A stretch of 33,378 bases of DNA. It comes from an uncultured Eubacteriales bacterium (lineage in GTDB: Bacteria > Bacillota > Clostridia > Peptostreptococcales > Anaerovoracaceae). Of the stretch, positions 1 to 33,378 are shown piece after piece; the stretch's first letter is position 1, and every line of letters begins with the position of its first letter. Location: positions 1 to 33,378 of the forward strand of contig CACYLW010000015.1 of assembly GCA_902775345.1 (NCBI GenBank), given 5' to 3'. Made by a program: the position numbers and the translations under genes. The notes below the pieces were generated by a model, which was given only the letters and a program-made list of their open reading frames with translations, made no database searches and was not told the DNA's origin.

Positions 1-129
1 GACCGTAGACTGAAGGTACCAAACGCCGTTGCAACAGTAAACAAGATCTTTTTTGATGTTTTTTTGTTTCAGAACTCGGTTTTAATTTTTCATTCTAAGG
101 TTTTGACATCTATAGTGTATCGCAGTATG

Positions 130-147
130 TGTCCGGAAAAGCGGACA
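130..147. repeat. Short inverted repeat beside the terminator
   Basis: Six-base arms TGTCCG and CGGACA enclose a six-base loop. The repeat sits two bases from the terminator hairpin at 150-177, so a transcript running leftward out of the serine hydrolase gene would fold two hairpins in tandem. There is no T-run after this one on either strand. The rest of 1-235 shows no convincing gene; it is AT-rich intergenic DNA. Confidence 0.45.
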
Positions 148-149
148 GT

Positions 150-177
150 AAAAAGCGCCCTCACCGGACGCTTTTTT
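150..177. terminator. Bidirectional rho-independent terminator
   Basis: The arms AAAAAGCGCCC and GGACGCTTTTT pair over 11 positions (one G-T) around a TCACC loop. T-runs follow the hairpin on both strands. It lies about 60 bases beyond the stop of the serine hydrolase gene, so it should end the epimerase/hydrolase operon on the minus strand. It could equally end a plus-strand gene entering from the left; only a few in-frame codons of such a gene would lie in the window, so this cannot be tested here. Confidence 0.85.
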
Positions 178-235
178 ACGTTTCCATGCATTTTGTATTT
201 GCAATTTATATTATTTAAAAACTATATGTTCCTGG

Positions 236-1660
236 CTATACACGTTTGAACATTTCAGGTTTAATGCCCGGCGTACCCTCCATCACAACGGCCAGGCCGG
301 CGATCTCCCCGTCCTCATAAACAGCCTCTGCCGGTACCGCAGTTCCGAGAACAGGCAGCATCAGATCAAAGGTATCATAATTGTAATGTATAAGCATTGC
401 CGGCAGTCCATTCCACGTACCTGCGAGGCCCTGTTCTGTCATGGCAAATTCCATCGTACCGAATCCGGGATGCTCATACTTGCCAGCATATTCCCCGAAC
501 GGTCTGGCTGGTGTCGTATCCGGCACTTTCGCCTCTTCCTTTGCCTGCATTCCTGCCATCATGCCGCTCATCAGGTTCGCGAATACTTCGTTGAACCTTG
601 CTGACCAGTCAGGAATATCCTCCACTCCCAGCGCCTCGTCCGAAGCATAATGGCCGAGCGCATTGACAGAGAAACTCGAAGTCGCATTGGAGAGCGCCAC
701 TACAGCGAATTTTTCATCCGGAATCAAGGTCATCTGTGCGGAGAATCCATTGGTGTTGCCTCCATGGTTGATCAACTTCTTTCCTCTGTAAATATCAGTG
801 AACCAGCCGAGTCCGTACTCTGCGCTCTCTGTTTCCGGAAAGTCCCAGAAGTACGGGGTTCCATTCATCTGAGGACTGTGCATCTCGTTCATCATGGCCT
901 CGCTGACAAGACGCTTGCCTTCCCATGTGCCATCTCCCAGCTGGAACAGTGCAAATTTTGCCATGTCTTCTGCTGTCGAAACTATGGCTCCGGATGGTCC
1001 GAAAGCGCCGAGGTGCATGTATGGAGGTTCCATAAATCCATCCCCGGCAAACACATAGCCCTTTGATGTTTTCTCGTACTTGCTGAGCGACTCGACCTCG
1101 AAATCACTTGACGCCATTCCGAGCGGCGCAAAGATCCTTTCTCTGACAAAATCTTCATATGTCTTTCCGGAAAGCACGTCAACGAGGTATCCCGCCAGCG
1201 ATACCATCTGGTTTGAGTACATGAACTGCGTGCGGAAAGGTGCGAATGTCTGCAGATACTCAAGGGATCTGACCATTTTTCTCTTGTCATCCGTTGCGGC
1301 GTATATCGCCTGCAAGTCGTATTTCGGAGTTCCGGTGCGATGGCACATGAGATCTCTGGCTGTGACATTCTCCGTCAGTTCCTCATTGTTGAGTTTAAGC
1401 CATGGGATGTATTTGATAACAGGTGCATCCCAGTCCAACTTGCCTTCATCAGCAAGCATCGCCAAAGCCAGCGATGTGAAAGTCTTGGTGATCGAACCGA
1501 TCGGGAGCACAGTATCTCCTGTCATCGGCAGGTCTTCCTCAACGTTTCTCTTTCCGTAGCCTTCCACGCTTACGATCTGACCATTTTTGATCAGAGCGAC
1601 GCTCATTCCGGCTACATGATAGTCTTCCATAAGTTTTGCGATCGTTTTTTCCATCTGCAT
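236..1660 (-). CDS. Class C beta-lactamase-like serine hydrolase
   Basis: 474 residues. This is a penicillin-binding-protein/class C beta-lactamase fold hydrolase, a family that includes D-alanyl peptidases and esterases. The SxxK motif is S56-I-T-K59, the second motif is Y148-S-N150, and H299-G-G replaces the third KTG-type motif. The final 90 or so residues form a small beta-rich domain like those found after this fold. No signal peptide is visible, so it is probably cytoplasmic. I chose the ATG at 1660 because an AAGGGG ribosome binding site precedes it; a longer reading frame to 1705 would overlap the upstream gene and has no such site. The upstream dipeptide epimerase gene ends two bases before, so the two are co-transcribed. 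A role in handling peptidoglycan-derived or other D-amino-acid peptides is inferred from this pairing. The substrate cannot be read from sequence. Confidence 0.88.
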   Translation of the reverse strand: MQMEKTIAKLMEDYHVAGMSVALIKNGQIVSVEGYGKRNVEEDLPMTGDTVLPIGSITKTFTSLALAMLADEGKLDWDAPVIKYIPWLKLNNEELTENVTARDLMCHRTGTPKYDLQAIYAATDDKRKMVRSLEYLQTFAPFRTQFMYSNQMVSLAGYLVDVLSGKTYEDFVRERIFAPLGMASSDFEVESLSKYEKTSKGYVFAGDGFMEPPYMHLGAFGPSGAIVSTAEDMAKFALFQLGDGTWEGKRLVSEAMMNEMHSPQMNGTPYFWDFPETESAEYGLGWFTDIYRGKKLINHGGNTNGFSAQMTLIPDEKFAVVALSNATSSFSVNALGHYASDEALGVEDIPDWSARFNEVFANLMSGMMAGMQAKEEAKVPDTTPARPFGEYAGKYEHPGFGTMEFAMTEQGLAGTWNGLPAMLIHYNYDTFDLMLPVLGTAVPAEAVYEDGEIAGLAVVMEGTPGIKPEMFKRV

Positions 1661-1662
1661 GA

Positions 1663-2730
1663 TCAATCCCCTTTCACAATACACCCTATTCCCGGAACAT
1701 CCCAAAGTGTCACATGACCTCCACGGTGATCGAACCCACCGTATACGTCTTCCTGCTTTAATATATAAACCGAATCCAGATCAACATCTTTTATGTTTTC
1801 AGTTGCAGCCGCAAGGTGCATCCCGGCAAGGTTGCCCAGTGTGCTCTCGCCCATGCATCCGATCATGCACGGTATCCCCGCACCTTCACATATAGCAGCG
1901 ATCTTGATTGCGTTATATATGCCTCCGCATTTCATCAGCTTGATGTTCACAACATCAACAGCCCGCATTGATGTCAGCCTTGCGGCATCATAGATCGAAT
2001 GGCAGCTCTCGTCCGCCGCGATCAGGATATCCGCCCTCCTTGTTATTTCCGCCAGACCCTCGAAATCGAAGTCCTTTACCGGCTGCTCTATAAGATCCAC
2101 GCCGAGTTCAGCAAGCCTGCGGCTTACGATGATCGTGTCCTTTACAGACCAGCCCTGATTTGCATCGATCCTTATCTTTATGCTGTCCCCGACCGCCTCA
2201 CGGATTGCTCTTATCCTCTCCGCGTCTGTTGCGATGTCTTCACCCAGCTTCACCTTGATGATCTCAAAGCCTTTGCCTACCCATGATTTTGCATCAGCAG
2301 CCATGGTGTCCGGATCGTTTATGCCTATCGTCACATCTGAATGGATATGCGGATCGTTTCCTCCCAGAAACTTGTAAAGCGGGACTCCTGCGGCCTTTGC
2401 AGCGATATCATAACAGGCGATGTCTATGCCGGCTTTGATCGCGCCGTTGCCTGCGTACATGCTGTCCATCACACGGTGAATAGCGCCTATCGCGCGCGGA
2501 TCCATGCCGATGAGAGCTTTCTTAAGATCGTTTCCTACCGATATCACTGTCTCCAGATTATCTCCCGTGACATAAGAAAAAGGCGCCGCTTCTCCAAAGC
2601 CGGTTATGCCTTCATCCGTAGTCATTCTGACTATGCATGTCTCCATGTCTACGATCGTAGCAAAAGCGACTTTCATCGGTTCTTCGAACCTGAAGCTGCG
2701 CACTTCAAACTGAATGTCTTTGATTTTCAT
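1663..2730 (-). CDS. Dipeptide epimerase (enolase superfamily, L-Ala-D/L-Glu type)
   Basis: 355 residues from the ATG at 2730, which has a GGTGG ribosome binding site. It belongs to the muconate-lactonizing/dipeptide epimerase subgroup of the enolase superfamily. An N-terminal capping domain (about 1-115) precedes a TIM barrel. The KxK pair is K159 and K161, metal ligands are D189, E215 and D240, the opposite catalytic lysine is K264, and a C-terminal DVD motif (about 315-317) is present. In characterised L-Ala-D/L-Glu epimerases this DxD binds the substrate amino group, so dipeptide epimerisation is likely; exact dipeptide specificity is not certain. It is first in a two-gene operon with a serine hydrolase and has its own promoter and palindromic operator at 2765-2816. 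The likely role is use of murein-derived or other dipeptides. Confidence 0.9.
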   Translation of the reverse strand: MKIKDIQFEVRSFRFEEPMKVAFATIVDMETCIVRMTTDEGITGFGEAAPFSYVTGDNLETVISVGNDLKKALIGMDPRAIGAIHRVMDSMYAGNGAIKAGIDIACYDIAAKAAGVPLYKFLGGNDPHIHSDVTIGINDPDTMAADAKSWVGKGFEIIKVKLGEDIATDAERIRAIREAVGDSIKIRIDANQGWSVKDTIIVSRRLAELGVDLIEQPVKDFDFEGLAEITRRADILIAADESCHSIYDAARLTSMRAVDVVNIKLMKCGGIYNAIKIAAICEGAGIPCMIGCMGESTLGNLAGMHLAAATENIKDVDLDSVYILKQEDVYGGFDHRGGHVTLWDVPGIGCIVKGD

Positions 2731-2764
2731 TGTATCCACCCACTGCCGATATACCCTTTGTCTT

Positions 2765-2793
2765 ATTATATTTGGCATACCGCAAATTGTAAA
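2765..2793 (-). promoter_or_regulatory. Sigma-A type promoter of the epimerase operon
   Basis: On the minus strand, TTTACA (2793-2788) and TATAAT (2770-2765) are separated by exactly 17 bases. The -10 box is perfect and the -35 box matches five of six positions. The predicted transcription start is near 2758, giving a leader of about 28 bases before the ATG at 2730. The -35 box is part of the right arm of the palindrome at 2788-2816. Confidence 0.8.
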
Positions 2794-2816
2794 CCATTGT
2801 ATTTCTATGGTTTACA
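2788..2816. promoter_or_regulatory. Perfect palindromic operator overlapping the -35 box
   Basis: TGTAAACCAT, nine unpaired bases, then ATGGTTTACA: ten-base arms with no mismatch. The inner arm contains the -35 hexamer of the epimerase promoter, so a dimeric regulator bound here would compete with RNA polymerase. The half-site resembles the TTGTAAACC/GGTTTACAA arms of the E. coli BirA operator, but the spacing is 13 bases between the shared octamers rather than about 16, and no biotin gene is nearby. The regulator is unknown. Confidence 0.75.
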
Positions 2817-2869
2817 TATGTATGGGTTTCTGCATTGGATAATTTTTCACTTTTCTCCCCAGTGCTGTC

Positions 2870-3544
2870 TCAAAACAACAGACCGGTGTTGATCCCCGCA
2901 AGCCCCGGGATCTCTTTTGCGCTGTCTATAAGAATGTCTGCGCCGTATTCCTCAAGTTCCGATCTCGGCCTGAATCCCCATGTGACGCCTACTGCAGTCA
3001 CCCCGGCGTTGCGGGCGGTCAGCATGTCGGTATTGGTGTCACCGAAATACAGGCACTCGTCCTTACCTGCTCCGAACTTATCGAGTATCTCGAATACTCC
3101 CGCAGGATCAGGCTTTATAGGAATAAGATCAGTCTGCCCCTGTATATGATCGAACAGGCCTTTGCCGAAAATGGTCTCTACCACGCCTATGGCGCTTTCG
3201 TGCGGTTTGTTGCTGAAAACCGCGATCTTCACGCCGTGACGCTTAAGCTCCTCAAGCGCCCACACCATGTGATCGTAAGGCACCACATGATATGCCGGGT
3301 CCTCCTGCATCCAGGCACGGCACTTGGGGAGGCCTTCTTCCAGATGCGAAGCATCAGTGTCGCCTGCGGCGATCAGCGCCCTTTTAAGCGCATTTTTGAT
3401 GCCGTCCCCGGCAAAGTAATTAAAGGCCTCCACAGGCTGCGCAGGCAGGCCGTAAAGCGCCAGAGTCATGTTCACAGGTCTGGCTATAGACTCCTGAGTC
3501 GCAGCCAGAGTTCCATCCAGGTCAAAGATGCAGATTTTTATCAC
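2870..3544 (-). CDS. HAD-superfamily phosphatase, phosphoglycolate phosphatase-like
   Basis: 224 residues. This is a HAD-IA hydrolase with an alpha-helical cap. Motif I is D8-L-D10-G-T, motif II is S111-N-K, the motif III lysine is K144 in IKPDP, and motif IV is GDTNTD at 168-173. The length and cap fit the Gph/PGMB/pyrophosphatase PpaX group, whose substrates cannot be told apart by eye. The start is GTG (3544-3542), preceded by AAGGA seven bases away; there is no better ATG. It follows the YhhN-family gene by 56 bases and is probably last in the long cluster that begins at 10887. No terminator is visible between its stop and the palindrome of the next operon. Confidence 0.87.
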   Translation of the reverse strand: MIKICIFDLDGTLAATQESIARPVNMTLALYGLPAQPVEAFNYFAGDGIKNALKRALIAAGDTDASHLEEGLPKCRAWMQEDPAYHVVPYDHMVWALEELKRHGVKIAVFSNKPHESAIGVVETIFGKGLFDHIQGQTDLIPIKPDPAGVFEILDKFGAGKDECLYFGDTNTDMLTARNAGVTAVGVTWGFRPRSELEEYGADILIDSAKEIPGLAGINTGLLF

Positions 3545-3600
3545 GATATTGTCCTTATTATCCTTCCGTTGTAAGTATTGATTGTATGTGTTGGATCAGC

Positions 3601-4263
3601 TTATGCCAGCAGGGTCAGGCTGAATGCGATCAGCAGCTGTCCCGCATAGTACAGTGAAATGTTTGTGTTGCGGAGGCTCTGTCTGAACTCACTTCCGAAC
3701 GTATTCAATATAAGCACGATGTCGCTCACCAGAAAGAGCGCAGCGCCTATTGCAAACACGATGTTGAACGCGGAACCTGATGCTGCCACGTTGCCTATCG
3801 CCACGCAGTTGAGCAGCATTATGGCGCCGATATACACCACGCCGAATATCTTGAATGCCGGCTTTGCCGTGATGCGGCTGAAGATCCACACCATGAGAAG
3901 CGCTGTCAGAACGATTCCGCTGATGATGCAGACAAGCTTGTACGAGCACAGCGGCAGCACGGCCGCCAGATACATGATGTGTCCGGTCAGGAACACCACG
4001 ATGCCTATCAGGAATATGAGCTGGCCTTTTTCCTTGAATACCATCCTGAGATTCAGCATCACGTCGGCGGTGCTACCGATGATCAGTCCTGCTACTATCA
4101 GATTCGAGACGTGGCTGCCCGGGCTGCACATAAGTCCGATGACCACGAAACACAGCGATGCAAGACCTTTCAGGATCACTGCCTTTACGTACTCCTCCTT
4201 GCTCTCGGCTCTGAGGAAGAAGCGCGCCAGTACCGCGCACAAAACTACCAGAATATACAGCAT
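3601..4263 (-). CDS. YhhN family membrane protein, lysoplasmalogenase-like (copy 1)
   Basis: 220 residues, nearly all hydrophobic, with seven to eight predicted membrane helices. It matches the YhhN/TMEM86 family, whose characterised members hydrolyse the vinyl-ether bond of lysoplasmalogens. Visible family features are an acidic residue in a helix (D67, STADVMLN), a histidine in the next helix (H95, GHIMYLA) and the late S180-D181 pair (LFLVSDIV). The ATG at 4263 has an excellent AAAGGGGG site; a longer frame to 4416 would overlap the upstream gene and adds a polar, non-membrane tail. It is 17 bases behind an unknown membrane protein gene. A second, divergent YhhN gene lies about 2.4 kb upstream. 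Enzymatic activity is inferred from family only. Confidence 0.8.
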   Translation of the reverse strand: MLYILVVLCAVLARFFLRAESKEEYVKAVILKGLASLCFVVIGLMCSPGSHVSNLIVAGLIIGSTADVMLNLRMVFKEKGQLIFLIGIVVFLTGHIMYLAAVLPLCSYKLVCIISGIVLTALLMVWIFSRITAKPAFKIFGVVYIGAIMLLNCVAIGNVAASGSAFNIVFAIGAALFLVSDIVLILNTFGSEFRQSLRNTNISLYYAGQLLIAFSLTLLA

Positions 4264-4280
4264 GTACGGTCCCCCTTTAT

Positions 4281-4802
4281 CTATAGACCCAGTGTTCCTC
4301 CTTCGTATAGCAGGCGTGTCGGAAAAAGAAACAGATACGGCGCGGTTATGAGCGCAAGCCTGATCGCAGAACGCTTTACCTGCTGCGGATCCAGGCCCGC
4401 CCTGCGGAGTATCCATTTATCCAGGAAACAGATGCAGGCTGCGGAAACCGCAATGCCTGCAAATACGATGAGCAGGCCGGGCAGGTTTGAAAACGGATCA
4501 AACATAATCGCACTTCCGATATCCTGTGCTTTTTCGCTGCTCTCTCCGAGCACCAGCGATGCTCCGAGCAGGATCAGTGCTCCCGCAAGGTCGCTCAGAA
4601 ATCCGGCAATGCAGATCTTCCATGTGTGCTTTCTGCAGAAAAGGCCTTTATCCGGCATGTCTCCCAGGCTCCACCTGAGCACCACCCTGTCGATGATATA
4701 GTTGAGCGGTATCAGCACAAGCCACAGATACGACGGCAGAAAGATGAGCAGCCACAGCGGCAGCAGAATATTATATAGTTTTATGCCATTATCGTTGTTC
4801 AA
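4281..4802 (-). CDS. Unknown four-helix membrane protein
   Basis: 173 residues, not recognised. Hydrophobic stretches at about 9-35, 64-87, 105-126 and 142-160 suggest four membrane helices, with a basic loop after the first and a short cytoplasmic-looking segment around residue 130. The start codon is TTG (4802-4800) with AGGA eight bases upstream; there is no in-frame ATG near the N-terminus, so the TTG start is well supported. It lies between a CPBP protease gene and a YhhN gene in the same direction, with gaps of 60 and 17 bases. Context suggests a membrane or lipid-linked role, but nothing in the sequence defines a function. Confidence 0.7.
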   Translation of the reverse strand: MNNDNGIKLYNILLPLWLLIFLPSYLWLVLIPLNYIIDRVVLRWSLGDMPDKGLFCRKHTWKICIAGFLSDLAGALILLGASLVLGESSEKAQDIGSAIMFDPFSNLPGLLIVFAGIAVSAACICFLDKWILRRAGLDPQQVKRSAIRLALITAPYLFLFPTRLLYEGGTLGL

Positions 4803-4862
4803 GTGAAGATTCCTTTTGTCTTCGGCTGCAGGGCTTGCAGTCTGAGGATGTCCTGTCTGCGA

Positions 4863-5579
4863 TCAGTCAGCGCCGGCTGTTTTTCCTCTGGACACGAGTA
4901 TGACCGCGTATGCCGCCTCAAGAACAAGCATCACGACAAAGGCGATGACGACCGGTACAGGTGTTGTGCTTGAGGCTCCGAACATATGGTTTGTTATGTC
5001 TATGGCGGCGTGCGCGAGTATGCATGAGAAGAGGTCGCCTGTTGTGATGAAGATGGCTCCGAATACAAGTCCGACCACTACTGCGTAGCCGGTCTGCACC
5101 AGAATCTGTACGATGCTTCCACCGCCGGCGATATTCGTCAGGTGGATGATCCCGAAGAACAGTGCAGGTATAAGCAGCGCTTCCATGTCGCTCTTGCTGC
5201 TCTCTTTGAGGTTGTTGATAAATATGCCGCGGAACACGACTTCTTCGAAGACCGCCGGCGCGAGTCCGAGGAGCAGGATCTCCGCAGTGAACGGATGGAA
5301 TTCTCCGTTCGTCATGAAGTGGTCGAATACGTTCCAGAGCGCAAAGATGAGCGCCGGCAGCATGACTATGAATCCCGAGAATTGTTTTTTACCTTTAAGA
5401 CAGTTCCTGAAGACGATCAGCAGAACTATTCCCGCAAGGATCCTTCCTATCGCCATGCTGAGCTCGTTCCCGATACCTGCCGTCTGGCAAGGTATCCCAA
5501 ATACCAGAGCCAGCGCGAATGCCGCGATTATTAGTAATATTTCAAATAAAACGGGTGATTTGACTGCCAGCTTTTTCAT
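4863..5579 (-). CDS. CPBP family intramembrane metalloprotease
   Basis: 238 residues with about seven or eight membrane helices. It carries the CPBP (Abi/Rce1-like) motifs: E112-E113 with R117 in EEVVFRG, H146 in FGIIHL, and H190 with D194 in HAAID. In this family the two glutamates and the histidines form the active centre for intramembrane cleavage or prenyl-protein processing. Bacterial members often act in bacteriocin immunity or membrane protein maturation, but no bacteriocin gene is visible here. The ATG at 5579 has GGGAGA nine bases upstream. It is flanked by an alpha/beta hydrolase gene and an unknown membrane protein gene in the same operon. The third motif has Asp where many members have Asn. 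Confidence 0.87.
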   Translation of the reverse strand: MKKLAVKSPVLFEILLIIAAFALALVFGIPCQTAGIGNELSMAIGRILAGIVLLIVFRNCLKGKKQFSGFIVMLPALIFALWNVFDHFMTNGEFHPFTAEILLLGLAPAVFEEVVFRGIFINNLKESSKSDMEALLIPALFFGIIHLTNIAGGGSIVQILVQTGYAVVVGLVFGAIFITTGDLFSCILAHAAIDITNHMFGASSTTPVPVVIAFVVMLVLEAAYAVILVSRGKTAGAD

Positions 5580-5648
5580 ATGTTGTTCTCTCCCGTTTTT
5601 TTCTGTGTTTCGATCCGCCTGTCAGGCTGGAATCAGTACTCGCAATTA

Positions 5649-6578
5649 TTAATGGTCGTGTATGAACTCCGCGATGTCGGATATCACTTCTTCGCCGATG
5701 TGACGTTCAACGCCGTACTCTTTCGATGCCTTGAGAATGTCATCGTAGATCGCGGTAACGAAGCAGTGGTTGAGATCCGGATAAAGCTTGTATGTGATGT
5801 TGTCACGGCCTGCGAGGATCTCCCTGAATGCCTTGAAATCATCATCGGCAAGCACCTGGAAATCCCTGCCGCCCTGCATTATCAGGACAGCCTTGCTGCT
5901 TTCGAGCAGATAATCCGCTGCTGTCTTCTGCCCCATCTCCTTGAAGTAGTAGAGCGAAATGTTTCCTGCGAATTTCTTCTTTTTCGCCTCTTCGTCACTC
6001 AGGTCATACAGGCCTTTGAATTTCTTTGCAAAATATTTTCCCTCGAGACCGGTCACCAGACCAAGCACCGGATTATTCCCTTTCCGGCTCTGCTCAAGCT
6101 GCCTGAGCACGATCTCTTCGAGGCGGTGCGGTGTTCCGGCCATCAGTATCAGACCTTTTACGTTCCCGCCTTCAGCATCGATCCTCGGCGCGAGCATTGC
6201 TCCCATGCTGTGTCCGAGGATGAAAATATTACTGCTGTCAATGCGCCTGTCGTTTCTGAGCATGGCGAGCGCCAGCAAAACGTCATCGATCGTTTCCTCT
6301 TTCACGCTCATTCCGGATGCGTTGGCTTTCATCATTTTGCGTCCGTGCACGAACGTGCGCTTGTCGTATCTCAGCGACGCGATGCCATACGCTGCCAGTC
6401 CGTCAGCCAGATCCCTGAAAGGTGTCAGTCTGAGCACCTTTTCATCCATGTTGCTTGCACCCGAACCATGCACCATGACGACAGCAGGAACCGGTCCTGC
6501 CGCTCCGTCAGGTAACGTAAGCATTCCGTTGAGCGGATATTCAGTTCCCTGTCCTATGACTGTTTTTTCTCTGTACAT
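5649..6578 (-). CDS. Alpha/beta hydrolase (dienelactone hydrolase/esterase-like)
   Basis: 309 residues from the ATG at 6578, which has a strong AGGGAGG site; an upstream in-frame ATG would run into the preceding gene. HGSG (37-40) forms the oxyanion region. The nucleophile elbow is G-H-S124-M-G, with D239 (QGGRDFQ) and H271 (DLNHCF) completing the triad. A helical lid with many lysines (about 165-215) separates the strands. The family hydrolyses esters or peptides of small substrates. No signal peptide is visible, so it is likely cytoplasmic. It sits between a YhhN gene and a CPBP gene, 56 bases after the former, which suggests but does not prove an acyl-ester or lipid substrate. Confidence 0.85.
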   Translation of the reverse strand: MYREKTVIGQGTEYPLNGMLTLPDGAAGPVPAVVMVHGSGASNMDEKVLRLTPFRDLADGLAAYGIASLRYDKRTFVHGRKMMKANASGMSVKEETIDDVLLALAMLRNDRRIDSSNIFILGHSMGAMLAPRIDAEGGNVKGLILMAGTPHRLEEIVLRQLEQSRKGNNPVLGLVTGLEGKYFAKKFKGLYDLSDEEAKKKKFAGNISLYYFKEMGQKTAADYLLESSKAVLIMQGGRDFQVLADDDFKAFREILAGRDNITYKLYPDLNHCFVTAIYDDILKASKEYGVERHIGEEVISDIAEFIHDH

Positions 6579-6634
6579 ATTGAGCCTCCCTGATGTGCAT
6601 GCAGCAGCCTGCGTGACTGTACACGGCTGAAGTT

Positions 6635-7303
6635 TTAAACATAAACGGTGCTCAGCACTATCAGAAGCAGTCCGCCGAAGTATGTGAGACTGTTGAGCCT
6701 GACGAGCCATTTGTTGTTGTTCATGATGTATCTGTATACATTCAGGTCGATGTCAGAGATCATGAACAGGAATGATCCGAGGCCCAGCATCACATAGCTT
6801 GTTCCCGGCAGCATTATCATCAGTGCAAGTCCTGTAATGCCGTGCATGAATATCGATGAAAGATAGAATATCATCGGGCCGCGCATCTTGCCCATCCTGA
6901 TCTTCTCAGGCCACCGTCCCGTGGCAAATATTACTATTGCCAGCATGACAGCAACTACTGCGAATGTCCATGCGAAATCCTTGAACCGGTATCCACCTTT
7001 GTCTACCAGTATAATCTGCTCATACAGCGTAAAGCAGATGTTGCCTGCAAGGAAGAAATCGCCTCCCCGGCCGAAATCAAACACGAGGAATATGTCTCCC
7101 AGCCATGCCAGTATGAGGGCGGCCATGAGCAATGTCTGATAGCTTGCGAACTCATAGTTTCTGAAGAATGTAACGAACGCAAGCGTCAGATACATGGTTG
7201 CCATGAAATACTTGTTGATGGCCCTGTGCTTGATGTTGCCTGACGTTCTGGTCTTGAAATAGCAGCACAGAGCGATCAGATAAATAGCTATGAATATGAT
7301 CAT
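6635..7303 (-). CDS. YhhN family membrane protein, divergent (copy 2)
   Basis: 222 residues with about eight membrane helices. It fits the YhhN/lysoplasmalogenase family through the acidic helix motif (D70 in LAWLGDIFLVF), the late S183-D184 pair (FLFMISDID) and the C-terminal small-residue helix (YFGGLLLIVLS). It is only distantly similar to copy 1 (3601-4263). The helix that usually carries a conserved histidine reads FTLYEQ around residue 91, so that histidine seems to be replaced; copy 1 keeps it. The ATG at 7303 has AGGA eight bases upstream. It follows the 2Fe-2S reductase gene by 31 bases. It may be a binding or regulatory paralogue, or the alignment in this helix may be off. Confidence 0.75.
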   Translation of the reverse strand: MIIFIAIYLIALCCYFKTRTSGNIKHRAINKYFMATMYLTLAFVTFFRNYEFASYQTLLMAALILAWLGDIFLVFDFGRGGDFFLAGNICFTLYEQIILVDKGGYRFKDFAWTFAVVAVMLAIVIFATGRWPEKIRMGKMRGPMIFYLSSIFMHGITGLALMIMLPGTSYVMLGLGSFLFMISDIDLNVYRYIMNNNKWLVRLNSLTYFGGLLLIVLSTVYV

Positions 7304-7334
7304 TTTTCTTTTCCTGCCTAATCCACTAAAACTA

Positions 7335-8489
7335 CTACGGATTCATTATAGGTATGTCGATCTCCATGTCTGACTCCGGATATGTGGAACACGGATGGAT
7401 GTAATTGAACTTTTTGTCGGCAGAGCGGCGGAAATCGTTCTCTTTGGCGATAAAATATTCTCCGTTAACAACTCTGCTGTGACAGAATCCGCATACTCCG
7501 TTGCGGCATCTTACGACCGCCGGTATGCCCGCGCGCTCCAGAGCGGTGATCAGAGTCTCATTATTCGTCGCCTCCAGCTCATATACCGCGTCACGGATAT
7601 GCACGATGAGCCTGAACGCCTTGATCTCACTGACTTCCCTGTCTCCTACGGAATTTCTCTCCTGCCGGATCTTCGTTTCATCGAAGCCCAGACTCTCCAG
7701 TTCACCTCTTACGAATCTGTACATTGCATCAGGTCCGCACATGAAGACGCTGGTATCGCAGTCAATGTATTCCTTCAGCAGACCGGCTGTTATGAAGCCA
7801 TGACGGTAGCCTTCGGCTTCCTCTTCGGAAAGCACAACTATGACTTCTACGCCTTCGCCCCTGAATTTTTCAGGATCAAACGGGATGTGATCCCTGGTCC
7901 TTGCGCCGTAGATCAGCGTCAGTCTGAAATCCTCGCTGCCCTCGCGTATCGCTTTCATCATGGAAAGGAACGGAGTTACGCCGCTGCCGCCTGCAATGGC
8001 AACAATGTGTTTTCTGTCCCTTATGCTGTCAAAATAGAAATCTCCCGACGGCTCTCCTGCGATCAGCTCCGTGCCGGCAGCGGCCTCGTCGATAAGAAAG
8101 GTTGAGAATATGCCCTTCCTCTGCACCATTATCTCGAGTTTTCCCTCAAGGGCTTCCCTTGGAGATGATATCACCGAGTACGGCCGGCTCAGGAATGATT
8201 CACCTGCCCTGCAGCTCAGGGTCACGAACTGTCCTGCCCTGAAATACGGAAAAGCTTCGCCGGCCGCCGGCTCAAGCCTGATCCGCCAGCAGTCAGCGCT
8301 GCAAGGCGTCTTCTCTGCGATCACAGCCTTTACGAAACCCGGATGCAGGTCTTTTGCAAGGCGGTTCACTCCATATTCATACACCAGAGGAGCCGCAGGT
8401 GTTTCATCTATAAGCTTACGGCGCTTCGCTGTCATTTCCGTGGCGAGCCTGATGTCTTCGCCCGGAATATTACTTTTCTTGAAAGCCAT
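7335..8489 (-). CDS. FAD-dependent reductase with C-terminal 2Fe-2S ferredoxin domain
   Basis: 384 residues. Domains in order: an N-terminal extension of about 50 residues, an FAD-binding barrel (R102-P-Y-S), an NAD(P)-binding domain (GGSGVTPF at 167-174, MCGPDAM at 250-256) and a plant-type ferredoxin domain with ligands C328, C333, C336 and C367. This is the arrangement of phthalate dioxygenase reductase-like and methane monooxygenase reductase-like proteins, which pass electrons from NAD(P)H to a partner. No oxygenase is present. The obvious partner is the CrtI-like flavoprotein immediately upstream, one base away. The GGAGG site of this gene lies inside the end of that upstream gene, so the two are translationally linked. 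In an anaerobe this pair may carry out saturation or desaturation of an isoprenoid-like or lipid substrate; that is inference. Confidence 0.88.
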   Translation of the reverse strand: MAFKKSNIPGEDIRLATEMTAKRRKLIDETPAAPLVYEYGVNRLAKDLHPGFVKAVIAEKTPCSADCWRIRLEPAAGEAFPYFRAGQFVTLSCRAGESFLSRPYSVISSPREALEGKLEIMVQRKGIFSTFLIDEAAAGTELIAGEPSGDFYFDSIRDRKHIVAIAGGSGVTPFLSMMKAIREGSEDFRLTLIYGARTRDHIPFDPEKFRGEGVEVIVVLSEEEAEGYRHGFITAGLLKEYIDCDTSVFMCGPDAMYRFVRGELESLGFDETKIRQERNSVGDREVSEIKAFRLIVHIRDAVYELEATNNETLITALERAGIPAVVRCRNGVCGFCHSRVVNGEYFIAKENDFRRSADKKFNYIHPCSTYPESDMEIDIPIMNP

Positions 8490-8490
8490 A

Positions 8491-10023
8491 TTACCTGCCC
8501 TCCTTTTCCATGTCTCTCAGAGTGCGGCCGGCTTCATTCACTCCGGATTTGTAACTGCTCGGGAATCCAAGCAGTCTCTCTCCGTAGCCGCCGCCTATCC
8601 TGAGTCCCGGCACGAATCTGTCCTCTTCTACCATCTGGATCCTGCTCATCAGGCCGTCATAGTACTGGGATTCGTAACCGTAAACCGTGCCCTGCGGGTG
8701 TCCGCAGTATCTTGCGTATGTCTCAGGAGTGGCAATAGCTATCTCTTCTATATAGTCATGTATGTTGGTTCCGGTAGCCTTCTCGAATCTCTCGATCATG
8801 TCAGCGGCCACCTTGTTCTTCAGTTTGAAATAGTCTTCTTTGTCAACAGAACTCCACGCGTCATCAGTGAACAGCGTGGTCATGTATATTATGCAGGTTC
8901 CTTCCGGCGAGCAGTCCGGGTCAGCGTTGTTGAGGCATACTGTCGCCTGCGCGGCGGTATTGCCTATCTTCTTCATCGACTCGTACTGCTTCACGTTGTC
9001 GGTCGTGTCGTAAACGAAGTAGTTGTGGTCTTTCAGGCCCAGCTCTTCGGCAGACTTGCTGATCCCAAGGAACACGGTGAATCCCCTGCCTGCCAGTTTT
9101 CTGAAGTTTGTGAGCTTGAGAGCCCTTTCCGGCACTGCTTCGCTGTCAAGGAGCTTGCCGTAAACGACATGCGGGGAGCAGTTGGCGATAACGTGTCTGG
9201 CTGCGATCTCCCTGCCGTCTTTCAGCCTTATTCCGCACACATGGCCCTCTTCATCCGTGAGTATCTTCACGACCTCGCTGTTGAACCAGATATCTCCGCC
9301 GAGTTCGTGGATGCGCTCCTCGAACGCCAGCGAGAGCTCATGCGAGCGGTACTTCGGTATTGCCGCTCCCTTTGAGAAGTAGCTGTATATCATGTTGGCG
9401 TAGTGCAGGAAGCTCAGGTTGTTTCCGTCCGCGCCAAGATAACACCAGTATGTGTTGAGGTTATCGACGATCTCCTTTGGATAGCCCAGCGCCTCGAAAG
9501 CCTCGTTGACCGAGTACGATCCGCAGGCGAGGTAATCCGGATACTTCTCCATCATCACCGCCGGATCAGGCCTGCCTTTGGTTTCTCCGATATAGGCCAT
9601 GGCCTCTCTTATCTGCTGACACAGGGCGAAGAACTCGTTTATGTACTTCTCCCCGTCAGGATGGAGCTGATTGTTGGCCTTTGCAAAAGCTTCCCAGCCG
9701 AAAGGCATAACATAGTCGTAGCCCTCAGCCTCAGAAATCAGATGATACGCGTCTTTCAGCTGTATCCATTCGATCTTGTCAGCAACGCCCAGCTGCTCAA
9801 ACAGGATACGCGTGCTTCCCGGTTCTTCAGGCGTGCCTATGCCGTTGAATTCGTGCAGCGATGCTTCAAACTCGAACCTTCCGCGCACGAAGCTCGTGGC
9901 AAATCCGCCCGGTATATTGTGCTTCTCGCACACGAGGCAGGTCTTTCCTGCGTTCAGGATCCGGCAGGCAGCACCGAGGCCGCCGTTTCCGGCTCCGATC
10001 ACTATTACGTCATACTTGTCCAT
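8491..10023 (-). CDS. CrtI-like FAD/NAD(P)-binding oxidoreductase
   Basis: 510 residues. The N-terminal dinucleotide-binding motif is G10-A-G-N-G-G15, followed by the E-x-x-x-x-P-G-G-F motif around residues 33-41 and a conserved C-terminal segment, GGGYGERLLGFPSSYKSG, typical of the phytoene desaturase/retinol saturase/carotenoid isomerase group. No other carotenoid genes are in the window, so a carotenoid substrate is not supported. Homologues in anaerobic Firmicutes are usually annotated only as NAD(P)/FAD-dependent oxidoreductases. The ATG at 10023 has GGGAG six bases away. It is 12 bases behind the lipid kinase gene and one base ahead of the 2Fe-2S reductase gene, its likely electron donor or acceptor. 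Confidence 0.85.
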   Translation of the reverse strand: MDKYDVIVIGAGNGGLGAACRILNAGKTCLVCEKHNIPGGFATSFVRGRFEFEASLHEFNGIGTPEEPGSTRILFEQLGVADKIEWIQLKDAYHLISEAEGYDYVMPFGWEAFAKANNQLHPDGEKYINEFFALCQQIREAMAYIGETKGRPDPAVMMEKYPDYLACGSYSVNEAFEALGYPKEIVDNLNTYWCYLGADGNNLSFLHYANMIYSYFSKGAAIPKYRSHELSLAFEERIHELGGDIWFNSEVVKILTDEEGHVCGIRLKDGREIAARHVIANCSPHVVYGKLLDSEAVPERALKLTNFRKLAGRGFTVFLGISKSAEELGLKDHNYFVYDTTDNVKQYESMKKIGNTAAQATVCLNNADPDCSPEGTCIIYMTTLFTDDAWSSVDKEDYFKLKNKVAADMIERFEKATGTNIHDYIEEIAIATPETYARYCGHPQGTVYGYESQYYDGLMSRIQMVEEDRFVPGLRIGGGYGERLLGFPSSYKSGVNEAGRTLRDMEKEGR

Positions 10024-10035
10024 GGCTCGCTCCCG

Positions 10036-10887
10036 TTATACCCCTGTTTCGACCGTGTAGGTCAGCACATCCTCTATCACATCGCCGTCGATCTGCAGAG
10101 CGCATGGCTGATCGAACGATACCGTGACTTTCTTTCCTGTCTGTACCGTGACCCAGTCTTTTTTAAGAACGTGTTCGCCCTTGTTGAGTGACGGGAACCT
10201 CATCAGTGTCACGAGTCTGTTCTTCTTGTACAGCGTAACGACTGAAACCGTGCCTTCCTCATTGAAGCGGTCCTGAGCAGGAGCTACCATCATGCCCCCG
10301 CCGTAGAAGCGTCCCTTCATTGTTGAAGCCATCCAGACGTTCTCGAATTTGCTTACCTTACCATCTACTTCCACGGTCGCTTTCTTGAGTTTGTAGCTTC
10401 CGAGGAGCAGCCTTATGGCGATCTTCGAATAGCTTACCGGCTTGTCGGATGTGGCTCTCTGTATGTCGCCTATCCTGCAGGTCTCGCCATCGATACCGTA
10501 GCCGATGCCGTTCACGAATCTTCTCTGAACGCCCTTAACAGTGACCAGCGGAAGGTTCTTCAGAAACGGCCTAAGATCGATCCTGCCGTTTTCAGCGTAC
10601 TTCTCGTTATCACGGTAGAAGTCATTGCCGCTGCCGCATTTCACGTAATAGACCGGTATCCCGAATTCGTATCCGTATACATCATTCGCGAAGCGGTTCA
10701 TCGTACCGTCTCCGCCCGTCAGAATGACCTCGTCGCCTTCGTTGAGGCCATCAAAGAACGCCTTCATGTCGCTGATATCAAGAAGACTTTTGAATTCACA
10801 CTCAACATTGCTGCCTTCGGCCCACTGCCTGGCATCCTGTTCCCCTTTTGAGTTATTGGCCAACGGATTGTAAAGCAAGTAAGTCAT
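10036..10887 (-). CDS. Diacylglycerol kinase family lipid kinase (YegS/DagK-like)
   Basis: 283 residues. N-terminal NPLAN (7-11) and the catalytic-domain motif G58-G-D-G-T62 identify the DAGK catalytic family. GSGND, YGIDGE and the late QIDGD segment agree with YegS, DgkB and sphingosine kinase-like enzymes, which transfer ATP phosphate to a lipid hydroxyl. The protein is soluble and probably peripheral at the membrane. Diacylglycerol is the usual Gram-positive substrate, but specificity cannot be assigned. It is first in a cluster that continues with flavoenzymes, YhhN proteins and a hydrolase, so it may supply or recycle phosphatidate for the same lipid pathway. A GGGGGG purine run eight bases before the ATG serves as ribosome binding site. 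Confidence 0.88.
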   Translation of the reverse strand: MTYLLYNPLANNSKGEQDARQWAEGSNVECEFKSLLDISDMKAFFDGLNEGDEVILTGGDGTMNRFANDVYGYEFGIPVYYVKCGSGNDFYRDNEKYAENGRIDLRPFLKNLPLVTVKGVQRRFVNGIGYGIDGETCRIGDIQRATSDKPVSYSKIAIRLLLGSYKLKKATVEVDGKVSKFENVWMASTMKGRFYGGGMMVAPAQDRFNEEGTVSVVTLYKKNRLVTLMRFPSLNKGEHVLKKDWVTVQTGKKVTVSFDQPCALQIDGDVIEDVLTYTVETGV

Positions 10888-10904
10888 GGCTCTTTCCCCC
10901 CTTC

Positions 10905-10965
10905 TTATGTTTTTCTTACGTATCTGTTATGTATCCTTGATTTTCTGTTAACAATTGTATCATAT
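10905..10965 (-). promoter_or_regulatory. Possible promoter region of the lipid cluster
   Basis: Between the aminopeptidase terminator and the lipid kinase gene, the minus strand offers TTGTTA, 17 bases, CATAAC (four of six in each box), and separately an extended -10-like TGATACAAT. Neither is strong. That the cluster starts here follows mainly from the terminator just upstream. Confidence 0.35.
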
Positions 10966-10983
10966 GTACAGGTCCGAGAATAC

Positions 10984-11015
10984 AGAAAAGCCTCTGACCG
11001 CTGTGGTCAGAGGCT
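10984..11015 (-). terminator. Rho-independent terminator of the aminopeptidase gene
   Basis: On the minus strand AGCCTCTGACC and GGTCAGAGGCT pair perfectly over 11 bases around a five-base loop and are followed by TTTTCTGT. It lies 15 bases after the aminopeptidase stop codon and separates that gene from the lipid cluster. Confidence 0.9.
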
Positions 11016-11030
11016 CTGTATTTTGTTGTT

Positions 11031-12263
11031 TCAGAATGCGAAGTTGCCGTTTACGAATACAGGTATTTCTTCGCCGTCATGTGTGATGCCGGTGATCTCA
11101 AGGTCTTCCGAGCCGACCATGAAGTCGACATGTGTCATCGAGGTGTTTGCCCCAAGAGCCTTGAGCTCGTCCTTGGTCATGTTCTCTGCGCCCTTGACCA
11201 GCGGATATGCCTCGCCGAACGCAAAGTGGCAGGAAGCGTTTTCGTCAAACAGTGTGTTGAAGAAAAGCACGCCGCTGTTGGAGATAGGCGAATCGTAAGG
11301 TACGAGCGCTACCTCTCCGAAATACGAAGCTCCTTCATCAACGGTGATGGCATCCCTGAGGACGTCTTCACCCTTGTCCGCGTGAGCCTCTACGATCTTT
11401 CCGTTCTCAACTTTGAAGACGATCCCTTCGATGACCGTGCCGTTGTGGCTGAGCGGCTTTGTGGATACGATCGTACCGTTCATGCTGTTCCTGTCAGGGA
11501 GCGTGAATACTTCCTCTGTCGGGAGATTCGGTGAGAAGATCACACCTGTACCGGCCTTTTCAGAACCGCCTTCCCAGTAGTGGCCTTCAGGAAGGTCTAC
11601 TGTAACGTCTGTGCCGGCTGCGTTCTTATATCTCAGCGTTTTGAAGTTGTATCCGTTCAGTATGTCTACGTGCTTCTTGAGTTCGTCGATGTGATCCTGC
11701 CAGTTCCGGATAGCATCTCCGCCGTCTACTCTGCAGCATGAGAGGATCTCTTCCCACATCCTTGCAACAGCGTCCTCTTCGCTGAGTTCAGGGAATACCA
11801 GGCGTGACCAGGCTTTCGATGGCACCGAGCAGATGCTCCACGGGCATGCGCTGCTCATCAGCTTTTCCCTGTAATGCTCGAGCGCCTTGCCGCTGCTTAT
11901 CTGAGCTCTTTTAATGCGGTCCGGATCGACTCCGTTCAGGCTCTCAGGGTCTTCCGCAAAAATCGTAAGAAATGCGCAGCCCTCGTCAGCAAGGCCGTTT
12001 GCACGGTCTACTTCCCACTGATCGACGCTGTCGAACACCTCGTCAGCCGCCTTCAGGTATTTCATGCGGGTGAGCTCGTCATCGTGCCAGCGGAACAGTA
12101 CTTCCCTGCATCCTGCTTCATATGCCGCTTCGGCACAAAGCTTCGCGAAATCCGCACATTCGATCTCACTTGTTATCTGTAATCTCTGTCCTTTCTGTAT
12201 ATTTACTCCTGATTTTATAACCAGGTCTGCATAGTCCCTTTTAAGTTTTTCAAGATTTGCCAT
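11031..12263 (-). CDS. M29 family metallo-aminopeptidase (AmpS/PepS-type)
   Basis: 410 residues, the full family length. M29 enzymes are dimeric cytoplasmic exopeptidases with two metal ions that release N-terminal residues from peptides. Expected ligands and catalytic residues can be placed: E250/E251 (NLPTEEV), E317 (SYFGEVALV), H346 (CHFAFG), Y353 (GEAYPL), H378 and D380 (MTHVDFM). The N-terminal half has the usual GQRLQI segment. The ATG at 12263 is the only reasonable start, but the AAAGGAG site sits 13 bases away, longer than normal. The gene stands alone: terminators at 12316-12347 and 10984-11015 bracket it. I see no clear promoter in the 50 bases between the upstream terminator and the start. 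Confidence 0.93.
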   Translation of the reverse strand: MANLEKLKRDYADLVIKSGVNIQKGQRLQITSEIECADFAKLCAEAAYEAGCREVLFRWHDDELTRMKYLKAADEVFDSVDQWEVDRANGLADEGCAFLTIFAEDPESLNGVDPDRIKRAQISSGKALEHYREKLMSSACPWSICSVPSKAWSRLVFPELSEEDAVARMWEEILSCCRVDGGDAIRNWQDHIDELKKHVDILNGYNFKTLRYKNAAGTDVTVDLPEGHYWEGGSEKAGTGVIFSPNLPTEEVFTLPDRNSMNGTIVSTKPLSHNGTVIEGIVFKVENGKIVEAHADKGEDVLRDAITVDEGASYFGEVALVPYDSPISNSGVLFFNTLFDENASCHFAFGEAYPLVKGAENMTKDELKALGANTSMTHVDFMVGSEDLEITGITHDGEEIPVFVNGNFAF

Positions 12264-12315
12264 TCTTTTTTGATGACTCCTTTCAGTGATAGTTGTTGTT
12301 TTTTTAAGTAAAGCG

Positions 12316-12347
12316 TAAAAAGCACCTCCGGTTCAGATGGCCGGAGG
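12316..12347 (-). terminator. Rho-independent terminator
   Basis: On the minus strand CCTCCGG and CCGGAGG pair around a nine-base loop, followed by TGCTTTTTACG. It lies about 57 bases beyond the stop of the 125-residue unknown protein gene and ends that transcript before the aminopeptidase gene. Confidence 0.8.
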
Positions 12348-12404
12348 GCCTGTACTTTTGCATTAAAAAGAAGTGTCAGTCTGCCGCTGCCCTGGCCGCT
12401 GTAC

Positions 12405-12782
12405 TTAATCCCAGGATTCAGGCTTGAACTTACGGTTCTTCATTTCCTCTATGTATTTTTTATATGCCTGAGTATCGGAGATCCTGACTCTGTTGTTGAG
12501 AGCTTCCTCTAAGGCCTCGATCTTGAGAGGGTCATATCTGTCGCCCACGCGCCACTGATACGAATGCGGATACGCGTCGTCCTTGTCGAGCACGGTAGGA
12601 TCCCTGAGGATCATCCTCTCATAATCGTAGTAAAGCAGCTCATACTCAGCGTTCGGATCTTCCGCAATGTCTGCGCTGTCTTCAGGCTTCCTTGATTCGT
12701 TGACATCAGGGCCAAGATAGCTGGCATCCATAACAATCGTGTATTCAAAATCCTTGTCGTTAAAAGTCTTCTTGTTGTCCAT
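12405..12782 (-). CDS. Unknown acidic soluble protein
   Basis: 125 residues, not recognised. It is strongly charged and acidic, with no membrane segment or signal peptide. The N-terminal part is rich in Asp/Glu, the middle is rich in tyrosine (ELLYYDYERM), and the C-terminal part looks helical with mixed charge. There are no cysteines or obvious catalytic motifs. The ATG at 12782 has GAGG 12 bases upstream, a rather long spacing. It is about 80 bases behind a YcxB-like gene, with a small hairpin between them (12817-12832) that may reduce read-through. The terminator downstream supports it as a real transcribed gene. Confidence 0.7.
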   Translation of the reverse strand: MDNKKTFNDKDFEYTIVMDASYLGPDVNESRKPEDSADIAEDPNAEYELLYYDYERMILRDPTVLDKDDAYPHSYQWRVGDRYDPLKIEALEEALNNRVRISDTQAYKKYIEEMKNRKFKPESWD

Positions 12783-12816
12783 TATTCAATAACCTCATTA
12801 TCCGTATATGATCAAA

Positions 12817-12832
12817 ACATGCCGGTGCATGT
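12817..12832 (-). terminator. Weak hairpin, possible partial terminator
   Basis: On the minus strand ACATGC, a four-base loop and GCATGT are followed by TTTG. The stem has only six pairs and the T-run is short, so any termination after the YcxB-like gene would be partial. Confidence 0.35.
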
Positions 12833-12865
12833 CACTTTTTGCTGATTTGTTTGCTTATCTGTATA

Positions 12866-13399
12866 TTACCTTATTACTTTAACATCAATTCCGTTGTCCT
12901 TGATGTAGTCCTGGATCTCTTTCCTGTAAGTGTTCATCACGGAGAGGACGATCCCGGACAGGTCCTTTGAGAAGAAGGTAGTGGATTCGGCGAATGTTCT
13001 TACGAACGCAACGTTGTCCCATGCCAGCCTTACTGCCTGCGAGCCTGTCTTCTCTATCCCGACACCGTTCTCGTCGAGTGTCACTACCGACGGACGGTCA
13101 TCCGCAAGAAAGCCGTTGACCGTCTTCATCATCCTGAAGAGGACCATCAACGTGGCAGCCGCCGCAACTGCAGAAAAAACTGCTACCAGTATCTTCGTGG
13201 CATTGAAGGAACCGGTGATCCCTCCGTAAACATTCATGGCAAAGAGAAGTACCATAGCAGCTGTCAGAACGATGTATCTTGTGAAGTTATCCTTCAGTTT
13301 GTCTTCAGGCCTGTACAGCAGCTGTCTGTACTGGGTCATGATATTTACAACCTCTTTGTAAAACTGCCTTGTTCCTTTTTCCTTTACCTCGATCGTCAT
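12866..13399 (-). CDS. YcxB-like membrane protein
   Basis: 177 residues. An N-terminal cytoplasmic segment (about 1-40) is followed by two closely spaced membrane helices (about 43-62 and 68-88). A C-terminal soluble domain (about 100-177) has the DENGVGIEK...W-x-x-V-x-F/V pattern of YcxB-like proteins, thought to fold like a PH domain. The function of the family is not established. The ATG at 13399 has a GGAGGG site seven bases away. An extended -10-like element (TGGTATCAT, about 13461-13469) lies some 60 bases upstream without a good -35. The 160-base gap upstream holds no other gene. Confidence 0.75.
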   Translation of the reverse strand: MTIEVKEKGTRQFYKEVVNIMTQYRQLLYRPEDKLKDNFTRYIVLTAAMVLLFAMNVYGGITGSFNATKILVAVFSAVAAAATLMVLFRMMKTVNGFLADDRPSVVTLDENGVGIEKTGSQAVRLAWDNVAFVRTFAESTTFFSKDLSGIVLSVMNTYRKEIQDYIKDNGIDVKVIR

Positions 13400-13560
13400 T
13401 TCAATACCCTCCGCTCAGAGACAAGGCTGCCGGTTCCGGCCGCCTGTCTTTCGAAGTCTAATGATACCATTTTTGCGCCCGATTTATCATTCCCTTACAG
13501 ATTATTATTATACTCCAAACCGCTCTTCAGTATGCGTTCGATTGGTGAATTTGCACATCT

Positions 13561-14091
13561 TCAGCGGATCCATTTATCGGCAGTGACCGGCTCCTCATAT
13601 CCCCAGTCCTCGGGAACAGCATGAACAACCAGATCGAATCCGTTTTTTTCAAGAACTTTAGCCGAAGCACGGTTCTCTATCATCGTACTCGCGGTTATGA
13701 TCTCAATATCCGTCTCATCATAGAGGTAGTTTATCATCATCTTCAGTGCTTCTGAAGCGATGCCCTGCCCCCAGTAACGTTCGAGCAGCCTGTACCCGAC
13801 GCTTATCTTATGGATCTCATCGCGGAATCCGTACATCTCAGCGATCCCGCAAAAAGCTTCTTTCATGTAGATGCCCAGTATGATCGACTCCCTGAAGCAT
13901 TCATCGTAAAGATGATCGATCACGTACTCCATGCTGTCATATTTCTTCTCGAAAAGAAATGTCGGCAGATATCTGTATACAGTCTCGTTTTCAGTCAGTT
14001 CGCGCAATGAATCAGCGTCGTCCTGAGTTATTGCTCTGAGGACGACGCGTTCTCCTTCTATGAACGGTATTTCTGAAAAAAGCTTCTTCAT
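13561..14091 (-). CDS. GNAT acetyltransferase, RimJ/RimL-like
   Basis: 176 residues. The opening LRAITQDDADSLREL strand-helix and the acetyl-CoA binding segment YWGQGIASEALKMM (about 106-119) place it in the RimJ/RimL type of GNAT N-acetyltransferases; the late ENRASAKVLEKNGF segment is also characteristic. Substrates range from ribosomal protein N-termini to antibiotics and small molecules, and cannot be assigned. The ATG at 14091 is three bases beyond the phosphoesterase stop and has no clear Shine-Dalgarno of its own, so it is probably translated by coupling. It is last in a three-gene operon with two phosphatases. Confidence 0.85.
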   Translation of the reverse strand: MKKLFSEIPFIEGERVVLRAITQDDADSLRELTENETVYRYLPTFLFEKKYDSMEYVIDHLYDECFRESIILGIYMKEAFCGIAEMYGFRDEIHKISVGYRLLERYWGQGIASEALKMMINYLYDETDIEIITASTMIENRASAKVLEKNGFDLVVHAVPEDWGYEEPVTADKWIR

Positions 14092-14094
14092 CGT

Positions 14095-14565
14095 TCAGAT
14101 CGCTTTAAGATCGGCATGGAATCTGCCGTTTTCTATCTTAAGCACTGCATACCCCGGATAATAGCCGCGTCCTGCCGAACCCGGATTCAGCAGTGTGACG
14201 CCGTTGTTCTCTGAGAGATGCTGCTCATGGGTGTGTCCGAACAGCGCAATGTCTGCGCCTGCTTCGAGTGCCTGAGACGTAAGGGTCTCGAGCCTGTAAT
14301 CATATTTCACGTACGACAGGTGACCATGCGTCATGAATATGGTGACGCCATCGACTTTGACGATGAGCAGGTTTTTCAGCTTCGTGCCGAAGTCGCAGTT
14401 GCCCCTGACCGCGTAGATCTGAAGATCAGGGAACTTTTCCTCCAGTCTTGCCAGGTCACGTTCCCCGTCACCGAGGAAAAGCACGATATCGGGCTTCTCG
14501 AGTTCTATGGCTGATATCATATTTGCGGCATAGCCGTGGGAGTCAGAAAAAACACATATTTTCAT
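14095..14565 (-). CDS. YfcE/MJ0936-type metallophosphoesterase
   Basis: 156 residues. All calcineurin-like phosphoesterase motifs are present: D8-S-H10 with G11, G32-D33-G, G55-N56-C-D58, H80-G-H82 and G110-H-T-H113. The small size and lack of a cap match YfcE, a two-metal phosphodiesterase acting on model diesters, with an uncertain natural substrate. The ATG at 14565 has AAGGA at suitable distance. It lies 42 bases after the HAD phosphatase gene and 3 bases before a GNAT gene, in one operon. Confidence 0.92.
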   Translation of the reverse strand: MKICVFSDSHGYAANMISAIELEKPDIVLFLGDGERDLARLEEKFPDLQIYAVRGNCDFGTKLKNLLIVKVDGVTIFMTHGHLSYVKYDYRLETLTSQALEAGADIALFGHTHEQHLSENNGVTLLNPGSAGRGYYPGYAVLKIENGRFHADLKAI

Positions 14566-14607
14566 TATTTGCAGATCCTTTTGTTTTTATTGATTGCGCC
14601 GGTCTGT

Positions 14608-15432
14608 CTAGATCAGGCCCAGCTTGCGGAATGCCCACTCGATCCCGTCTTCATCCGCAGCCGGACAGATGAGATCACTGCGTTCCTTGAGGAACTCGCT
14701 TCCGTTTCCCATGCATACGCTTGTGCCCACAGCCTCTATCATTTCGATGTCTATCCTGCTGTCGCCGAATCCGATAGTATCGGCCATATCGAAGCCCAGA
14801 GCATCAGCTACCAGGCGAACAGCGCTGCCTTTGTCGAACTTGCGGTTGATGATCTCGCCGAACAGGCATCCCGGCTCCGAGAAATCGTGTACGATGAACT
14901 GAAGCTCGTCACCGAGTGCATCTCTTGCCGGTTTTATCTGATCCTCACCGGCGCATGTATACACGACTTTATACAGCGGACACCCGTCATATTCTGCCAT
15001 CGGTCTTGGTCCGAGTCCTATCCAGACGGCTTCGATCATGCCGAGCAGATAACTGTTCCTGATCTCAGTCTGCGTAAGATAATCCTTGGCGCGCTCGTCA
15101 CTGTATGCGTAGTCTTTTCCCTCGATCGAAAGGAATACTCCTTCGTTATGAAACAGTGTGATCAGTTTTTCCTTCTGCTCCTCTGTCAGCGGGCAGTCAT
15201 AAAGCACGTCTTCGCCTGCATAAACGTAACCACCGCAGCTGGCAATGCCTCCGTCAAAACCGTATTTGTTTAACGGCGATAGCGCGCCGTAATTGCGTCC
15301 GGAGCACAGAAAGACCTTATGTCCCAGCTCGCGGGCTCTTTTTACTGCTCTGACAGCGCTTTCAGGAGGTTCGTAGCCTCCCGGAGCTGTAAACGTACCA
15401 TCGACATCCAGAAAAACCAGTTTACGGTTCAT
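14608..15432 (-). CDS. HAD-IIB (Cof-type) phosphatase
   Basis: 274 residues. Motif I is D9-V-D11-G-T, motif II SGR (44-46), motif III K201 (DKGSAV) and motif IV GDSRID (223-228). The large alpha/beta cap between residues of about 80 and 190 is the C2B type found in Cof, YbjI and YidA, which dephosphorylate sugar phosphates and cofactors. Substrate unknown. The ATG at 15432 has a perfect GGGAGGAG site. A promoter with a consensus -10 lies at 15507-15535, and the gene heads an operon with the YfcE-type phosphoesterase and a GNAT protein. Confidence 0.9.
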   Translation of the reverse strand: MNRKLVFLDVDGTFTAPGGYEPPESAVRAVKRARELGHKVFLCSGRNYGALSPLNKYGFDGGIASCGGYVYAGEDVLYDCPLTEEQKEKLITLFHNEGVFLSIEGKDYAYSDERAKDYLTQTEIRNSYLLGMIEAVWIGLGPRPMAEYDGCPLYKVVYTCAGEDQIKPARDALGDELQFIVHDFSEPGCLFGEIINRKFDKGSAVRLVADALGFDMADTIGFGDSRIDIEMIEAVGTSVCMGNGSEFLKERSDLICPAADEDGIEWAFRKLGLI

Positions 15433-15478
15433 TATTCTCCTCCCAATGAGTGTTTATTTTCTTTGATCTCTGATTTAT

Positions 15479-15502
15479 GCCGTAACACGGCTGTAAACAC
15501 GG
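15479..15502. repeat. Short direct repeat at the predicted transcription start
   Basis: On the minus strand CCGTGTT occurs twice with a 12-base period (15502-15496 and 15490-15484). The second copy is part of the small palindrome CCGTGTTACGG. The pair lies just downstream of the -10 box of the HAD operon promoter, a position where repressors bind. Confidence 0.4.
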
Positions 15503-15506
15503 TAAT

Positions 15507-15535
15507 ATTATAATCCGTCTGTTATCATCCGACAA
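15507..15535 (-). promoter_or_regulatory. Sigma-A type promoter of the HAD/YfcE/GNAT operon
   Basis: On the minus strand TTGTCG (15535-15530), 17 bases, TATAAT (15512-15507). The -10 box is perfect and the -35 box matches four of six. The predicted start is near 15500, leaving a leader of about 68 bases. Confidence 0.65.
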
Positions 15536-15543
15536 CAGCAACA

Positions 15544-15569
15544 GAGCTCCCGGAACGATCCGGAAGCTC
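15544..15569 (-). terminator. Hairpin terminator after the exported Ig-like protein gene
   Basis: Ten-base arms (GAGCTTCCGG and CCGGGAGCTC on the minus strand, one G-T pair) enclose a six-base loop. The tail TGTTGCTGTTG is T-rich but interrupted. It lies 30 bases beyond the stop of the exported protein gene and just upstream of the next promoter. Confidence 0.7.
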
Positions 15570-15599
15570 CTCTTATTATTTGCAGCATGCTTCACATTT

Positions 15600-17057
15600 T
15601 TATTTTACAACTACTTTTATACTTTTATAAACACCGTCCTGGGCATAGGCGTATACATGGCACGTTCCTTTCTTCTTTGCCGTTATTACACCCTTGCTTG
15701 AAACTGTTGCTATATTCTTATTGTTTGTTGCATATCTTAATCCGACATGCCTTGTCGCAATAAGTGCCGAGGACTGTTTTACGGCCTTGGCATTCAGACT
15801 CAGGGTCTTTCCCTTTTTCAGATTCTGCGCCTTATTCAAAACAGAGCTGCTTACTGACACACTCTTGTAGTTGCAGTATTTTCCGCCTTTTGCGGCAACA
15901 TGTATGACCTTGCTCGCCGACACGACTTTCTGGTTCCTGTCAAGAGCAACTATTATAAATTTGTAGTATGTTCCTTTTTTAAGATTGGTACCGCCGATTT
16001 TATAAATATTCTTTACATTTCCCGTTGTTACGGCCAGTCTCTTTGGCTTGTTGTCCTTGCCGCACTTGTTGCCGTAAATGACATATGACTGTGCCTTATC
16101 CAGCTTTGCCCAGGTGAGCTTGATATAGCTGGTTGTCTGAGCAGATGATCTGAACCTGAGTTTGGAGAAGGCTGTACCTTTCGGAGAGCTGTCACTCTTC
16201 ATGTTTACTATGGCTTTATCAGCATCGATCGCACTTGTTCCCGGGGCGAGAGGTGATCCGCCTGTACCTCCTGAAGGTTCAGTCTTTTTTCCGGTTCCGG
16301 TTATGACCAGAGTCTGACCATCGATCAGGTCATATTTATACTCCAGTTTATAGCCGTATGCTTCTCCTTCAAAAATGAAATCAAGGGCATTTTCGAATGT
16401 AAATCCCTCTTTTGTTTTTAAAACGAGCTTATAACTGTATGTATCATTACTGACAGATGAGGTGCAATCATCAATGACGGCTTTCTCTGAAAAAGGTACT
16501 GAGTCAACCAGAAGGAAGTCCAGCGCCTCGTCATAATCTCCGGTTATGACAAGAGCGATCAGTCTGGCAATATCGTCGCTGTTTATATTAGCTAAATTCA
16601 CCGCAGAAATAATGTTGGAAAACACCCCGGTCACTATAAGTGTGTGATTGTCGTCCTTGTCTTCACCACCAAAATCATAATGCAGGCTGTAGTCTCCATT
16701 GACTCCCTGATAATCAAATCCATTAAGGCTGTTGTCAAAAACGAATCCGTCTTTTGCATTCAGCTCAAGTTTGTAACTGTATTCTCCGCCCTGCACCTGA
16801 ATATACTTACCACTTATGACACTCCCATCAGGACCAAACCACATTTCGCTTAATATCGAATAATGATCAGAATCCGTAACTGTTATATGAGGAACCGCTC
16901 CGTCTTCCCATATTACTGTGCAGATTTCTCCGATATCTATAGTGTAAATCGTGTTCTGCTCCTGATCGTCAGCAAACGCAGTAAACATACCTGCCTGAAT
17001 AATTAACAGTGCCGCAAGTAATGCCGCAACAACCTTCAGTCTTTTCCTGAGTTTCAT
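15600..17057 (-). CDS. Exported protein with tandem repeats, Fn3-like and Ig-like domains
   Basis: 485 residues. A signal peptide (basic start, hydrophobic core to about 24, cleavage after AFA at 26-28) shows export; there is no LPxTG anchor. Two copies of a beta-rich repeat lie at about 93-144 and 207-254, both with the pattern YSYKL..., K-x-GF-x-F-x-N and TLxVTG. A Gly/Ser/Pro linker (about 260-275) leads to an Fn3-like domain (about 296-388) and a C-terminal BIG2-like domain (about 400-485, TVSSKGVITAKKKGT). The lysine-rich C-terminal half may bind wall polymers. The ATG at 17057 has AAAGGGG close by. The gene appears more AT-rich than the metabolic genes. A surface binding or adhesion role is likely; no catalytic domain is visible. 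Confidence 0.8.
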   Translation of the reverse strand: MKLRKRLKVVAALLAALLIIQAGMFTAFADDQEQNTIYTIDIGEICTVIWEDGAVPHITVTDSDHYSILSEMWFGPDGSVISGKYIQVQGGEYSYKLELNAKDGFVFDNSLNGFDYQGVNGDYSLHYDFGGEDKDDNHTLIVTGVFSNIISAVNLANINSDDIARLIALVITGDYDEALDFLLVDSVPFSEKAVIDDCTSSVSNDTYSYKLVLKTKEGFTFENALDFIFEGEAYGYKLEYKYDLIDGQTLVITGTGKKTEPSGGTGGSPLAPGTSAIDADKAIVNMKSDSSPKGTAFSKLRFRSSAQTTSYIKLTWAKLDKAQSYVIYGNKCGKDNKPKRLAVTTGNVKNIYKIGGTNLKKGTYYKFIIVALDRNQKVVSASKVIHVAAKGGKYCNYKSVSVSSSVLNKAQNLKKGKTLSLNAKAVKQSSALIATRHVGLRYATNNKNIATVSSKGVITAKKKGTCHVYAYAQDGVYKSIKVVVK

Positions 17058-17110
17058 ATAGCCCCTTTGTGCTCAAACCCGCCACTGGCTGCGTCAATGC
17101 CATCCTGTAT

Positions 17111-17127
17111 TTTACAGCAATTGTAAA
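17111..17127. repeat. Short inverted repeat upstream of the exported protein gene
   Basis: TTTACA, five bases, TGTAAA. It lies about 55 bases upstream of the exported protein start in an AT-rich stretch (17058-17214) where I see no consensus promoter. The right arm continues as TGTAAACC, the same octamer as in the palindrome at 2788-2816. Confidence 0.35.
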
Positions 17128-17214
17128 CCGTGATATTTTTTATATTTTATAACAACAGCATGTAATTTTGCTTAGCTTTTTTGATTTTTCATGTATAAAA
17201 GCATCCTGTCCGTA

Positions 17215-17243
17215 CAAATAAAAGGGAGCAGTTAAAGCTCCCT
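17215..17243 (-). terminator. Rho-independent terminator of the GNAT gene
   Basis: On the minus strand AGGGAGC, a seven-base loop and GCTCCCT are followed by TTTATTTG. It lies 24 bases after the stop codon of the GNAT gene at 17267. Confidence 0.85.
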
Positions 17244-17266
17244 CTCATCTCAGCTGATTTGAACTC

Positions 17267-17893
17267 TTAGAATATCTGTCCCGGAAGGATCAGTTTCTCC
17301 CTGACCGGGAATGATTTGTCAAATTCTTCGACATCCCTGTCATCAACATAATAGCCTTTCGGCGTCTGATAAACTCCCGTGACCCCACTGAGATATCCTT
17401 CTGCAAGCTCTTTGCACAGAAAGAAAGAGTCATCGGCGTCTTCCGGCAGATCATGATATCTGATGCCGAAGTTCCGTGCATAATCAAAACCGCTTCCGCC
17501 ATAGAAATCGATGTTGCCCTCGAACAGAACGGCACCGTAGCCCAGTTTTGCAGCCTTTTTGAGTGAATGATCGAGCAGGAGCCTTCCGTATCCCCTGCGC
17601 TTCAGCTCCGGCGTGATGCAGATCGGTCCCATTGTAAGAACCCCGATATTCCTTCCGTCATCGGCATTGATCACTGTCTTCATGAACATGTTCTGCCCGA
17701 TCAGCCTGCCGTCTTTTTCCATCACGAAATCAAGTTCCTTCACGAATGCCGGATCATCCCGCAGCACGTGTATCACATAATGCTCGCTGCATCCCGGCCG
17801 GTAAACGTTCCAGAACGATTCCCTAATAAGGTTCTCGACCTCTCTGTATTCGCCTTCTTTTTCTGAACGTATCGTAACGCCATTTATATTCAT
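17267..17893 (-). CDS. GNAT family N-acetyltransferase (YhbS-like)
   Basis: 208 residues. A typical GNAT domain occupies about 1-150: the N-terminal strand TIRSEKEGEYREVENLI, then the acetyl-CoA binding motif MGPICITPELKRRGYGRLL at about 88-106, then YGGSGFDYARNFGI. The order matches YhbS-like proteins, which have a further C-terminal segment as here. Substrate unknown. The ATG at 17893 has a perfect AGGAGG seven bases upstream. The 160-base leader contains a short reading frame, a strong hairpin and a CCTCC sequence that could pair with this ribosome binding site (see 17936-18007). It has its own terminator and is probably monocistronic or read from the beta-helix gene. Confidence 0.87.
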   Translation of the reverse strand: MNINGVTIRSEKEGEYREVENLIRESFWNVYRPGCSEHYVIHVLRDDPAFVKELDFVMEKDGRLIGQNMFMKTVINADDGRNIGVLTMGPICITPELKRRGYGRLLLDHSLKKAAKLGYGAVLFEGNIDFYGGSGFDYARNFGIRYHDLPEDADDSFFLCKELAEGYLSGVTGVYQTPKGYYVDDRDVEEFDKSFPVREKLILPGQIF

Positions 17894-17935
17894 TGTTTTA
17901 CCTCCTGAAAATTGTTGACTTCAATTGCTTTTCAG

Positions 17936-17970
17936 CGGGAGGTTTGTTGTGATCGTCCGCAAACCTCCCG
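17936..17970 (-). promoter_or_regulatory. Strong leader hairpin before the GNAT gene
   Basis: Perfect 11-base arms (CGGGAGGTTTG and CAAACCTCCCG on the minus strand) enclose a 13-base loop. There is no T-run, so it is a poor intrinsic terminator. The 3' arm contains ACCTCC, complementary to the GGAGGT ribosome binding site of the GNAT gene about 30 bases downstream. An alternative pairing that blocks translation is therefore possible. It could also be a degenerate terminator or an mRNA 3'-end hairpin of the beta-helix gene. Confidence 0.55.
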
Positions 17971-17971
17971 G

Positions 17972-18007
17972 TCAGCCGACAATCTCAGGTGTGTAGTTCT
18001 TTCTCAA
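17972..18007 (-). CDS. Possible 11-codon leader peptide
   Basis: A TTG codon eight bases after AGGAG opens an 11-codon frame (MRKNYTPEIVG) that stops one base before the hairpin at 17936-17970. Position, ribosome binding site and hairpin together resemble translational attenuation leaders, but the frame is so short that chance is a serious alternative. Confidence 0.25.
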   Translation of the reverse strand: MRKNYTPEIVG

Positions 18008-18053
18008 AAAGCACTCTCCTTGTGTATTGAATACTGTGACAGTATATGCCTGT

Positions 18054-20072
18054 TTATTTTGTAGCTATGAACTTTTTCGCACTCCAGGCTGAGTAATAAT
18101 TCTTACCTTTCAAAGTTTTATATGTACGGATACGAATATAGTACTTCCTGCCGCCAAGCAGTCCTGTTACCTTCTTTGATACAATGTTGCGTCCCTCTAC
18201 GGTAACCAGCGTCTTATTTTTAGTGAACGCTTTGTCAGTTGCCAGCTGTATCTGATATCCGGTGATTCCTGACGTTTCCATCTTCGTTAACTGCTTATTC
18301 CATTTCACCTTTACAGCTTTTGAGGCAGCTGCAGGGGCAAGAAGTGTTGTTCCTTTCGGGTTGATCCTGAACGAAAGCGTTCTGGAGCCGCTGTACTTGC
18401 TGCCCTTCATCTTTACAGTGACCTTATATGTCCCGACGTTCTTCCTTCCCGAAGAATATGTAACGGTATAATCAGTGTTCTCCGTCAGAGTCTTTGTTCC
18501 GCTTTTTACCGTTACAACCGGTGTTCTTGCTTGTCCGTTATATGTGAATGCTTCAGAATCAAGTTTAGCGGTCAGTTTTGGTATCACAGTTTTAACACTG
18601 CAGCCGCATCCGGTGCATTTTTTCTCTATCGCGCCTGCTTCACTAAAAGTTGCTTTTGTAATACCGGAGAACTGATAGTTGTGCTTAACAGGGTTAACGA
18701 CATTCTTCCCCGTATATACACAGAAGCAGTTGATCATCCTTGCAGCACAGTTCACTTTGAGTTCAGGCTGTGAATAGAACGTGCAATCGTTGAACCGGAC
18801 TTCGTTTTTCCCGGAGACACTTATTTTCGGAGTCTTTCCTCCTATCAGGCAATCCGAAAATGCAACACCTGCAGAATCATCGACCATGATCTGTCCATAC
18901 CAGATCTGGCATCCGGTGAAGATATACCCATGGGAACTGTTTTTTATTGCAACAGCGTTTCCGCTGCCTGAGGCCTGTGGATCATTGCAGTCCTCTATAT
19001 GATTGAATGTGCATCCGACTGCAGACCCATGACCATTGTTTCTGCGTTTACCGTCACTATTGTCTATAAGGAATCCCACCTTGCCCTGGAAAGTACAGGA
19101 TGTGAACGTGTTGTTTCCGCCATTGTTGATGCATGCGTAGTAACATCTGTATATTTTTGTTCCGGAAATTTTATGGTATTCCGAATAGTAGTCTATATTT
19201 ATACCTGCTTTGCACTGTTCGATAATACAGTTATTAACAGTTAACGACGAAGTTAAACGGCCGCCGGTATTATGGCAGTATATCCCCGATCCGTCAAAAT
19301 TTTCGATCCACAGATTGTCGATGGTACATGAAGATACCGCAGGCCGGCTTTCTTCTTTTCCGTCAGCATTTGCAATGTAATACAGTCCGCATCTGCTGCC
19401 TGTTTCAGACGAAGACAGATCCGGCGCATTGTATCCGCCGCTTAATGTAAGATTCCTTATAGTGCTTTTCCCGACAGGCTTTACTATATAGTTGCATGAT
19501 GAATCAGACAGTAGTCTTATTACCGTCTTCTTTCCGCACCCTTCCAGTGTAGAACCATACGGCATATCGATGTTTCCGCGCACATAGTATATTCCCGGGC
19601 GCAGACGGCAGTATCCCTTTTCGTCCAAAGCGCTCTGGATCACATCTGTCATATCTGTTTTACCGTTCTCGTCTGCGGTTTCAACATCTACAGTATCGAT
19701 CCAGTATTCACCGGCATCCTCCTCCGGGGTACTGTTCTGAGGGTCTTCTATTTCACCGGGATCACTTGTTCTTACGGATCCATTTTCTTCTTCAGTCTCT
19801 CCCGGCTCCTTGTCTGTAATGTCATCACTGTCGTCCGCATCTTCTCCGTTGTCCTGAACATTCTCATCAGACTCATCAGATTCAGCAGGCTCAGTCATCC
19901 GGTCTCCTGCATTGGGATCCTCCGGGTCTTCTGATTCCTGTTCCTGCATAGTCTCCACGGGCTGCGGATCGTCAGAGGTGACATCATCCCCTGCCCATGC
20001 AAGAGTTCCGGCCTGTATCACCAGAAGTATGGCTATCAATAAAGTAAACGTTCTATTCATCAAATGCTTCAT
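18054..20072 (-). CDS. Exported right-handed beta-helix protein with Fn3 domain
   Basis: 672 residues. A signal peptide (1-27, cleavage after AWA) is followed by an acidic, low-complexity linker rich in Asp, Glu, Ser and Pro (about 28-122). A right-handed parallel beta-helix of the pectate-lyase-like superfamily (about 124-455) has many N-x-x-I/C repeats and cysteines (CTIDNL, CIIEQC, CTFQG, CTFNHI, CLIGG). Then come an H-x-Y...C-T-G-C-G-C module (464-491), an Ig-like domain (about 500-571) and an Fn3-like domain (about 575-672). There is no sorting signal. Members act on or bind polysaccharides; no catalytic residue set is evident, so enzyme activity is uncertain. The ribosome binding site is weak (AAGGA, 15 bases away). 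It is 36 bases behind the glycosyltransferase gene. Confidence 0.82.
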   Translation of the reverse strand: MKHLMNRTFTLLIAILLVIQAGTLAWAGDDVTSDDPQPVETMQEQESEDPEDPNAGDRMTEPAESDESDENVQDNGEDADDSDDITDKEPGETEEENGSVRTSDPGEIEDPQNSTPEEDAGEYWIDTVDVETADENGKTDMTDVIQSALDEKGYCRLRPGIYYVRGNIDMPYGSTLEGCGKKTVIRLLSDSSCNYIVKPVGKSTIRNLTLSGGYNAPDLSSSETGSRCGLYYIANADGKEESRPAVSSCTIDNLWIENFDGSGIYCHNTGGRLTSSLTVNNCIIEQCKAGINIDYYSEYHKISGTKIYRCYYACINNGGNNTFTSCTFQGKVGFLIDNSDGKRRNNGHGSAVGCTFNHIEDCNDPQASGSGNAVAIKNSSHGYIFTGCQIWYGQIMVDDSAGVAFSDCLIGGKTPKISVSGKNEVRFNDCTFYSQPELKVNCAARMINCFCVYTGKNVVNPVKHNYQFSGITKATFSEAGAIEKKCTGCGCSVKTVIPKLTAKLDSEAFTYNGQARTPVVTVKSGTKTLTENTDYTVTYSSGRKNVGTYKVTVKMKGSKYSGSRTLSFRINPKGTTLLAPAAASKAVKVKWNKQLTKMETSGITGYQIQLATDKAFTKNKTLVTVEGRNIVSKKVTGLLGGRKYYIRIRTYKTLKGKNYYSAWSAKKFIATK

Positions 20073-20108
20073 ATTGTTCTGTTGCTTTCCTTAGATCTCC
20101 GTCCGTAT

Positions 20109-21272
20109 TCATGATTGAGTCACGATCTGTTCCAGGAAGTCTTTTGCTTCATCTGCCCCTCCGCAGTTTTTGAAGCTCCCGGATATTTGTTCTGCGGCCG
20201 CCTTATATTGCGGCTCGTTTATGACTGTTGTCAACGCATCTAGTATATCCATCCCGGATATCGATTTCAATCTGAATCCCGCACCGAGTTCTTCAGTCCG
20301 TTTTGCCACGGCATCCTGCTCCGGAGTCTGAGGAAAGAGTACGAGCGGTACGCCATAGTACAGGCCTTCAGATGCCGAATTCATGCCGCAGTGAGTGACA
20401 AATGCATCAGCTATCGACAGTACTGCCATCTGGTCTACCGATTCATGCACCTGTATATTCTCAGGAAGATCATCGAAGGAGTCGGTATTTGTTCCCATGG
20501 AGATGATCACCTGCCAGCCTGTCTGCGAAAGCACGTCTATGCAGTTGCGGTAAAACTGCCTGTTCTGGTTTATGGTTCCCATCGAAATATATACTGTCTT
20601 GTCAGAAGTCTTTTCTACAGGATCGGTGACCGGCCGTATGGACGGACCGATGAAATGATACCTGTCAGAAAACGTTTCGGCGCATGGCTGAAAGTATCTG
20701 GATGTATACACTATCGTATTGGTATCATTATCGTTCTGCACTATGTCGAGCAGGCTCTTTACCGGATAGCCCTTTTCACGCAGGCGGTTCAGCTGTTTGT
20801 TGATACGCGGCATCGCTATCAGCATCCTGGCGATGTCCCATACGCTCTCCTGCATGTACTTTGCCGAATAACGGTTAAACGCAAAGGTAGTAGTCGATGA
20901 AACATACGGCAGGCCATGCTTCATAGCCGCAAGCTTGCCCCAGTATGCCACGGAATCGGCTACGACTACATCCGGTCTGATCTCGCCGATCATACGGGTA
21001 GTCATTTCATCAAGCGCAAGTGTCGAGGAAACCAGCAGCTCGGTCGCAAAGACCTTATCCTTTCCGACACGGTCCGCATTTTCCTTATCTTCCATTTCAA
21101 AATCGTATTTATCGCAGCCTACAAATACTGCGCCGGCACGTTCTATCTTTTCCCTGAATTCCTCAAAAGAAAAATACCAGATCTGATGACCTGCTTCAGT
21201 AAGCTTCTTAACGAGTCCGAGTGTCGGATTAGTATGTCCGTGCGCCGGAATACAGAACCACGCGATCTTCAT
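20109..21272 (-). CDS. MGT-type glycosyltransferase (GT1, UDP-sugar dependent)
   Basis: 387 residues. GT-B fold of family GT1, macrolide glycosyltransferase subgroup. The N-terminal KIAWFCIPAHGHTNPTLGLV segment carries the likely catalytic histidine (H13). The C-terminal donor-binding region H294-C-G-M-N-S, E302 and PQTPEQ (Q319) is complete. Relatives glycosylate hydrophobic acceptors such as macrolides, flavonoids or diacylglycerol. I chose the ATG at 21272, which gives the family-standard N-terminus and has a GGAAGAGG site; an upstream ATG at 21308 overlaps the preceding stop but adds an unrelated acidic stretch. The upstream neighbour is an alpha/beta hydrolase, the downstream one an exported beta-helix protein. 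The acceptor is unknown. Confidence 0.88.
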   Translation of the reverse strand: MKIAWFCIPAHGHTNPTLGLVKKLTEAGHQIWYFSFEEFREKIERAGAVFVGCDKYDFEMEDKENADRVGKDKVFATELLVSSTLALDEMTTRMIGEIRPDVVVADSVAYWGKLAAMKHGLPYVSSTTTFAFNRYSAKYMQESVWDIARMLIAMPRINKQLNRLREKGYPVKSLLDIVQNDNDTNTIVYTSRYFQPCAETFSDRYHFIGPSIRPVTDPVEKTSDKTVYISMGTINQNRQFYRNCIDVLSQTGWQVIISMGTNTDSFDDLPENIQVHESVDQMAVLSIADAFVTHCGMNSASEGLYYGVPLVLFPQTPEQDAVAKRTEELGAGFRLKSISGMDILDALTTVINEPQYKAAAEQISGSFKNCGGADEAKDFLEQIVTQS

Positions 21273-21300
21273 AAAATAATTACCTCTTCCTTCATCCTCT

Positions 21301-22101
21301 TCAGACATGCTGCGCCAGGAAATCGCGGATCAAAGCATTGACTTCATCGGGTTTGTCCACATTCACATTATGCGCAGCATCGTTGATGATCCTGAGCGGA
21401 AAACCGGTCTGCCTTGTCCATGCCCTATTGTACTGTGCAACTTTACCCGTTTTGTCTTTCTCTCCTAAAATCAATAAAACCGGGCATGGTATTTTCAGTT
21501 CACAATTATCGTCAAGAAAGCCGGCATAACCAAGTCCCATCAAGTGACACAGTTCACTTTTGCCATATGGAGAAAGCATCTGCATCATGTTGTCATAAGC
21601 CCTAGAAGTTGCAGACACCTGTTTTGCCATAGCTTTTTTCATCCACCGGAGCGGATACAGATGAGCCATCCATTCGACTTGATTCAGTATCCAGATATCA
21701 AATCCTGAGTAGTAACCATGTCCATATGGCGTGCTGTCTATGGAAACAAATCCCTTTACCCTGTCCGGATAACGCTTTATGAATGACTGTGCAAGGAAAC
21801 CTCCAAGTGACTGCCCTATAAGAACGACCTGATCCACAGCATTCCTATCGAGGATGCTCTTGATGTATTCAGAAGTATCCGCAAAATCAAATCCAGCAAA
21901 AGGTCTGGACTTTCCATGTGCGGGAGTGTCCCATGTCAGTAGATTGTACTCTTTTCCGAATGCCGGGATCTGCCAGTCAAACATACTGTGATCTGCAGTG
22001 AGTCCGTGCAAGAAGAAAAGCGTCTCCTTGCTGACATCCCAGTTATCAGATCGCCAGTAGAAAACTTTTCCCTTGCCTGTTTGAAGTATCTGTTCTTCCA
22101 T
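21301..22101 (-). CDS. Alpha/beta hydrolase
   Basis: 266 residues. Alpha/beta hydrolase fold with HG (32-33) as oxyanion region, nucleophile elbow G-Q-S98-L-G, acid D216 (ILGEKDKTG) and H244 (DAAHNVN). A helical cap runs from about 125 to 195. It resembles the MhpC/RsbQ/BioH-like group, which covers esterases and C-C hydrolases, with no specific substrate visible. I placed the start at the ATG at 22101 with GAGGG eight bases away; the longer frame to 22131 lacks a site. It lies 36 bases behind a small Cys/His membrane protein gene and directly ahead of the glycosyltransferase gene, which suggests a joint role in modifying a hydrophobic compound. Confidence 0.85.
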   Translation of the reverse strand: MEEQILQTGKGKVFYWRSDNWDVSKETLFFLHGLTADHSMFDWQIPAFGKEYNLLTWDTPAHGKSRPFAGFDFADTSEYIKSILDRNAVDQVVLIGQSLGGFLAQSFIKRYPDRVKGFVSIDSTPYGHGYYSGFDIWILNQVEWMAHLYPLRWMKKAMAKQVSATSRAYDNMMQMLSPYGKSELCHLMGLGYAGFLDDNCELKIPCPVLLILGEKDKTGKVAQYNRAWTRQTGFPLRIINDAAHNVNVDKPDEVNALIRDFLAQHV

Positions 22102-22137
22102 GTCCTTAGCCCTCTCCCCTTTTATGATCATTTTCTG

Positions 22138-22437
22138 CTAGTTCTTTTCTGAGCACTGCTCACACGGAGTTTTTTCCTTAAGCTCTCCCTTGTATGCACT
22201 GTAGACACGGTCGCTGTCCTTCAACGCAGGGCAGTCTTTGGAAACATGATAGAATTCATCATCAACAGTGTAATACACCTTTTTCTCAAACGGTGAATGA
22301 AACGTTACTGTATTTTTGACTTTTTCGAAGCAGGAAAAAGCCATCACAACAACAAGAATAACAATCGGAGCCGAAATGACTGCGTAAGCAATTATGGTAC
22401 TTATTAAGTCTTGTATTCTATGGTCTTTCTTTCTCAT
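22138..22437 (-). CDS. Small membrane-anchored Cys/His protein
   Basis: 99 residues. A single membrane helix at about 13-36 is followed by a 60-residue domain with H64 (EFYHVSKDC), C69, C92 and C95 (TPCEQC). The pattern Y-H-x4-C-x2-L...P-C-x2-C resembles the small Ada-type metal-binding modules found at the ends of many Gram-positive proteins, so zinc binding is likely. Orientation and function are unknown. The ATG at 22437 is only four bases beyond the cyclase stop and has no clear ribosome binding site, so it should be translationally coupled to the cyclase gene. Confidence 0.75.
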   Translation of the reverse strand: MRKKDHRIQDLISTIIAYAVISAPIVILVVVMAFSCFEKVKNTVTFHSPFEKKVYYTVDDEFYHVSKDCPALKDSDRVYSAYKGELKEKTPCEQCSEKN

Positions 22438-22441
22438 CGCA

Positions 22442-23041
22442 TTATTCTTCGGCAGTTATCAGGACCGCTCTGCATGGTGAACCGTCCGCGCCGGACAGAT
22501 TCAGCGGTGCAGCATTTAAAAGATAAACACCTTCTGAAACATCTTCCAGGCGGACTCCTTCAAGCAATATAACACCTGCACCCAGCAGTATGACATGCAC
22601 TTCCATCGGCGCGTCTTCAGGTCCGACCGTCTGGGATTCATTACCAAGAAGTAATACCTCTGCATCGGCAAATACTTTTGCTGCTTCAGAAGAGACTTCG
22701 GCGGACCCCTTGATGAGGATCCTCTTTGCCGCTTCAGGGTCCTTTTCTTTCGCTTTTCCAAGCATTTCCGCGGCATCATCTCCTGAGACGATCCCCTGAT
22801 GCCCGGTCACATAAGCCATGCCCACTAACGCGTCCAGGCATAGTTCATCCACAGTTTTTCCGTCCTTGATAAAGTGAAACGGCGCATCTATATGTGTGCC
22901 GTTGTGAGCGCACATGCTGAATGCTGTGAGATTGTACTCATCGCCCTTTTCCATGGAACAGAGCATCTGTTTTTCCGGAGCAGGGTCACCGGTAAATACC
23001 TCACAGCTGAAAACTTCCTGGGAAATATCGTATATTTTCAT
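22442..23041 (-). CDS. Cyclase family metal-dependent hydrolase (kynurenine formamidase-like)
   Basis: 199 residues. The signature H46-N-G-T-H50-I-D52-A-P-F-H56 is the metal-binding motif of the cyclase/KynB family. The remainder has the expected swivelling beta/alpha fold, including ILIKG, VLLLGNESQTVG and VILLEGVRLEDV. Members hydrolyse N-formylkynurenine, isatin or cyclic amides; no tryptophan catabolism gene is nearby, so I do not call it kynB. The ATG at 23041 has GGAGG seven bases away. The HD protein gene ends 35 bases upstream, and the small Cys/His membrane protein follows by four bases. Confidence 0.87.
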   Translation of the reverse strand: MKIYDISQEVFSCEVFTGDPAPEKQMLCSMEKGDEYNLTAFSMCAHNGTHIDAPFHFIKDGKTVDELCLDALVGMAYVTGHQGIVSGDDAAEMLGKAKEKDPEAAKRILIKGSAEVSSEAAKVFADAEVLLLGNESQTVGPEDAPMEVHVILLGAGVILLEGVRLEDVSEGVYLLNAAPLNLSGADGSPCRAVLITAEE

Positions 23042-23076
23042 TGCTTATCCTCCAGTGCAAGCGGGGATCTGCATAT

Positions 23077-23538
23077 TCACATGCCAAATTCCCTGCACAG
23101 CTTATCAAAACGTTCCTGCTCCTTCTCTTTTATCGCTTTTGAGAGATCGTTCATGCAGTGATGTATGACATCTGCGTCCTTCAGGACCTCATCCATCGGT
23201 GCATCCGTAACCAGCTTGTCGTCATGATGATAGATGGCAGAGCATATAGTCTCTGTCTCTTCCTCATCTGTCAGGTTCAGCTTGCCCAGTATTTCTCTTG
23301 CCAGTTCGGCACCCTTATGCGCATGGTCATCATACGACCCGCTCTTATACGCATAAAGATCATGAAGCATGGCTGCCATTGACGCTACCTCCCAGTCGAG
23401 TCCGCGTTTTTTTGCTATCATAGTCGCAGCAAGTGATACACCATAAAGGTGCGCGATCGCGCTGTTTCGTTTATCTTCGTCTTCCATTTTATTCAATTCG
23501 GCATTCACGTATGCCCGTATATCTTTCAATCTGCCCAT
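23077..23538 (-). CDS. HD domain protein
   Basis: 153 residues. The HD phosphohydrolase pattern is present: H30 (AHLYGVS), H59-D60 (MLHDLYAY), H104-H105 (IYHHDDK) and D121/D123 (LKDADVI). Such stand-alone HD proteins hydrolyse nucleotides or phosphate esters, often with unknown substrate. A GTG nine bases earlier is in frame, but AGGAG lies only one base before it and ten bases before the ATG at 23538, so the ATG is the likely start. It heads a run of genes leading to the cyclase gene. Confidence 0.87.
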   Translation of the reverse strand: MGRLKDIRAYVNAELNKMEDEDKRNSAIAHLYGVSLAATMIAKKRGLDWEVASMAAMLHDLYAYKSGSYDDHAHKGAELAREILGKLNLTDEEETETICSAIYHHDDKLVTDAPMDEVLKDADVIHHCMNDLSKAIKEKEQERFDKLCREFGM

Positions 23539-23556
23539 TTTAATCACACTCCTACT

Positions 23557-23772
23557 TTATATCCGGGTTTGATGATCAGCCTGCCAGTTCCTTGCTTTAA
23601 TTACCATAATCATCACACAGGAAAAAGCGACGATATGTAAAAGCTTGCGGAATACGTAAGAAGGAATCTTCGTAAAAAAACGGATTGGCAAAAGCATCAA
23701 TACACACGGTATGATGAAAGTAATAAATATTCTGAGGCACCAGATCGTATCATCAAGCAAAGGTTTATCCAT
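23557..23772 (-). CDS. Short membrane ORF, possible gene remnant
   Basis: 71 residues with two hydrophobic segments (about 10-28 and 44-60). The segment VFRKLLHIVAFS resembles the N-terminal RKLxHI region of CTP-dependent dolichol kinase/phosphatidate cytidylyltransferase-like membrane proteins, which are normally over 200 residues. There is no ribosome binding site before the ATG. The frame ends 18 bases before the HD gene start. It may be a truncated remnant of a longer gene or a genuine small membrane protein. Confidence 0.45.
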   Translation of the reverse strand: MDKPLLDDTIWCLRIFITFIIPCVLMLLPIRFFTKIPSYVFRKLLHIVAFSCVMIMVIKARNWQADHQTRI

Positions 23773-23796
23773 ATGTAAAAACTGATTATATTATTC

Positions 23797-24120
23797 TCAT
23801 TTAGCTTTCTTAGGTTTCTTTGGTTTCTTTTCGGGAAGTTCCGCATACATTCCCTCAAGTAATTCGGCAATCAGATCCGTATCCTCAAACCTGTCGAATA
23901 CGTGCATAAGCGTCTTTGATTCCTCATAAGGATAACGCAGCTCCGAATCTGCAAGAAGCCTGTCCGATGTCGGCGTTCTTTTTAAAAACAGTTCCCCGTC
24001 TCCAATATCACCTATCAGTTTACCATTAAGGTACACAAGATATCCTCCCATCATAGGTTTTATTACAATATCACCGGCTGCAGAAAAACACTCGCGTACA
24101 TATTCGTTAAATTCATTCAC
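23797..24120 (-). CDS. TfoX/Sxy N-terminal domain protein
   Basis: 107 residues. The segment MMGGYLVYLNGKLIGDIGDG with following LFLKRT is typical of the TfoX N-terminal domain. The C-terminal domain of the proteobacterial competence regulator is missing, as in most Firmicutes relatives, and the protein ends in a Lys/Pro-rich tail. A competence role is not implied; many such proteins have no assigned function. The start is GTG (24120-24118) with GGAGG eight bases upstream; no in-frame ATG is near. It lies about 50 bases behind the small acidic protein gene. Confidence 0.85.
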   Translation of the reverse strand: MNEFNEYVRECFSAAGDIVIKPMMGGYLVYLNGKLIGDIGDGELFLKRTPTSDRLLADSELRYPYEESKTLMHVFDRFEDTDLIAELLEGMYAELPEKKPKKPKKAK

Positions 24121-24173
24121 TTTGATCGCCTCCTCAATGACTTCTTCGTTCTCATTGTTTTTTACGAGAGTAC

Positions 24174-24416
24174 TCAGATATTACCTGCAGCCTGATCCAT
24201 AGCTTTGTCATAAGCTGACATGGCTTCTGCGATCCTGCTCTCAGCTTCTTCCTGACCTTCAAAGGTAATTTCTTCAGCCTTAAAGATATTTTCAGCTTCT
24301 AAAACCAGGTCGGCGCTCATAGGCTGCGCACCAGACAAAGAAGGCGTTAATATCAACTCCTCAAATGTGTCAGCCTCTTGTGAAGGCTTGCTCGGTGTCA
24401 TTTCTATGTCACACAT
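24174..24416 (-). CDS. Unknown small acidic protein
   Basis: 80 residues, not recognised. It is strongly acidic, with a Pro/Ser-rich first half and a helical second half (about 40-75) rich in Glu and Ala. There is no membrane segment; the one cysteine is C2. The ATG at 24416 has a strong GGGAGGAG site five bases away, the best evidence that it is translated. It lies between a small membrane protein gene and the TfoX-domain gene, all in the same direction. Confidence 0.6.
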   Translation of the reverse strand: MCDIEMTPSKPSQEADTFEELILTPSLSGAQPMSADLVLEAENIFKAEEITFEGQEEAESRIAEAMSAYDKAMDQAAGNI

Positions 24417-24447
24417 TGTTGCTCCTCCCGCTTTCAGATACTTATAT

Positions 24448-24645
24448 TTATTTCTTTTTATTCTGATACTTTTGATACACTAAATAACTTATTCCCACGA
24501 TACATATATTTATTACAGCAAGCAATACAACCAGTGCTCCTATATCCTCATCTATCTGTACTGTCGCGTCTACAATTCTCACCAGGAATCTGGATGCAAT
24601 CAGCATAATTATTATAGTTGCTGTAATATGCATAGCTTTTTTCAT
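24448..24645 (-). CDS. Unknown small two-helix membrane protein
   Basis: 65 residues with two predicted membrane helices (about 5-24 and 35-58) joined by an acidic loop (DATVQIDEDIG), ending in a lysine-rich tail. Not recognised. The ATG at 24645 has only a weak GGGAAA eight to ten bases upstream. The 115-base gap between this gene and the tRNA terminator shows no clear promoter. Confidence 0.55.
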   Translation of the reverse strand: MKKAMHITATIIIMLIASRFLVRIVDATVQIDEDIGALVVLLAVINICIVGISYLVYQKYQNKKK

Positions 24646-24761
24646 TTAATCGTTTCCCAGTCTTTCCGGTATATGTCAATAATCCCTGCAACTTGCCGAT
24701 TTATTGAGTTGAACTACGACACCCATATGATATCACATATTGAAATTCCAATGAAATTCAG

Positions 24762-24795
24762 TAAAAACAAAAGCTCCCGGATCATCTCCGAGAGC
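24762..24795 (-). terminator. Rho-independent terminator of the tRNA operon
   Basis: On the minus strand GCTCTCGG and CCGGGAGC (one G-T pair) enclose a seven-base loop and are followed by TTTTGTTTTTA. It begins eight bases after the encoded CCA end of tRNA-fMet. Confidence 0.88.
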
Positions 24796-24803
24796 CTTCA
24801 AAG

Positions 24804-24879
<76 letters not shown>

Positions 24880-24902
24880 TCATCGTATTAAGTTTTGGAA
24901 GG

Positions 24903-24991
24903 TGGTACCGGAGACCGGACTCGAACCGGTACGAGAATCACTTCTCATAGGATTTTAAGTCCCAGGTGTCTACCAATTCCACCACTCCGGC
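24903..24991 (-). tRNA. tRNA-Leu (TAA)
   Basis: 89 bases with encoded CCA and a long variable arm (TGAGAAGTGATTCTCG region), as expected for a class II tRNA. The anticodon loop CTTAAAA gives TAA, reading UUA and UUG. The acceptor stem GCCGGAG/CTCCGGT closes with one G-T pair. Confidence 0.96.
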
Positions 24992-25006
24992 TTAATGTGT
25001 ATAAAA

Positions 25007-25081
25007 TGGCTCCGAGGGTGGGGCTCGAACCCACAACCTACCGGTTAACAGCCGGTTGCTCTGCCATTGAGCTACCTCGGA
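25007..25081 (-). tRNA. tRNA-Asn (GTT)
   Basis: 75 bases with encoded CCA. The acceptor stem TCCGAGG/CCTCGGA is perfect and the anticodon loop CTGTTAA gives GTT. It is first in the operon, 27 bases from the -10 box. Confidence 0.96.
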
Positions 25082-25108
25082 ACGTCTGCCGCTTTATGCG
25101 ACTTGATT

Positions 25109-25137
25109 ATTATAGTTTACACAAGGTGCTGTGTCAA
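25109..25137 (-). promoter_or_regulatory. Consensus sigma-A promoter of the tRNA operon
   Basis: On the minus strand TTGACA (25137-25132), exactly 17 bases, TATAAT (25114-25109): a perfect match in both boxes and spacing. The -35 box starts eight bases after the dipeptidase stop codon, so there is no room for a terminator between them. Confidence 0.95.
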
Positions 25138-25145
25138 CACCTAAA

Positions 25146-26144
25146 TTATACTTTTTCTGTACTTCCGGTCACTTCTTTTATTATCCTGTGGAAATTCCCG
25201 TAAGCGATCTTTGCTAATTCATCCTCGCGCATCCCCCTCTTTCTCAGAATGTCAAAGAACGCAGGGATCTTTGACGGGTCTTCAATTCCCCTTGCAGCCC
25301 CTTCTGAAAAATCCGAACCGGATGTGTCATCCTCATTTTCGATGTAATCACAGAAATCGAAGCCGCATCCCACATGGTCGATACCCATTATGTCTATCAT
25401 GTGCTCGCAGTGATCGGCAAGCCTGTGTATGTCTGCCTTTGCGGAATCACGGTCTACGAATTCCCACCATGTATTGAGCCCGACGCAGCCGTTTGCGTCC
25501 CTGATGGCTCTGAGCTGATCGTCAGTCAGATTGCGCGGGTGGTCGCTCAGCGCCCTGCAGTTGGAATGTGAAGCAATGAACGGTCTTCCGTCCATGATGC
25601 GCGCGATATCCCAGAAACCGGCCTCGTTGAGATGCGAAGTGTCTACTATCATCCTCTTCCCGATCATATGAAGCACTGCCTGCTTTCCAAGGCTGCTCAG
25701 TCCTTCAGTGCTGCCTGATGCCGCACTGTGGCCGAAGCCGTTCTCCTCATTCCACGTCAACATGCCGTGCCTCGCTCCGAAGTCATAATACTCATCGAGT
25801 CTTGAGAGAGTCGGGTCGGCAGAAGCATATGCCATGCCCTCTACACCTATGAAAACATAGAATATCCCTTCTTCTCTTGCTCTCTGCATCTCATCGTAAG
25901 TCTTTACGATGCGGAAGTCACCGGCCTCAGCGATCTCATCTTTCACGCAGCGGAAGAAGTCACGGGTCCTTTTATCAACGTCTTTTGTGCCGTAAGTATC
26001 TACCCAGATAACTAAAACAGAGCCTTCCACCCCGCCCTTTCTGATGTTCTCAAAATGGTGGTTGTGGAAGACGTTTGTTTCTCCCCTCATCCTTTTGCTG
26101 GTCACATCTGCCCAGATGTCGCTGTGAGCGTCAAAGCATTTCAT
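25146..26144 (-). CDS. Membrane dipeptidase family protein (M19)
   Basis: 332 residues, TIM-barrel M19 renal dipeptidase family. Zinc ligands and signature residues can be placed: H7 and D9 (DAHSD), E102 (GVEGMA), H171 (DTSHLNE) and H193 (ASHSNCRAL), followed by HPRNLTDDQ and the late GIDHVGCGFDFCD. Family members cleave dipeptides, including those with a C-terminal D-residue, using two zinc ions. No signal peptide or anchor is present, so it is cytoplasmic. The ATG overlaps the TPR gene stop (ATGA), showing tight translational coupling. A link with the dipeptide epimerase at 1663 is possible in metabolism but not in gene position. Confidence 0.92.
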   Translation of the reverse strand: MKCFDAHSDIWADVTSKRMRGETNVFHNHHFENIRKGGVEGSVLVIWVDTYGTKDVDKRTRDFFRCVKDEIAEAGDFRIVKTYDEMQRAREEGIFYVFIGVEGMAYASADPTLSRLDEYYDFGARHGMLTWNEENGFGHSAASGSTEGLSSLGKQAVLHMIGKRMIVDTSHLNEAGFWDIARIMDGRPFIASHSNCRALSDHPRNLTDDQLRAIRDANGCVGLNTWWEFVDRDSAKADIHRLADHCEHMIDIMGIDHVGCGFDFCDYIENEDDTSGSDFSEGAARGIEDPSKIPAFFDILRKRGMREDELAKIAYGNFHRIIKEVTGSTEKV

Positions 26145-27202
26145 CAGTTCAGCATGTCCGCCTTTTCTTCTTCCAGATTTCTGTTGATGATGCCGATCTT
26201 GTTTCTGTACTTCGCGGCATTGACCGCGTCACCTGTAGCCTCATAGAGGTTTACAAGTTCTTCCATCGCGTCGATATTGCTCGGCGAAAGCCTGAGCACT
26301 TTTCTGAAGGCTTCGATCGCGGCGTCAGGATTTGCGAGCGAGGATTCAGCAATGCCGAGGTAGTACCAGAGCGGCCACCACTCGGAGTATCTGCCCTCCT
26401 TGAAGCGTGCAAGCGTGTCCCTGCCTCCGACGAAATCTCCGCCCATTATCTTGTTGCAGCCGAGCTCGATCTCTACCGGCTCCTCAAGTTCCTCGACACG
26501 CTCCGATATCTCTTCTCTGAGCGAGGCAAGCAGCTGATCGTCCATCTCATGTGTCTCCAGCTCGCTTCCGGCCGAATACTTGAGGAAGTCCTGCCAGGTG
26601 AGCTTTGCCTTGAGATACAGCCCCATGTTCAGATATGCATATCCGAGGAAATAATAACCCATCGCAAAGTCCGGATGGATCATCGTCAGAAGCTCAAATG
26701 TCTCCGAGGATTCCGCCTTGAACAGGCCTGTCTTCTCCTCGTCGCCCATGCCGTCCTGCGCCTCTTCCTCGTAGATCTCCTTGCATACTCTTGCATAAAG
26801 ATAGAGGGCCTCCTTCGACTTTGGTTCTATGCGCAGCGCTCCTCTCAGGAGCATGCACGCGTCTTCGAAGTCTCCCATGTCAGCCGCATGTGCGCCTTCA
26901 GAAACCAGCAGAGGTGCGGCATTATCGCCCGTAGCATGCTTTATGAACTCAACGTACTTCTCTGCGAATACGAAGTACGGGTCGCCGCCTATAACCCTGC
27001 CCATGTTGAGCACGATGTTTCTGAGGTCGGTCTCCCCTCTGTCATCGCTTCCTTCGATACCGACAGGCACTGCAACGCCCGAGAGCATCTCAAGCGCACC
27101 TGTCCTTGAAAGGTAGTCAGGCGAAAGCTCCGCGAACATCATGTTCTGAATTCGCGGAGAGAGGTATTTGCTTATTCTGTCTTCGTTTTTTACTTCACTC
27201 AA
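26144..27202 (-). CDS. TPR-repeat protein of unknown function
   Basis: 352 residues, helical throughout. Several TPR-like units are visible at about 98-131 (DMGDFEDACMLLRGALRIEP), 178-210 (GYAYLNMGLYLKAKLTWQDF) and 275-345 (GIAESSLANPDAAIEAFRKV). There is no signal peptide or membrane helix. TPR proteins usually serve as protein-binding scaffolds. The start is TTG (27202-27200), overlapping the TGA stop of the upstream radical SAM-like gene as TTGA; no in-frame ATG occurs before residue 21 and there is only a weak ribosome binding site, so it depends on coupling. Its own stop overlaps the M19 dipeptidase start. Confidence 0.82.
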   Translation of the reverse strand: MSEVKNEDRISKYLSPRIQNMMFAELSPDYLSRTGALEMLSGVAVPVGIEGSDDRGETDLRNIVLNMGRVIGGDPYFVFAEKYVEFIKHATGDNAAPLLVSEGAHAADMGDFEDACMLLRGALRIEPKSKEALYLYARVCKEIYEEEAQDGMGDEEKTGLFKAESSETFELLTMIHPDFAMGYYFLGYAYLNMGLYLKAKLTWQDFLKYSAGSELETHEMDDQLLASLREEISERVEELEEPVEIELGCNKIMGGDFVGGRDTLARFKEGRYSEWWPLWYYLGIAESSLANPDAAIEAFRKVLRLSPSNIDAMEELVNLYEATGDAVNAAKYRNKIGIINRNLEEEKADMLN

Positions 27203-28719
27203 TCGAGGTCCCAGCCTTTTCTGTCGAATTTTTTCATCGCGTCTTCACCGGTCATCGTTTCGAGATCCGCGTAAATGACGTCTTTCAGGATTTCGTGCTT
27301 CACAGGGTCTGCAAGATCATCATAAAGACCGGCCGTGTAAGCATAAAGGATCCTGGCAAGATGCTCTTTTTTGCGGGTCTTTCCGGCAAGATCGTTTCTT
27401 GTGATATATCCCGTAAGTCTGCTGAAGAGATCGTAAGGCTTGAGGCCCGTATCATTCAGGATACGCGGGATAGACTTCCTGAATCCGCCGTCTCCGATGA
27501 AACTTTCAACGGTGCGCGAGAACGCTCTCAAGCGCAGAAGCTCATCAGACGTCATGTTTCCTGTCGCGATGACTTCATAAGGAGCTTCATCAGCATAAAC
27601 ATAGCCGTATTTGTGCGCGTTAGCTCTGAGCGCCGTGCCCTTGCTCATGAAGAGGCTGTCTATGTGAAGAGGCATGCCTTCTGCCATGCCGTATGCCTTG
27701 TTGAATGAACGGGCAAACATCGCCTCTGTCTCAAGCGGCAGACCTGCCTTTATATGGATCTCCGTTCTCACATTCCCGCTCTGGAGCAGCTTAGTGATGT
27801 TGTACATGAGGCGGTAGATATTCTCGCCCCTGCCGCAGGCATCAAGCACTTCAGCATTGGTGCTCACCAGATCGATGTTGAATATGATCTGACCTTCTCT
27901 GGCCTCGGAGAGGAGCCTGAGCATTTCTTCATCAAGCTCTTCACCGTCGATATTGAATTCGAACGATGTGATCCCGTTGTCGTTGTTGATGATGTATTCG
28001 AAAATCCTGTATGCTCTCTCGCTGTTGTAGTTGAACCATCTGTCGAGGAAGACGACGCGTTCGACTTCGTTTGCAAGGAAGTATCTCAGCTCCGTGCATA
28101 CTCTGCTGAGGCTGAGCGACCTCACCCTGGCGTTAGGCAGGTATTGCGAATAAACGGTTCTGTCGGATGTGCCCCTGATAGACTCGTAATACACTGTACC
28201 CTTTCCTGCCTCGAATCTTTCGTAAGGGAAAGGCAGTGATTCCATGTCGACAGGAGCGTCGTACGGATTGACTACCACCTGATCGCTCTCTCTGTATGCC
28301 AGTCCGGCTATGTTCTCAAAGTCAAACTCATAGTCGAGCACTGACTTGAGGAAGTTGAAGAGCACGCTCTCGCCCTCGCCTCTTATTACATAGTCGACTG
28401 CTTCATTCTGCTTCATGAATGAGCGTGTCTCAAAGGACACTTCCATTCCGCCGAATATAATGGCAATGCTCGGGATGGCCTTTTTGACCATGTCAGCAAC
28501 ACGAAGCAGCTGCCTTATATTGCCGCTGTTCGCATGAAAGTAAACTATGTTGTACTGACCCGTCGCGATGTTCTCAAAGATGTCAGTATAAAGCTCGTTT
28601 CTCCCGAATGTCTTCAGCTGTACGTCCACCGGAGCGTCGGTTATGACACTGTAAATCGATTTGAGACAAAGATCAGTCTTCTTGCAGTCACTTTTGATTG
28701 TTGTTAACAATAATTTCAT
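27199..28719 (-). CDS. B12-binding radical SAM/DUF4080 homologue lacking the cluster cysteines
   Basis: 506 residues. The N-terminal Rossmann-like B12-binding type domain (about 1-135, with IIFGGMEVSF and YVIRGEGE), the central radical SAM barrel (about 172-385) and the C-terminal DUF4080-type region (about 380-500, AHKYGYVYADEAPYEV) follow the usual order and length. Where active members have G-C-x3-C-x2-C, this one reads G-T184-S-D-R-T188-V-Y-S191 with the same spacing; all three [4Fe-4S] ligands are replaced. The codons are ACA, ACC and TCG, so this is not a simple sequencing error. The frame is otherwise intact, including VVFLDRWFN and the GLPLE segment. It cannot hold the standard cluster and is probably a non-catalytic paralogue. 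The ATG has GGGG nine bases upstream. Confidence 0.85.
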   Translation of the reverse strand: MKLLLTTIKSDCKKTDLCLKSIYSVITDAPVDVQLKTFGRNELYTDIFENIATGQYNIVYFHANSGNIRQLLRVADMVKKAIPSIAIIFGGMEVSFETRSFMKQNEAVDYVIRGEGESVLFNFLKSVLDYEFDFENIAGLAYRESDQVVVNPYDAPVDMESLPFPYERFEAGKGTVYYESIRGTSDRTVYSQYLPNARVRSLSLSRVCTELRYFLANEVERVVFLDRWFNYNSERAYRIFEYIINNDNGITSFEFNIDGEELDEEMLRLLSEAREGQIIFNIDLVSTNAEVLDACGRGENIYRLMYNITKLLQSGNVRTEIHIKAGLPLETEAMFARSFNKAYGMAEGMPLHIDSLFMSKGTALRANAHKYGYVYADEAPYEVIATGNMTSDELLRLRAFSRTVESFIGDGGFRKSIPRILNDTGLKPYDLFSRLTGYITRNDLAGKTRKKEHLARILYAYTAGLYDDLADPVKHEILKDVIYADLETMTGEDAMKKFDRKGWDLD

Positions 28720-28762
28720 ATCAGTACACCCCGCTCATAAATCATGTCACAGGTAATCAGGA

Positions 28763-30490
28763 TTACATCCTTTCAGGTGCTGCTATGCCAAGCAGGCTCA
28801 GACAGTTTGCAATTACTGTCTTTGACGCCTTTACGAGAGCCAGTTTCGCGTTTCTTTCGGTTTCATCGTCGACCAGGATGTGCTCGTCATGATAGAACTT
28901 GTTGAATGACTGCGCTATATCTACCAGATGGCGTGTCACGATGGACGGCTCATATTTTTCGGAAGCCTCTATCACGACCTCCGGTACCCTGTAAATGAGC
29001 TTGGCAAGAGTGTATGCGCTGTCACTTCTGAGATATCCGGGATCGAAGCTGCCGAGTTCACCGACATTGACGCCGGCTGCCTCAGCCTTGCGGAGAACGC
29101 TCGATGCTCTTGCGTGCGTGTACTGCACGTAAGGACCTGTCTCTCCGTCAAAGTTGAGGACCTTATCCCATGAGAACACGTAATCCTTGATCTTGTTGTT
29201 TGAGAGTTCCTGGAAGATAACGGCTCCGATGCCGACTTCCTTCGAGACCTGCTCTATGTCTACACCCTGCGCATCCTTGTCGCGCATGATCTCTGCAGTC
29301 TTCGCAACCGCGGTGTTGAGAACGTCTTCGAGGAAGACGACCCTTCCCTCACGCGTCGACATCATCTTGATGTCGTCTCCGTCGGAGAGGCTTACCAGCC
29401 CGAACGGAACGTGGATGCAGTCTTTCTCCCACTCGTATCCCATGAGCTGAAGGACTTTCTTCCACTGCTTGAAGTGGAGGTTCTGCTGCGAAGCAACTAC
29501 ATAGATGCACTTGTAAAAGTCGTAATGCTCCTTGCGGTATACGGCTGCCGCGATGTCTCTCGTTACATAGAGGCTTGAGCCGTCGGATTTAGTGATCATG
29601 GCCGCGCCGAGTCCGTATGGCTCGAGATCTACGATCTGAGCGCCCTGGGATTCGACCAGAAGGCCCTTGTCCTTTAGTTCCTGAATGAATCTCGGCATCT
29701 TGTCGGAGTAGAAACTCTCGCCTGCATAGGAGTCGAATGTGATCCCAAGCATGTCGTAAACGCGGTTGAACTCTTCAAGGCTCAGTGTTCTGAACTTCTC
29801 CCAGAGTTCGAGCTCGGCAGGCTCACCTGCTTCAAGCCTTACGAATGTCTCCCTGGCTTCGTCTTCGAGCTCAGGATGTTCCTTTGCCTCTTCGTGGAAT
29901 CTTGTGTAATAGCCGAGGAGAGCCTTTATAGGCTCCTTTGCGAGTTCCTCTTCACTGCCCCACTTGCGGTAAGCAACGATCATCTTGCCGAACTGCGTGC
30001 CGTAATCGCCGAGGTGGTTGATACGTACCACATCGAAGCCTACAGCATCATAAAGCTTGTAGAGCGCGTTTCCTATGACCGTGCTCCTGATATGCCCGAT
30101 GTGGAAAGGCTTCGCTATATTCGGGGAAGAGTACTCCACTATGACCTTGCGACCCTCTCCTACGTTCGATCTGCCGTATGCCGGACCAAGCTTGCTTACT
30201 TCGGCAACGACCTCGCCTGCGAAATACGCTCTGTCGATGAAGAAGTTGACATAGGCATTTACGTTCTCGACCTTTGCAAATGCTTCAGCATCGCCTGCCT
30301 TGGCGGCGATGTCCGCAGCGATCAGCTGCGGTGCCTTGCGAAGTGCCTTCGCAAGCCTGAAGCATGGAAACGCGTAGTCTCCCATCTTCTCGTCGGCAGG
30401 GATCTCGATCATGTTCATGATCTCATCCTTAGTCAGCCCGAGTTCTTCGCTGTAAATCGAATCTGCTATAAGTTCCTTGAAATCTGTCAT
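28763..30490 (-). CDS. argS: Arginyl-tRNA synthetase
   Basis: 575 residues. Class I synthetase for arginine. The N-terminal Add-1-like domain (about 1-95) is followed by the catalytic core with SSPNIAKPFHIGH (HIGH at 130-133), the INHLGDYGTQFG segment (158-168) and the second signature M377-S-T-R (KMSKS equivalent). The C-terminal helical anticodon-binding domain is marked by VQYTHAR and the closing LLGIAAPERM. The length is normal. The ATG at 30490 lies two bases after the DUF523 stop and has only a weak GGAAAA site, so coupling is likely. No T-box is possible here because there is no leader. Confidence 0.96.
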   Translation of the reverse strand: MTDFKELIADSIYSEELGLTKDEIMNMIEIPADEKMGDYAFPCFRLAKALRKAPQLIAADIAAKAGDAEAFAKVENVNAYVNFFIDRAYFAGEVVAEVSKLGPAYGRSNVGEGRKVIVEYSSPNIAKPFHIGHIRSTVIGNALYKLYDAVGFDVVRINHLGDYGTQFGKMIVAYRKWGSEEELAKEPIKALLGYYTRFHEEAKEHPELEDEARETFVRLEAGEPAELELWEKFRTLSLEEFNRVYDMLGITFDSYAGESFYSDKMPRFIQELKDKGLLVESQGAQIVDLEPYGLGAAMITKSDGSSLYVTRDIAAAVYRKEHYDFYKCIYVVASQQNLHFKQWKKVLQLMGYEWEKDCIHVPFGLVSLSDGDDIKMMSTREGRVVFLEDVLNTAVAKTAEIMRDKDAQGVDIEQVSKEVGIGAVIFQELSNNKIKDYVFSWDKVLNFDGETGPYVQYTHARASSVLRKAEAAGVNVGELGSFDPGYLRSDSAYTLAKLIYRVPEVVIEASEKYEPSIVTRHLVDIAQSFNKFYHDEHILVDDETERNAKLALVKASKTVIANCLSLLGIAAPERM

Positions 30491-30492
30491 TT

Positions 30493-31023
30493 TTATTTTC
30501 CAAACACTTTCATGAAATGATTTTCGTCGCAGATCCTGAAATCATCTGCGAACACTCTGTTTTCAGCTTCTATTGCCGCATTTGCCCGCTCTTCAAGGCA
30601 GGCGTCTATGAGCTTGTCTGTGAACATCCCGTTTCCGCCTGTCAGTTTTCCGCTGAATGTTCCGTCATAGATAGCGCCTGATCCGCATGAAGGGCTGTTT
30701 GCCTTGAGGATCGCTCCTTCTATCTTACATGTGCCGTGCTTTCTTGATCCCTGCTCAACGAGCACGGAATTCAGCGAAAGCTGAGCGCCTTCGTCGAACG
30801 CTCTTGTGAGGTCGTTTCCGGACTTATCAAGAACTTTGAAGTACTCATCGTCTACCGGAACGATCTCAGCCGGTTCGCGCGGTACAGACAATCCTGCGGC
30901 TGTCTCAGGGCATATTGTAACATAATCATGAGTCCTGCAGAACTCTATGACATCATCATTTTTATTATTGCCGCCATTGTATTTGCAGTCAAATCCAAGG
31001 AGGCATCTGCTTACAATAAACAT
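30493..31023 (-). CDS. DUF523 family protein
   Basis: 176 residues. DUF523 signature elements are all visible: an N-terminal SRCLLGFDCKYNGG (C7 and C13), CPETAAGLSVPREPAEI (C38), and KANSPSCGSGAIYDGTFSG with C113. Conserved cysteines suggest metal or cluster binding; the function of the family is not established. The ATG at 31023 lies 38 bases after mutS2, with a modest AGAGAG site. It is transcribed with argS. Confidence 0.92.
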   Translation of the reverse strand: MFIVSRCLLGFDCKYNGGNNKNDDVIEFCRTHDYVTICPETAAGLSVPREPAEIVPVDDEYFKVLDKSGNDLTRAFDEGAQLSLNSVLVEQGSRKHGTCKIEGAILKANSPSCGSGAIYDGTFSGKLTGGNGMFTDKLIDACLEERANAAIEAENRVFADDFRICDENHFMKVFGK

Positions 31024-31061
31024 TTTTGCTTTTACTCTCTTCTCTTATTGTTTTTCATAAT

Positions 31062-33378
31062 CTATGTGCGGTCTACCAGTGTGACTATGGTATTACCTTC
31101 TCCGCCCTGATCATACGGCGCGGATTTATACGACTCAACGTGCTTATTGCGTCTGAGTTCGGCTCTCAGTCCCTTCCTGAGTATTCCGGAGCCTCTGCCG
31201 TGTATTATATTGACGGTCTTGAGACCGGCCAGGAATGCATCGTCGATGTATTTGTTCATCCTGTCCGTTGCATCATCGAGATTCATGCCTATAAGGTTGA
31301 TCTCAGTGCTCACGTTTTTTGTCTTGCCAAACGACATGTTGCCGTACTTTGCCTTTTTCTTTTCCTTGTTGCCCTGCGGCTCAGACTCGGCGATAACGAC
31401 ATCCTTCACATTGACGGTCATGTGTATCGATCCCAGCCTGATACGGAAGTTGCCCCTTGAATCCGGCAGGCTCTCAACATCACCCGTCTGATCGAGTTTC
31501 GTGTACTTGACTCTCATGCCGACCTTGAGATCCTCAGGATCCGGCATCTTGCCCGTCTGTATGGTCTCGACCTTAGGTGCCTCCGCAGGCTTCAGCGCGG
31601 ATTCTGCCTGCCTGAGCTTTCTGCGGCTTTCGGCTGCTCCTCCGGCTATATGGCCTTCGTTGAACCCGGCGTTCTTCTTTTTGTGCTGGATGTCTCTTAA
31701 TTCGCTGGCGATCTCATCGATCGTCCCCTGAGCGTCTCTCAGCATCACGCCGGCCTTCTTGCGGGCATCTTCAACGATCTTAGCCGCCTCGGCCCTCGCT
31801 TTGGCAAGTTCCTTTTCGGCTTCGCTCATTGCCTCCTGAGCAGCTTCCCTTTCCCTGCCGGCCTCAGCCAGTCTCGCTTCAGCTGCCGCCTGGTCGGCTT
31901 CGACCCGGCTCACTGCCTCTTCGAACTCAAGCTGCTCCTCGCCCATGAGCTCCGCCGCCCGCTCGATTATCGATTTATCGAGTCCGAGCTTCTCGGAGAT
32001 CTCGAAAGCGTTGGATTTGCCCGGAAGTCCGACTCTCAGCTTATAAGTCGGCGAAAGTGTCTCCACGTTGAATTCCATGGAAGCATTCTCTACACCCGGA
32101 GTTGAAAGAGCGTATTTTTTGAGCTCCGTATAGTGCGTAGTGGCTGCAACGAGAGCCCCGGCTTCTTTCAGCCTCTCTAGCTCCGCGATACCGAGCGCGG
32201 CGCCTTCAAGAGGATCCGTGCCGGCTCCCAGCTCATCCAGAAGCACCAGGCTTCCCTCTCCGGCGTTTCTGAAGATCTCAATGATGTTCTTCATGTGCGA
32301 TGAGAAGGTGCTCAGGCTCTGCTCGATGCTCTGTTCGTCGCCTATGTCAGCGAATATCTCCTTAAGAACAGGCAGGCTTGTCCTTTCGTCCGCAGGAACA
32401 TGCAGACCGCTTTGTGCCATAAGGCACAGCAGTCCGATTGTCTTGAGAGTTACAGTCTTGCCGCCCGTGTTAGGTCCTGTTATAAGCAGGGTCGTCCAGT
32501 CGCGTCCCAGCTCTATGTTGGTAGGGACCACCTTATCTGCCGGAATAAGCGGATGGCGCCCTGTCTTTATATCAATTATATTTTCCCCGTTCAGATGCGG
32601 TTCTGCACCGTCCATCATAACCGAAAGCCTGCCCTTGGCATTGATGAAGTCAAGTTCGGCCATGAGTCTCTGATCGTTCAGAAGGCTCTGATGGTGCTCA
32701 CCGACTCTGCTGCTGAAGAGCTCGAGTATCCTTGTGATCTCGGCCTGCTCGTCAAGCTCCAGCTGCCTGAGCTCGTTATTGAGTGTGACCACCGCCTGCG
32801 GTTCCACGAAAAGAGTGGCTCCCGTTGACGACTGGTCATGCACCATGCCCGGGAACAGACTTATATACTCTCTCTTGACCGGGATGACATACCTTCCGTT
32901 GCGCATGGTCACAATGGCGTCCTGAAGGTGTGCTTTTGCCGAGGACGAGCTGACCATCTTCTGCAGACGCGACTTGATCAGGTCGTTCTTGTTGCGCATG
33001 TCACGCCTGATCGACTTCAGCACAGGAGACGCGTTGTCAGACATCTCATCTTCGCTGATAATGGCGTCGTAGATATCATGCTCCAGCTTTACCTGCGGGT
33101 CGAGAAGGCTTGCTATCTCGGATATGACTTTCAGGCCTTCAGGCATGTCTTCCCTGAGGAAAGTCTTTACGGTCCTTGACGAAGCTATGCTCATGCGCAC
33201 CTGCAGCAGCTCTCTCATGCTGAGGCATCTTCCCCTTCTCGCCATCGAAACGATGCTGCTGATGTCTCCGATCTCTCCGACCGGAATGCTTCCCTTATGA
33301 ACAATAACGGAAACCGCTTCAGTAGTTTCCGTTAGTGCATCCTTTGCCATGCGCATATTGGTCATCGGCTCGAGCTGC
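31062..33378 (-). CDS. mutS2: Endonuclease MutS2 (5' end outside window)
   Basis: At least 771 residues; the frame continues upstream past the window edge without a stop, and by comparison with B. subtilis MutS2 about 50 N-terminal residues are missing. Positions here are from the first visible Met at 33365. Core/clamp region about 100-250, Walker A GPNTGGKT (297-304), DEQSIEQSLSTFSSH (343-357), Walker B LVLLDELGAGTDP (373-385), a coiled coil rich in Ala and Glu (about 480-580), a KOW-like segment (about 630-670) and a C-terminal Smr domain with HGRGSG. MutS2 resolves or suppresses recombination and rescues collided ribosomes. The Smr LDLR-type motif reads INLI here. Confidence 0.95.
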   Translation of the reverse strand, partial: QLEPMTNMRMAKDALTETTEAVSVIVHKGSIPVGEIGDISSIVSMARRGRCLSMRELLQVRMSIASSRTVKTFLREDMPEGLKVISEIASLLDPQVKLEHDIYDAIISEDEMSDNASPVLKSIRRDMRNKNDLIKSRLQKMVSSSSAKAHLQDAIVTMRNGRYVIPVKREYISLFPGMVHDQSSTGATLFVEPQAVVTLNNELRQLELDEQAEITRILELFSSRVGEHHQSLLNDQRLMAELDFINAKGRLSVMMDGAEPHLNGENIIDIKTGRHPLIPADKVVPTNIELGRDWTTLLITGPNTGGKTVTLKTIGLLCLMAQSGLHVPADERTSLPVLKEIFADIGDEQSIEQSLSTFSSHMKNIIEIFRNAGEGSLVLLDELGAGTDPLEGAALGIAELERLKEAGALVAATTHYTELKKYALSTPGVENASMEFNVETLSPTYKLRVGLPGKSNAFEISEKLGLDKSIIERAAELMGEEQLEFEEAVSRVEADQAAAEARLAEAGREREAAQEAMSEAEKELAKARAEAAKIVEDARKKAGVMLRDAQGTIDEIASELRDIQHKKKNAGFNEGHIAGGAAESRRKLRQAESALKPAEAPKVETIQTGKMPDPEDLKVGMRVKYTKLDQTGDVESLPDSRGNFRIRLGSIHMTVNVKDVVIAESEPQGNKEKKKAKYGNMSFGKTKNVSTEINLIGMNLDDATDRMNKYIDDAFLAGLKTVNIIHGRGSGILRKGLRAELRRNKHVESYKSAPYDQGGEGNTIVTLVDRT

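Follow-up and report, generated by a model that had tools for sequence, protein, structure and literature searches.

A maintained, cysteine-less relative of cobalamin-dependent radical SAM enzymes that may act without radical chemistry beside a TPR protein

The locus and its DUF4080-family protein

The window, by which we mean the whole 33,378-nucleotide stretch of DNA analysed here, comes from an uncultured bacterium of the Anaerovoracaceae and carries a run of genes and features on the minus strand: mutS2 (31062..33365); a gene of the DUF523 (2-thiouracil desulfurase) family (30493..31023), which is syntenic in relatives and sometimes absent; argS (28763..30490); a gap of 43 bases (28720..28762); a gene for a 506-aa protein with B12-binding, radical SAM and DUF4080 domains (27199..28719); and a gene for a 352-aa TPR protein (26144..27202). 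The first three were identified by Pfam matches and locus comparison, mutS2 and argS serving as syntenic anchors. The TPR gene, a conserved neighbour by Pfam and by orthologue and locus counts, starts with a TTG codon that overlaps the TGA stop of the DUF4080 gene, four bases being common to both frames; this overlap suggests that the two genes may be coupled. Elsewhere in the window, a 672-aa protein (18054-20072) has weak matches to MBG and fn3, most of them under the Pfam cut-offs, and is possibly a surface protein.

The 506-aa reading frame has an ATG start and no internal stops. Its product displays an N-terminal B12-binding domain (PF02310; 7.9e-11, 42.3 bits against a cut-off of 32.1), a Radical_SAM match (8.1e-9, residues 198-336) and a C-terminal DUF4080 domain (PF13311; 1.6e-16, 61.5 bits against a cut-off of 22.9), the last of which, together with the argS and TPR neighbours, places it in the DUF4080 family. 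The Radical_SAM match begins past the loop that in functional radical SAM enzymes bears the CX3CX2C triad. In the window protein this former cluster loop (28147..28170, minus strand) reads RG-T184-SDR-T188-VY-S191, i.e. T/T/S when aligned with 80 proteins of the family that have all three cysteines (C/C/C). The codons concerned are ACA for T184 (28170-28168), ACC for T188 (28158-28156) and TCG for S191 (28149-28147), which differ from TGT/TGC by three, two and two bases, respectively. The original prediction, made from this sequence, had described the same domain layout and the same loop at these positions, with at least two base changes separating each codon from cysteine, and is borne out on each point.

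The predicted structure of the window protein (mean pLDDT 85.1, falling to 66 at residues 181-200, which include the loop, and below 50 at 374-385) adopts the radical SAM barrel fold: its best PDB match by Foldseek is CysS (9n1b, TM 0.76), with TokK (7kdy) at TM 0.70, both over the full length, and further matches are to OxsB, AprD4 and MiaB. In the source genome (G000; a 2.25-Mb assembly of 26 contigs, 90.5% complete) there is a single DUF4080 match and a single protein match; hence the search for a cysteine-bearing paralogue that had been proposed as a check found none in this assembly.

Phyletic spread and gene neighbourhood of the cysteine-poor clade

The loci we gathered (191) yielded 135 distinct DUF4080 proteins: 80 of these are C/C/C and 55 lack the full triad. 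The latter share at least 44% identity with the window protein and the former at most 39%; thus, while the groups used below for comparing columns were split by the triad itself, this split is the same as that by identity. None of the 55 has all three cysteines of the loop: Cys3 is absent from every one, Cys2 from 42 (kept in 13) and Cys1 from 51 (kept in 4). In a tree computed without the three cysteine columns a single branch, with an SH-aLRT of 100, separates them from all others, and the minimum numbers of changes on the tree are one for Cys3, three for Cys2 and four for Cys1, as obtained by a quick method on 94 rows (39 of these drawn from the 77 outgroup rows that remained) for which the program warns of long branches. 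Three fragments shorter than 480 aa were left out of the trees and of the dN/dS estimates, and one clade protein (L124) is unreadable over its first ~96 residues. Hence, Cys3 is gone throughout the clade and Cys1 and Cys2 were lost piecemeal.

All 80 proteins of the bacterial family read outside the clade are C/C/C and occupy the same argS-DUF4080-TPR locus; the loop was read in 80 of the 88 C/C/C-lineage genomes of the family sample, the unread ones being G013, G094, G099, G106, G107, G122, G140 and G190. Homologues with the same neighbours that all kept the three cysteines had been named as evidence against a maintained pseudoenzyme: this holds for the relatives outside the clade, but no member within it keeps all three, and the cysteine-poor state is, as proposed, a feature of a clade. 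In the genus of the window organism the gene is carried by 44 of 47 genomes, and by 18 of 18 at high quality; 40 of the 44 carriers have no cysteine of the triad and four have one. This is not an accident of a single genome, and we rejected chance or an assembly artefact as the explanation. In a sample of the order, DUF4080 relatives were found as protein matches in 292 of 393 genomes; among the matches listed, the best 35 rows, with at least 45% identity, all come from the window organism's own family, the next have at most 39%, and 20 of 20 copies chosen from other families are C/C/C. One genome of the clade (G091, a MAG 83% complete) shows two loci of the mutS2/argS/DUF4080/TPR type (L101 and L102), both cysteine-poor with loops N/C/S and C/C/A, for which a mixed bin is likelier than a duplication.

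The TPR gene is, as anticipated, a constant neighbour, present at the fetched locus of all 55 clade proteins. Its orthologue occurs in 182 of the 197 genomes of the family (107 of 109 at high quality), including 84 of the 94 that lack DUF4080, and is in this sense independent of the latter. The TPR model has a pTM of 0.56 and its Foldseek matches are generic TPR proteins; a stretch preceding the repeats (~residues 8-48, NEDRISKYL...VPV) is conserved, also beside the C/C/C relatives. The M19 gene, by contrast with what was suggested for it, is no part of a conserved unit: among 34 loci it directly follows the TPR gene in seven, lies 1.4-1.6 kb beyond it in seven and has no match within the available flanking sequence in 20. 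It follows the TPR gene in near relatives only, and we rejected it as a partner.

In the C/C/C relatives displayed, the gene order is mutS2 - (DUF523) - argS - small radical SAM - DUF4080 - TPR, where the small radical SAM protein has about 290 aa (314 in one copy). In the clade, argS immediately precedes DUF4080, and the 43-base gap of the window lies where these relatives have the small gene. In the sample of 197 genomes from the family, the small protein has an orthologue (at least 49% identity) among the matches listed, which reach to about E 1e-49 such that weaker fragments could be hidden, in 84 of 88 genomes of the C/C/C lineage and in none of 15 clade genomes. In three of the four exceptions (G007, G094, G187) DUF4080 stands at a contig end; the fourth is G048, discussed below. 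In the window organism's own genus the orthologue was found in none of 47 genomes, 14 of which have a paralogue at 31-36%. As the clade has one origin, the absence counts as one event, for which reason no use is made of a Fisher test on these genome counts, and any association of the missing small gene with the missing motifs has this event and one looser case behind it. Furthermore, the small gene is present in 63 of the 94 family genomes that lack DUF4080, which together with the 84 that keep TPR argues against a simple all-or-none operon. In G004 (C28:1038-2934) the small radical SAM and TPR genes stand side by side with no DUF4080, and the set of genes appears to be modular. Of the 103 carriers that the protein search found among the 197 genomes, a PF13311 search recovered 101; the copies that it missed, in G107 and G122, are N-terminal fragments.

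The looser case is L173, a DUF4080 protein outside the clade (G048:C18, 1123-2637, minus strand) that is C/C/C, with the loop RDCLYTCSYC. In its genome (98% complete) the small radical SAM orthologue is not among the matches listed, argS adjoins DUF4080 and the TPR frame is intact. L173 keeps 10 of 28 key residues, where the other 79 C/C/C proteins keep at least 24; since the 28 sites were chosen because they differ between the groups, low scores in the clade follow by construction, but that of L173 does not. A tree with 19 of the 55 clade rows places it among the outgroups and apart from the clade; its branch is long and the local support is weak. Of the two genomes in its genus one has the gene and the other lacks it. 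With n=2, the pattern suggests that the small gene may disappear in step with an erosion of cobalamin- and SAM-site residues, the cysteines going afterwards; L173 may represent another path, taken independently, towards a pseudoenzyme.

Residue loss, selection and the former ligand sites

Where 85% or more of the C/C/C proteins share a residue, 80% or more of the clade retain it at 68 alignment columns but not at the other 81. The latter include N9, Y12, H14, N16, C60, S62, Y64, W66 and P92 of the cobalamin domain, and K223, T228, H254, E256, E281, G283, Q285, H320, D322, Q352, G354 and K357 of the barrel strands. In the window protein, residues 59-96 of the former cobalamin domain (28432..28545, minus strand) accordingly have Y60, H62, N64, G66 and M92 where the C/C/C alignment has C, S, Y, W and P. 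By pairwise alignment, W66 of a C/C/C orthologue corresponds to TokK W76 and CysS W75, which sit below the cobalt in published accounts (PMC13331322, PMC12846815). Outside the clade 78 of 80 proteins have W at position 66 and two have Y; in the clade W occurs there in none of the 54 readable proteins (one being unreadable), and the G of the window protein sets it apart from TokK and CysS and from its own family, which is as far as this comparison reaches. The same sources report N, R or L below the cobalt in other cobalamin radical SAM enzymes (PMC13331322, PMC12846815), and loss of the tryptophan alone would not exclude cobalamin. However, the joint loss of cobalamin-domain, SAM-site and loop residues makes cobalamin binding unlikely.

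It had been suggested that the protein might still bind corrinoid or SAM while being devoid of radical chemistry, and the predicted fold and the B12-binding domain, still above its Pfam cut-off, would accord with this. We nevertheless regard it as improbable, because the residues of both sites are gone along with the cysteines, including all nine of the cobalamin domain listed above. Moreover, the window-type protein is the only PF02310 match (E 1e-3) in 14 of the 44 genus carriers (7 of 18 among high-quality genus genomes), as against one of 46 C/C/C genomes (G048), and so persists with no other such protein beside it; as the 46 are all of high quality and the 44 are not, this contrast is supporting evidence only, and the window genome itself has three further PF02310 matches. 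Still less credible is a radical SAM enzyme whose cluster is held by other residues. C208 is conserved in 50 of 55 clade proteins, but it is the sole position with cysteine in more than 31, the next being C12 with 31, so that no single site offers three thiolates, and the remaining SAM-site residues are lost as well. A cysteine triplet elsewhere in the fold, which would have spoken against a pseudoenzyme, was looked for across the clade and not found, and we rejected moved cysteines.

The gene shows the marks of purifying selection rather than decay. Pairwise NG86 estimates gave dN/dS of 0.02-0.12 in the 18 clade pairs with a dS estimate (20 tried), 16 of them between 0.03 and 0.08, although in 15 of the 18 dS exceeds 1 and most values are thus saturated. 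The three clade pairs with dS below 1 have dN/dS of 0.050, 0.051 and 0.078, not above the 0.05-0.14 of the six C/C/C pairs that fall under the same dS limit. No clade protein (0/55) has an internal stop; in two genomes flagged for an in-frame TGA the protein merely ends at 504 aa. While the piecemeal loss of Cys1 and Cys2 points to relaxed constraint on the loop and could be taken as a gene on its way out, these low ratios, far from the value near one expected of a decaying gene, and its retention in all 18 high-quality genus genomes with no disrupted copies seen, make decay scarcely tenable; we rejected a pseudogene on the ratios and intact frames, in agreement with the prediction of a maintained protein. 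Catalytic residues lost, with selection and the predicted fold retained, is the pattern of a pseudoenzyme, and the window protein is very probably a maintained homologue unable to perform standard radical SAM chemistry.

The clade has also acquired conserved residues of its own: Y60 (54/55), H62 (51/55) and the above-mentioned C208, as well as N300, Y302, K341 and Y466, each in all 55. On barrel strands 3 and 4 as delimited from the model (residues 251-288; 27856..27969, minus strand) the window protein has E254, N256, N281 and D283 where its C/C/C relatives have H, E, E and G. Position 283 is D in 51 of 55 clade proteins and E in the other four, 46 have N281, 52 have N or D at 256, 43 have E254 and 50 have W, F or Y at 228; 79-80 of 80 C/C/C proteins have G, E, E, H and T at 283, 281, 256, 254 and 228, respectively. 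Strands 5 and 6, in turn, have become variable in the clade at the formerly conserved positions 320, 322, 324, 352, 354 and 357. On the same 69 taxa (50 of the clade, 19 outside), the branch that separates the clade from the rest measures 0.41 in the DUF4080 tree, whereas TPR gives 0.20 and the C-terminal 180 residues of ArgS give 0.21, which indicates extra change on one stem.

A possible history and function

The ancestor would have been a DUF4080-family radical SAM enzyme that depended on cobalamin, encoded at a locus with the gene order argS - small radical SAM - DUF4080 - TPR. Its descendants would have remained in place, and along one stem within the family the small gene, Cys3, the cobalamin-site residues and many strand residues would have been lost, with Cys1 and Cys2 going later and piecemeal while the fold was kept under purifying selection. 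The present protein would then be free of [4Fe-4S], SAM and cobalamin, and its retained role, non-radical, would most likely be that of a folded binding subunit pairing with the product of the overlapping TPR gene, such that a recruitment function of the ancestral complex outlived its chemistry. The loss of the small radical SAM neighbour, the piecemeal loss of cysteines and the newly conserved residues did not figure in the original prediction.

With orthology established by synteny, and with the motif loss, clade-wide retention, selection, predicted fold and constant TPR neighbour observed, we favour, at a probability of about 0.55, the view that what was once a B12 radical SAM enzyme has been retained as a non-radical, non-catalytic partner of the TPR protein: the cluster and B12 residues are lost and the protein is intact beside the same partner gene, and hence it seems to work without radical chemistry. 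Against this stand the TPR genes that occur without DUF4080, the B12-binding domain still recognized by Pfam, and the new polar residues on strands 3-4, which would fit a new ligand site equally well. The last point bears on a more tentative alternative, in which the emptied barrel was refitted with E254, N/D256, N281, D283 and the aromatic residue at 228 as a non-radical enzyme or as a sensor of a metal, cation or small ligand; conserved in the clade and nearly absent from its C/C/C relatives, these residues are what such a site might look like, but the variability of strands 5-6 is unlike a complete active site, and the inward orientation of the side chains is deduced from alternation. Conceivably, then, an enzyme was converted in place to a non-radical ligand-binding or catalytic protein tied to the TPR protein, and extant relatives represent steps on the way to a loop devoid of cysteines. 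Of the pseudo-radical-SAM protein as first proposed, the maintained frame, the cysteine-poor clade and the TPR neighbour stand, whereas corrinoid or SAM binding and the unit with M19 find no support.

The closest counterparts of the window protein are its C/C/C DUF4080 orthologues, which resemble it in domains, length, argS/TPR locus and fold at 29-39% identity, but keep the CX3CX2C motif, the cobalamin-site residues and, in 84 of the 88 genomes sampled, the small radical SAM neighbour. The cobalamin-dependent radical SAM methylases CysS and TokK share its predicted fold over the full length; these, however, bind [4Fe-4S], SAM and cobalamin, with Trp75 and Trp76 under the cobalt (PMC13331322, PMC12846815), and the window protein has neither the cysteines nor the tryptophan. 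Pseudokinases and other pseudoenzymes have likewise lost a motif while keeping the fold, with scaffold or allosteric roles proposed for them (PMC10211241); those of this review belong to another superfamily, and the word 'radical' does not occur in its text. Full-text searches, whose coverage leaves out most subscription journals, found no paper on DUF4080 and, by title or the start of the abstract, none on a radical SAM pseudoenzyme or cysteine-less radical SAM protein.

Assignment of radical SAM proteins goes by fold, and they are presumed to be catalysts; here a clade in gut bacteria keeps the fold while lacking the residues for cluster, cobalamin and SAM, and shows that a Pfam name can mislead. 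As intermediate stages are still living and a second radical SAM gene was lost on the same branch, the order in which a metalloenzyme is switched off becomes testable. Through the clade one might also approach an as yet uncharacterised system of radical SAM and TPR proteins, whose DUF4080 component has relatives in 292 of the 393 genomes sampled from the order.
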